From contig OX031062.1 of the NCBI GenBank assembly GCA_943736015.1, positions 57,400,962 to 57,464,961 on the forward strand: a DNA stretch of 64,000 bases. The letters run 5' to 3'. Under the pieces are notes generated by a model. That model saw nothing but the letters and a program-made list of their open reading frames with translations. It had not been told where the DNA came from and ran no database searches. This DNA is from Tridacna crocea (Eukaryota > Mollusca > Bivalvia > Cardiida > Cardiidae). Below, piece after piece: positions 1 through 64,000 of this stretch (the stretch's first letter is position 1; each line of letters starts with the position of its first letter). Made by a program: the position numbers and the translations under genes.

Positions 1-278
1 TTTGGTAAACAGTTAAAATGAGATCTGTTGAAAATTGACTGTGTCACAAATGTATCTTTCACTGCTTAATGCATTGAACCAAGTTGAAATTTAGGTGTTA
101 AAAAAAAAAATGGTAAAATGTTTATATGAAATTAGTTTTTCACTTCAGCCCTTACATGTTTTTTATGTCTTACTGACTCTCAGACTGGAAAGGAAAATTT
201 GCCTGACCAACCAAACAGCTGATTCTAGTAGACCATAGAAACACCATTCATGTATATGCACAGATATTGCTAACTTAC

Positions 279-3200
279 ATTCTTCACACAAGGAATAGCT
301 GCAAATTCTTCAAATGAACTCTTTGCTTCTGACTTCAGCTGCAAGGAAAAAAATATGTCTACTTCTGTTAGCTGCCTCAATTTTCAGCTGGAAATAATAT
401 ACATGTACATTTATTTGGTAAATTCTAAGAACAAAAATTTACAAGCCAACTGAATCTTATGAAACTCTTTGTAAAATGTGATTTCCAGGACCAAGGAATC
501 TTTTACCTCTTAACACTTTACCAAACAACAAAATATTACACCAGTCCAAATTCAAAGTATTTGCAGATGACAACTTAAATGTGACTCAAACCTTGAAATT
601 TGTTTTTAGAAGGGTAGAAAACACTGTGGGATGTTTTCCACCCTTTCGTAAACAAATCCCATCATTTCACCCATACTTATTGTGTTACCTTTTTTTGTAA
701 ATGCCTTGAGATTGTATAAGTAAGCCTAAAATGTTCTCATATGGTTCATAGCTTACTATTAACTTTGATAAAATTATAGGCTTGCGCAAACTAAGGCATC
801 TGCAGACAGCAATGTAAAAGTGGGTAAAAAACTGAAAATTGTTTTCAGTACGGGTGGAAAACATTGTGGAAAAAAGAAAAAAATCTGGTTATCAGCATTT
901 CCTCCTTGTCCCAATATGTTTACAAATGCACTTTCCATCCGGATCATTAAAAATCTAGATATTGTGGTAAAGAGTTAACCCATTACCACACAATCCCTAT
1001 TTTCACACCCCAGAGAAAGAAGCCTTTAGAAAACATTGTGGGAAAAGGAGAAAATGCTGGTAACCAACATTTTCTCCTTTTCCCACAATGTTTTCTATCC
1101 TTCACAAAACAAATTTCAAATTTTCAGTCACATTTATTTTGTCCTCTGCAAATGCTTTTGATTTGAAAGAACCTAAAATTTTGTTGTTTGGTAAAGAGTT
1201 AAGCTATTCAAAAACTCACAATTTCAGGTATATATGGTAAAAGCAAACTTCCAAAATACTCCGTCGCTTCTCTTGGCATCTGAGCAGGCATATTGTCAAT
1301 GGAACAGATCAACACCCCGTCTCCTGCAAAACTAGATAAACATACACACAGTTTATTTTGACTCTGTATCACACAATCAAACAGAAATATTTTCTTACAA
1401 CCCTGTCAAATTTGTTAGCTTTTCTACTTTATATGAGCCAGTCTACAAAAAGGGATTAAACCTTAACCAAACAATCCCCAGTTTTTACGACACTGAGATT
1501 AAAGCCTTTTGAAAACATTGGAGAAAAAGAAGAAAATGCTGGTAACCAGCATTTTCTCCTTTTCCCTCAATGTTTTCAACCTACTGGAAACAAATTTCAA
1601 TTTTTGAGTTACGTTTATTTTGTCGTCTGCAAGTGCTTTCAATTTGGACCAGTCTGAAATTTTGTTGTTTGGTAATGAGTTAAATGCATAAATGATATAT
1701 CAATAAACATATGTTAACTTGCTTGGTGTATTGCATCATGGTGATGTGTTAAATTTTTTTCACGTTTAACCCATTACCAAATGACAATATTTTAGACTAG
1801 TCCAAATTGAAATCATTTGCAGATGACAAAATAAAAGTGACTGAAAATTTGAAATTTGTATTGTGAAGGGTAGAAAATATTGTGGGAAAAGGAGAAAATG
1901 CTGGTTACCAACATTTTCTCCTTTTCCCACAGTGTTTTCAAAAGGCTTCTTTCTCAGGGGCGTTAAAAGTAGGGATTGTGTGGTAATAAGATTTTTCGAC
2001 AATGTTTTCAAAGGGTTTCTTATTCAGGGAGTCTGGAGTGTGTAGTAAAGGATTTTTAGTACACGAAGACATGTGGAAACATCATGGCAAAAAGACAACA
2101 TCAGCAATTTTCTCCTTTTTTCTCTTTTTTTCCAAAGTACTTTCAAAGGCTTTATTCCTTACTTCCAAGGATCCTTAACAGTTTGTATTGTTTGATAAAC
2201 GGTTAAACAAAAAAATTCTACCAGCAACTGTTACCTTTCACTTTCTTGGTTCAATTCTGCATCATACAAACAGAAGGGTTTATCAATTGTTGTACAGTCC
2301 TTCATAAATTCTATGGAACCGCCAGGATCCGCAGAAATATCACAGATAGAAATCAGTCTATGGGGCAGCGTAGGGCAACCCTTACTCGACGGTAACCATG
2401 GAAAATCTTCCACACGCAGGAGTGTTTTGGCATCTGGGATCGTAAGAAGTCTGGGTGAGTTGGGGGCCCAATAGATTCCATTGATAATACAGGATGAATA
2501 TGGTGCAATCTGAAAGTGAAAATGAAATGAATCTATGAAATCTAACATTTTTCAGTTAGGCAGTACAAACAATATGGATGCCTGTTTCCTGCACATCATA
2601 TCAGACCAATTATTGTAACATTAACTCTTAACCAAATGGCAAAATTTTAGACTTTTCCAAATTGAAAGCATTTGCAGACGACAAAACAAAATTTAATGTG
2701 ACTCAATAATTGAAACTTGACTTTAGAAGAGAAGAAAACATAGTGGGAAAAGGAGAAAATGCTGGTTACCAGCATTTTCTCCCTTTCCCACAATGTTTTC
2801 AAAAGGCTTCTGTCTCAGGGTCGTTAAAACCAGGGATTGTTTGGTAAAGGGTTAACATGTACACCAAATAACAAAATCTTAGACTCATCCATACTGAAGG
2901 TATTTGCAGACAACAAATAAAATTTCAGTCAACTGATGGGATTTGTCTGTAAACAGGCAAAACACTTTGTAGGAAAAGGAGAAAACACTGTAAACCAAAA
3001 TTTTCTTCTTTTCAAATGAAACTTTCAATAGCCATCTTCCACTAAGTCGAAATATTGGATGATTGGTAAGTCCTTAACTCTCAACTAAACAATCTGAAGT
3101 TTTAACAATCCTAAGGAAGATACCCTTTGAAAACACATTGTATTGTGGGTAAAAGGAAAACATGCCAGCAACCAGGATTTTCTTCTTTTCCAAAAAATGT

Positions 3201-6200
3201 TTTCTACCTCTTGATGGACAAATATTTTGAGTAACATATACTTTGTCATATGCAAATGCTTCCACAATCTAATTTTCAGAATCTAAAGTCTAAAATTTTT
3301 CTCATATGTTAAAGAGGTAAGGGGTGATATCAACATGCTTACATTATGGCTGAACATGGAAGCATATCTTTCTGGAAATTCTTCAAACTCCTGGGCACAA
3401 AACGGACCACCTTCTATGCGAACGTAATGATCATCTCTGCTTACAACACATCCATACACTTTCTTCATGGCTGCAGCAGTCAACATAACATTGTTTTCAT
3501 AACAAGCCATGCATGATTTGCAAACTATTATATCAAACAATTTGTTTGGATGATGTTAGCCCTTAAGCAGACGACAAAATTTAAGCCTTGTCCAAATTGA
3601 AATTATTTGCAGACGACAAATTCAATGTGGCTCAACAGTACAATCATTTTTTGATTGAGCAGAAAACATTTTGGTAAAGGGAGAAAATGCTGGTTACCAG
3701 CATTTTTCCTTTTCCCCAAATATTTCAAAAAGGCTTCTTTCCCAGAGATATTAAAAGTTGTCATTGTGTGGTAAAGGGTTAAACACCTTTTTCAATATTA
3801 TTCCAGTCGTATTGCAGCAGCCAGTGCATCTATCCTATACATTCATGGGGTATCTTTTACCAATACTTTGTATACTATGCTTCTGTAGTCACTGGCTTCC
3901 TTTCCGCATGCAACTGTCCTCCAACCAACAATCAGCAATAAGAGAGAGATATGAATCTTGCAATCCTTGCAAATTCTTTTGAATTGGACACTGGATAGTC
4001 CCAAAATTTGGTGTTTGGTAATGAGTTAACATTGAATCACAATCAGAGCTAACAATACCAAACAATCAAAAGTGTTGTTGACTCTGAACAAGAAGGTTTT
4101 GAAAACATTGTTCGAAAAAGAGAAAATGCTGGCTACCAGCATTTTCTCTTTTTTCGACAATGTTTTCTAGACTTTACTGGACAAATTCCACAATCTCAGC
4201 AACAGTTAACGGCAACATTTCACATGTTTTGAATTGGACAAGTCCAGAATTTTGTTGTTTTGTAAAGAATCAATGTGATAAATAGACTTTCTACTTGGTA
4301 CTTACATCCTTTCTTCACAACCTTTTTCAAATGATCTGGCTCTATGTATTCATGCGGAAGTTCTTGGAATACTTCTTGTGCGCCCTATAACAGAAGTGAA
4401 CAAAAAGGCTATTAGCTGTAAAGCACTAACCTGGATCACAGGTTCATAGAATTGTGGACTGAAATATAGACTGTAGACTGCACAAAAGGTTTATCTAGTA
4501 ATTGTTTGATTGAATGGTATTTAATGCTACTTTTAACATTCTTTCAGTCACATAAGGGCAACAGCTCACTCACTCATACATTGTATATGACCTGGTTTCA
4601 TCAGTACTAAAATAGGGCTCTGAAGAATCTTGACAAAGGACACGCCCCACACCAAAAGAAAAATACAGTGCTTCCAGTGAGACTCCAACCAGGGTCCTCC
4701 AGGTTATAAATCTAACACTTTACTACTGAGCTACCTAGAACACTAAAGTTTACCAAAGTTTGTCCCAGTGACCTACTTTTTCACCTTATGTGACCCATTA
4801 ATACACCTATTAAAGATATCCAGGGCAAACATTCTGACCAGTTTTCATGAATATTAGACTGAAAATGTGGCCAGTAGAGTGCACACAAGGTTTTTCTAGC
4901 CTTTGAAAGATTGAAATAATCATATGAGCTACATTTAAGTTGTCTTTCAATATTGGTAAAGTACAAAATTTGTCGATTGATAAGAGTTAATGTTCCTTAG
5001 GATTATATTTCCATGCAAAATATGTAAGTGCAAACTAGTACACAAAACAATAGAAAAAACATGTGGAGAATGTAGATAAAAAATCACCTTTGACACATTC
5101 CCTGACCCTGTAAAGACAAAGGTCATTGGCCCAATAGATTTTGGCATACGGCCAAGAGCTATATCATACCCAGCATCTCTCACTGCCTGTCTAGCTGCTT
5201 CACTGTTCCTGTAGTTGTGACTAGGTCCAATATGCTATCAATTCAGAGAATTAAAAACATGATAAATGGATAATAAAAGTGCACTGGCAGATGCCATAAG
5301 GCTTTTTAAAATGGCACTATACATTGTACCAAAAGAACTAAAGGCATCATTTCATGATTTTTCTTGGGGTTCCAATAGCCTGTACTAGTTAACGCTAACA
5401 CCACCTGTCTCTGGACTTATTCTTTCCATAGACTACTTTATCATGTGCTACTGTGTCTTTTTAACCCTTTCCCAAACGACAAATTTTTGGACTGGACCAA
5501 ATTGAAAGCATTTGCAGACGACAATTCAACTCTTGCTGAAAAGATGACTTCTGTCTATGATAGGGTAAAAACATTGTGGGAAAAGGAGAAAATGCTGGTT
5601 ACCAGCATTTTCTCCTTTTCCCACAATGTTTTCAAAAGGCTACTATTTCAGACCCATAAAAACCAGGGATTGTTTGGGAAAGGGTTAAACTTCTCATAAG
5701 TTTCTGTGCATGCTTTTTGTCATCAATTTATATAACCATACACAAACACACACAGAAAGAATATGAACAAAAGTGAAAGTAAGCATGAGATTAGTGAATA
5801 TTGAATTGAACTATAAAGGAAAATGCTGATAACAACTGTATTTCCTTCTACTATTTTTCTTTTAAACCCTTTCACCTCAGGGTTGCACTAACAGGTTATA
5901 AATGTAGGTATTTACCATGAATGGAGTATGGTGTCCGAGAGCCAGCAGACGTAATCCCATACCATGTAAAATGTCAATCATTCCAACAACTCCAGCGTAT
6001 TTCCCAAACGCTACAACTCTCTGACCTGTAGCATCCACCATTTTCTCATAGTCAATCAATCGAACATTCTGTTGGAAATAAAAGAAAAACCATCATGTCA
6101 AGTCATTGTCTGCCTATGTGACATTCTTCGAAGATTCGACCAGTCTTAGAGGACACATTACTCTCCGATATCGGGGAGAATGTAGTAATATGCACTATAA

Positions 6201-7738
6201 AGTAGCAATGGAGAAAATGGCTTTTATTAATACGTTTGAGGAAAAATCAGGCCTGTTTTAGCTCCAGATTTTTCTAAACTGCCGATCATAGCTGAATGAA
6301 TTGCACCAGGTAGCGTTTTATTGAGTAAACATATATTTTAGTTTGAAATTCAAAGTAACTGTTGTTGTGTAGAACAGCGATTTGGTTCTGTGCCCAGGAT
6401 GCCTAAATTAGATAGACGAGTATTTGTAGAATGCCATCTAACGGGAGATAATGCATGTCAAGTACATAGTATTCAGGCTCAAACTCTCACCTAGTTGTTT
6501 TTTGAGAGAGAGCTTTAACCCTTTCCCACATGGCAGAATTTTAGACCTTTCCAAATTGAAAGCTGTCACTGAATGTGACTTAATACCCCTGCCAGTGCTT
6601 TGACAGTAACAGGCAATTACATGTACTAGTATTTTGTACACATGGACAGACACATGGACGGACAGGCTGATTCCAGTATATCCCCGGAATACATTTGTTT
6701 TGCGGAGGTACGATAAGTAAGCAGATAAAGAGGTTTCAGTTACCTTTTCAAGAATAGCATCAAGTAGAGGCATGTTGTCTTTTTGAGCTTTTATTGTATG
6801 AGAAAAGAAGCAGTATGTTTTGTCCGGCATAAGCAGATCTATTGGTACTTGTTTCACGCCAATGATCACAGATGCTTCACTCATGTCCTCTTGAATGACT
6901 GCTCCTTTGTCTGCATACTCCTACACAAACAAACAAAAATTCAAATCGGATTCATTAACCCTTTCCCAAAAAATGCCTGGTTTTTACGGGTCTGGAATAG
7001 TAGCCTTTTGAAAACATTGTGGGAAAAGGAGAAAATGCTGGTAACCAGCATTTTCTCCTTTTTCCACAATGTTTTCTACCCTATCATAGAGAGAAATCAT
7101 CTTTTCAGCAAGAGTTGAATTGTCGTCTGCTAATGCTTTCAATTTGATCTAGTCTGAAAGTTTGTTATTTGGGAAAGGGTTAATACTATCTGGATATTTC
7201 AAATTACTTCACTGAGCTGTTTTAAGCCTTTCCCAAACAGCAAATTTTGGAGCAGACCAAACTCAAAGCATTTTGCAAATCACAAATTAACAGCTGCTGA
7301 AAGGATGATTTTTCTATATGTTGTAAGAACTTGTTTCTCAATCAATGTAAAATAAATATGTTTCAACTAAACTTTTCTACCCTTCCCAAAACAAGTTTCA
7401 ATGTTTGAGTTACATTAATTTTGTCGTCTGCAAATGCCTTCAATTTGGTCCAGTCTGAAATTTTGTCAATTAGTAAAGGGTTACCACACCTGCATACTAA
7501 ACGCTCTCCTGTTTGAAGGCTGAACAATAACTTTGGTTCCTTTCTTTACTAAGCTTTGAACCTGGCTGGGTGAAAGCGGTGCCCTACGCTCCCATACATT
7601 GATGGTTTCCCGCCGGATTGCCACAACTCTTCTATCATTGGTTGAAATCCATCTTATACAGTGGTCACAAGAAACACGCTGTTGACTCTTTAAATGATTC
7701 CATAGGAGCTGAGATCTCTGCCTCCACATTATTGTACC
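279..7738 (-). CDS. AASS: Alpha-aminoadipic semialdehyde synthase, 5' half (lysine-ketoglutarate reductase domain), partial
   Basis: Bifunctional mitochondrial enzyme of lysine breakdown; this half condenses lysine with 2-oxoglutarate to saccharopine. Coding exons on the minus strand: 7729-7490, 6920-6744, 6068-5916, 5234-5088, 4384-4306, 3470-3343, 2509-2235, 1331-1220, 338-279. All have AG/GT borders and their phases join without a break, giving 457 residues. The start is the first ATG after the acceptor at 7738; it opens a basic Arg/Gln-rich leader typical of mitochondrial import. Then come [18 protein letters not shown] and VQPSNRRAF (AlaDh/PNT N-terminal fold, about 48-78), [13 protein letters not shown] (178-190), [20 protein letters not shown] (220-239, dinucleotide-binding loop) and [14 protein letters not shown] (about 363-376). 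The saccharopine dehydrogenase half would lie left of the window. The exon at 279-338 is the least conserved but has ideal splice sites and phase. The 5' UTR exon was not found. Nearly every intron carries MITEs. Confidence 0.95.
509..655 (+). mobile_element. TTAA-MITE, palindrome core lost
   Basis: Left half normal (CACTTTACCAAACAAC...GCAGATGACAAC); the core collapses from ACTGTGGGA straight to TGTTTTCC, and the right end is missing. Here and in the entries below, + means the GCATTTGCAGACGAC half comes first. Confidence 0.6.
790..978 (+). mobile_element. TTAA-MITE, decayed
   Basis: Recognisable by ATCTGCAGACAGCAA, an altered core and the terminal GTGGTAAAGAGTTAA shared with the next copy. 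Confidence 0.55.
975..1202 (-). mobile_element. TTAA-MITE, intact
   Basis: Both TTAA ends and the full palindrome are present. It shares its left TTAA with the decayed copy to its left. Confidence 0.85.
1456..1683 (-). mobile_element. TTAA-MITE, intact
   Basis: TTAA at both ends with an extra TTAACC just inside the left end. It sits in the AASS intron between the exons at 1331 and 2235. Confidence 0.85.
1766..1993 (+). mobile_element. TTAA-MITE, right TTAA decayed
   Basis: Left TTAACCCATTACC and a perfect core. It ends GTGTGGTAATAAG and is followed by a scrap of another copy (1999-2055). Confidence 0.8.
2621..2855 (+). mobile_element. TTAA-MITE, intact
   Basis: Complete copy with the GGTTACCAGC centre. 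A strongly decayed copy (2856-3077) follows directly. Confidence 0.85.
3074..3312 (-). mobile_element. TTAA-MITE, decayed
   Basis: Altered core (GCCAGCAACCAGGATTTTC). Its right end lies 30 bp from the AASS splice donor at 3342. Confidence 0.6.
3556..3782 (+). mobile_element. TTAA-MITE
   Basis: The left TTAA is mutated to TTAG and the right one is intact. The core is mildly damaged. Confidence 0.75.
3785..3965 (-). mobile_element. Decayed SINE body fragment in an AASS intron
   Basis: TTGCAGCAGCCAGTGCATCT and GTCACTGGCTTCCTTTCCGC resemble the body of the SINE at 59893. The head is absent. Confidence 0.4.
4047..4273 (-). mobile_element. TTAA-MITE with both palindrome arms changed in step
   Basis: The arms read GTTCGAAAAAGAG and CTCTTTTTTCGAC instead of GTGGGAAAAGGAG and its inverse, so pairing is largely kept. 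Terminal TTAA is lost at both ends. Confidence 0.7.
5461..5688 (+). mobile_element. TTAA-MITE, CCCTTTCCCAAAC subfamily, intact
   Basis: A reference-quality copy. The core is a perfect 65-bp palindrome (32-base arms around a single unpaired T). Termini are TTAACCCTTTCCCAAAC and GTTTGGGAAAGGGTTAA. Confidence 0.9.
6225..6450 (+). repeat. Dispersed repeat, copy 1 (AASS intron)
   Basis: Segments such as GTAGCGTTTTATTGAGTAAA and GAATGCCATCTAACGGGAGA occur inverted at 9345-9580. It lies between AASS exons 3 and 4 (counted from the start codon exon as 2). Confidence 0.55.
6956..7183 (-). mobile_element. TTAA-MITE, CCCTTTCCCAAA subfamily, intact
   Basis: It lies in the intron 35 bp from the AASS acceptor at 6921. 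TTAA is present at both ends. Confidence 0.9.
7203..7483. mobile_element. Two TTAA-MITE halves in opposite orientation
   Basis: A left half (+, 7203-7320) and a right-hand half (-, 7374-7483) without a palindrome core. The second ends about 6 bp before the AASS exon donor. Confidence 0.6.
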
Positions 7739-7802
7739 CTGTGAATATGAACAAGTGTTACAGTTGCAGAGCTCTAGAAAAGGGGGAGTTGATGATTTTC
7801 TT

Positions 7803-8036
7803 GACTCATTACCGAACGAAAATATTTCAGGCTTGTCCAAATCGAAAGCATTAATTTTGCAGATGAAAAAAAAACCGAGTGACAGAAAATTTGAAATTTG
7901 TTTTGTGGAGACTAGAAAACATTGCGGGAAAAGGAGAAAATGCTGATTACCAGCATTTTCTCCATTTCCCATAATGTTTTCTAAAGGCTTCTTTCTCAGC
8001 GTCATCAAAAGTAGGGATTGTGTGATAATGGGTTAA
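7803..8036 (+). mobile_element. TTAA-MITE
   Basis: Good core with a GATTACCAGC centre. The right TTAA is intact and the left end reads CTCATTACCGAACG. Confidence 0.8.
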
Positions 8037-8954
8037 TCCAATTTTCTCATTCAAACCTTACATTAGAATTTTATTCTTTTTCGATAATATTTTTATAAGC
8101 CTTCTAATCAAAGTTCTAAAATATGGGATTGATTGAAAATGACAGCTCAAAACTTTCTATAAAGAATACATCTCTGTACATGTTTCAGTTTGTAGCAGGA
8201 GTTCATCTTGCTCGATTCATGGGATCAAAATTCTGAATATAAGAAGTTTTTATAAAACTAAATAAGTGAATTTTATAAAGGTAACTATGTGATCCAAATG
8301 ACGGTTCTTCAATGGGTTTTTATTCATGACAAAAAAGTGGACCATTTTGGTTCCAGGCCATTTTGGTTCCAGGCTGTTTTGAATCCAATCCCTCCTTGAG
8401 TATTTTGGAACATTGTGCTGTGTCTTCAGAACATGTTCTGACTGTTCTAAATCAATTGAGGTGTAGCACACCTGCTGAACAGTTGCTAGGTGATACAAGA
8501 TGGCTGAGAAGTGGATAATTTTTTTTTAAATTAATTTTCTTTATTGCCAAACTTGCAATTGTCCTTTTTTACAATGTGAATGCCATAAATAAGGGCAAAG
8601 TAGACTCGTCTCTAATCTCTCTCTGCAGCTAATCATATCCTCAACTAACACAACTTAGACACTAGCTCTTGCAACAGCCATCATGGCAATGTATTTCACT
8701 TCGATATGGTTTAGAACAATGTTCCGAACATGCTCCATTCAGAACATACTTCCTGAACAGTGTATTTCACACATTCCAGGACATGATTCCACAACACAGA
8801 ACATTGTGCCAGAACAGGTGAAAGGAACACACCCACTGTTGCCCAATGACACAGACAACAATAACACAGGTCATGCAGATAACACAAGGGCTTTGACATT
8901 GCATCAACTTTCCTGTCCAACCAATAACATGGCAGAATGGAAGTTCTCTCCCAT
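8037..8954. other. Upstream of AASS: no recognised feature
   Basis: AT-rich DNA with repeated GAACATGTTC-like and ATTTTGGTTCCAGGC phrases and only short ORFs. An untranslated first exon of AASS could be here, but I cannot place it. Confidence 0.4.
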
Positions 8955-9183
8955 TTAACCTGTTACCGCACAGCAAAATTTTAGACCTATCCAAATTGAA
9001 AGCATTTGCAGACGACAATTTCAAAGTGGCTAAAGTGGTGCAATTTTGCTTTGATAGGGTAGAAAACTTTTTGGGAAAAGGAGAAAATGCTGGTTACCAG
9101 CATTTTCTCCTTTTCCCACAATATTTTCAAATGACTTCTTCCTCAGGGGTGTTAAAAGTTGTCATTGTGTGGTAAAGGGTTAA
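8955..9183 (+). mobile_element. TTAA-MITE, intact
   Basis: TTAACCTGTTACC at the left and GTAAAGGGTTAA at the right. Upstream of AASS. Confidence 0.85.
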
Positions 9184-9344
9184 GAATAACATTGTAGTAT
9201 GGCATTCCCCCCTCTTTTCATTTGAGGATAGAACCCTGGAATCCTGGCTCATTGTTCAAGTGATCCAGATTCACATCCCCTCCCCCCCAATCATTCTAAA
9301 AAAATCTAGATCTTTTTACCAACTGTCCCACTATTTCAACGACA

Positions 9345-9580
9345 TTAATGAAAGCCATTATCTCCCGCTAGATGGCATTCTATAAATACTCATCTATCTA
9401 ATTAGGGCATCCTGAGTACAGAACTGAACCACTTTCCTACGTGACAACCGTTACTTTGAATTTCAAACTAAGATAAATGTTTATTCAATAAAACGCTACC
9501 TTGTGCAATTCACTCAGCTATGATCAGCAGTTTAGAGAAATATAGAGCTAAAGCAGGTCTCATTTCTCCTCAAAACGTAA
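9345..9580 (-). repeat. Dispersed repeat, copy 2
   Basis: Inverse of 6225-6450, sharing TCTCCCGCTAGATGGCATTC and ATTCAATAAAACGCTACC. Confidence 0.55.
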
Positions 9581-9611
9581 TATTACAGTCAGCCAGTTTT
9601 TGGGGCTAGTG

Positions 9612-10401
9612 TACCTTCAGTCTGAAGGTGTCTGCTCCGATGCTGTTTTTGTTACTGTTCTTCGCATTCACCTTCATATCAGCCATTCATTAAACACTTC
9701 TGGAAAAAATACAATTTTACCCGCATCTTTTCAAACGGCTCTATGCGACAGAATTTCCAATGACAACTAATAAAATGGGCATGGATCTTTAGATAAATGA
9801 TTAATCTTTACAAAAAAAAACTGGTGTTAGTTAATATCCAACTCTTACCTTTGTGCAAATCTGTACTTTTCAACGTAAATAACCATTGACCTACTTCACC
9901 AGAAATCAAAACATGGTGATCTTTTCAGTGCGCATGTCGGCAGAAATCGCAGTATCTCTGACACGCTACAGGACGGTTTAGTTACGAATTTCGCTGTAAA
10001 GAAACGCACCTTGATCGAACTTGGCTGTATAGGGTTAGGGAACCAGGCTGTACAAAATTCAAATTCCGTTGAGTGCGCATGCCTGACTAACGGAAGTCGC
10101 TGTGTTAGTTATTTACAAATTACACTGGATTTATTTACGTTGGGAAAAAAAGGTAAATTCCCATTGATTTAATTGGTATTTTGCAGCATATTTTGTGTAC
10201 TCTTAAAGATTAATCATTTATCTAACGATCCATCCCCATTTTATTAGCTATCATTGGAAATTTTGTCGCATTGAGCCTTCGAAAAGATGCGGGTAAAATC
10301 TTATTTTTTTCAGAAGGGTTTAATGAATGGCTGATATGAAGGTGTATGCGAAGAACAGTAACAAAAATAGCATCGGAGCAGACACCTTCAGACTGAAGGT
10401 A
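9612..10401. mobile_element. Long-TIR element (MULE-like), 790 bp
   Basis: Terminal inverted repeats of about 200 bp start TACCTTCAGTCTGAAGGTGT, and that outer segment is identical in both arms. The 9-bp direct repeat GGGCTAGTG flanks it (9603-9611, 10402-10410). No ORF of note. A 9-bp duplication with long TIRs fits Mutator-like elements. Confidence 0.8.
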
Positions 10402-11036
10402 GGGCTAGTGATGCGTCAGACAACTAATGAAAGCAAATTTTTAAAAGACATTGAGAGAACTGAAAAGGATCAATAACCAGTATTTCCTCCTTTTACACAT
10501 TGTTTTCTACCCTTACAAAAGAGTGTTATAATTTGGATCATAGTCGTTAGTCGTCCGCAAATCCACCAATGTGGATGAATATAAAATTTCCGTTGTTTGA
10601 TAGAGAATTCAAGTTTAATGGAAAGTGCGACAGGCCAGTAGGCGCGTACTACGTCACGACTGCCACAGCCACGAGCTCTTTAAGCAAGTTAACAAGGTTA
10701 ACCGATTCATGCTTGATAGTTTTTATGCATGTTACGGCTCTGACAACGTGAAACCTGAAGAACAAACGAAAATAGAATGATCCATTATAAAGGTGTAGTT
10801 TTCAATGGATTCAAGTACCTTTTTTAGCGGCTACAATTCGTGCAAATTCGTTTCTCCGCTAGAAAAAAAGGTGTCTGTTGTCCATCCAACCTTGAACTTG
10901 TTGTCAACAAAAGCCGATTAGCCAATCAAAATGTTCTGTTGGAAAACACACCTCCGCCTTGACCAAAATCTTCAAGGGGCATAACCGCATTTTTCATTCA
11001 TGAGAAACACTCGTGGTGATTACAGCTCAGGATTTC

Positions 11037-11166
11037 GACATTCTATAACCAAAATAAATGATAAAATATGAGAAAAAAAATCATCTTATATAATATAAAC
11101 ACGTTTATATTATATAGGGGAGATTTCTTTTTCATATTTTATCATTTATTTTGGTTACAGAATGTC
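11037..11166. mobile_element. 130-bp near-perfect palindrome
   Basis: GACATTCT/GAATGTC ends enclose arms containing AACCAAAATAAATGATAAAA and its inverse, with ATATTATATA near the centre. Probably a palindromic MITE. Confidence 0.7.
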
Positions 11167-11804
11167 AAATTCCTGAGATTACGGACACCTGTGATTACGG
11201 ACACCGAATGCAGACGAATTGTGTGTGTGTGTTTTTTTTTTAACACTGAGGCAGCCCGACACTAAGTTTTTAGACTCTTTCTTACCAAAGACTTTAGCGG
11301 ACGACCTTTGTGGAAGGTTTTGAAAACAATGTTGGAACGGGTGCAGAATTTATCAACCCGATTGTACGCGTTTCCCTTTTCTTCCACCATTTTAACGCTG
11401 GACTATACCACCAGTGATACCGAAAACTGACATTCTATGTAATACTCGCACGCAAAAGAAACTGTACAACAGCAAACACTCTTTTTCTCATTCTTTGCGC
11501 AATGTCTTTTCAAACGCTGAACTCTCATTTCTTTCTTTCGAATCCAAGAAGCACGAAAAACATACATTGATTCAAACGTCAACGAAATGAGGCGTTCACG
11601 GTGCGTCAAATAAAAGAGGCCACTCTATTGACAATGTTGCCCGGACCTCTAATTGCTACTATCACTATTTATCGGTATTCAAGCGAGGCTCCAGCAAACA
11701 GGCAGTTGTAAATCGGACTCGAAGCAGCCGGCCTCGAGTTACTGATAGGCTACGTGTACACCAGTTTAAATAGACTGCCACACGGAACTGGTGAACACAC
11801 ACCA

Positions 11805-11944
11805 GGGTCCATATTCACCAACCATTCTTAAGAATATTCTTTGTCTTTGTTTTAGCTAGTCAGAAGTTCAGTTACTTTAACATTGCCGAAATTCTGAAGA
11901 ATAAGGCTAAGAATGCTCTTAGAATGGTTGGTGAATACGAACCC
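11805..11944. mobile_element. Palindromic MITE, GGGTCCATATTCACCAACC family
   Basis: The ends GGGTCCATATTCACCAACCA and the inverse (TGGTTGGTGAATACGAACCC) pair, and the AAGAATATTCTT region pairs partly. It is the same family as 63212-63413, and a fragment lies at about 47283-47310. Confidence 0.7.
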
Positions 11945-12289
11945 AGACGGAGGTTCCATACGGCTATTGGTATATATATGTACAGCGAGACAGCACGATA
12001 TAAGTAGGGCCATAGTTCTAAGGTGTCTCCTTCAATGGACCGTATAAATTTGGCTCATAAGACCAAGACGGCCTTGAGTCGGGAGCGTAATCACAAGACG
12101 TCATCGCGTTGCTCGCAAGAACTGGGCACAGCAGCATCTTCGTTTACGAACACCGCGGTTAGTGGAATGAAATTGTTTTCTCTGAGGAATCCAGGTCCAA
12201 TTTTAGTTACCATGGTGAGTGTGCGGGTGTTTAGAAGGAGAGGCGAGCAATTTGCAAACGGTGCGTCATTGAAAGTTTCAGGTTTAGCA

Positions 12290-12457
12290 AGATCTAGGCA
12301 TCATGTTAATAATCTGCAGGAGCTACATGTACAGCAAATTTTGCAGATCGAATGGAATAGCATTCCTCCGCATGCAGTACAACGTTGCGTGAATTTCATC
12401 AAAAGTCGTGTTGTACCTGTAGGAAATATGCCAAAATGGGGGTCATACCCGATATAA
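12290..12457 (+). pseudogene. Possible C-terminal remnant of a Tc1/mariner-type transposase
   Basis: The end of a 144-codon ORF reads NNLQELHVQQILQIEWNSIP, then PHAVQRCVNFIKSRV and a terminal WGSYPI. This follows the Tc1 C-terminal pattern (EWN.IP, then a basic R.V stretch and a final G.TKY-like end). The catalytic domain is absent and the first half of the ORF is not recognisable. Tentative. Confidence 0.45.
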
Positions 12458-13019
12458 TATTAATGACATATCATAAACTTCTACTGACAATAACATTAAT
12501 TCCAACCCTAGTTTTACGCATTTCACGATAATTACACGTCTATAAATATAGCTATATGAAAAAAGTTAGAATCTATACGACCTTGTAAATTCGGTACCAA
12601 ACTTATATACTTTCATTCATCCCTGTGAAAATTATATAGCGTAAAACCCTATGCACAGTTTCTTTTGCGAGTGCGTATATTAATCCTTTCTATGATTTAG
12701 ATCTATCACATTTAATGTATTTATCACAGACCTACCAAATGTTATCAGGCGAAATTTTTATTTGAACTAGCCTATGTGCAAATAAAAGTAGCACAATCCG
12801 TTCAGAGCCATGTTCTGTCATTGAAGCAAAGCAAAAAGTATCCTCGGCAACTACGAGCGTACATATCAGACAGGTCACCGTCGAATCTTCGAAGAATATG
12901 ACATGCGCAGGCGACATTTTCTATAAAATGGACCAATAAGATTGTGGATAAAAGTGTAGTGAGACTGTCTCACTTTCACTAGTTCCGCAGGACTGTAAAA
13001 TTGCACAGGGCTCTTCTCC
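12458..13019. other. Intergenic, nothing recognised
   Basis: AT-rich, no convincing ORF, splice pair or repeat match within the window. Confidence 0.4.
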
Positions 13020-13244
13020 TTAACTCTTCGCCACACGAGAAAATTTTAGATTGGTCCAAATTGAAAGCATTTGCAGACGACAAAATAAAGGTGCCTGAAA
13101 AATTGAAATTTGTTCTGGGAAGGGTAGAAAACACTGTGGGAAAAGGAGAAAATGCTGGTTACCAGCATTTTCTCCTTTTCCCACAGTGTTTTCAAAAGGC
13201 TTCTTTTTCAGGGGCGTCATAGGGATTGTGTGGTGATGGCTTAA
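13020..13244 (+). mobile_element. TTAA-MITE, left partner of a mirror pair
   Basis: Intact copy whose right TTAA (13241-13244) is also the left TTAA of the next, oppositely oriented copy. Confidence 0.85.
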
Positions 13245-13469
13245 CCCATTACCACACAATCCCTACTTTTGACGCCCCTGAGAAAGAAGCCTTTAGAAAA
13301 CATTTTGGGAAAAGGAGAAAATGCTGGTAACCAGCATTTTCTCCTTTTCCCACAACGTTTTCTACCCTTTACAAAACACATTTCAAATTTTCAGTCACTT
13401 TTATTTTGTCGTCTGCAAATGCTTTCAATTTGGGCAAGCCTAAAATATTGTCGTTTGTTAATGAGTTAA
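13241..13469 (-). mobile_element. TTAA-MITE, right partner of a mirror pair
   Basis: Intact copy facing its neighbour. Together the two form a roughly 450-bp inverted repeat with two nested palindromes. Confidence 0.85.
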
Positions 13470-13479
13470 AGGTTCATTT

Positions 13480-13955
13480 CACACCAACTCAAGAAATGTA
13501 TATACATGTATCACTGAAATTTATATGCAAAAACAATGCCAATCATCAATAATTAAGAATCATAAAATTACAAAAAAAAAAGAAAATAATGTTTTGGTGG
13601 TATTCCTTTAAACGGCTACGTAGCCTCCTAAGCTATTTTCAGATTTCGCTAAAAAAAAAAAGCATTGTGGGAATGTTAAGTGACTGGCACATGACTAATG
13701 ATGCTTAAATTCCGTAACATAACAAATTTGTAATTATTTTCTTTAATGTCTTCTTCGGACGCTATGTTTGAAGCTTCGTCTGTGTATTTCCGGTATGTAA
13801 ATAAGTGAGTTGCTCATGTAAAAATGGACCGTGTTTCCCGTCGGTGTCGACCTGGGCTGTAGTAAATCTCTATTTTTTCTTATTTTTGGATAGTTTTCGA
13901 CTACTGGGGTTTACGCATGAAAATTATAAGGCTTTCGGAGTATAATGATGACTTT
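13480..13955 (+). repeat. Dispersed 480-bp core repeat, copy 1
   Basis: Shares AATTAAGAATCATAAAATTA, GGACGCTATGTTTGAAGCTT and TCGACCTGGGCTGTAGTAAA with 38190-38665. Here it is not enclosed by the GGTAACAGACG arms. A half-array with AAAACGTCCC lies downstream at about 14959-15003. Confidence 0.65.
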
Positions 13956-15351
13956 TTTTATTTACACCGTGAATTCTAGCGAAAAATCATTGACTCTTTA
14001 GATAAAACTTGCTGATGAAATACCAGATTTAGACTTTGTGATTTTGCATACTAGTATAAGTCATAAAATCTAATTCTTCATTGACTTCTTTTTTTTTTGT
14101 TTTCTTTTATCAGCTGAAGCGGCCTGCACTTGGGTCGGATATGTCGTGTTTGAGCATGCAGCTTTCAGATGACTAGTAAGGTGGCATCTAAAAGCCTCCA
14201 TACTTGTGATTATTCATAAGGCACATTAGTAGTTTGCTTCGAATTGGCCAGGGTTTCAAAATTAGAAATAAGTGATTAAGGTAGGTTTTTAATGCAACTT
14301 GGATGAGAAAAGTATTTATTACACCCATGAATTGTGTTAGATTAAGGAAAGAAGCATTTGGTTTGTATGTGAAATAGGGGGCCATGATCTTTCCCTCTTT
14401 GTTCTACAGTTTTGACCCCAAAAGCGAAAGTGAGGGGCCATGGAGCTAGCAGCTGTTTCTAACGGAGAAAAAAACAAGGGTAGGGTCAGAGCACGAAAGA
14501 TGCGAAAAAAACGGCATCGAATGTGCTATTTTGGATTTTATCCCCAGATTATATGTAATGTTTCGAGTGTCAATTCAGGTTGGCATTTTCAGGCTAGCTA
14601 CCTGAGTTTGCATTTTGTGAATTTTGGAACATAGGCTAAAATGGCAATTTTTTCAGTTTTTCTTTTCCGACCATGCCACTTGCTTATTTAATTGCACGGC
14701 GACGTCAGTCGCAGTGCATATATTGATGGTTTTTCTCCCTGTCCATGGATTAACTCCGCACAGAAATCTCCCTTCGAATTTTAGAATTTACCGATTCTTT
14801 GTATACCTGATATTGTCTACATATGCCATAATACTTTATTCATGCCTAATAATTATTGTAGTATTCAGTAAATAAAGAATATGTTTACGGATATGAGGAA
14901 TCCCTTCAGGTAAGAGTTTAAGCGCGATTTGCACATGCGCAGACGGTATCGGGATAAGACGTCCCACAGTCAAAACATCCCAGTTTTGGTTAAAACGTCC
15001 CTATTTCCATTGCAAATTGGTTAAATCCAGGGTTCAAAGTAAACACTTGCAAACTCGCAAAATGTGTGACAAGCAATTTCACCTTTTGCCACAATGTTTT
15101 CTACACTATCAAAAGGTGTCATATACAAATAAGAAACAGCTTCATCTTTGCTGTTATTTAGGGTTAATTAGAGATACCATAGAAATGCCTTATGGGGTAA
15201 AGGGTTAAGTGCAACTCAAGGACCTTTTACAGACAGTGTTGATCAAGATCAGATTGCACAGAACATATAGTCTGATCTTTGATTTACACTGTCCAATAAG
15301 GGGATGTCTAATCCTGAAAAAAATACCTTTGAAATAGCCAAATTCGGTTTT

Positions 15352-16549
15352 TAGCTCCACTGGCCTAAGGCCAGCGAGCTATTGTCATGGCGTTGTGTCC
15401 GTCGTGCGTCCGTCTGTCCGTCGGTTCGTTCGTTCGTCCGTGCGTGCGTCCGTAAAATTTTTCTTTAAAAAACTTCCTCTCAGAAACTATACTGACTGGA
15501 TTTTTACCAAATTTTACATTAATGTTCCTTAGGTGGTCCTCTTTCAAATTTTTTCAAATAATTGTGTTCGATGAAGAATTCTGGTTGCCATGGCAACCAA
15601 AGTAAAAAACCTTTAAAAATCTTCTCCTCTCCAACCGCTAATTGGATAGCATTATTATTTTGCAGGAATGTACGTTCCTTAGGTAGAGGTTTATAGAATT
15701 CCTTAAAAAAAAAAAGATCCGTCAAATAACATGGCTTTTATGGGAGACTCATTTTCCTTTTATGGTATAAAGTAAAATCTTTGAAAAATTTCTTCTCTCA
15801 AACTATTCATTGGATTTCATTGTTGTTTTCACTGTGGGAAAAGGTGAAATTACTCATAATCAACCAAAGACGAGAAGTCTTTGCAAAAACTGTTGGAAAA
15901 GGAGAAAATGCTGGTAATCAGCATTTTCTCCTTTTCCCTCAGTGTTTTCTACTCTATCAAAGAGAGAAATCATCATTTCAGCAATGTTTAATTAGTCGTT
16001 TGCAAATGCTTTCAATTTGGTCACATCAACAATTTTGTTGTTTGGTAAAGGGTTAAAGAGGGTTGCTTTACATAATCCATAGTCCTTTTCATATAAAACA
16101 AGAGAACCTCTGCACTTTTATTATTCTGGTAAAGGTTTGTTGACCTACTGGTGACTAAGTGCAAAGTGAACAAAAGGGGTGTTAATCCTGGTGACCTAGT
16201 TTTCTATATTTAGATGTTTCCCCACCCAAAATGGTTTGTGACAAGACCCTCTTTAACTATAACCAGATGACAAAATTTTGTAACTGCTCATAATTGAAAG
16301 ATGTTGCAGACAATATAATATAACTTCAGATTAGTAAAACTTGTATCAAAAAGGGTAGAAATTATTGTGGAAAACTAAGAACATGCTGGTTACAATTATT
16401 TTCTTCTTTTCTCGCAATCTTTTTCTTAGCTTTTTCTCTTCAGTTGGTAGCTAAAATGCGGGATTGAATAGTAATTGTTAAAAATTACTTCTCTTCACTG
16501 TTACAGAAAAATCAGGCCTGTGGAGCGATACAGGCGCTCAAGCGCCTCT
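15352..16549. mobile_element. 1.2-kb element AGCTCCACTGGCC...GCGCCTCTAG inserted in duplicated block A
   Basis: Comparison with block B, which reads straight through GGTTTTTACTATCAG, shows block A is interrupted here. The left end carries AGCTCCACTGGCC and CGTCCGTCTGTCCGTC; the right end has CAAGCGCCTCTAG. Two MITEs sit inside it. Confidence 0.65.
15870..16056 (-). mobile_element. TTAA-MITE inside the 15352-16549 element
   Basis: The left terminus is replaced; the core (centre GGTAATCAGC) and the right GGTAAAGGGTTAA are present. Confidence 0.7.
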
Positions 16550-19424
16550 AGTTACTATCAGTTTGAAGGTTTTATCTCAGTTACATAGTAGGATAAGGGT
16601 TAAATTCTTAACCAACAAATCTACCAAACTATAAATTTAAAGTTTTGTAGTCTTTGGTTTTAAATAGCACCTGCAGATGGGATCTACTATTTGATCAAAA
16701 GTTTCTCAAAAAAAGGACTTTGCGAAGGATATGAAATCGTTGTGGTACAAGGAGAATTGCTTGTAACCAGCAGTTTTCCTCAAGATTCCAAACATGTTTT
16801 CCAAAAGCCTAAGTAGTGTCCCTAAATATCCGGAATGTCACGTGAAGGGTTAAATTGCATGAGAATTATTTGATAAAAAATGTATAAGAAATATAATCAT
16901 ATACAAGCATACCATTGATTTAAAGCTACGGCGTAATCTACATAATTATGAGTAAATATGATTTTCCTTGATTCACATATGACGAAAAAAGAATGGATAA
17001 ATAGTCATTTTTCTCAATTAGATACAGTTTATTTACGATATCGAATTATATCCTTTAGCAATCGACCCAATAAATGAAGCCTATAGACCCGTAATGCAAA
17101 ACTATCGCAGTTGGGATTTAAAAAAAAAAAATGTGGTCTAGGGGAGAAAACTCGTACTGCCTAAGAGTAAAAGAAAACCAAGAGTAATCTCCCTTATAAT
17201 GATCTGCCCCCCCCCCTTTCTCCTAGACGCTTGACGGATCAAAGTACTAAACACAAGACTGGGGGAAAGGTGACATGCATGTATCGGTTTTAATCTGTTT
17301 TTAATGAGGATTTCAATTAATTTTAACAAGAGAGTTTCATTGACTTTGATTTCGATACAATAACGCTAGAATCTAATTTTTAAGAAAGAACATTTCCTGC
17401 TTTTTTTCTTGAAATTCGAATGGAATCATCGAGAAAGTTTTGAATCCTGGAAAATCGCCATTTGCGAGATTTGCGGACGGCATTCAGCATCATACTCCCT
17501 AGAATGTACGATCTGATTCTCTGTTTACATAGTCCGCTTGTTTTGTTGAACCTATACATGTACTTAGTGTTAAAATCTCTACAAGATACATTTAATGGAC
17601 TGTAGAGTCTATATATAAATTTAAACCGTCGAAAGAGGTCCACATGTAGGCGCGAAAAAACTTCAAACCGCCATATACAATAATAGTTGTCTTTGCAACC
17701 AGTGTAGATTAAGATCAGACTGCACAGAACGTTCAGTCTGGTCTTGATCTACACTGTCCGCTTTGCTTAGACATCCTTCACAAAAGCAAACTGTTTGGGA
17801 GAAGATTCTAGACTGAACATTTCTAATGGGTTTATTTGACGCCCTAGATAGTTGTCAGTATAGGGGACAGCTTTAGGGCTCAATTTTGAATCTACCTCAT
17901 ATATTTCTACAAACCAGAAGTTTTGTTTTGAACAAGTTTTTAAGATAACGTTTCAATATTACGCGGTATCTGTCGACATTGTCCGTAAATTAAAACATAT
18001 ATTTTTGTTGGTAAGTGTGCGTTTATTTATCATTGTGATATCATATACTCTCTAATTTGATTTATTAATATCTGTTACCTCAGAGATATGTTACCAAATG
18101 ATGCATTGTTATTCTAGTGAAATCTTACCTTAATTCCAAATTCAAATATTGACATTATAAATTGTCATGAAATAAAAGGAGACTACCTACCGCCTGTTTT
18201 AACAAATAATATATGTCTTACTGAATTATTTTCTGTCGGGTGGCATGTCGATTTTAGAATAATTGAAATTAACAATTTTACCATACAAACTGATTCAAAG
18301 TCGTTACAGCTACATGAAAAATTATCGCTTGACAAACCGATCGTCTCTACAGACGTTACCGTGTTTATTCGTCCTCGGTTTTACGCTTGCTCTTTGCTGG
18401 CATTTTTTTGTAAGGTGCACAGGCATATAAGGACCACAGGCATGAGGAGGAGGCTCCATGTCCCGCCTACTGCTTCTACCATTCAGGTACTGTAGCCGCA
18501 GTCATTTAGCACTACCAGAAAAAGCCAAAGCGAGGCTTTGGGTGGAGCCTGTCTCTTGTAGACCTATCTGCAAAGGTAACGACGTGAAGCAGTCAGAAAT
18601 AAGCACTTTCCTCTTCAATAAGGGAAGCAACTCTGACATTACTAATAACAAAATTTTGTACGAGTTGTCTCCCATAGACCATTGGTAGTTCATCATTCTA
18701 TCGAAATGGCATTAAATTGTGAAAGAAAATCAGTTTAGAACAAAACACAAGCACAAGGGCAGGTAAAATGGAATAAATAAGCGAAATAAGGGAGCAAGAA
18801 AGTAAATAAAACAATGGACATAAAATACATGATAATGCTTTAACAAATATCAGTTGAAACGACATGAAGGAACCGGAAATAAACAAACACAATGAGACGA
18901 GATACAGTAGTTTTCCTTGATTTCTTGTGATTTGACGGGTGCTTCTTGTTGTTAGTCGTACATTTCATAATCTTACACAAAAAATCACGTGTATCTTCAC
19001 ATATAAACCGTAAAACAATCCACAAAATACTGGAATCATTGATGAGTTTTATTTTCACAGTGTCCGGGTTATACATATATTCGGATAAAAGTTTGGCTTT
19101 GTAGAAGAAGCGTAAAAGTTCTGTTCTTAAAACACTTCATTTAAGTTTTGAAAAATAAGTAACACAAAAAATGGAGGAAAAGTTTGGTAAACATTTAACT
19201 TTTTAGAAGATGACAAACTTTAGGCCTGCATCAAATTGGAAGCAATTTAGCAGACGACAAATCTAAAAGTTGGTCAAAAGATTACTTCTGTCCTTGATAG
19301 GATAGGAAAAATGAAATGATAGGAAAAACCAGAAAATGCTGGATAATAGTATTTCATCCTATTTCTATAGTGGTTTCAAAAGAACATAGAGTTCTCAAGG
19401 ATATATTTTGAAGCTGGGGACTGT

Positions 19425-19562
19425 GTACCTTCAGTCTGACTCTGAAGGCTTGCTCCGATGCTATTGTAGTTATTTAGTCTCTGCTGTGGAGACCAAATAA
19501 CAAAAATAGCATTGGAGCAAGCATGCAGCCACTAGGCTTTGTATATACCTGTAGACTGAAGG
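19425..19562. mobile_element. Short hairpin derivative of the 9612-10401 family
   Basis: The ends are GTACCTTCAGTCTGACTCTG and, inverted, ATCCTTCAGTCTACAGG. The inner part shares GCTCCGATGCTATT with the long element. It is only about 138 bp, as if the interior of the parent had been lost. Confidence 0.6.
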
Positions 19563-20415
19563 ATTTCCCAGGTGTCATTTTGTAATTGGGTCTCAGAGAG
19601 GAGAAACATTTAAAAAATGGCATCGAAGCTCCCCTTTGGATCAAATGTAGGCTTTGTACATTGATCCTTTTCTTATTGATCAACAAATCTAAAGTCAGTT
19701 CTATAACATGATATCAAACCATTCTGTCAGACAGAAGAAAACATTTTGTATGTTTTGTTTTGGCCACAGGGTTCTGAAGCATTGTCAGCCCATGGATACA
19801 TGTAGATGATTTCTTTATGTGTAAAATACAATGTGGTTGGAATGATGAAATTTGCCATAAAAAGGGTAGAAAATGCTGATAATCATTACCAGCATTTTCT
19901 CCTTTTCCCACAATGTTTTCTACCCCTCACAAAACAAATTTCAAATTTTAAGTCACTTTTATCTTGTCGTCTTCAAATGCTTTGGATTTGGACAAGCCTA
20001 ATACATTGTTGTATAGTAATAAGTTAAATAGAAACATTGAAATTCTTTTATGGCTCAAAATGAAGTAAGATAATGAAAAGTAACCTGGCAAGCAATTACC
20101 TTTTTATCATCACCATTGTTTTGTTTTGTTGAAAAGCAGTATATCTATTGGGTTATTGGATGATGCTCAGTGCTCATAAATAATGGTTTCATAAATGTTC
20201 AAGAAAATATGGCGGCAAGGGCCTGCCAATAAGCGTGTGAATATTTTTTACAAATCGCAAATTAAAATCTATTTGTTCTATCTGAGTATGTACAAAGAAG
20301 TAGGTCAAATGCCAGTGCATTCAGCTACCTTAAAAAAAAAACCCTCTACCTCATGGGTGTTTTTTTTTACTGATACAGTGTGTGAAAGGTTTGAAAATTT
20401 CTTTTTTCATTTCAG
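19563..20415. other. Intergenic with one MITE fragment
   Basis: Contains a partial reverse MITE (19855-20028), whose core is rearranged to GAAAATGCTGATAATCATTA. Otherwise nothing recognised. Confidence 0.4.
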
Positions 20416-20591
20416 ATTTTCAGTACAGAATTGCTTGGGGAGTTAATGGTTATCCAGTAATTTTTGCAGCACTTAAACTTCACGAACGTTCAATAAGAAA
20501 CATGTGGAACACTAAAGAAACAGAATTCAGACGTCTACCATATTATAGAACCATTGTGAAGTCATTTATAAAGAAACAGAACCAGCTAGTG
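20416..20591 (+). other. Orphan exon-like ORF of unknown origin
   Basis: The acceptor is a long T-tract ending TTTCAG and the donor is GTG|GTATGT. The 176 nt between encode 58 uninterrupted residues, including FQYRIAWGVNGYPVIFAALK and TEFRRLPYYRTIVKSFIKKQ. The composition is protein-like, unlike the surrounding repeat ORFs, but I do not recognise a family and found no partner exon nearby. It could be one exon of a gene with large introns or a pseudogene fragment. Confidence 0.35.
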
Positions 20592-20670
20592 GTATGTCCC
20601 TCTCATAAGAAGATAACTACCATGTGTTGAAATTCAGTATTTTGATTCTGTAACAAAAGAACAAAATGCC

Positions 20671-20900
20671 TAATCCTTTACCAAACAATCCCTGGTTTGT
20701 ACGACCCTGAGATAGAAGCCTTTTGAACACATTATGGGAAAAGGAGAAAAGGCTGGTTACCAGCATTTTCTCCTTTCCCCACTATGTTTTCTACCCTGCT
20801 GGAAACATATTTCAGTTTTTCAATTAGGTTTTTATTTTGTCGTCTGCAGGTGCTTTCAATTTGGACCAGTCTAAAATTTTGTCATTTGGAATAGAGTTAA
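20671..20900 (-). mobile_element. TTAA-MITE
   Basis: Near-intact; the left TTAA has become CTAA. It lies 80 bp downstream of the orphan exon-like ORF. Confidence 0.8.
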
Positions 20901-20933
20901 CTCATGATAACTGAGGCTACAAAATTGTCCAGG

Positions 20934-21163
20934 TTAACCCTTTCACACATATTGCCGACTTTTAATCCTCCTGGAAAAGAAGCCTTTGGAAGACGTGGGT
21001 AAAGGAGAAAATGCTGGTAACCACATATTTTCTCCTTTTCCCACAAAGTTTGCTACCCTGTCAAAGAAAATTTGCACAATTGTAACCACTTTGAAATTGT
21101 CGTCTGCAAATGCTTTCACTTTGGACAAAGGCTAAAAAAATTTTTTGTCTGGTAAAGGGTTAA
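20934..21163 (-). mobile_element. TTAA-MITE
   Basis: TTAA at both ends. The core has lost a few bases (ACGTGGGTAAAGGAG) and the centre reads GGTAACCACA. Confidence 0.8.
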
Positions 21164-21344
21164 AAAGTTTTGCATTCTGTAAATTACATATAGCTTAAGT
21201 TATGAGATTCATGATTTAAAAAAGCAGAAAACACTGATGGAAAAGGAGAAAATGCTGGTATCTAAGGTTTATCTCCTTTTCATTGTTCAATATTTTCAAA
21301 TCTCAAAACCTGAAGCTAAATTCAAACTGTCCTCTTCAACTGCT

Positions 21345-21553
21345 TTAACCCTATACCAAGCCATCCGGACTTTTAACAATTCTGATAAAGAAGGCTTCTG
21401 AAAACGTTGTGGGAAAAAAAGAAAATGCTGGTAACCAGCATGTTCTCTTTTTCCCACAGTGTTTCCTACCCTGCTGAAAACAAATTTCAATTTTTGAGTT
21501 TTGTTTATTTTGTTATCTGCAAATGCTTTCAGTTTGGACAAGTCATGGATTAA
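21345..21553 (-). mobile_element. TTAA-MITE, right end truncated
   Basis: Left terminus and core present. The right end stops at CAAGTCATGGA, where the TTAA of the next copy begins. Confidence 0.7.
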
Positions 21554-21778
21554 TTCTTTACCACACAATCCTGACTTTTGATGACCCGGAGAAAGAAAAC
21601 CTTTAAAAACCTTGTGGGAAAAGGACAAAATGCTGGTAACCAGCATTTTCTCCTTTTCCCACAATGTTTTCTACCCTTTCCAAATGAAATTTCAGTTTTT
21701 GAGTTATGCTTATTATGTCGTCTGCAAATGCTTTCAAGTTGGACTAATCCAAAATTTTGTCATCAGGTAAAGAGTTAA
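21550..21778 (-). mobile_element. TTAA-MITE, intact
   Basis: Shares its left TTAA with the truncated neighbour, and probably inserted into that copy. Confidence 0.85.
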
Positions 21779-22264
21779 GATATATTGCAAATTAACAATT
21801 TGTGGCTAAAGGAATATTTGAGTAGGGAAAAGGCAAATAATGACTGAAAGGAAAACAGGAAAAGTATTAGAGTAGGTATTCAATGAGGTTAATACCGGTA
21901 GTCTCTTTTAGCTTTTTACAATGAAAAAAAATATAAAGGATGGTCAAACTGAAAGCATTTGCAGAAGACGAATCACATGGTGCACAGAGTAGAAAAGTTT
22001 TCTTTGAAAGGATAGAAAACATTGTGGGAAAATGAGAGAATGCTGCCTTTTAGACCAGTACATATTGAAATCATTTGCAGACAACAAATTAAATGTCAAC
22101 CAGATGTTGAGATATGTCTTGGTATGGATAGAAAGGATTGTGAGAAAAGCAGAAAATGCTAATTATCAGCGTTTCGCTCCCTGTTCCTCATTATTTTCTA
22201 AAGCCTTCATCCTCAGGCTTAATAAAACAGGATTATGTGGTAAAAGTTTAATACATGCTGGTAC

Positions 22265-22585
22265 AATTGATTGTTTTGATTGTATGGTGACTAGAGCCAC
22301 TTTAAGTATTATTTCAGTTATGTCACAGTGGCCAGTTCACCTATTCATGCTTTCCTGGAGTCTCTTTTATCAGTATTCCAAACAGTTTACTTTTCCAAAT
22401 CATTGGCTGCTTTCCCACATAACCATTGCCAGGACAATAGCCAGTGTTGGGAGAATGATGATTCCTGTGGCAATGACTATCAGCAATCCCCTAAAAGAAA
22501 TTGGTCGAGCCAGGGATCGAGCCCAAGACCTTTTGTTCCCAAGTCCTGCGTGCTACCGAATGAGCTACCAGGGCTTGGCTTCCCT
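22265..22585 (-). mobile_element. tRNA-derived SINE
   Basis: On the minus strand the head reads CCTGGTAGCTCATTCGGTAG, then GGGCTCGATCCCTGGCTCG (A and B boxes). The body contains the inverse of GGCTGCTTTCCCACATAAC. The family recurs at 24040, 39775, 59893 and 63750. Confidence 0.65.
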
Positions 22586-22797
22586 TAGGTATAAAGCTTT
22601 TGAAAAGATTATGGGAAAAGAGGAAAATGTAGATGACCTACATGTTGTTTTTCCCCAAGTTTTTTTTTTTAACAACTCAAAACAGTAACCATCCCTTGAC
22701 CTATATTTGTCAGTTGTAAATGCTTTCAGTATTGTTTATTTAAGTATTAGCTTCAGGTACAGGAAATAGTGAGAATGTAAACACTGATTCAAATTTT

Positions 22798-23025
22798 TTA
22801 AACTTTACCAAACTACATAATTTTAGACTTGTCCAAAATGAAAGCTTTTGCAGACAAGAAAATAAATGTAACTCAAAAATTGAAATTTGTTTTCAGCAGG
22901 GTAGCAAACATTGTGGGAAAAGGAGAAAATACTGGTTAACAGCCTTTTCTCCTTTTCTTATAACGTTTTAAAACTGCTTCTTTCACAGGGTTGTTAAATG
23001 TTGGGATTTTGTGGTAAAGGTTTAA
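22798..23025 (+). mobile_element. TTAA-MITE
   Basis: TTAA at both ends; the core has an imperfect centre (ACTGGTTAACAGCC). Confidence 0.75.
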
Positions 23026-23072
23026 ACAGGAATATGAATTAACTAACTTCACATTGTTTTAATGATAATTCC

Positions 23073-23297
23073 TAACCCTTTACTGTACAATCTCTGGTTT
23101 TTATGACCCTGAGGGAGAAGCCTTTTGAAAACATTATGAGAAAAGGAGAAAATGCTGATAACCAGCATTTTCTCGTTTTCCCACAATGTTTTCTACCCTG
23201 CTAGAAACAAATTTCAAATTTCCAGTTACAGTTATATTGTCATCTGCAAGTGCTTTCAATTTGTACCAGTCTAAAATTCTGTTGTTGGTAAAGAGTA
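23073..23297 (-). mobile_element. TTAA-MITE
   Basis: Good core with GATAACCAGC. Both terminal TTAA are slightly mutated. Confidence 0.75.
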
Positions 23298-23569
23298 ATT
23301 ACACCCAGAGAACTGAATATTTTTGTAAAATACATGTAAATATACATGTATATGCACAGAACTGCACTGTTAAATAAATAAGGTTCGTTTTATGAATTTC
23401 TATCTTTTTATCTTGTCATTCCTTTTACCCCATTCTACACAATCCTGAGTTTTAACAACCCCAAGTAGAGAAGGCTTTTGAAAACACTGAAGGCTTTCTA
23501 AAACATTGTAGGAAAAGAAAAAAAATGTTGGTAACCAGACAGGATGCCTTTGAAGAAAAAGAAGGCTTT

Positions 23570-24010
23570 TTAACCCTTTACCACTCAATAACAACTTTTA
23601 ACACCCCTTGAGGAAGAAGCTTTTTGAAAGCACAGTGGGAAAAGGAGAAAATGCTGGTAACAAGCATTTTCTCTTTTTCCCACAGTGTTTTCTACCCTAT
23701 CAGGATCAAATTTCATTATTTGAGTGGCATTTAAATTGTTGTCTGCAAATACTTTCAAGTTGGGCAAGGTCAAAACTTTGCCGTCTGGGAAAGAGTTGAA
23801 ATATTGTAGGTTTTTGAAAACATTGTGGGGAAAAGAAGAAAATGCTGGTGACCAGAATAGAAGTCTTTCAGATAAAGAGATGGCTTTTGAAAATATTGTT
23901 GGAAAAGAAGAAAACGCTTGTGACCAGAAAAGGAGAATTCTTCTTCTGAGAAATCGACGGCTTTTGAAAACATTGTGGGAAAAGATGAAAATGCTCTGTA
24001 GCTCTGCTGG
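23570..24010 (-). mobile_element. TTAA-MITE plus array of repeated half-cores
   Basis: A near-complete copy (23570-23799) is followed by three further GAAAA(C/T)ATTGTGGGAAAAG-type left half-cores (about 23815, 23888, 23955) without matching right arms, as if one arm had been amplified. Confidence 0.65.
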
Positions 24011-24039
24011 TAACAACATTTGAGCAAGCATGTTGCTGG

Positions 24040-24245
24040 TACAAAATTCCAGCTTGCCAATTTCTCTCGGAGAATTTATGATAGTCATTCCAACAGGATA
24101 CATTCCTATCTTGCTTCTGAATAACCCTAGATGGTTATGTGGGAAAGCAGCCAATGACTTAGGAACACCATAGTGAGAAGTGCTGGAAAAGAAATGCTGG
24201 GAGAGCATGTATAGGTGAAGTGGTTGCAGCTGTGATATCATTGAA
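24040..24245 (+). mobile_element. SINE body fragment without tRNA head
   Basis: Shares GGTTATGTGGGAAAGCAGCC and GATAGTCATTCCAACAGGAT with the SINE at 22265, in the opposite orientation. The head is missing. Confidence 0.5.
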
Positions 24246-24274
24246 AATATTTGAATGGTATCAACTCTTAGGCT

Positions 24275-27200
24275 GTTAAGTGCAACTCAAGGACATTTTG
24301 CAGACAGTGTTGATCAAGATCAGACTGCACAGAACAAATAGTCTGATCTTTGATCTACACTGTCCTATAAGGGGATGTCTGATCCTGAAAAAAATACCTT
24401 TGAAATAGCCAAATTTTGGTTTTTACTATCAGTTTGAATTTTTTATCTTAGTTACTTAGTAGGATAAGGATTGAATTTTAAACAAACAAACAGACTAGAC
24501 TATAAAAGTTCTGTACTATTTAGTATTAATAACATTTACAGATAGTGTTTGAACAAAAGTTTCTCAAAAGAAGGACTTTGTGAAGGATATGAAATTATTG
24601 TGGCAAAAGGGAAATAGCATGCAACCAGAAGTTTTCCTCAAGATTCTCATTATGTTTTCCAAAAGCCTAAACAGTGTCCCTAAGTATCGGGACTGTCTTG
24701 TAAAGAGTAAAATTGCACGATAATTATTTGATTAAAATGTATAAGAAAGAGTCATATACAAGCATACTGTTTGACAAAATTTTTCATTGATTTAAATAAG
24801 CCACTGTGTAGTATACATAATTATGTGCAGATATGATTTTCCTTGATTCATATATGATGAAAAAAATATATAAATAGCCATTTTTCTCAATTAGATACAG
24901 TTTAATTACAATATCGAATTATATCTTTTATCAATCAACCCAATAAATGATGCCCATAGACTCGTACTGCAGAACTATGGCAGCTGGGATTTTTTAAACA
25001 AAATTATGGTCTAGGGGAGAAAACTCGTACTTTCTAAGAGTAAGAGTAAAGCAAGAGTAGTCTCCCTTATAATGATCCGCCCTTCATCATTTCTCCTAGA
25101 CGCTTGACGGATCAAAGTACTAAACACAACACTAGGAAAAAGGTGACGTGCGTGTAACGTTTTTAATCTGTTTTTGATGAAGATTTCTATTAATTTTAAC
25201 AAAAGAGTGTCATTGATATTGATTTTAATACAAAACACTAGAATCTAAGTTTTAAATAAGATTATTTCCTGCTTTTTCTACTTGAAAGTCGATTGGGATC
25301 ACCGAGAAGGGTTTTAATCTTTGAAAATCGCCATTTGCTAAGGTATGAGGTTTGCGGACGGCATAGTTTAAAATGATGCTTCACAGAATGTACGATCTGA
25401 TTCCGAGTCTACACAGTTAACTTGTTTCGTAAACCTTTCAGTGCAAAATAAATAAATTCAAATTTCAGCGGACGGCTCTAAACACGTTCTATTGAAACTC
25501 ACAAAGATTTTGTTTGTACAGGTTTGACTACAACAGCGGATGACATAGATCAAACTGCACGTTCTGTGCAGTCTGATCTTGATTTATGCCGTCCGCAAAA
25601 GTCTCTGCTTTCGCCTATGGCGCCGAAAGGGTTAAGCCTATTTGGAAAGAGTTAAAATCTTTAAAATCAGACAGATGTAGTTCCGGTACACTGTTCAAAT
25701 CGTTGACAGAGGTTCGATGTCTTAAGGCGCGTAAAAACGAAAACTTCAAAGTGCCATAACAGTAATTAAAAGTTGCCTTTACAGTCTGTGTAGATTATGA
25801 TCAGACTGCACAAAACGTGCAGTCTGATCTTTGATCTACGCCGTCCACTTTCCTCAGACTCTGTACAATTTTATGCAACTTTAAAACCTTAATTGTTCGG
25901 AAAGTTTTTTTTAGACTGAAGTTATCTCTTGTTTATTTGGCGCTCTATGGGTTTGTAACGGGAATGGTTTGATATTCATTGGGATTTATTTTAACTAGAC
26001 ATCATCTTCCTACATTAAGCCAGTTTATGTTTTGAAGTTGAGCGATAAAATGACCTTCCATATTTAGCGATATATGTCGATATCGTCATTGAATGAAAAC
26101 ATAGTTTTGTGCGTAAGTTTGCGTTAAGTTATCGTAGTGGTTGTCATTAACTCATTAATTTCATGTACTGAACACCTATTACCTCAATGATATCTGTTAC
26201 AAAATATTGCATTTTTATTGTAGCGCGATCTTACAATGAATTCCAAATTCAAATATTGGGGGTTATGATTAACATGAAATAAACGGGAGACTACCTGCCG
26301 CCTGTTAAGAAAAATAATAAGTTTGACCGATTATTTTTGTCTGGTGGCATGTCGTTTTTAGAACGGTTAAAATTAACAAGTTGACCACATAAACTGGTTG
26401 ATATCCGTTAGACCTAGATGAAAATTTATCGTTTGTCCAACGGATCGTCTCTACAGACGTTACCGTGTTTATTCGTCCACGGTTTTATGCTTGCTCTTGG
26501 CTGGCATTTTTTGTAAGGTGCACAGGCATATAAGGACCAGAGACAGGAAGAGGAGGTTCCATGTCCCGCCTACTGCACGTACTATGCACATACTATAGCC
26601 GCAGTAATCTAGCACCTCCGGAAGTAGCCAAAGCGAGGTTTTGGGCGGAGTCTTTGTTTTGTAGGCGTACCATTCAATGGTATGCACGTACTCACAACGC
26701 GAAGCAGTCAGAAATAAGCCTTTTCCTCTCCTATAAGGGAGGCAACTGTAGCATTACCAATTACAAAATTTTGTACGAGTTGTTTCCCTTTGACCATTAG
26801 TCGTTCACCATTCTCTTGCAAGACCCACATATTTTGAACGAATATCAGCCCGGAATAAAAAGCAAAGCAAAAGCGCAGATAAAATGGACGGAAATAAGCA
26901 ATAGTAGCAATAAATTAAACAAACTGAGGAACAAAAGCAATCTAAATTGGTGTTACAAACAAAAATATTGATGCGAAAGGAATAAACCGGAAATAGCAAA
27001 TAACCTTGGTAGAGAAGATATGACACTAGTTCCATGATTTCTTTACGATTCTATGGGTGCCAATGGTTGTAAGTCACATGTTTTTTTTTTTAAAGTAAAC
27101 ACGTGTATATCTTTGCATATGAACCATATCAAACTCAAAGGCAATAAAACAGTAAACAGGAACAAGATTCATCTGTTCAGTATCCGGATTGTAGATATAT

Positions 27201-27290
27201 TCGGATAAAAGTTTGAATTGTGAGAAAAATTTGAAATTTATTCAATACAACACTTTACGTTAGTTGAAAACAAAATAAAGAAAATAGCAT
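24275..27290 (+). repeat. Duplicated block B (3-kb dispersed repeat, uninterrupted)
   Basis: Partner of block A, clearly diverged. ORFs at 25011-25238 (-) and 26561-26800 (+) correspond to those of block A. The motif CAGACTGCAC(A)GAAC plus its inverse occurs near 24320, 25560 and 25810, suggesting internal inverted repeats of its own. Confidence 0.7.
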
Positions 27291-27342
27291 AATTGAGAGA
27301 GGCTAGTATAAATACAGTTGTAAAAACTTGTTTCTATCGAAT

Positions 27343-27452
27343 GGCAGTCATTTGAACACCCGGTAATTTCGACACCCAGTCATTTCGACACATTTTGGTC
27401 ATTTCAATTCCCGGTGGAAAAATGTTTGCAAACTTTGGTCATATCGACTTCT
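27343..27452. repeat. Single-sided array of CATTTCGACACCC phrases
   Basis: Phrases such as GTCATTTGAACACCC, GTAATTTCGACACCC and GTCATTTCGACAC follow each other in the same style as the foldback arms. I did not see the opposite arm, so it is probably half of a broken element. Confidence 0.4.
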
Positions 27453-28867
27453 TATTTTTTAGAGCACTTTTTAAACTCGACTTTTTATTATCAAGTTACT
27501 TTAATTTCTTTTAAAGATGTCATATCAGTGTAATTTTGTGTTGGTGTGTGACCAAAACATGTTTTTAAATAACTTTATTCAAGGGGAATTACTCCGAGTA
27601 TGGGTGGATTTGTACAATTTTATGTATTCTACTCAGCCTTCTTAATAAAGAGATTAATATGCAGTATAATATTTATCACACCTTCACCTGTCTTTAATTG
27701 TGTTTGACTTCACATTTTTATCGATCGGAATGAATCATAATTAATGAAAATCCTACAAAATATAACAAATGCCCAGACTAGACCAAGAAAACATATATCC
27801 TTCACACATTCAAGATAAAAATGTATCTACATACAGTACGTCCATTTTACCGAATCTGTAATTTACAGAAACCCTTTTACATCCAGCACAGCGCGGAGTT
27901 TTTTTGTTATGCAGTGAGGTAACCTTTGAAAGCATTGTGTCAGTGAGAGTTTTTAATAAGAGCGAACCGCAATGCAGACTTTTTGAGCCATTTGGACCAC
28001 ATGGCAAACGATAAGTTAAAGAATGTTTGATTAATAATTGAGTTCTTCTTAAACCATTTACCACACAATCCCAACTTCTAACAACCCTGAAAAAGATGCA
28101 TTTTGAAAACATTTTGGGAAAAGGAGAAAATGCTGGTAACTACAAACTACTTCTATATAAACTACAAAAAAATGAGAAATTTTTGTACCCCCCACAAAAT
28201 GAATGTTTTCGGGGTTGTACTTGAATCATCCGCTTTGTCTCTGTATCTGTCTGTGTGTCTGTCCATCCCAGTACAAAATACAAGTAATTTTGTGTCCCAA
28301 ACTCGTCCTACAGTTTTCCTTCAACTGTATTGAAACTTTGCACATATATAAATCATAATTATATCAAAAATTTGCAAGATGCACTTTTCAAGTGTCAAAT
28401 CTTCCTAGTTGGAGAATTATCTCCCCTTGAATTTGACACTTTTTTTCTGGCAAGGGGTATTAAGTCACATTAAGTCACATTAAGTCACAGCTCTAGTTCA
28501 ACTTGCTGAAATAAAAAGGAATTGCAGACAACAAATGAAATGTAGTTCAAGCAATGAGATTTGTCTCTGACAGTCAAAAACATATTGGGAATGTAAATCA
28601 AAACTAGGTGTTGTGTTTTTGATAGAAAAAATTATTTGTTGGAAAAGGAGAAAATCCTAGTTCCCAATATTTTCTTATTTCCACATTATTTTCAAAATAC
28701 ATTTTCCTGGAGGTAATCAAGGGTTAATGAACTTTTCTTTCCATCTTTGTAGTGTAAATATGGAAGGGAGGTGCAAAACGCAGAAACTAGTTTACCTCGT
28801 TGGAGAAGGGAGAAATCAAAAACCATAATATTTTTTGGGAAGAAGTTAGGAAGTATTTAACAAAAAA

Positions 28868-29166
28868 GTGGGGCAAGAGTTCTCCACCATCCACACTCAG
28901 TGTTTTTTTTTTAAAAACAAAAAGAAATGGACCAGTGGTTTGGAAGATTACAGGGTTCAGACTAGCACACCAAAACACATGAACCTGGATGAGAGCCTTT
29001 ATCGTTGGTACTCAGACTTAAGTTCAAGAAATATTATTGTAAGTGGTAATATATGCTTGTCAAAAGGGTGAAGAAACTTGGCTGTGAGCTGGGGATTCAG
29101 GATTTATCTTATTCCAATGGATGGCCGGCCAGATTTAAGAAATGCCATAGTATTAGAGCATGCAAA
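28868..29166 (+). pseudogene. Tigger/pogo (CENP-B-like) transposase N-terminal fragment, frameshifted
   Basis: One frame reads PPSTLSVF-like then MNLDESLYRWYSDLSSRN and IIVSGNICLSK. A one-base shift near 29060 leads into KKLGCELGIQDLSYSNGW and PARFKKCHSIRA. This matches the second helix-turn-helix of Tigger/CENP-B proteins, whose usual pattern has a Trp-rich helix, a SG turn and SNGW..RFK. No DDE catalytic domain follows. It is a dead relic. Confidence 0.7.
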
Positions 29167-29399
29167 CCTAAATGTAAGAATGTTTTTCAAGTCCAACCCA
29201 AGTTTTTACTGGTTTTAATTCTTTATTTCGACCAAATTCCTGTTGACTTTTTTTTTCACCAGCAATTTCTCCTTTTCTCACACTGTTATGTACTCTTTAC
29301 AAAACAAATTTCAAATTTTTAGTCACCTTTATTTTGTCATCTGCAAATGCTTTTGATTTCGACAAGCCTAAAATATTGTCATTTGGTAATGAGTTAATT

Positions 29400-30830
29400 C
29401 TTTATTTCGACCAAATTCCAGTTGATTTTACAAGATAGGCCTTTCCTATTTCTTTACTCAAAAAAACTTTTCTTCAGTGTCGTTAACACATGGGATTGTT
29501 TAAAGCGCAGCCCGGGTTCAGTCCAGTCATTTTCTCCTTTTTCATATAGTGACATTACTTTGTCAAAAATGACCATCATTAAAAAAAGGGGGCGAATAAA
29601 ATAAATCAAACTGTAATTAGGCTGTATAAAAGGTTAGATGTAAAACCAAATTTGTCACACTTTATAGTAATATAGCTGACGAAAGAGTTGCCTCTGAAAA
29701 AGTAAACTGGCCGTTCGATCAATACTGTAGCAAAGCAAATGATTGCCAAGTGCAGGGAAAACGTAAATGATAATTACTGCAACTAAAAATTGAATTGTCT
29801 ATACTTTTTCTCTTATTCATGTTTTCTGTTCTTCCCACGTGGTATGGCATTTGACTTTTAGATATAACTCTTTACAAAACAACCAAATTATGGACTAAAC
29901 CAAACTAAAAGTATTTACAGGCGTACATACACGACTAACTACATGGGCAGATCCAGAGGGGGGGACCGGGGGTCCGGACCCCCCCTGGAATTTTGTCAAA
30001 AATGCGGTTACCAGATTCATGAAATGGTATTGGTTTGATATTGCACAGCATTTATGTAAAATACAGTCCTCATGGTTAGAACTGGAAATGTTGATTTTTC
30101 TTTTAAACGGCTTAATCCACTGAAAAATGGAAACCAAAGTATCATATAATAAGACGAGTACGTTTTCGGTGGGACCCCCCCTGAGAAAGATAAATTATCT
30201 GGATCCGCGCTTGAACTACATTTGCTCAAATGATAATTTTCTTTCTCTGATATTATAGGAATATTGTGGGAAAAAGAAGCAAAGGCTGTTTACTAGTATT
30301 TTCTCATTGTCCAGCAATGTTTTCAAAAACTTCTTTCATAGTTATTAAAGCTTGGGATCGCAGTACTTGTTCCTTTAGAATGAACATATTTTTTAACGCA
30401 ATTTTTGTTTTATAAGATTTAATAAATATATTTCATAGCTATATATTTTTGCATATATAATATCTTCCAATCAGTTGTGTTATCCTTTATTTTACCTTTA
30501 TCTTCTTTAGTTCAATAGATCTACTGGACTACTCATTAGTAATACGATTGCATTATGGCCTATCGAATTCTGTGAATTCTGAAAGATTTCTTGAAACAAA
30601 TGGCAACTGCGAAATTATTTTTTAGCCGTGCTTTTACCTATTTTGCTGCATCTTTGCAGCAACTTTTGTACTTGTTGATCATTGATATCACTATTTCACA
30701 AGTTGAACATGATTTTTTGATAAAAATCTAAAGAATTAGGATTGTGCTGTTGCATTTAGGTGCTCCTTATATTTTCAGACTGACTATAGACTATAGACCT
30801 TTCTTACAGGAACTTAGTTCGGCGTATGGC
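29400..30830. other. Intergenic, mostly unassigned
   Basis: Apart from the G-rich MITE (29947-30208) and a MITE scrap (30258-30360), no gene or repeat is apparent. Confidence 0.4.
29947..30208. mobile_element. MITE with G-rich termini (GCAGATCCAGAGGGGGGGAC)
   Basis: The left end GCAGATCCAGAGGGGGGGAC pairs loosely with the right end GGACCCCCCCTGAGAAAG... ATCTGGATCCGC. The interior is non-coding. Confidence 0.5.
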
Positions 30831-31266
30831 GGACCGAGACGGATGTCAGACACTTAGACCCCTGACCATTTAGACCCCTTAAAATTTGGGTGACAATTAG
30901 ACCCCTGAGACACATAGACCCCTATTTTAGTGAGACACTTAGACCCCTATTTTCAAAAAGAAATTCACATATTAATTAACTATGTTTATGGATTGTATTA
31001 CTTGTAAATCTTGTCTTGAAACATGAAACAAGTATTTTGACTTTTGAGACCATAAATTGATACAGAAATGAGTGAGTAGCTGATGAAATGATTTTGAATT
31101 ACTAAGAGTCAACAGAAAATTTAAACAGGCATCTCTATTTTTAGTTCTTTTCCATGGTATGCTAAATGCTCTTGTTTTTCAAAATTCCACATAATGTTTC
31201 GTATTTTTAGTAGAATATGGGTAACAAACTTTTGTCTGGTAAGTTAATGTATGACTTTAGTACATA

Positions 31267-31463
31267 TGTAGTATACTGGTCTATCCCATAGATAGATGTA
31301 AAGGTATAATGTAGTCGGGTACAGGTATTTGGTGATATATCGTGCGGCCGTATCGACATGTGGTTCAGTAGCTCAGTTGGTTAGAGTGCAGGAACGGTAT
31401 TCCTGAGGCCCTGGGTTCGAATCCCGGTCGAGCCGCGATATATATTTCACCACCGGTTATACA
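31267..31463 (+). repeat. 5' LTR of the TRIM-like element
   Basis: This 197-bp LTR begins with TG and ends with CA. It differs from the 3' LTR at a handful of sites, for example CAGTA versus CGGCA at the start of the tRNA-like part. The low divergence suggests fairly recent insertion. Confidence 0.75.
31362..31435 (+). ncRNA. tRNA-like fold in the 5' LTR (Thr-GGT-like, probably not functional)
   Basis: The 74 nt fold as a cloverleaf: acceptor GGTTCAG/TCGAGCC (one mismatch, with wobble pairs), D arm GCTC/GAGT, anticodon stem CAGGA/TCCTG with loop ACGGTAT, and T arm CTGGG/CCCGG. A box TAGCTCAGTTGG (31369-31380) and B box GGTTCGAATCC (31414-31424) match the Pol III consensus. Position 33 is C rather than U, so a working tRNA is unlikely. 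Confidence 0.6.
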
Positions 31464-31557
31464 TTTGGCGCCCAACGTAAATAACCCACTTATTAAGAGA
31501 GATAGGGTAGTAGTGATTTAGAGATTCGTGGACGAATCTTCATGTGGTGGGGAAGTA

Positions 31558-31754
31558 TGTAGTATACTGGTCTATCCCATAGATAGATGTAAAGGTATAA
31601 TGTAGTCGGGTACAGGTATTTGGTGATATATCGTGCGGCCGTATCGACATGTGGTTCGGCAGCTCAGTTGGTTAGAGTGCAGGAACGGTATTCCTGAGGC
31701 CCTGGGTTCGAATCCCGGTCGAGCCGCGATATATTTTTCACCACCGGTTATACA
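31558..31754 (+). repeat. 3' LTR of the TRIM-like element
   Basis: Partner of the 5' LTR, preceded directly by the polypurine tract at about 31544-31555. Confidence 0.75.
31653..31726 (+). ncRNA. tRNA-like fold in the 3' LTR
   Basis: Same cloverleaf as in the 5' LTR. Here the acceptor GGTTCGG/TCGAGCC pairs at all seven positions (counting wobbles), while the A box starts CAG instead of TAG. The anticodon loop is identical. Confidence 0.55.
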
Positions 31755-31782
31755 TAGATTAATTACCTTTATAAATTTGTAT

Positions 31783-32014
31783 GAACCCTTTACCACACAG
31801 TGCCGACTTTTGACGACCCTGAGAAAGACGCCTTTTGAAAACATTTTGGAAAAAGGAGAAAATGCTGGTAACCAGCATTTTCTCCTTTTCCAACAATGTT
31901 TTCCCTCCTCTTCCATACAAATTTTGAATTGTCAGTCACTTTTATTTTGACCTCTGCAAATGCTTTCAATATATTTGGACCAGTCTAAAATTTTGTTGTT
32001 TAATATAGAGTTAA
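31783..32014 (-). mobile_element. TTAA-MITE next to the TRIM element
   Basis: The core reads TTTTGGAAAAAGGAG with matching CTCCTTTTCCAACAA. The left TTAA is altered and the right one intact. Confidence 0.75.
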
Positions 32015-32825
32015 TGAGCTTTAATAGTAAAGGTTTTGAGGCAGAAAGCAGTCAATAATAGATATAAACAAAATTTACAATATGCAGTTTCAATTGCACA
32101 GGGGTATGAGACATTTTATAGCTTTTTTAAAGCTTCAATTAATAACTGACAGACTCAAACTGTTCAACATGACCAGTGACCACCATAAATCAATAAAATT
32201 CCTCCTTTCCCACTGTGTTTTCAGACAGAACCAAAAATTGTAAGCCATACTTTATTTATTGTGTGCCAATTCTTTGGATTTAACAAAGTCAAAAGTTTTA
32301 ATGTCTGGTAAAGAGTTAATAATTTCTGAAAGGATGTTTCATGATCCAATTAACACCTTTGACTGGGGATAGATAAGATAAGGACAATAAATTAATACAC
32401 AGGGATATCCCTTTTTTCATCATTTGAATTTATGCCCTTAGTATTTATCTATCCACCCTTATTTCTTTCTATCTATATCTCTTTCAATCCATCAGTCATC
32501 ATTAATAAATCCATCAATGTACATTAATCCTTTACAGCACCATACAATTTTGGAATTGTCCACATTGAAAGCATTTGCAGACAAGAAGTTAAATATGGTT
32601 AAAATGATACAATATGCCTCTTAAAGTGTTGAAAACATTGTGGGAAAAGGAGACAATGCTGGCTGCAAGCATTTTCTCCTTTTCTCATATTTCATAAGAT
32701 CTCTCCCTCAGGATCTTTTCGAGTCAGGATTTTGTTGTAAAAGGGTACAAGGAGAACTTTTCAATCATGAAACAAATAGAAAAGATTTCAATATTGTACA
32801 ACAGCTTTCAAATTTTAGATTTTTA

Positions 32826-32969
32826 AGTTGAAATTTTGTGAAGGGTAGAAAACATTGTGGGAAAAGGAGAAAATGCTGGTAACCAGCATATTCTCCTTTT
32901 CCCACAATGTTTTGTAAAGGCTTCTTTCTCAGGGTCATCAAAAGTAAAGATTGTGCGGTAATGGGTTAA
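32826..32969 (+). mobile_element. TTAA-MITE, left third missing
   Basis: Starts in the TTTTGTGAAGGGTAG segment. Core and right GGTAATGGGTTAA are intact. Confidence 0.7.
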
Positions 32970-33073
32970 ATCATACTTAGTATAGGAGAAAATGCTGGTA
33001 AGCAGGATATTCTCCTCTCCCAACAGTGCTGTCTAACTTTCCCAAATCTAATTTGTTGTATTTATATGATCTT

Positions 33074-33300
33074 TTTCATAAAGGTGTGAATGGGAAAATA
33101 TAGGTAAATTAAACAACAATAAAAAAATACAACAATATTTCATAAAGGTGTTAATTGGAAAATACAGGTAAATGAAAGAACAAAAAAAAAAAAAAAAACT
33201 AAATGAAAGAACAAAAAAAAAAAATATACACCTGAATTTCATAAAGATGTGAATTGAAAAACAAATTCTTTTTTTTTTAAATAGAGGTAATTTAAACAAC
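33074..33300 (+). repeat. A-rich local repeat array
   Basis: About three units of TTCATAAAGGTGTGAATTGG followed by AAAATACAGGTAAAT, separated by poly-A runs, inside the right half of the foldback element 30841-33468. Confidence 0.55.
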
Positions 33301-33626
33301 AACGATTTAAAGAAAAGACCAAAAACGATCTATCTCCCAAAAATAAAAATAGGGGTCTAAGTGTCTCCAATGTTAAGGGGTCAAAATGTCTCAAAGGGGT
33401 CTAGTTGTCACCCAAAAATCAATATTTTAAGGGGTCTAAATGGTCAGAGGCCTAGGTGTCTCACTTCCGACCGAGACGAGTTTAGCCGACAACCGTGTAC
33501 TGCTACCAACGGGAAGCGGAAGTTCACATGATTTCTTTGACGCTGGTACCCGGCAATTTCGTCGCTAGAGACAGAAATTATAGAAAGCAGAGAAAAAAAT
33601 TAAATCATATGACAAGATTGATCAAA

Positions 33627-36600
33627 ATGTCGAAAGCGTTCGCGTTTATGGTGTTGATTTCTGTCGCTGTAGCTGACAAGTCACCGGTTTTGATCTGGTC
33701 TTCAGAGATGTGAGTAATTTACACGCCTAACTTATTTTACTACCTAGATATTGGAATCTGAAGACCGATCTACTCTGACAAGAAGGTCCGATGACAGCTT
33801 CTCTTTCCCTGCTTCAAGCAGTGCTTGCGGAAAAGCAATTATAAAAAAAAAAAACATCAAAGCTGGTCATGGAATCGAAGACGCTGGTGAAAGGAAATTC
33901 GGTTCCATGAAGATACTGAAGTAAATCAAGGGAGAAAAGTGTGCCCGACAACAATACGGCTCAAGGCGAATAATAGAGATGAATCGGGGATGCGGTCAAA
34001 ACGTACCCAAACCAAAACGTACCCAAAAAATAAGTCAAAACGTACCCAAAAGTTAAGTCAAAACGTACCCAAAATTTAAGTCAAAACGTACCCAAAGTAA
34101 AATTTTCATTGAAATAATTTCAGTGTTAGTTATAGATTAAAAAATTCATGTATCTTACCTTTTAAGGATGTTTTAACTCCAGACTCACTTTATATCCTTT
34201 AAATTCATTAAAAACGATGCATGGTTCCAATCCTACTTTACATTCAATTATGGGTGATGTGTTTATGTAAGGACTAATCAGGAGTAACAAACTAGTTGTC
34301 ATTAACAGTTTTATTTTCATAAAAGATGATTTACAAACATTTGTACACAATGTTACTTGTATTAATTATATATTCACCACCCAGCCCCTTTTCAAAGTTA
34401 ACAAAAAATGAGTTAGATCTAGTCAATTTAAGTTTAAAATGAAAAGTTCAATGATATTTAGTTGAACATGTCTTTTTTTCACCCACAAAAAGCACAGGTT
34501 ACCTTTAATTACACAATCTGTAGTATTTACAATCCTTCTGAAAAATAGCTTTTAACAACATTGTAACAACTTCCTCCTGTTTTTCACAATGTTTTTTACC
34601 CTTCGAAGCCTTATATCATAATGGTTGTTTGCAAATGTTTTCAATCTGGAAGAGCCCAAGATTTTATTGATTGGTAAAAAGTTAAGGTTACAATATTTTC
34701 AGTGCAAAATATATCTTATAATATTCGCCCACTAAATGTTAATATTTTAATTAACTGAAAAATTGTGTAAATATTTATACTTGTAATGATAAGAAGGTGT
34801 AACCGAGTCACCACTCAAAGACAACAAAATGTTTTTTCTTATCCATGTTTAGGGAATTTCCTGATGATAAAAATGTTACAAAGAAGAACTTTCAAAGGGA
34901 AGAAAAGGAAAATATGAGAAAAATTTCCATCAGAGCATTTCATGAATTTAAGAAAAAAAACAACCCTTCAGTTTTTCATCTAAAGCAAACTGTCTCTCAA
35001 ATCATCAATATTTACAAAGCATTCAAATATATAATCAGGTAATATACAGCAGCTTAAATACCACTGTGAATAATTAATCTATTCACCACACAATTATACT
35101 TTATTACGCTCTTTTTGGGTGTGAAAATTGCACCTTTGGTTATCCAAACAATGTAATTAAACGTATCTCATTTTTATAAAAGTGCTAATTCTTATGAAGA
35201 GTTTTTTCCGATTGTTTTATTGACAAAATATATATTAGCCCTTTACCAAACGACAAAACTTTATTTAGACTTGTCAAAATTGAGAGCACTTGCAGATGGC
35301 AAAATAAACGTAACTCAAAAAGTAACATTTGTTTTGTGAAGGGTAGAAAACATTATCGGAAAAGGAGAAAATGCTGGTTACCCGCATTTTTTCATTTTCC
35401 CACAATCTTTTCAAAAGGCTTCTATCTCGAGATCGTAAAACCCAGGGATTGTTTGGTAAAGGGTTAATAATGATGGATAACGATATCAAGGTATCTGATG
35501 CTTTTTCCCTAATGTTAAATTTTGTATTTGCATAAAAAAAGAGAGATACACACACTGTAATTTTATCATGAAGCTTTTTATAGATTTAGCTACATGTTCT
35601 GTGATATGCCTCATTATTTGTTTTAATCATCTAAGGCAAATTTGAAATAAAGCAGAATTAAAAATTACCATCATCAAGATGGCGAAAACAATATTTCTAT
35701 TAATTTGTGGAAAGATGGAAGATAAAAACAATATAAAAATCATGGGTACATTTTGACTTCACATTGGGTACGTTTTGACTCCACTTGGGTACGTTTTGAC
35801 TTCAGTTGGGTACGTTTTGACTTCACTTGGGTACGTTTTGACTTGGGTACGTTTTGGTTTGGGTACGTTTTGACTGTAAACCGATGAATCGGACTCAAGA
35901 TGGTTTTGCCTATTCAAGATGGAATGCGGTCAAAACGTACCCAAACCAAAACGTAACCAAATCTTAAGTCATAACGTACCCAAAAGTTAAGTCAAAATTA
36001 CCCAAAGTAAAATTTTCATTGAAATAAGTTCAGTGTTAGTTATAGATTAAAAACTTCATGTATCTTACCTTTTTAACCCATTACCGCACAATCCCTACTT
36101 TTGACATCCCTGAGAAAAAAGCCTTTAGAAAACATTGTGGGAAACCAGCATTTTCTCCTTTTCCCACAATGTTTTCTACCCTTCACAAAACAAATTTCAA
36201 ATTTTCAGTCACTTTTATTTTGTCGTCTGCAAATGCTTTCAATTTGGACCAGTCTAAAATATTGTTGTTTGGTAATTGGTTAAGAATGTTTTAAGTCCAG
36301 ACTCACTTTATATCCTTTTAATTTTTTAAAAATGATGCATGATTTCAATCCTATGTTACATTCAATTATGAGTGATGTGTTTATGTCAGGACTAGTCAGG
36401 TGTAACGAACTAGTTGTAATTAACAGTTTTATTTTCATAAAAGATTATTTACAAACATTTGTACACAATGCTACATAGTATTAATTATATTCACCACCCA
36501 GCCCCTTTTCAAAGTAAACAAAAAAAAAAGTTAGATCTAGTCAATTTAAATTTAAAATGAAAACGTTCAATGATATTTAATAGTTGAACATGTTTTTTTT

Positions 36601-39600
36601 TCCACCCACAAGAAGCACATGTTACCTATTTACAATCCTTCTAAAGAACAGCTTTTTACAACATTGTAATGACTTCCTCCCGTTTCTTACAATGTTTTTT
36701 ACCCTTTGAAGCCTTATATTATAATGGTTGTTTACAAATGTTTTCAATTTTGAAGAGTGCAAGATTTTATTGATTGGTAAAGAGTTAAGTTTACAATATT
36801 TTCAGTGCAGAATATATCATATAATATTCACCCTCTAAATGTTAATATTTTAATTAACTGAAAAATTGTGTAAATATTTATACTTGTAATGATAACAAGG
36901 TGTAACCGAGTCACCACTCATAGACAACAAAATCTTTTACTGACCATGTTTAGGGAATTTCTTGATGATAAAAATGTTACAAAGAAGAACTTTCAAGGGG
37001 AAGAAAAGGAAAATATGAGTAAAATTTCTATCTGGGCATTTAATGAATTTAAGAAAAAAAATCAGCCCTTCAGTTTTTCATCTAACGCAGACTTTCTCTC
37101 AAATCATGAATATTTACAAAGTATTCAAATATATAATCAGGTAATGTACAGCAGCTAAAATACCACTGTGAATAATTAATTCATTCACCACACAATTAGA
37201 GTTTATTACACTCTTTTTGGGTGTGAAAATTGCACCTAGTGTTATTCAAACAATGTAATTAATTAATGTATCTCACTTTTATAAAAGTGCTAGTTCTTAT
37301 GAAGATGTTTTTCAGATTTTTTTTATTTATAAAATATACATTAATAATGATGGATAACGATATCAAGGTATCTGATGCTTTTCCCCTAATGTTAATTGTA
37401 TTTGCCTAAAAAAGAAAGATACACACACTGTAATTTTATCGTGAAGCGTTTGATAGACTTAGCTATGTTCTGTGATATGCTTCATTATTTGTTTTAATCA
37501 TGTAAGGCAAATTTGAAATAAAGGTAAAGCAGAATCAAAAATTATCATCATCAAGATGGCGAAAACATATATTAATTTGTGGAAAGACTGAAGATAAAAA
37601 CACTATAAAAATCATTGGTACATTTTGACTTTACATTGGGTACGTTTTGACTCCACTTGGGTACGTTTTGGTTTGGGTACGTTTTGACTGTTAACCTTCA
37701 AGATGAACAGCTGTCTTCATTTTAAGATTATGTGCACGGTTTTGATATTTTTTGATTTCACTTATTGTTAGGTGACAATTGCAGATTCACATTTAAAAAA
37801 GTTTAAAATTGATGACTGAAAGTAGTTTTTTGATAGGCTTTGGTTACCTATGCACACTAGCACAGGTAACTCCCACCAAAGGTTATGTTACATTTGGGTG
37901 ACAGATGTTTCGGTAACAGACGAGTTTGGTAACAGACTTTTACAGTAAATCGATTGGATGTTTTGGTAACAAAGCAATTTTATTGTGTTTTTGTTCTGTG
38001 ACGTTCTTTACACCTAATGTATGGCTTTGTTTTGTTCAAACTTTTACTTAATAATTGCACTTTTCACCCATTTATCCCTTAATAGATAGGTTCAAATCCT
38101 TTATTTTTTTTTCCACTTTCAAATGCATAACAAAAAAAAAAGTTTATAAAACGTAGTGGAAATTACAAATTAAGGTTTTAAAGGTGGGTATTTAGAATTT
38201 TCACATCACACCAAATTAAAAAATATATATGTCAATGAAATTTAAATGATAAAACTTACAAATCATCAGTAATTAAGAATCATAAAATTACAAAAAAAAT
38301 ATTTTTTGGTGGTATTCCCTTAAAAGGCTATGTAGCTCCTAAAAGCTATTTTTAGATTTCCCGCCAAAATCAAAAAAGCATTATGGGAATGTTAAGTGAC
38401 TCACACGTGAATAATGACTATTAAATTCCATAGCATAACAAACATGTAGTTATTTTCCATAATGTTTAGAACTTCGGACGCTATGTTTGAAGCTTCGTCT
38501 GTATAAATCTGGTATTGTTCATGTAAAAATAGACCGTGTTTCCCTTCGGTGTCGACCTGGGCTGTAGTAAATCTCTAATTTATCTAGTTGTTGGATGGTT
38601 TTCGTCTACTGTGGTTTAATGAATGAAAATCATAAGGCTTTGGGAGTATACGGATGATTTTTTGTGTGTTTTTTTTTTAAATTTTCGTCCCAATATCTGA
38701 AGGGCCACCTTTAAAAACGAAGGTTTGAATAAGATAAAGTCATGCGTTGGGTGTAAACTACTTCGCAATACATAAACACTATATAATAGCTTTATTACCG
38801 AAACATCCAATTGATTTACTGTTTAAGTCTATGTTACTGAACTCGTCTGTTACCAAAACATTCATAAATCTTACATTTTGATGGGTCACCTGTGGGTACA
38901 GAAACAATTTTAAACAGTAAAATTCTCCATACAGATTTTGTGTGCATGGTTTTTCACAAATTGATGATAAATGTAGAGTTTTACCATAACATATGCCGGT
39001 ATATTTTATCATGCTTTGTCCAACATTAACATTGCAATTCAAAAAAAAAAGTTCACTGATGTACAAATAGAATGGATTTAAATCAAATTTAAATCAAAAG
39101 CAGACAACTTTTTCTTCAATAAACTGATTTTATGATCTAAGACATCAGTCATGAATTCTTCTGAATAGCAGAAGGAGAATAAGAAGAATCTTTTCCTTTT
39201 CTCACACTGTGTTCAAAAGCCTTCTTTTCCAGTGAGTTGCCAGACTAATTTATTGTTTGAGTAAAAAGATTATCAATTTCTCCAACATGTGAAATGTTCA
39301 TTTCAGACCTCTGAGTGACCTTCCACAGAGCCATATTGGACAAACAGTAAACATAGACCAATTCGGTGATGGTTATTTGAAACCTTTGACATCAAAAGAT
39401 AATTTGGTCATCTTTCTACAAGACAAGGTGAAGTTTGATTTTGTTATCCCTGAAAAACAGTAGACCACTTTGAAATCGTCTTGATATAATATGGACGATG
39501 AGCATGACACAAAAATATTTATTACTCAAACAAATTGACCTTTAACCCTTTACCACATTGGTAACTTTCAACAACTCTGAGGAAAAAGCCTTTTGAAAAC

Positions 39601-42600
39601 ATTGTTGGAATAAGAGAAAATGCTGGTAACCAGCATTTTCTCCTTTTCCAACAAAATTTTCTTACCCTATCAGAGAAAATATGCTTTATTTGAGCCACTG
39701 TGAAATTCTGCATATGCTTTTAATTAATTTGGCAAGGTCTAAATTTTTGCCCTGTGGTAAAGGGTCATGCAAAGAGTAATTAAAGGTAGGAGAGGAATGA
39801 ATCCTGTCGCAATGACTATCATCAATCCTCAGAAAGAAATTTGCAGAGTTGCTCACGACCTCTGTTCTCAAGTCCTTTACGCTACCAACAGAGCTACCGG
39901 GGCTCGGCCTTTGGTAAAGAGCTAAAGTACATGACAAGCTCTCATGTGTGCTGTTTAAGAAAACTTTGATTATATGTATATAACAGTGAATCTTTACAAA
40001 AACAAAATCGTTCAATATGGAAATACTGGACTTCTGTTACAGAACAGTGTTTGATCCTACAAATTAATTCTTTGCCAAATGGCAAGATTTAAGACTGGTC
40101 CAAATTGATTGCGTTTGCAAACGACAAAATTAATTTGACCCGAAAATTTAATTTGGTTTCCAGCAGGGTAGAAAACATTGTGGGAAAAGGAGAAAATGCT
40201 GGTTACTAGCATTTTCTCCTTTTCCCACAGTGTTTTCAAAAGGCTTCTTTCACAGGGTCATTTAAAGTCGGGATTGTGTGGTAAAGGGTTAAGGGGTAGA
40301 GTGATGTCCTAAAATTTCATCAGAATTTAAACAAAGATGTTATCCTCATTGCCTTAAATTTCTTTAACCCTTTACCACACAGTCCCTACTTTTGACAACC
40401 CTGAGAAAGAGGCTTTTAGAAAACATTGCGGGAAAAGGTAACCAGCATTTTCTCCTTTTCCCACAATGTTTTCTACCCTTCACGAAACAAATTTCAGATT
40501 TTCAGTCACTGTTATTTTGTTATCTGCGAATACTTTCGATCTAGACAAACCTAAAATTTTGTCGTGTGGTAATGAGTTAAGATATCAGTCAGTAGTGTCC
40601 CTGTGGTTGCAATTTGATTTCAGGTACCTTAAAAGAAAATGGTGCAAAACTGAATAAAGTTTATTGGATATTTAGCAAACTTACATTTCAAAGGCTATAT
40701 ATTAACAAAGATTTCCAATGATATCATGATACTCCTTTTTATCTGTGATTTTTAAAATTAGTTCTTAATTATCATGTGTTCTATGGTAGGCCCTGTATAC
40801 TGTAATTCCAAAACTCATGTTTGTCTATAGTTTTAACATCTTCGCAAGCCAAGGCTGACGATTCACTACGCTACTCTACCCTTGGCGGATTGAGCTTGAT
40901 TTTTACATTCCCCCGACACGCTTTTTCATTGGATGCAGCCAGGTCTAACTGCAACAAATGAAATCGCTCATAGCATTTCATCTTTGATAAAAATAGAACA
41001 AGGTTGCTGCCTTTCGAACAGAAAGTAAACATGGAAACCCACATGGATGTCTGCTTATCGGTTTGTAAGCGGTTTGTAAAACGATACTTCATTGGCTTTT
41101 AGAAATATGATGCAAAGGGGGTAATAACTAGCATCCAATAGAGGGCGCATTGCAGGAATCGCGAAATCAGGCTCAATCAGCCAAGGTAAGATCCATGAAG
41201 TGATCGTAAACCTGGAATTGTGAGGATGTAGTTTTAACAATATTATGATCTTTTTTCTTGGGTTCCGTGAATATTGCTAAAAGTCAGGTAGCTCAGTAGT
41301 TAGCGTACCTGACTTGTGACCTCAGGGTTGCAGATTTGAAATCATCCTTGTTGACCCAGTTTCGATTCATGCTGTAATTAACCCAGGGTTATTTGGCTGG
41401 CGTTTCCTCGTTCTCATGAATTATTCATGAAGCATTTTGATTGTTAATCTCAGTTTTTCTTTGAGAAAATTTAAACTATTTTTATCACGAATATGCCATT
41501 ATTTCTATCTTTAGTAACTGACGAAATGAAAATGCCCTCCCTACAAGAGAGAATGAATATGTTATTGATCTTTGGATTGGCTATTAGGGTACTTTCCGAC
41601 CATATGAATATTCATAGGAAACAAAGATTTGCACGTCAATTTTCCCAGGGGTAATGCATGGAGAGTTATGTAATGCATAAACCTGGATTCTGAGGATGGT
41701 TTGATATCCATTTGCAACAAACTTTCTTAGCAGTCATTTTTCACCTCGTACCTCAGATGCGTGTGAAAGTGGTAGCCAGTGGTGTGAAAAGAAAGTTGTG
41801 TATAAAAAAGCAAGGAAACAAATGTGCTCTGGTAACTGTGATATGACCTAGACTGTTAACCCTTTACCTGATATGCCAATTTGAGGCTCTTCCATTTCAG
41901 CAGCAAATAATGATATGATGTCAAAAATATGGACAAAGGAAGATACAAATATCTGATTGAGTGGAAAACATTGTGGGAAAAGGAGAAATTGCTCGTTACG
42001 AGCAACTTCTCCTTTTCCCACAATGTTTTCAAAGGCTGTCTGTTGTTGATACGTCAAAATGAGTATAGATCTATGGAGTGAAGGGTTAAAATGGTGAAAA
42101 CTCCAATACAAACAAGAAGTTAAATTTTTCCTTTCTATTTACAGCTGACCCTTGAAGACTTCATCAACCATGCTGATGTTTACAATATGGATGGAGATGG
42201 CGGAGCTTTCAAGAATGTTAAGGTTACCATTCTAACATGCATTTTTTAACTTCTTTACCAAACAATAAAATTTTGGACTCAACCAAACTGATGGCATTTG
42301 CAAACAAAATAAATCTAGCACAAGTGATGATTCATATCTTTGAAAGGGTAGAACACATTGTGGGAAAAGGAGAAAATGCTGCTTACATGCATTTTCTCCA
42401 TTTCCCAGAATGTTTTCAGAAATCGTCTTCTCCAGATTTATTAAAACTGAGGATTTTGTGGTATAGGGTTAATTCCCATTTGATATGCAGGGCCATAGGA
42501 ACAGGGGGGCCAGGGGGGGCCGGGCCCCCCCAATAATTTGATCACCAATAAACTGAATGTGTCAGTATTTCGCTGAATACTGCTAGACAATTATCGTGCA

Positions 42601-45600
42601 TAAAGAGAATCTAAATAAACTGCGGTGAGCCATGGAAATTTTTCTTCTACTTTTGTTATCTGACAGACACCAAACAATTTCTGGCATGATTCCGTGTGAT
42701 TTTCTGCTTTATTTTTTCTCCAAATCTCATAATTCACCACATTGTTGAACAAATTTCCTTCATTTTCAGTCATTGGTATTAGTAGGTGGGTTATTTCTCA
42801 CTGCATAACCAAACGCAATACATGTAAAATCAGGACAAGCCGATTCTAAAATGATGTTGGCCCCCCCCCCAATCCAAAATCGCTTCCTACGGTCCTGATA
42901 TGGGTGACATTATCATCTATTGTATTTAGTCAAAATTAATGTCCTATTTATCTAAACCTGTAGAGTGCCTTTTACTGCTACCCCCCTTTGTGGCTAGCAC
43001 AGATCAAGATTAGACTGCACAGAACAAGCTTAGTATAATCCTTGGCAGAACACTGCTTCTCTGATCAAATTCTGCCTTGGCTTAAAGTATGAATTGAAAA
43101 TTTAGTTTAACTCTTTACCATACGAGAAAATTTTAGACTGGTCCAAATTCAAAGCAATTGAAGACGACAAAATAAATGTGGCTGAAAAATTGAAATTTGG
43201 TTCGGGAAGGGTAGGAAACATTGTGGGAAAAGGAGAAAATGCTGGTTACCAGCATTTTCTCCTTTTCCCACAATGTTTTCTAAAGGCTTCTTTCTCAGGC
43301 TTGTTAAAAGTTGGGATTGTGTTGTAAAAGTGAAAAAATATGTGTTTTCTATCGTTATAGGCCACATTAGAAGAACAGTATTCGGTCCAGCTTCCAGCCG
43401 TGTCCGATCCCTCAAAGGCTATAAAATCCCTTGTTGAATCATTTGCCGGTAAAGTTACGCAGGTTGATAAGCCAGACGATGTTGAATCCCTCACCCTTGA
43501 TACTGGAAAGAAGAATCTGATTATCATCAAACTTCCAAACATACTTGGGAGTGATGAGGGAAAAGCATTCAAGAGAAATGGTATGCTCTCATTTCACAGC
43601 CATTGTCAATGGTTCAGCCGGTTCAGTCATGGCCGTATTAGTTTTTTTGCCAGATGAAGTCTGAACCTTACAGTTTTTTATTGTCATTTTTCTTTTTTTG
43701 CTTTCTCACAGGCATGGGTGGTCTCAAAATACATTAATGACACCTCTAGACAAGTTTTCAGTTCCAAAGATTTTTCAATATTTTGGACAATATTTTAGGC
43801 TTATCCAAATCGAAAGACAACAAAATAAAATTGACTTAAATTTTGAAATTTGGTCTGTGAAGGGCAGAAAACATTGTTGGAAAAGGAGAAAATGCTGGTT
43901 ACCAGCATTTCCTCCTTTCCTCTTCAATGTTTTCAGAAGGCCTCTTTTTCATGGTTGTCAAAAATAGGGATTGTGTGGTAATGGGTTAATTTCTTACACC
44001 CTGTTACACATGGGTTTTGATGTTTTAGCTTATTACCATATAATTCTGAATTTAAAAAAAAACCTGATAGAGAAGGCTGTTTTTACATACGGACAATGCC
44101 CTTGAGTTTCTGTATCCTGTACACCATAGTTATTGATTATTTGCCTATGTTTAAACAGCTGGCCAACATCTGAATCATTTTACAAACTGCAAAACTTTGT
44201 TGTTTTTTTGTAACAGTAGAGATGTATCTTTAACGCTTTACCACACAATGATGACTTTTGATTATCCAGAGGAAGATGCATTTTGAAAACATTGTGGGAA
44301 AAGAAGAAAATGCTGGTAACCAGCATTTTCTCTTTTTCCCACAACATTTTCTACCCTTCCCAAATCAAATTTCAATTCTTGAGTCACATTTATTTTATTG
44401 TCTGCAAATGCTTTCAATTTGGACTAGTCTATAAATTTGTCGTTCGATAAAGACTTAAATATTGTAATCTTAATCCACAATTTTGTGTTCAGATCAAGAG
44501 TTAAATGTATTTCAGATGAGATGATAGGGAAATGTCTCCACCATCTACAGAAGAGAGATGTAAAGTTCAGTGCTATCTACACAGCTGAGTCGCCAGTCAG
44601 TGTAAGTTTCAGCTTCTTTATTGATTCATGATCTGCCATCCCAACACAAATTTATAGTCAGTTGCTACAATGTCTCAGGTCGTGCTTTGTAAAATTTTGT
44701 AATTGACAATTATGATTCAGATATGAATTTTGAAGACTGTATTTGGGTTGAAAGTGTAGAAAACATTGTGGAAAAGGGAGAAAATGCTGGTTACCAGCAT
44801 TTTCTCCTTTTTCAACACTGTTTTCAAAAGGCTTCTTCCTGTATATCTTTTAACTCTTTACCACATGAGAAAATTTTAGACCGGTCCAAATTGAAAGCAT
44901 TTGCAGACGTCAAAATAAAGGTGACTGAAAAATTAGATTTGGTTTGGAAAGGGTAGAAAACACTGTTGGAAAAGGAGAAAATGCTGGTTACCAGCATTTT
45001 CTCCTTTTCCCAGAGTGTTTTCAAAAGGCCTCTTCCTCAGGGTCGTTTTAAGTCGGGATTGTGTGGTAAAGAGTTAACCTCAGGATAACTTGGCAGACTG
45101 TTCAACCAGGCTTGAAACAAACTTCCTAGCTTTGAAATAGACTAGATACAAACTTTTTTTTGAAGGAAAATTTTTCACTATTTCAGTATTTAAAACAAAC
45201 TTAGCCTTACTTGAAACAAACTTTGAAGAAAGTTTTGACTTTTCTTACAAACAAAGAAAGTTAGCAACAAATGTATGGCTTAAATACAAACTGCATCTGG
45301 TGGGGTTGGATCCCATGGCGGACCAATATCCTCATTTTTCGAGGTTGAAATGACCAATACCATAAACAGTGAGCAAAAGCGATGTCTCTCTCATGCAGTA
45401 GTCGGGTATTGTATTTAAATCGGGACAAAGCCATGAATGAAGGAGAGGTCTGCAGTAACACACCCCATGTTAAAGTCATCATTTATTGATGACTTTAAGC
45501 CTTATTAGGCAGAAAGTCCATTTAAGGACAACAAATGGGAATAATGGCTCTCCGTGGCCAATCCGGGAGGAGCCCCATCTTACGAACAGGAAAGTTTGAA

Positions 45601-48600
45601 ACAAATGCATGGCTGAAATAAGGAACCAGGCAGGATTCGAACCCTAGAACGCCTGGATGAAAGGTCAGTACTTTTACCACTGAGCTAAAGAGATATCTCT
45701 CCAAAGCAGTTGTTAGGTGTTGCATTTAAATCGGGACAAAGCAATGCATGAAGGAGTGGTGTTCCATAACACTTTGTACTGAAAAAATCTTTTTCGGGGC
45801 TCCTTCTCGGCATTCAACTGAACGTTCTAAACAGGACCCATTCTCAACATTCAGTTAACCCTTTATCAAACAATCCCTGGTTTTATCGACCCTAAGCTAG
45901 AAGCCTTTTGAAAACATTGTGGGAAAAGGAGAAAATGTTGGTAACCAGCATTTTCTCCTTCCCTCACAATGTTTTCTACCTCACTGGAAACAAATTTCAA
46001 TTTTTGAGTTACATATACTTTTATTTTGTTGTGTGCAAGTGCTTTCAGTTTGGATCAGTCTGAAATTTTTGTATTTTGGTAAAGAGTTAAATGTTGCAAA
46101 CTACTTTGTGAAAGGAACATGAAATAGGGTTTTCCATGACGCCCCTGTTTCTTTGAATTTTGACCCAAAAAATTTCAAAATGACCCCCCAAAATGTATAT
46201 GCGTGCCTTTTTTTTTAACCCTTTCCCAAACAATCCCTGGTTTTTACGACCCTGATGTGGTAGTCTTTAGAAAACATAATTGGAAAAGGAGAAAATGCTG
46301 GTAACCAGCATTTTCTCTTTTCCACCAATGTTTACTACCTTTCACAAAACAAATTTCAAATTTTCACCCACTTTTATTTTGTCGTCTGCAAATGCTTTTG
46401 ATTTGGACAAACCTAAAATATTGCTGTTTGGTAATGAGTTAAATTCATTTGAAATGGTGGAGGGGGGAGGGGAGGGGTGGAGGGGGGAACCCCCCCCAAA
46501 ATCAGTAAGTTGAGGGAAAACTCCACTTGGAAGGAAATTTTCTCCACAGGTTGAGGATGAGGAAGAGACATTTGTTCAGAGGCGTTTATTGGCCGCTGCA
46601 GATGCAAACAGCACGGCAAAATTCTTCAAAACAGCCCAGTCAATGATGTATGTGAAAACGATCAATGTCACAGTCATAAAATTGAGTCAGGACATTAACC
46701 AACCCGATGCCTCTAGGACAATCTCGTATAAAGGAAAAGATCTGCAGGTTATGGGGAAAAATGTGACCAATCAGACAATGGCAGAGGAATTAACAATGAC
46801 ACTTTCAAGTGGTCAAGCTAATGTCACAATGTCGTAAGTTGAACTTCTCTTTAAAGTCTCTTGTTTTGTGTATTTGGTTTGATTTTGATTATTCATGTAT
46901 GACTGGCACCAAGCTGTTACTTAACCCTTTCCCATACAACAAGATTTTACACTGAAATTGAAAGCACATGCAGACAACATTTGGTTTAGTCAATCAGAGG
47001 TTCTGGTACTTTTCTCAGCTAGAAAATCTTGAAGAGTGAGACAAAAAATGTTCTTACCCCATTACCAGACGACATTATTTTAGACTTGTCCAAATCAAAA
47101 GCATTTGCAGACAACAAAATAAAAGTGACTGAAATTTTAAAGTTTGTTTTGTGAAGAGTAGAAAACATTGTGGGAAAAGGAGAAAATGCTGGTTACCAGC
47201 ATTTTCCCCTTTTCTCACAATGCTTTCAAAAGGTTTCTTTTCCAGGGGCGTCAAAAGTAGGGATTGTGTGGTAATGGGTTAAGAATGGTTGGTGAATACA
47301 GGACCAGGAGAGTTGCTACAACATAATATTTCTTTTATTATATGCCTAAACCTTTCAACAGCAAAGTATTGAAAAATTTTGACATTTCATTCAATAATGG
47401 TAAACAAATAATGGCGTAGTAGCCAGGAACTTCGTTTTTATGAATGGCAGATGAATACTATAAATACGGAATTTTGACCTATCAATTACAGATGACTACA
47501 TGAATACCGGTACTCTGCTTGTGTGTTAAGTCATCATTATGTCATCATTACATCATCATATGATTAGATCGTCATACTTGGAAATGAATTTCATTGTGTA
47601 GATACAGATTTTTATGCTCCACGAAGGGCGAGCATATAGTCGCCGCTTCGTCTGTCCGTCCGTCCGTCAGAAGCGATTTCTCCACAACCCTTGGACCAAA
47701 TTGGATGAAACTTCATATATGAACTCCTTGGGGTAATGCGCCGATATAATTTTCCCGGATTTTCAATTTGACCCCATGTAATGGAAAAAAGGGGCTTAAT
47801 GCAAAATTGCAATTTTTACCAATATCTCATTCAGTTTTTGTCAGAATATCATGAAACTTCATGGTTATATTGTTTATGGAAAGTCTAAGCATGTGCCCTT
47901 GCTATTTTTAATCTGGGCATTTTTTAAGTTGACGTTCTGTCATGGAAAAAGGGGGTTCTTGCAAGATTGCAATTTTTACTAATATTTCATTCAGTTTTGG
48001 TCCAAATTTCATTAAACTTCATGGTTATATTGTTTTTTAAGAGTTTCACCATGTGCTCTTGTTTCTTTATCTATGTGTTTTTCAATTTGACCCTCTGTCA
48101 TGGAAAAAGGGGGTTTCTTGTAAAATGAAAAAGGGGCCCTAATGCAAAATTGCAATTTTTACTAATATCTTATTCAGTTTTTGTCAACATTTTATGGTTA
48201 TATCTTGTTTTACAAGTTTCAACATGTGCCCTTTGTTTTTGCAATCTATGAATTATTAATGCGCAAATACGTCTTTCCTGGTTTCTCAAATTAAGGCTGC
48301 ATCACGGAAAAAGGGGACTTCATGGAAAAAATTGTTTTTCATTAGGTTCTCCTTTATCAGTGCTCAAACCTTTGTGAAATTTCAAATCTGAACTTGTTGG
48401 AACCTTGCCCAGGTACCTTCCTTCCTTTTTCTCAATTTCAGGCTGCGTCTCGGAAAAAAGGGGCTTCATGTAAAAATTCGTTTTATGTAATATTTAATAC
48501 ATGACTGCTCAAAATTTTATGAAATTTCGAATTCTGAATTATTATTAAAAAATGCCACAAACCACACACCCGTTGTATTTATTGCAATGATCCAATACTG

Positions 48601-51600
48601 TCTTATGGGAAAAGGAGGCTTAAAGCGGGCTTATTGGGCTCTACAAGTTTATGTTGACTATCTCTAAGATAGTAATTGCCTTTTCACTTCAAATTTTGGG
48701 GGGCTTGAACAGGTTCTTCTAGGATAAAAGAAGTGAATTTATATCAGTTTCTTATATTTTATGACAAGCACTTGTTCGGGGAGCATAACCCGTCTCTGAC
48801 GGCTCTTGTTTTCTTTTGTGTGTGATATCTTATTTGCGTGCTATGAGCTTTTTTGAACCTGAAAATTTTCAGGTAACTAATAAAAAGGTATATACTCATG
48901 AAAGATAGTTCAAGTTTGATTTAGATTAAAATCCTGTTATGATTACATGAGTTATAGCTGTTTTTGAAGCACATTTTGCAGAGACTGGGGGAACTTTGTC
49001 ATATTTGGTATTCAACTGTTCATTCTATAAGAAAAGTGATGAGACACTGAGTGTTTTAACTCATTACCAAACGACAATATTTTAGACTGGTCCAAATTGA
49101 AAACATTTGCAGGCGACAAAATAAAAGTGACTAAAAATTTGAAATTTGTTTTGTGAAGGGTAGAAAACACTATGGGAAAAGGAAAAAATGCTGGTTACCA
49201 GCATTTTCTCCTTTTTCCACAGTGTTTTCTAAAGGCTTCTTTCTCAGGGGCGTCAAAAGTAGGGATTGTGTGGTAATGGGTTAAACAGAGTTTTGGTTGT
49301 GCTATTAACCCTTTGCGGCTTACCACACCATGACAACCCTGAGGATCAATTCTATTGAAAACGTTGTGGGAAAAGTAGGAAATGCTGGTTTCTACTCAGC
49401 ATATACAAATTCCATTTTCTTGTCATTCATTTTATTGTCTGCATATGCCTTCCTTACAGAGAACTTTGAAATTTTTATTATGTGGTAGAGAATTGATTGA
49501 TCCTTCGCATAACAACTCTATTTTTTAGTGACATTACAGAGGAATACTTTTGAAAAATGTCTTATTCTGTAGACAAACTTCTGGGGTTATGTTACGGGTC
49601 GTATTTGAGAACACAATGTCAAAAGGTAAAATTGTTTTGTAGAAGCAATTTCTCAGTTGTCTGCATTTTTTCTTATACATGTACATGTGTATTCATGTAT
49701 TAAACCTGAAATCATCCTGATTACCAGTATTTTGTCAAGATGTTTTTACAGTCATCTCCTGAAAATTTTAATAATTCCTTAGCATGTGACAAAGTTTAGA
49801 CTTGTCAAATTTGAGAATCGAGAGAGGTAAGTTTAAGTTATAAGAATTTGTTTCTCAGTCAACGTAAAATAAATGTGTTTAAATGTGTTTAAACTAAATT
49901 TGAAATTTGCAAGTATTAAATCAAACAAATCAAAATGTGGTTTTAATTTGGCTTTGTTTTGGAAATCTAGACAAGCTTTTTCACAATGGGGAATAATTTT
50001 GTCCTTTTCCCTTTATTTTCAAATGCTTTCTCTCAGAGTCATGAGCCCTTTCCCAAATAAACCCTGGTTTTTACGTGTCTGCAGTAAAAGTCTTTTGAAA
50101 ACACAGTGGAAAAAGGAAAAATTGCTCGTAACGAGCAATTTCTCCTTTTCCCACAGTGTTTTCTACCCTTTTTGAGAACTTTCTGCCATTTTCTCGAAAT
50201 CAAAAAATTGACGTCTGCAAACTCTTTTGGTGTGGAAGAGTCCAAAATTTGTCGTTTGGGAAAGGGTTAAAGCACTGAATTGTGTGCTAAAGTTGAAGGA
50301 GTTAGAAAGTGAAGTAATGTAGAAAGTTTATATGTTTATTTCAGAATGAGAATAGCATACACAGCACATGGAGAGTATGAGTCGTCCGGAGGAAAGGTGA
50401 CAATAAACAACAAGAACTCATCGACTTTCTCCGTCAAGGACATGCCAATAGACTTTAAAATTCAGGCATCCAAAGGTTTCTCCTTCCACTGCACCAAACT
50501 ACAGGCAACTTCTATCCTTAGAGGCTATAACAACTCGGGCAACAATAAGGTTTACATTACATTCGGAGGGTTACAGGTAGGTGAATTTATAATTAAATTT
50601 CCATGGTCAAACCTTTAGCCTTTTACCAAACAGCAAAACTTTAGGCTTGTTCAGAGTGAAAGAATTTGCAGGCAACTTTGTAAATATGACATAAATCTCA
50701 GTGTTTGTGTTTACAAAGGTATGAAAAAGGTAGTTAAATTATGAGAAAGGGGGAAAATGCTGCTTGCCAGCATTTTCTCCTTTACCCACAATGATTTCAA
50801 AAGCTTCATTAGTTGGGGTTGTTAACATTCAGAATTGCATGGTGAAGTGTTATGACAAGGTAAAGGTAGCAAAGAGCATCCTGAAGAATTTATTTGATAA
50901 AGATTTGACACAAATACCATACTCCTTTGGGGGTAAGTCAACAAAACACAATCTAGAAAATTGCATGAAAACCTACCTGGTCCCTGGTTTTATTCTTCTT
51001 CCCCAGTCCTTATCTTGTATGCCAAGGCACAAGGCAATTTGAAAATTATTCATCTAACACTTTACTAAACAACAAACTTTTAATCTAGAGCGAACTGCAA
51101 GTGTTTATAAAAAAATGGCTGAAATGTTGGAACTCCTCTTTAAAAAGTAGAAAACATAGCAGGAAGAGGAGAAAATGCTGATTACCAACATTTATCTTGT
51201 TCCTGCAGCCTTTACAAGAAAAAGTTGATATTGTGTAGTAAAGAGTTAATGATTTTTACTGGCTTTCTACCTGCTGGTATCTAAAATATTATAAGATCAG
51301 AAGTAAATCCCTTTTAACCATTTACCACATAATATCCACTTATAAAAGGAGAAAATGCCTTTTTTTTTTTTCCTTTTTCACATATTTTCTACTTTTCAAA
51401 TGATATATTTCAACTTTTGAGTCACATTTATTTTGTCATGAGCAAATGCTTTCATATTTGGACAAGTCTAAAATTTGGTCATTTGGTTAAAAATTAACTC
51501 TTAACCACACAGTCCAAATTTTTTCTAACGACCCTGAAAGAAAAAAGCTTTTAAAAGTATGAGAAAAATGGAGAAAATGCTAGTAACCAGCATTTTCTCC

Positions 51601-52044
51601 TTTTCTCACAATGTTTTCCATCCTATCAAAGACATAAACCATCATTTGAGATACATGTGATTCGTTTCAAATACTTTAAATTTGAACAAGCCTAAAATTT
51701 GGTCATGTGGTGAAAAGTTCAAAGGGGTGACAGTATGACTTCTCTCTTTTCTCATTGCTAGGACACTTTGTCTTTAATGAAACAGCCAAAATCTCAAATA
51801 CACTAATTATTATTTATTTTCTTAAAAGTTTGAAGCCTTTACCAATGTCACATCAGACCGCTTTTCTGACAATGTTTGGGACTGCGTGGAATTCTTCACA
51901 ACAGGAATATGGATGGGAATTTTGACGACCCTCGTACTTGTGATGATCCTTTTCTTTGGTGTTACCATGATTGCCAATATTTCCACGATGGATAGATTTG
52001 ATGATCCAAAAGGAAAAACCATTACAGTCACAGTCAACGAATAA
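33627..52044 (+). CDS. ATP6AP1: V-type proton ATPase subunit S1 (Ac45), complete
   Basis: Accessory membrane subunit of the vacuolar proton pump, guiding its assembly and trafficking in secretory and endolysosomal membranes. Exons: 33627-33709, 39307-39427, 42145-42222, 43361-43580, 44516-44601, 46550-46833, 50345-50576, 51829-52044, with phases that join exactly into 439 residues (human about 470). I chose ATG 33627 (A at -3, then a signal peptide MSKAFAFMVLISVAVA); an in-frame ATG at 33609 is possible. Recognisable segments are SPVLIWSSE, LVIFLQDKLTLEDF, DEMIGKCLHHLQKRDVKF, FSFHCTKLQ, a C-terminal membrane helix IWMGILTTLVLVMILFFGV, and the hallmark tail STMDRFDDPKGKTITVTVNE. At least seven N-glycosylation sequons lie in the lumenal part. 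QRRLL in exon 6 could be a proteolytic site, but this is only a guess. Intron 1 holds two foldback elements and possible cassette exons. Confidence 0.96.
34853..35038 (+). other. Candidate in-frame cassette exon in ATP6AP1 intron 1 (inside a foldback element)
   Basis: A 186-nt ORF is bounded by a pyrimidine-rich acceptor ending in TTTAG and a donor CAG|GTAATA. Exon 1 of ATP6AP1 ends with two bases of a codon and exon 2 begins with one. This segment enters and leaves in the same phase without a stop, so its inclusion would add 62 lysine-rich residues (EFPDDKNVTKKNFQREEKEN...) after WSSE. Canonical Ac45 needs no such exon. It may be element-borne or chance. Confidence 0.35.
35235..35467 (+). 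mobile_element. TTAA-MITE in foldback copy 1 (filled site)
   Basis: The corresponding place in foldback copy 2 (37341-37344) is an uninterrupted TTAA. The left TTAA here has drifted to TTAG. Confidence 0.9.
36073..36283 (-). mobile_element. TTAA-MITE in foldback copy 2 (filled site), one arm shortened
   Basis: The corresponding place in foldback copy 1 (34162-34165) is a single TTAA. The core lost part of one arm: GTGGGAAA is followed directly by CCAGCATTTTC. Confidence 0.9.
36954..37140 (+). other. Second copy of the exon-like ORF, one base longer
   Basis: This is the matching segment of the neighbouring foldback copy, with the same acceptor context and donor CAG|GTAATG. It is 187 nt because one base is gained after an A-tract, so its C-terminal half reads in a different frame and would not join ATP6AP1 exon 2 in phase. 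Confidence 0.3.
37860..38895. mobile_element. Foldback element, GGTAACAGACG arm family
   Basis: The left arm (about 37863-37970) contains GATGTTTCGGTAACAGACG, GTTTGGTAACAGAC and GATGTTTTGGTAAC. The right arm (about 38795-38890) is the inverse, with CCGAAACATCCAATTGA and CTCGTCTGTTACC. The interior is the core repeat also found near 13.5 kb. Exact ends and target duplication are uncertain. Confidence 0.65.
38190..38665 (+). repeat. Dispersed 480-bp core repeat, copy 2
   Basis: Interior of the foldback element 37860-38895. Collinear with the copy at 13480-13955, with small indels. Confidence 0.65.
39542..39766 (-). mobile_element. TTAA-MITE
   Basis: The core carries GTTGG in one arm and CCAAC in the other, replacing GTGGG/CCCAC on both sides. 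115 bp after ATP6AP1 exon 2. Confidence 0.75.
39775..39905 (-). mobile_element. SINE fragment with tRNA-like head
   Basis: Contains AATCCTGTCGCAATGACTAT and a head ending in GCTACCAACAGAGCTACCGG on the plus strand. The internal body is deleted. Confidence 0.5.
40064..40292 (+). mobile_element. TTAA-MITE, intact
   Basis: Both TTAA present; the centre GGTTACTAGC has one mismatch. Confidence 0.85.
40364..40580 (-). mobile_element. TTAA-MITE, one arm shortened
   Basis: The left arm jumps from GGGAAAAGG to TAACCAGC, losing about 13 bases, while the right arm is full length. Confidence 0.85.
41275..41345 (+). repeat. tRNA-like SINE head fragment
   Basis: Reads AGTCAGGTAGCTCAGTAGTT, then ACCTGACTTGTGACC and GGGTTGCAGATTTGAAATC. 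The A box is good but the B box is decayed, so it is not a working tRNA. Confidence 0.35.
41856..42089 (+). mobile_element. TTAA-MITE, AAATTGCTCG core variant
   Basis: The inner core is AAATTGCTCGTTACGAGCAA instead of the usual AAAATGCTGG centre; both arms changed together. 55 bp before ATP6AP1 exon 3. Confidence 0.85.
42246..42472 (+). mobile_element. TTAA-MITE, intact ends
   Basis: The centre is CTGCTTACATGC, imperfect. 24 bp after the donor of ATP6AP1 exon 3. Confidence 0.8.
42488..42897. mobile_element. hAT-like MITE, CAGGGCC...GGTCCTG
   Basis: Terminal CAGGGCCATAGGAA pairs with TTCCTACGGTCCTG. Poly-G and poly-C tracts sit just inside each end. ATATG flanks both sides (42483-42487, 42898-42902). 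Located in ATP6AP1 intron 3. Confidence 0.65.
43107..43332 (+). mobile_element. TTAA-MITE ending 28 bp before ATP6AP1 exon 4
   Basis: Perfect core; the right terminus decays in GTGTTGTAAAAG, and the exon 4 pyrimidine tract follows. Confidence 0.8.
43765..43989 (+). mobile_element. TTAA-MITE, left end damaged
   Basis: Core and the right GGTAATGGGTTAA are clear. ATP6AP1 intron 4. Confidence 0.7.
44230..44458 (-). mobile_element. TTAA-MITE, intact
   Basis: Ends 57 bp before ATP6AP1 exon 5. Both TTAA are present. Confidence 0.85.
44850..45076 (+). mobile_element. TTAA-MITE, intact, preceded by a half copy
   Basis: A partial copy (44752-44849) abuts it on the left. ATP6AP1 intron 5. Confidence 0.85.
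45270..45770 (-). repeat. Two diverged tandem repeats with a tRNA-like segment
   Basis: TTGTATTTAAATCGGGACAA and TTGCATTTAAATCGGGACAA mark two related units. Between them lies AGGATTCGAACCCTAG, then TTTTACCACTGAGCTAAAGA, a minus-strand tRNA-like head. Probably SINE-derived. Confidence 0.45.
45855..46090 (-). mobile_element. TTAA-MITE, intact
   Basis: TTAACCCTTTATCAAAC at the left and GGTAAAGAGTTAA at the right. Confidence 0.85.
46215..46442 (-). mobile_element. TTAA-MITE, intact, CCCTTTCCC subfamily end
   Basis: Hybrid termini: CCCTTTCCCAAAC at the left and GTTTGGTAATGAG at the right, so the two subfamilies mix. Confidence 0.85.
47053..47282 (+). mobile_element. TTAA-MITE
   Basis: Right TTAA intact and directly followed by a fragment of the GGTTGGTGAATAC palindromic MITE. 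Confidence 0.8.
47613..48812. mobile_element. 1.2-kb non-coding element TATGCTCCACGAAGGGCGAG...GGCTCTTGTT
   Basis: The left end has GGGCGAGCATATAGTCGCC and TCTGTCCGTCCGTCCGTC; the right end has GGGGAGCATAACCCGTCTCT. Inside, blocks around ATGGAAAAAGGGG and GCAAAATTGCAATTTTTAC recur several times. It shares its opening style with 15352-16549. No transposase. Confidence 0.55.
49056..49284 (+). mobile_element. TTAA-MITE, intact
   Basis: Both TTAA and all segments present. A decayed reverse copy follows at about 49307-49495. Confidence 0.85.
50042..50270 (-). mobile_element. TTAA-MITE, AAATTGCTCG core variant
   Basis: The core centre AAATTGCTCGTAACGAGCAA has symmetric changes in both arms. Ends 74 bp before ATP6AP1 exon 7. 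Confidence 0.85.
51313..51720 (-). mobile_element. Two adjoining decayed TTAA-MITEs
   Basis: The first (51313-51500) has lost its core to a T-tract. The second (from about 51495) keeps TAGTAACCAGCATTTTCTCC. They end about 110 bp before ATP6AP1 exon 8. Confidence 0.65.
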
Positions 52045-52163
52045 AATTTAAATGATAGTGGTATTGTGAATGATTTGTGGACAAAAGTGTACAAGACTTT
52101 TCATATCGTAGCTTGTTAGTTAACTCTTTACCACAAAATGTTTAACTCGTACATAAGGAAAGC

Positions 52164-52169
52164 AATAAA
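52164..52169 (+). promoter_or_regulatory. Candidate polyadenylation signal AATAAA for ATP6AP1
   Basis: First AATAAA after the stop codon, about 120 bp downstream, between the stop and the next MITE. Confidence 0.4.
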
Positions 52170-52203
52170 CTTTTGCAGATGAAAATTTAGGTGAGTCATG
52201 CAC

Positions 52204-52391
52204 TTAACTCTTTTACCAAATGACAAACTTTTAGACTAGTCCAAATTGAAAGCATGTTCAGACAACCAAATAAATGTGACTCAAAAATTGAAACTTTACT
52301 TAAGAAGAATAGAAGACATTGTGGGACAATGATTCCAGAAGGCTTCTTCATCTGGGTTGAAAAAACCATGGATTGTTTGGTAAAGGGTTAA
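52204..52391 (+). mobile_element. TTAA-MITE with excised palindrome
   Basis: Both TTAA ends are present, but the core reads ATTGTGGGACAATGATTCC: the whole inner hairpin is gone. Confidence 0.8.
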
Positions 52392-52519
52392 AACGGGGGG
52401 GAGGGGGGGGTTAATCTTTTCCCATCATACATTGCACCAGGCAGAAGTCATCCCATTGTTATGGACTCACAAAATCCACTTTGATTAGAAACATACTGAA
52501 TCAGGAGGTAGAAAGGTCA

Positions 52520-52748
52520 TTAACCCATTACCACACAATCCCTACTTTTGACTCCCCTCAGAAAGAAGCCTTTTGAAAACACTGTAGGAAAAGGAGAAAA
52601 TGCTGGTAACCAGCGTTTTCTCCTTTTCCCACAGTGTTTTCTACCCTTCCCAGAACAAATTTCAATTTTTCAGTCACATTTATTTTGTCGTCTGCAAATG
52701 CTTTCAATTTGAACCAGTCTAAAATTTTGTTGTGTGATAAAGAGTTAA
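52520..52748 (-). mobile_element. TTAA-MITE, intact
   Basis: First of a head-to-tail pair sharing the TTAA at 52745-52748. Confidence 0.85.
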
Positions 52749-52962
52749 CCCATTACCACACAATGCCTACTTTTGACTCCCCTCAGAAAGAAGCCTTTTG
52801 AAAACATTGTGGGGAAAAAGAGAAAATGCTGGTAACCAGCATTTTCTCCTTTTCCCACAATGTTTTCTACCTTATTGAAAACAAATTTTACTTTCTGAGT
52901 AATGTTTATTTAGTCATCTGCAAGTGCTTTTGATTTGGACCAGTTTACAGGTTTGTTAAAAG
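52745..52962 (-). mobile_element. TTAA-MITE, right end decayed
   Basis: Second of the pair; the left end and core are nearly identical to its neighbour. Confidence 0.8.
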
Positions 52963-54102
52963 GATAAACATGCAGAAATTTATCAAAAGCAAAGAGTTTT
53001 GAAAAAGCTTAGCCTGTGTAGACTGTGGCTAGGCTTGCCTTGCTTGATACTTTTTCTATGTGCACTGCCACAAAATCACCTTTTCACAGAGCATGAGTCA
53101 GACATTTTCAAATGATGCATTTTGGTTTTGTAAGGGTAAAAAATATTCCAGGAAATTGAAAAAAAAAAAACAACAGAAAATCCAAGTTAGAAGCATTTTC
53201 TTCTATTCCCACCAAAGTTTCAGAAGCACGCTTTTTCAAGGTTTTCAGAGCATTGGATATTTGTAGTACAGGATTACCTATCTCTTGAAACAAATTTGCT
53301 GCTGTTTAGACTAATTTGCCAAAAAGGAGAAATCACTTGAAATCTGGTGGTTACAAGCATTTTTTCCTTCTCCCAGAATGTTTTTTACCCTTTCACAACA
53401 CATTTGTCATCTTATGAATGCCTTCAGTTTAGGCAAGTGGAAATTTTTATTGTCTGGTAAAGTGTAAAGACTTTTTTTTGTACCTTCAGAAGTATAACCA
53501 GATCTTTTTTTGCTAACCAAGAGACACTTTCAGTGTTGTTTTATTTGTTACTGAGTGAGCTTATGTACTTCATTTCTTATTGTGTTATTTAAAACTTTGC
53601 CACAAAGTCCTCAGTTTAATTACCCTGAAAGAGAAAGGTAGTCAGTCTGAACATGGTGGGAAAAAGAGGAAATGTTTGCAAGATTGTCTCCATTTCCCAC
53701 AATGTTTCCTTCATGTGAAAAGGACTTTAATTCATTTGTATCACTGTTCAATTTTTCGTCTGCAGATGCTTTCAAGTCTGAAAAGTCTAGTTTGGCAGTC
53801 AATTAACCCAACATTGTGCAGGCTAATTTAGGCCCTCAATCACTATTGAAATGGGAACCATACACTTGTCAAAAAAAAGTAACATATTATTCTATATATT
53901 TTGTTTCCTGTCTTGAAAGAACAGTGTGCTTATATATACATGAATAAGTTCCATTCCAGGTTGTGAATTGCTTTTGAATTGAGATATTCCTGTAATTTGA
54001 TAGTTTAGGACAGCATGACTTGCAGAGATCATTTTGTGATTATAAGAACAGAATATAGAGCTTTTTAGGGACATACGGTACACTGTTTAAGCCGGTTTTC
54101 TT

Positions 54103-54331
54103 TTAACCCTTTCCCAAAAGACAAATTTTGGACTCTTCCCAACTGAAAGAGTTTGCAGACGACAATTTTAGATTTTAAGAAAATGGCAGGAAGTTCTCAA
54201 AAAGGGTCGAAAACACTGAGGGAAAAGGAGAAATTGCTCGTTACGAGCAATTTCTCCTTTTCCCACAATGTTTTCAAAAGACTTCTAACGCAGACCCAAA
54301 GAAACCAGGGCTTCTTTGGGAAAGGGATAAA
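54103..54331 (+). mobile_element. TTAA-MITE, CCCTTTCCC subfamily, AAATTGCTCG core variant
   Basis: The core AAATTGCTCGTTACGAGCAA pairs perfectly in its inner part. The right TTAA is mutated to ATAA. Confidence 0.8.
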
Positions 54332-54461
54332 GCATAATCCTTTACCAAACAATCCAATTTTTTTTATCAGCCTGTAAGAAGAGGGCTTTTGAAAATTGTG
54401 GGAAAGCAAGAAATATAATAACTAGCAATTTCTCCTTTTCTCACAGTATTTTCAAGCCTAT

Positions 54462-54695
54462 AACCCTTTCCCAAATGATCCCCGGTTTTTACGATTACGA
54501 TTTTTGTGATTGAAGCCTTTTGAAAACATTGTGGGAAAAGGAGAAAATGCTGGTAACCAGCATTTTCTCCTCTTCCCACAATGTTTTCTTCCCTTCACAA
54601 AACAAATTTCAAATATTTAGTCACATTTCTTTTGTCATCTGCAAATGCTTTCAATTTGGACTAGTCTAAAATTTTCTTGTGTGGTAAAGAGTTAA
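54462..54695 (-). mobile_element. TTAA-MITE
   Basis: Near-intact, with a good core. A core-only scrap lies just before it (54335-54460). Confidence 0.8.
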
Positions 54696-54901
54696 AGGAA
54701 AAAACCAATAGTATGATGTGCATTTACATGTACTATATACTCGAAACACTTTCAATTTTGACAAGCCTTGAATTCTAAAGTTTGGTAAGGAGTTCTACCA
54801 AACAAGACAATTTTAGACTTTATCATGTATTTGACAAGCCTTGAATTCTAACATTTGGTAAGGAGTTCTACCTAAACAACCAAATTTTAGACTTTGTCAT
54901 G

Positions 54902-55123
54902 TTAACTCCCTTACCAAAACAACAAAATTTTAGACCTGTCCAAATTGAAAGCATTTTCAGATTGCAAAACAAAAGTGAATCATATACTGAAATTTGATTT
55001 GGAAAGGGTAGAAAACATTGTGGGAAAAGGAGAAAATACCAGCATTTTCTCCTTTTCCCACAATGTTTTCAAAGGCTTTCTTTCCAAGGGTCGTTAAGTT
55101 GGGATTGTGTGGTAAAGAGTTAG
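54902..55123 (+). mobile_element. TTAA-MITE, centre trimmed
   Basis: The core lost about 8 bases at the centre: GAGAAAATACCAGCATTTTC. Two terminal scraps in tandem (54745-54900) precede it. Confidence 0.8.
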
Positions 55124-55862
55124 AAGCACTACTACATTACAAAATTAAAACGACTCAAATGACAGTTTTTGCCTTCATAAGTGACTAAAGTGAGAAAATT
55201 AGTAAATCACTGGCTCAGCATTCTCTCCTAATCCTGCAACATGCTGTTTTTTCCAGGGCCATGAAAAAAAGTAGCAGGAATTGCTGGTTACAGAATGTTT
55301 AGCTCAACTGAGCACATAGAATCTGAGGTGAGCATTTGTGAAACTGCTGTGTCCATTGTCCAGGCATCAACAATTACCTTGTGTGCACCATAGAACACAC
55401 ATTTTCAGTTCAATACTCATCAGACTTGGTCAGAATGTTTATCTTGACTATCTGTGTTTTAACTTTGAAATTAGGTCATGTTGGGCCAAGAAGTTTGTCG
55501 CCTGGTCAAATCCTAAACGAAACTGAGTGCACTCTAAAAGTCACATACTCATGCTATGCAGTCAAAATGCCTGTCTTGATGATAGTTTTAAATTTGGTCA
55601 CTTTGGGACAAAAAATATGGTAGGGTGGATAGGTGTATGTACAAAAACAACAGTCGAAGTATACTACGCCTTTCAGCAAAGGGTTAGAAAAAAAAGTGAG
55701 GTTTCTATGCAAACAAAAACATGTGACACAGCTTAAGTGCTTATCTGACTTTGTAGCTTTCTAGCGTGCAACAAAATTTGTGTAAATCTATGATGAAAGC
55801 TTTTTCAGACCATTAGTATGGCTTACGTAATAAGACCCCGCCTTTTTTGGGTGGTGGGTAGA

Positions 55863-55894
<32 letters not shown>

Positions 55895-56103
55895 GGGGAA
55901 ATGTGTTAAATATTGCAGTGTTAGGAAAAAAAAGGTATTTATCAGCATCTTCAAATTTTCCTACAATGTTTTCTCTGTCACATTTTGGAAAAACCTGGGA
56001 TGGTTTGATAAAGGTATGAATGTGGATTATGTACACCTGTTGCATCATTAGGAGTGCTTGGTTATTAAATGGACAGAAAAATAATCCAATCTGATTTAGA
56101 TGC
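55124..56103. other. Intergenic, nothing recognised apart from a simple repeat
   Basis: Short overlapping ORFs only, none protein-like. The GT/G tract is at 55867. Confidence 0.4.
55867..55899 (+). repeat. Simple repeat: GT run followed by a G run
   Basis: GTGTGTGTGTGTG leads directly into more than 15 consecutive G. Confidence 0.9.
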
Positions 56104-56331
56104 TTAACGTTTTATCAAACAATCACTGGTTTTAACAACCCTTTGGAAGAACCCTTCTGGAAACATTGTAGGAAAAGGAGAAAATGCTGGTAACCAGCAT
56201 TTTCTCCTTTTCCCACAATGTTTTCTGTTCTCTCAAAGTCAACTTTCAATTTTTGACTTGTATTTATTCTGCCGTCTGCGAATGCTTGCAATTTGGACAA
56301 GTATAAAATTTTGTCAGTTGGTAAGAGTTAA
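56104..56331 (-). mobile_element. TTAA-MITE, intact
   Basis: Both TTAA present, with a perfect inner core. Confidence 0.85.
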
Positions 56332-56815
56332 CAGTCTACCATACAATCCTGAAGAAGGCTGGTGAACTATTTGTTTTAAGCCCGATTCTTTTATTTCAGT
56401 ACCTGAATATCATTTAGAGAAAAAACAAGAAAAAATTTTAGTTTTTCCCAAAAATGAATGTGTTTTAGCCATAAGTTAAGGGTTTTTTTTTTTTTTTTAA
56501 ATATTGATACACACTATATTCGAAATTTTTTTTCATTAAATATGATGTTTCACCAATACAATGACATAAAAGTTGCTGTATAATTGTTGTCTTTTAAAAA
56601 ACTATACATTGGCTTAGTTTTCACTGGTGAAATTTCATCCAGAACTGCCGCACAGCAGGATGTACTAAAAGAAATATTCATAGAATTTCCCCAAAAGATT
56701 GTGATCCCTTTTATCTCCTATTTTTGTAGATCAGATAATAAACTATTACCAAACAAAGTTTCATGAAATTCTGAATGTTTTGAAAAATGTTGAAACTGGC
56801 GATCGTAGTGGTTTT

Positions 56816-57043
56816 GACCCTTTACCAAACAATCCCTCGGTTTTACGGCCCTGAGATAGAGGCCTTTTGAAAACATTATGGGAAAAGGAGAAAATGCTGG
56901 TAACCAGCATTTTCTCCTTTTCCCACAATGTTTTGTACCCTGCTGGAAACAAATTTCAATTTTCGAGTTGCGTTTATTTTGTCGTCTGCAAATGCTTTCA
57001 ATTTGGACCAGTCTAAAAATCTTGTCTTTTGGTAAAGAGTTAA
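56816..57043 (-). mobile_element. TTAA-MITE
   Basis: Right TTAA intact, the left TTAA replaced by TTGA; nearly perfect core. Confidence 0.85.
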
Positions 57044-57705
57044 ACGAGAACGTTTTAAATTAAGCTCTGTTTAAAAAAAAATGAAACATGCCTGTCGATG
57101 CCTTGAAAGTGATATACAAAAACTTGACAGACACAAACAGTCAATATCGTGAACTTTCGCCCAGTACTTAGATGACAACTTGTGGAATCATATTCTCTTA
57201 CCCCTCATACGGCGTCAAAATTGGTCTAGTAGCAACTGCTGCCACTTTTCATGTGATGCTGCACTGGTCACTTATAACCAGAACTTCTTCCTTTTTCTGC
57301 AATGCTTTCAAACCCTGTCGATTCCTGTCGAAGTTGTTGTTTGCAGACGTGTTATAATTTGTTGTTTGGTAAAGAAGTTATTATCAGACAACAAAATTTT
57401 AAACTCTTCGCTTATTGAAACTAGTTAGCTGACGACAAATTAAACTTGGTTCAAACGACGATCTTAGTCTTTTAAAGGGTAGATAACATTGTGGGGAAGG
57501 GGAAAAAAATACTGGTCACCAGCATTTCATCTTTTTCTGTGCTGTTATCATTCATCTTCCATCTCAGGGTTGTGAAAATCTGGAATTGTTTGATAAAAAG
57601 GGTTATTGATTATGATGCATGCAAAACAAGCGTATCGGGATTACTTCAGCTTTGGAAAAGTTGAAGCATAACAAATGTACCTAAACTAAGCCAAGAATAA
57701 CTATT

Positions 57706-57920
57706 AAAACCCTTTACTGCATAATTCCCCTGAAATACACGACTTTTGAAAACACTGCGCGAAAAGGAGAAAATGCTGGTAACCAGCATTTTCTCCTTTT
57801 AGCGCAATGTATTCAAACCTATTTTCAATGTATCCCATCATTTATGCTGCGTTTAAATTGTCGTCTGCAAATGCTTACAATTTGGACCAGGCAAAATTTT
57901 CAGTCGTTTTTAAAGAGGTA
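57706..57920 (-). mobile_element. TTAA-MITE with both outer arms changed to TGCGC
   Basis: The left arm has CTGCGCGAAAAGG and the right arm CCTTTTAGCGCAA, so both moved from TGTGGG/CCCACA to TGCGC/GCGCA. Confidence 0.75.
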
Positions 57921-58300
57921 ACGCTGGAAACACATTATGATCCACAAAAGAGCAGTCCGCAGGATATATTAAAATTATCCCAATAGAAAATATTGGTTTC
58001 TTACCATATTTCCACATGGGGACCACTCAGGGACACATTGCCGCAAAGAAGGAGTGCTCGTCACCAATATTTTTTTTTGCCACATGTTTCCATAAATAAT
58101 CATATTCATGCATTTAATCTCAGAAACAAGCACGATTTTTTTTTCACCAAATATCCATTATAAACTCTTCCTTGTACACATGTAATTTGTTTACGTCAAA
58201 TTATCTGGGAATAAGAACGATTCTAACATGACGCGCGAATTCGGCTCCATAAATACAGTGCAAGGAAAGCGTGGTAAAATTTGCGATGATTCTTATAGAG

Positions 58301-58554
58301 TGACGTCATTCTGTAGACAGGAAGTTAGTGAATTATTCAATGGAACATAATCTTCATCCGCGTTTTAGGAACTTGTTTTCCTTTCAGTAAAAATTGGCAG
58401 GGTTAGAATCGAAATAATCTTCTTTCTACACTGGTTTATCGTTCATTCTAGCATGACACGCGAATTCTGCTCTATAAATACAGTGCAAGGAAAGTGTGGT
58501 AAAATCTGCGACAATTCATTCAGAGTGACGTCATTCTAATATCGAATGACGTCA
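58301..58554. promoter_or_regulatory. Three CRE-like TGACGTCA octamers
   Basis: Perfect palindromic TGACGTCA at 58301-58308, 58526-58533 and 58547-58554, all followed by TTC. The first two lie in duplicated segments that share GCGAATTC and AAATACAGTGCAAGGAAAG. They sit 390-640 bp upstream of the glycosyltransferase ATG. A CREB/ATF role is inference. Confidence 0.4.
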
Positions 58555-58860
58555 TTCAATGAGTGAGTTATAATCGAAATAATCTTCTTTCTATCGTGGT
58601 TTATCGTTCAATAAACCACGTGAGTTATGAGACGCAATGAATAAAACACTCGGGCTATCGCCCTCGTGGATTATTTATTGTGCCTCATAACTCACAACTG
58701 TGATTTATTGAACGATAAACCACGATAGAAAAAAGATTATTTCTTAAACTATGTTTGGGTTATGAGGCGCAAAAAATGAATAAATCACTCGAGCTATCGC
58801 CCTCGTGGATTATTTATTGTGCCCCATAACTTACAACTGTGCTTTATTGAACGATAAGTT
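58420..58860. repeat. Tandem palindromic units with CTCGGGCTATCGCCCTCGTG, upstream of the glycosyltransferase
   Basis: Two units contain GAGTTATGAGRCGCAA, then ACTCGGGCTATCGCCCTCGT, then the inverse TTGTGCCTCATAACTCAC. TTTATTGAACGATAAACCACG occurs directly and inverted. The region ends about 80 bp before the chosen start codon, so it may overlap the promoter or 5' UTR. Confidence 0.6.
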
Positions 58861-58939
58861 TACCACTATAAAAAGAAGATTATATCATAAGCATCAAGTT
58901 CTAAGTAATATTGCTGTCCACATTCTGCCGAAACGTGAC

Positions 58940-61900
58940 ATGTCTGTCTGTTGTAAATTTCGTGTTACAAGCAGATACAGTGTATTTGTACTTGTGATGA
59001 TAACCGTTCTCGTGTACGTGCTAGCGTTTAAATGCAACAGTTATACAATTCGAGGGATAGCCAATGATGCATTCGACTTTGTTCGACATCACAACTATTT
59101 CCGATATTCCTCTCCGCGGAAGGATAATTCCGGTAAGTGGTATTCCAAGTGTTTGTTTTTTTATTCATTACCAAACGACAAAATCTTTAGCTTATCAAGC
59201 ATTTGCAGACGACAAAATAAAAGTGGCTGAAAGTTTGAAATTTGTTTTGTGAAGGGTAGAAAACATTGTGGGGAACGGAGAAAATGCTGGTTACTAGCAT
59301 TTTCTCCTTTTCCCACAATATTTTCTAAAGGCTTCCTTCTCAGGGTCGTCAAAAGTAGGATTGTGTGGTAATGGGCTCAGGTTTTGAGACAAAAGCAACT
59401 TTTTTTTTTGTAGAGTTCACCCTCCACACTATAGATATGTATAAAATATTGTATGCCTAGGAAAGAGTGGGAAGTTGGTAAAAGGTCTGTTCTCTGAACG
59501 CCGGTTTCAGTGGTATCTTTGAGCAGTCATATGGGATCCCTGCAACCAGAACACCTACCTACTAATATGGTTAAAAAAATAGGCTCGTACCATGTTAAAC
59601 TGTTTTCAGTCGACAAATAAAATGTGGCCTGTGCAATGCAGAGAAATGACCCTCCCCTACAAAATGACCCATGGGTCATTTCTCTACGTAGAGGAATGAC
59701 CCGGGTCATTATTCTACGTGAAGAAATGACCCAGCGGGTCATTTCTTTACGTAGAGGAATGACCCAGGTCATTCCTCTACATAGTAAAATGACTTCTGTG
59801 GTCATTTCTCTACGCAGAATAATGACCCGGGTCATTGTGTAGAGGAGGGTCATTTCTCTGCATTACACCGGAATAAATGGGATGGACTGATTGATTGGAT
59901 TGTGTTTAACGCCGTTTTTAACAATATCTCAGTTATATCGCGGCGGCCAGTGCACCTGTTTCATAGAGTTTCTTTTACTAGCACTCCGCACATTTTTCTT
60001 TCCAAGTCACTGGCTGCTTTCCCACATAACGATCTTCGTAACAATGATCAGCGGTGAGAGAGGAATTAATCCTGTCGCAATGACTAATTTCAGTCCCCGG
60101 AAGGAAATTGGCCGAGCCGGGACCTGACAAGGAATGTCGATAGGTGCTTTATTTGTAAAAAGTCGTCGCAAAATAGTCCCGACTGCGAGGCAGGATGCTT
60201 TTAAAACACTGAGAAATAAGGAAAAAATTGTGGTAATCTGTATTTTCTCCCTTTTCCATTAAGGTTCTTCTTCTTCACGTTCGTGAAGGCTTGGGAATTT
60301 CGTAATTAACTGGTATCGATTTATTTCCAGACAGTGCTATTTGCCAGCCAAGAGTAATTCCCCTTGACCCATTTCTGTCAAAGATTGCGACTGATTTGTC
60401 CAACTGGAGTTTTCAAAAGAAAATAAGTTGTCCAAGTATCAACATCACTGAAGCAATTGGAAAACCGAGAAAGAAAATAGTACTACAATGTAATGGGACA
60501 TTTCCAGAATTACAGACACTTTGGACGAATTCTAGTCGGGACGTTTATCGTCTAAAGTTTGGAGATAAATGTCTGAAGGCCTATATTGAACATTGTTGCA
60601 CAGACGGTGCTCCGGTTCCAAACGTTGTCCATTACGTATGGTTTGATGAGACTCGGGTGGAACTGTTTTCTCTCGTGAGTTTCATTAGCGTTGTTCGATT
60701 CATGAATCCCTGCCTCATTGTGTTCCACGGAGAATATGTTCCATACGGGAAGTACTGGGACTACTTTATCAGTATTTTTCCATACGTGGTACATGTACAA
60801 AGACAGCGCCCGAGAAGTATTTTTGGGCAACATTTAACGAGCGACAGACATGGTGCTGATGTCATGAGGTTGGAGGCACTCTTGTGTGAGTAGATCAACA
60901 TGTACACGATCCATGTTCAAGCAAAAGGGGAATTTATTTGTTGTACGGTCAGGTGGCAGGGGACTTGGAAACTTGTTACCGGCTGTGGTTAATCTTGTCG
61001 CCCCGAGCCGAAGTCGAGGTGGCGACATGATTCACCACAGCCGTGAACAAGTTTCCAAGTCCCCTGCCACCTGACCGTACTTTTCGCAGATGCATTAAGT
61101 CCTCTTTTCATAGAGCATGGCTCAATTATACTTTCTTTGCAGACACATCAAATTTTGTTGTTTTTTTTTTAGTATGTTTTGAATTCGGGAGATTCAAGAG
61201 AACTTTTACTTTTAAACAACTGACACTGTCGATTAAAACCATACTATTAAGAATGTACCGGTATATTTCTTCCTCCGTATCAGGACAAATGCCCTCCGGA
61301 CAATTGCTTCCCCCCGGACCATTGCCCCCCCTGAGGACAATTCTCTTTCCCCCCCCCTCCGATCATTGCCCCCCCCCCCGGACAATTCCCCCTGGACTAT
61401 TGCCCCCCAAGGACAATTCTCCCCCCCCCCCCCCCGGACTATCGAGGACAATTCTCCCTGGGACACTTGGAATAGGCAACGTGAGAGGTAACGTGGTTCA
61501 GTTAATTTCGAGCATTATCTATGGTAAGTGAAACCACAGTAATATAGAATATTGCTCAACGCAGACCTTGATTGTTGTCAGTAAGTCAACACCGGTCGCA
61601 GTTTTCCATTTTATCATTTCAAATTATGTACGTTATATGGAAGATCCAGTCCAGCGAATATCAACAACAAAAACATTTGCTTTCATGTTGTTTCCAGGGG
61701 CAAAAGTCCCACTTCGGGGGCAATTGCATGTATCCTCGGGGGGGGGGGGCATTGGTCCGGGAGGAATTGTCCTCGGGGAGCAATAGTTGGGGGGGGTGTC
61801 CTCGAGGGGCAATTGTCCGGGGAGGGGGGAATTGTCCTGGCGGGGCAATTGTCCGGGAGGGAGGAATTGTCCTCAGGGGGCAATTGTCCAGGGGGCAATT

Positions 61901-63153
61901 GTCATAGAATCTGTTTCCTCATTAATGCGATATTTAACAATCCACTTGGGTTTTTTTTGAGGCAATTTCGATTGCCTGTATTACAAAATCTCGGAAAATT
62001 AGAAGTAGAAGTACTCTTCGTAATTATGACGTGCGTACATTACTTGCTGACAGTAAAAGTTGTCTAGAAAAGGCAACTTCGTGATACTTCTCTTTAATGT
62101 TCTTCTTTGCTTCTTGGTGGGAACAGGGTTCCGTACCCATGTGAACTTGTAGCCCATTGGAGAGGTCTTCAAAATGTATTGAAATTACAAGCCAATAAAC
62201 TATTTGAAAACAACGATGCTGACCTCTCTTGGCTTCTTTTTTTTAAAGAAAAACCAACTTGTTCAAGTTTGCGCTGATTTTAACTCATAGGTTGATTCTG
62301 AAGATCAAATTGTACAGTCAGTTATTATCACCGTTCGCTTTGTAGTTAGATACTAGCTTAAGATATAATACTTTATACCTTTTTGTTTGAGTCTGTAATT
62401 TCCTTAGATAATTTACCAATCTCTGCGGTCGCAGTTAACCCCTTCCCAAATAGTCCCTGGTTCTCTCGACCCTGAAAAAGAAAAGGCTTTTTAAAACATC
62501 GTGGGAAAAGGAGAAAATGCTGGTAACCAGCATATTCTCCTTTTCCCACAACGTTTTCTACCTTCCCAGGACAAATTTCAATTTTTGAGTCACATTAATT
62601 TTGTCGTCTGCAAATGCTTTCAATTCGGAACAGTCTAAAATTTTGTCGCTTGGTAAAGATTTAAGCAGTTGCCGTGATATTTTCAGATTACGGCGGCGTT
62701 TATTTTGACTGGGATCAAGTATTACTACGACCTATCGACGAACTACGGCGTTATGACGTCACCATGGGACTGGAAACCCCGAATGCTCTCGCAAACGGAA
62801 TGATTCTATCGGCACCAAACGCAACCTTTCTACAATACTATTATGATGGTTACAAGAATTATACGGGCGAGTGGAATTATAACTCGATTCAATATCCTTA
62901 CAAACTATCCACAGAGTTTCCGGATCTCGTACACATTGCTGGGTACTATTTTTTTCAGCCTTTTTACTCGCTGTCACACTTGTACTATAAAGAGAACTAT
63001 AATTGGGCAGATAGTTATGCTATGCATTTTTACTACATCAAACTTTACACCAAAAAGTATTCAACGTTTGAAAGTATTCGACACGTAAACACAACACTTG
63101 GTGCCGTATGGAGGCACGTACTATTTGGTAATAAGGAACTCTGTGCCGATTAA
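58940..63153 (+). CDS. Type II membrane glycosyltransferase with DXD sugar-binding motif (GT32-like)
   Basis: Exons 58940-59132, 60331-60885 and 62687-63153 join in phase (G+AC, T+AT) into 404 residues ending at TAA 63153. The short cytosolic N-terminus is followed by a membrane anchor YSVFVLVMITVLVYVLAFKC (about 13-32) and a lumenal catalytic region. Family landmarks are VPNVVHYVWFD (about 160-170), HGADVMRLEALL before the exon junction, and YGGVYFDWDQVLLRPIDELR, whose DWD (about 256-258) is the metal/nucleotide-sugar DXD. Several sequons (NIT, NGT, NSS, NAT, NYT, NTT) fit a Golgi lumenal protein. It resembles the family that includes alpha-1,4-galactosyl and GlcNAc transferases, but donor and acceptor cannot be told from sequence. 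An upstream in-frame ATG at 58805 would put about 45 residues before the anchor and lies in repeat DNA, so I prefer 58940. Both introns contain foldback DNA. Confidence 0.88.
59163..59378 (+). mobile_element. TTAA-MITE just inside glycosyltransferase intron 1
   Basis: Starts about 30 bp after the exon 1 donor (59133). The ends have lost TTAA; the core is good. Confidence 0.75.
59631..59868. mobile_element. Palindrome array: alternating AATGACCCGGGTCATT and CTCTACGTAGAG motifs
   Basis: The element is bounded by inverted GTGCAATGCAGAGAAATGAC and GTCATTTCTCTGCATTACAC. Between them two different short palindromes alternate about five or six times. It lies in glycosyltransferase intron 1. Any stretch can pair with its neighbours or with distant units. 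Confidence 0.7.
59893..60126 (-). mobile_element. SINE body in glycosyltransferase intron 1
   Basis: Carries GGCTGCTTTCCCACATAACG, AATCCTGTCGCAATGACTAA and GGAAATTGGCCGAGCCGGGA on the plus strand. It is broken off within the tRNA head. Confidence 0.55.
60943..61080. repeat. 138-bp imperfect palindrome with inner hairpin
   Basis: GTACGGTCAGGTGGCAGGGG at the left is the inverse of the right end, and pairing continues through ACTTGGAAACTTGTT. An inner GTCGCC/GGCGAC stem forms the tip. It starts 57 bp after the exon 2 donor of the glycosyltransferase. Confidence 0.75.
61285..61905. mobile_element. Foldback element, GGACAATTGCCCCC arm family, in glycosyltransferase intron 2
   Basis: The left arm (61285-61470) is a C-rich array of GGACAATT/CATTGCCCCC phrases. 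The right arm (61700-61905) is the inverse, with repeated GGGGGCAATTGTCC. The spacer is about 230 bp. Phrases vary in spacing but keep the ACAATTG core. No coding capacity. Confidence 0.7.
62435..62664 (-). mobile_element. TTAA-MITE ending 22 bp before glycosyltransferase exon 3
   Basis: Both TTAA present (CCCCTTCCCAAA end). The remaining intron is only ...GATATTTTCAG. Confidence 0.85.
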
Positions 63154-63211
63154 CATTTTAACCTGTCAACTTTGGGATTTTTCATTGGCCCACATGTTCG
63201 GCACGGTTACT

Positions 63212-63413
63212 GGGTTCGTATTCACTGACCATTCTAAAGAACATTCTCAGTCTTATTCTTCAGAATTTCGTCAATGTGAAAGTAACAGAACGTCTGATTG
63301 GCTAAACCAATTGGTTTATATAGCCAATCAGAAGTTCTGTTACTTTCGCAGTCAGAAAATCTTGAAGGATAAGACAAAGAACGTTCTTAAGAATGGTTGG
63401 TGAATACGGACCC
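63212..63413. mobile_element. Palindromic MITE, GGGTCCATATTCACCAACC family, long copy
   Basis: The arms are about 95 bp each, including TCTGATTGGCTA and its inverse around the centre. It starts 59 bp after the glycosyltransferase stop codon, so it lies in the 3' UTR if that extends normally. Confidence 0.75.
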
Positions 63414-63611
63414 TGGTATAGTTCCCAGGAAGCAGAATCGAGAGAGATTAGTGTAAGTTGTTTGAAATTGTTTCTCAATCGATGTAAAATAAATATGTGT
63501 AAACTAAACTGACATTTTATCAGCCGGCTAAAGTCTTGACTTATCCAAATTAGAAGCATTTCCGAACGACACATTAAATATCTCAGGGTTTTTTTAAATC
63601 TCAAAATAATG

Positions 63612-63748
63612 GGATCTCATAATAAACAAAATTTACACTGGTTCAAATTGAAAGCACTTGCAGACAACAAAATAAAGGTAACTCAAAAATTGAAATTTGT
63701 TTCCAGCAGGGTACAGCAAACATTGTGGGAGAAGGAGAAAATGCTGGT
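63612..63748 (+). mobile_element. TTAA-MITE, truncated in the core
   Basis: The left half through GAGAAAATGCTGGTA is present, then it is cut by the SINE at 63750. Confidence 0.7.
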
Positions 63749-63749
63749 A

Positions 63750-64000
63750 GTCCGGTGGCCGCTTTCGTTCGTATGGCGTTTACCGTCATTTTTAACATTA
63801 TCTCAGCTATATTGCGACAGCCAGTGCACCAATATATCGTTTTCTTGAGTTTCTATTTCTAGTGCTCGGCGCAAGTCTTTACAAGCTATTGGCTGCTTTT
63901 GCATGTAATCCTTTTTGAGTCAACAACGGTTAATGGCGAGAAAGGAATGAATCCTGTCGCAATAATTATCATCAATTCTCGGAAAAGAAAAGGCGGAGCT
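63750..64000 (-). mobile_element. SINE, cut by the right window edge
   Basis: Same body as at 59893, with GCGACAGCCAGTGCACC and AATCCTGTCGCAATAATTAT. It continues beyond the window. Confidence 0.5.

Follow-up and report, generated by a model that had tools for sequence, protein, structure and literature searches.

Results and Discussion

A short LTR element with a tRNA-like unit in each LTR

The stretch of Tridacna crocea DNA analysed here (64,000 nucleotides of contig OX031062.1, hereafter the window) carries a Helenus-type element of 488 bp on its plus strand (31267-31754), consisting of two LTRs, a primer-binding site (PBS) and a purine tract. Comparison of the window with itself returned direct repeats at 31265-31464 and 31556-31755 (99% identity across 200 nt). 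The LTRs proper, delimited by the boundaries observed at 40 loci and by LTR alignment, are 197 bp each (5′ LTR, 31267..31463, TGTAG...TATACA; 3′ LTR, 31558..31754) and differ at 3 of 197 positions. The 94-bp internal region starts with TT followed by TGGCGCCCAACGT, the 13-nt PBS, which begins two bases past the LTR (31466..31478) and is complementary to the 3′ end of tRNA-Lys(CTT); 18-nt copies of that tRNA end are found beside sister LTRs (see below). Further downstream are a hairpin, AGATTCG-TGGA-CGAATCT (31522..31539), 18 nt upstream of the 3′ LTR, and the purine tract GGGGAAG (31549..31555), the putative plus-strand primer, of which variants occur across copies; the region ends with TGGGGAAGTA. 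The longest ATG frame of the element comprises 36 amino acids. A preliminary description of this DNA had proposed a miniature LTR retroelement (TRIM) with exactly these LTRs, a tRNA-Lys PBS, a purine tract and a 94-bp interior, which both the repeat comparison and the sequence confirm.

The tRNA-like units that had been noticed in the LTRs were recovered by covariance search (Rfam RF00005): the one in the 5′ LTR (31362..31435) scored 49.2 bits (E = 1.6e-7), the one in the 3′ LTR (31653..31726) 48.6 bits (E = 2.4e-7), the gathering score being 29 bits. ARAGORN assigned both to Thr(GGT). At the gathering score, Rfam returned these two tRNA matches only for the whole window, and no 5S rRNA in the LTRs. 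The boxes of the internal RNA polymerase III (Pol III) promoter were assessed with a pattern built from what we take to be the A- and B-box consensus. The A box (31369..31380, TAGCTCAGTTGG) and the B box (31414..31424, GGTTCGAATCC) of the 5′ LTR, described earlier as perfect, are indeed intact. In the 3′ LTR, the first T of the A box TRGCNNARNNGG is replaced by C, and the B box is intact there as well. TTTTT at 31734..31738 in the 3′ LTR is the predicted Pol III terminator and RNA 3′ end; at the corresponding site of the 5′ LTR (31443..31447) the T-run of the family is lost and reads TATTT. The element is flanked by CATA and TAGA, hence a target duplication is absent, and it has an extra 2-bp TA at the LTR 3′ end compared with its relatives.

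Just downstream of the element, at 31837-31903, lies a near-perfect 33-nt inverted repeat (..GAGAAAATGCTGGT/ACCAGCATTTTCTCC..). Since like palindromes are present in the flanks of three other loci (L113, L114 and L117), it is considered a repeat that neighbours some Helenus copies. Elsewhere in the window, exon-like frames on the minus strand (6438-8032) match the alanine dehydrogenase/PNT N-terminal domain (PF05222), one with E = 1.8e-7 and one, below the cut-off, with 1.9e-4; another exon-like frame on the plus strand (62665-63153) has a weak match, below the cut-off, to a DXD glycosyltransferase (PF04488).

An interspersed family with 4-bp target duplications

The genome searched comprised 1,048,827,098 bases in 31 contigs. 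The whole element as query was found at no fewer than 42 places (at least; the best 40 of 1164 first-look candidates were scored). The search with the 197-bp LTR that had been proposed gave at least 55 matches (best 40 of 1113 candidates scored), and the internal region at least 42, two of which are fragments (best 40 of 235 candidates scored). The family is interspersed. The 42 places amount to 40 loci because two of them are three-LTR tandems (L051, L056); two loci with common flanks (L048, L049) probably represent one duplicated locus. As the 40 loci were selected by similarity to the window copy, they lean to young copies, which has to be considered for the observation that 6 of the 40 LTR pairs are without any substitution and that the median difference is 2.1%.

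An exact 4-bp target duplication surrounds 34 of the 40 loci; 5 bp were read at two, and neither at four, including the window copy. Among mismatched flank pairs, 4 bp agreed by chance in 19 of 1560. The duplication typical of the family is, thus, 4 bp and not 5 bp, as had been suggested. A PBS is recognisable in all 40 copies (its first 20 nt are unchanged in 29), and the pattern of the PBS region, with up to three mismatches, occurs at 313 places in the genome (reversed control, 0). The earlier worry that copies elsewhere might prove to be tandemly duplicated SINEs without PBS and purine tract, or that the PBS match might be unique to this locus, is answered by copies that possess PBS, purine tract and 4-bp duplications, and by the number of places at which the PBS is found.

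The family of the window copy was designated type A. Copies of type B (L015, L017, L022, L030, L034) have the LTR core and the PBS in common with it, but their LTR starts ~40 bp later, without the initial part of the A-type U3, and their internal region differs; their primer sites are often one base off (TGGCGCCCACCGT). The single copy of type C (L118) has a diverged LTR, T-runs and the duplication ATCA/ATCA; its tRNA-like unit was not called by ARAGORN.

Some loci are rearranged. The Helenus copy L074 (C12:9923272-9923807) has two 3′ ends in inverted orientation and is flanked by the duplication ATTT/ATTT; apparently, an inverted-LTR cDNA was inserted whole, by way of its two U5 ends. At L085/L086 (C11:46731450-46731918), the internal region between a pair of A-type LTRs is swapped for ~45 bp without assigned origin, located between a primer-site variant, TGGCGCCCAACGGGGG, and the purine tract; perhaps this is another capture, comparable with those described below. 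On C2 and C9 (L089-L095), solo Helenus LTRs lie in long inverted repeats, ~60 bp inwards of the repeat ends (for example, C2:75533410(+)/75549608(-)); the repeats are at least 1.7 kb long, 98-99% alike, ~16-19 kb apart and part of a large repeated unit. Although the arms looked Polinton-like, no frame of more than 100 amino acids was found in the two of the seven inverted-repeat loci that were scanned (L091, L092).

Pol III boxes and T-runs are kept across the family

Of the 80 LTRs at the 40 loci, 74 have an intact A box and 72 an intact B box, and ARAGORN assigned 68 to Thr(GGT). With a mean frequency of 0.023, non-majority bases are rarer in the tRNA-like part than on the U3 side (0.036) or distally (0.045). 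The tRNA-like unit is followed by TTTT in 38 of 40 5′ LTRs and in all 40 3′ LTRs; a strict pattern, applicable to 67 of the 80 LTRs, measured the gap as 5-8 nt. Moreover, 36 of the 40 copies contain exactly two TTTT, each no more than 10 nt past a tRNA-like unit; the exceptions are two copies without the 5′ run and two with one extra run. The same holds for type B, where the five loci have one T-run per LTR and none elsewhere (two in each of the four two-LTR copies, three in the three-LTR copy), and the C-type copy has two. The copies are kin, so that these counts are not independent of each other. As a control, the window was cut into 288-nt pieces, and TTTT was absent from only 38 of 1328; the 786-bp LTR of the Gypsy element introduced below, in contrast, contains 14 T-runs. 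The pattern is as a Pol III terminator bounding the R region would produce, and together with the promoter boxes it is in keeping with the predicted transcription of the element by Pol III. Because the same T-run is present in the 5′ LTR as in the 3′ LTR, most Pol III transcripts should end early, and read-through would be required to obtain a full-length RNA.

Copies of the tRNA-Lys primer next to LTR ends

For the following comparisons, the tRNA-Lys(CTT) sequence was presumed to be that of human. The complement of the 18 nt at its 3′ end, including CCA, is found without mismatch at 11 places in the genome (control, 0). Six of them, at as many loci (L103, L105, L106, L109, L110 and C9:17355435), directly follow the end of an A- or B-type LTR, ...TGTTACATT. 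In L110, a seventh lies in tandem with the first at a distance of 5 nt; L108 follows a C-type LTR, L104 is the PBS of a Gypsy element, and the other two are L107 and L111. Where the copy is linked to an LTR, similarity to the tRNA stops at 18 nt; in L106 and L108 it extends to 19 nt and in L109 to 20 nt, a surplus of one or two bases that chance would produce. A block at methyl-A58, as in retroviruses, would cause such a stop at 18 nt.

The exception is L105 (within locus L114), where the antisense copy runs on, with errors, to tRNA position 2. Positions 2-76 of human tRNA-Lys are matched there at 86.8% (E = 6e-22), and the copy passes into an inverted LTR, the last ~11 nt fitting both the tRNA and the LTR; the insertion as a whole is flanked by CAAA/CAAA. 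In L113 and L116, an LTR plus 18 nt, resembling plus-strand strong-stop DNA, abuts genomic sequence, and no exact duplication is present. At L115, a normal internal region comes after the 18-mer and has a primer site itself, which is altered. Judged by their structure, the LTRs ending in a copy of the tRNA-Lys 3′ end are to be regarded as fossilised products of failed reverse transcription, and they support the notion that tRNA-Lys(CTT) primes this reaction and that copying of the primer during plus-strand synthesis usually halts after 18 nt.

A Gypsy family with matching signals, and two chimeras

One chimera (L018, C9:17355238-17355814) has inverted LTRs and the duplication GGGA/GGGA, and holds a piece of 118 bp, positions 12-103 of which (92 bp) match eight other places, seven at 97-98% and one at 79%. 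Open pol frames are present at two of these (L101, L102), and that of L101 matches rve (1.3e-14) and Integrase_H2C2 (1.2e-7) in Pfam; the captured piece itself, 38 amino acids, gave no Pfam match. Four of the eight places (C10:215 kb, C1:209 kb, C16:646 and 656 kb) are no more than 0.7 Mb from a contig start.

The 3′ LTR of this Gypsy family, the candidate helper, is visible in the copy on C2 (L123; TGTAACC...GGTTACG). Its 5′ end was absent from C10:209.6-212.9 kb and was located via the junction at L119, where an LTR end homologous to that of L123 (95% over 264 nt) is followed by AA and an 18-nt primer site. A search with this junction found 29 places, of which six (L119, L130-L134) comprise an LTR end, a PBS and a leader. 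All six have the primer site TGGCGCCCAACG; five have the LTR end GGTTACA and one GGTTAGA. LTR, pol and LTR are linked at C1:64895510, 64903556 and 64905317, and again at C1:200847, 209287 and 211377, giving elements of ~10-11 kb with LTRs of 786 bp. This ~10-kb family shares with Helenus the tRNA-Lys primer site as well as LTR ends in TGTA...TTACA; alignment of the A-type LTR with the helper LTR yielded nothing significant (best E = 0.44). L123 (C2:2333500-2335100) also contains a second hairpin, of 6 bp, 362 nt before the helper 3′ LTR, followed by a purine-rich stretch, which is possibly a second plus-strand primer.

In the second chimera (L135-L136, C2:2344.0-2344.5 kb), a Helenus internal region, starting from within the PBS, with hairpin, purine tract and LTR (96.9% over 191 nt) is followed by AA, PBS and leader of the helper. 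The piece on its left resembles Gypsy pol by eye only (27 amino acids, no Pfam match); the 92-bp pol sequence recurs ~7.8 kb past the chimera, as in the helper at C1:64.9 Mb. Since several rearranged Gypsy copies are clustered in this part of C2, the second chimera could be due to DNA recombination. No chimeras other than these two were found.

A hairpin at a fixed distance from the 3′ LTR

The hairpin of the window copy is intact, 18 nt before the 3′ LTR, in 36 of the 40 A-type copies and broken in four. At the same distance, type B has AGAATTCG-GGA-CGAATTCT in five of six internal regions (broken in one; a further B-type internal region, in L114, has an altered hairpin), and the helper has AATGACG-GGA-CGTCATT, exactly 18 nt before the LTR in 7 of the 7 3′ ends examined. 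A hairpin of the GGA-loop kind is absent from the C-type copy. The stems, hence, vary (AGATTCG, AGAATTCG, AATGACG), and pairing, loop and spacing are constant. The loop rule is post hoc, because it was framed after types A and B and one helper copy had been seen, and the remaining six helper copies, all closely related, agree in their 18-nt spacing, which serves as a consistency check. GGA-loop hairpins with at least seven pairs occurred 25 times in 8.0 Mb of Markov sequence, and on both strands of the window only that of Helenus reaches seven pairs. Compared with shuffled sequence, folding energy was not exceptional in the window copy (z = -1.18) or in the helper (z = -1.26).

Because primer site, LTR ends and the hairpin-purine tract module are shared, and two chimeras exist, one ~10-kb Gypsy family is likely the helper of Helenus in this genome, from which its enzymes would be obtained. 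With close to an even chance of being right, we propose in addition that the purine tract and the GGA-loop hairpin, located exactly 18 nt ahead of the 3′ LTR, may jointly be a cis signal by which Gypsy proteins recognise their own RNA; Helenus, despite being putatively made by Pol III and otherwise mostly unlike its helper, would, as a minimal parasite, have retained the module along with primer site and LTR ends.

Alternative explanations

A tRNA-derived SINE, tandemly duplicated and devoid of any LTR mechanism, would, in each repeat, likewise have a head that resembles a tRNA and contains both boxes, and three-LTR tandems do exist in the family; PBS and purine tract would then be coincidental. 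Such an element should consist of a single unit with a tail and have duplications of variable length. What was found is an LTR pair with TG...CA ends, duplications of fixed length at 34 of 40 loci, a PBS in every copy and primer fossils beside the LTRs. A pattern search for the T-arm without the LTR tail gave three genome places only; thus, no abundant SINE source was seen. Given the fixed 4-bp duplications and the primer fossils, a tandem SINE with a chance PBS was rejected, its probability being negligible. That the element disperses genuine tRNA-Thr genes is suggested by the consistent ARAGORN assignment (68 of 80 LTRs), but the units of the window score just ~49 bits in Rfam, and Thr(GGT) is, to our knowledge, not a usual eukaryotic nuclear anticodon. 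As, in addition, few Helenus families could encode a tRNA according to the main text of the publication describing them (PMC10886601), this reading was rejected, too, as very improbable.

More serious is the objection that the same TRIM may be transcribed by Pol II from U3, with the tRNA-like unit as a relic or in another role (boundary, decoy). U3 does contain TATA-like stretches, and T-runs in both LTRs would end Pol III transcription early. On the other hand, the boxes are intact in most LTRs, divergence is lower in the tRNA-like part than in U3 or the distal part, and the confinement of TTTT to the LTR runs (38 of 40 copies) would be needless for Pol II; moreover, the ~40 bp with which the U3 of type A starts are missing from the B-type LTR. 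Transcription by Pol II is, for these reasons, considered unlikely. Concerning the helper, the Gypsy piece might have been captured by chance from another packaged RNA, the true helper being a different Gypsy with a tRNA-Lys primer site. Other bivalve Gypsy elements carry such sites (Kojima, PMC10886601, main text), the LTRs of Helenus and the proposed helper are alike at their ends only, and there are but two chimeras. Yet the family that was first found via the captured pol piece proved to share the primer site (6/6) and the LTR end motif, too, and has its hairpin at the identical 18-nt spacing (7/7), which renders a different helper rather improbable.

Proposed mode of propagation

The preferred reading is that the element is a Helenus-type TRIM, a non-coding LTR element that probably has its own Pol III promoter and would be copied in trans by Gypsy. 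Its anatomy, the target duplications, the primer fossils, the signals shared with Gypsy and the chimeras are apparent from the sequence. Within the 5′ LTR, Pol III would bind both boxes of the tRNA-like unit and start near the 5′ end of the unit, read through the 5′ T-run and halt at that of the 3′ LTR. R would then consist of the tRNA-like unit plus about a dozen nucleotides, as needed for minus-strand transfer. Reverse transcription would be primed by tRNA-Lys(CTT), with the plus-strand copy of the primer mostly stopping at 18 nt, as the fossils suggest, and integrase would insert the product with 4-bp duplications, as the target sites indicate. The enzymes would be supplied by one Gypsy family of the same genome, and the hairpin just before the purine tract may be the cis signal that lets Gag or reverse transcriptase of the helper handle the TRIM RNA. 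Pol III transcription, read-through, packaging and the role of the hairpin are what we infer from these features.

Relation to known elements

The preliminary description had regarded an animal TRIM with a tRNA-like unit in its LTR as comparable to, but distinct from, Cassandra, the plant TRIM with 5S rRNA in its LTRs. The distinction stands, and such elements were published in 2024 under the name of Helenus (Kojima 2024, PMC10886601). According to the main text of that study, Helenus elements are TRIMs of 311-1263 bp with tRNA-like units in their LTRs and no protein, their target duplications in animals are 4 bp, tRNA-Lys is among the primers, and Gypsy is the presumed partner; 51 families from five bivalve orders are described, and seven bivalve families could encode tRNA-Thr. 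The window element belongs to this class, having a tRNA-like unit in both LTRs, PBS and purine tract, a family duplication of 4 bp (34/40) and 488 bp without a protein, and is possibly already catalogued if the species is in the list of Kojima. A and B boxes in the LTR unit, the tRNA-Lys primer and Thr-like units (in some bivalve families) are further likenesses, as are tandem arrays, reported there for a zebrafish family (PMC10886601, main text).

Cassandra, as summarised in the same text, is similar in having a Pol III promoter and conserved terminators in the LTR and a transcript thought to begin in the 5′ LTR and finish in the 3′ LTR, but it is of 5S origin, occurs in plants and has a terminal repeat of 18 bp, whereas here the whole tRNA-like unit would be R. 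Ajax, a nemertean TRIM with part of a 5S rRNA, likewise has a Pol III promoter in its LTR but differs by that 5S origin and by 5-bp duplications (PMC10886601, main text). The biv-TRIM of bivalves (PMC6934838) is a small non-coding LTR element of molluscs with solo repeats and tandems, too; its abstract names no tRNA-like unit, and it is set apart by description only. The main text of PMC10886601 mentions terminators only in the passage on Cassandra, and neither hairpin nor template switch; in the sections covered here, neither a chimera with a partner nor a primer fossil comes up. The T-run that would bound R, the candidate helper with shared signals and chimeras, and the putative primer fossils, hence, go beyond that main text. 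No title or abstract was found on primer fossils, a hairpin next to the purine tract or chimeras between a TRIM and its partner, and a 2026 meeting report that names Helenus (PMC12859917) adds nothing new in the part available.

How the dependence of a TRIM on its autonomous partner is maintained is not known, as stated in the main text of PMC10886601. A pair of TRIM and helper with shared signals and hybrids makes three short signals testable in this regard. The fossils point to natural priming by tRNA-Lys(CTT), to the 18-nt stop and to read-through of the primer in an animal retroelement. If transcription by Pol III were confirmed, a Gypsy particle could take up a Pol III RNA, and, if the hairpin module is indeed a recognition signal, Helenus, as a minimal parasite, would show what a Gypsy particle needs.
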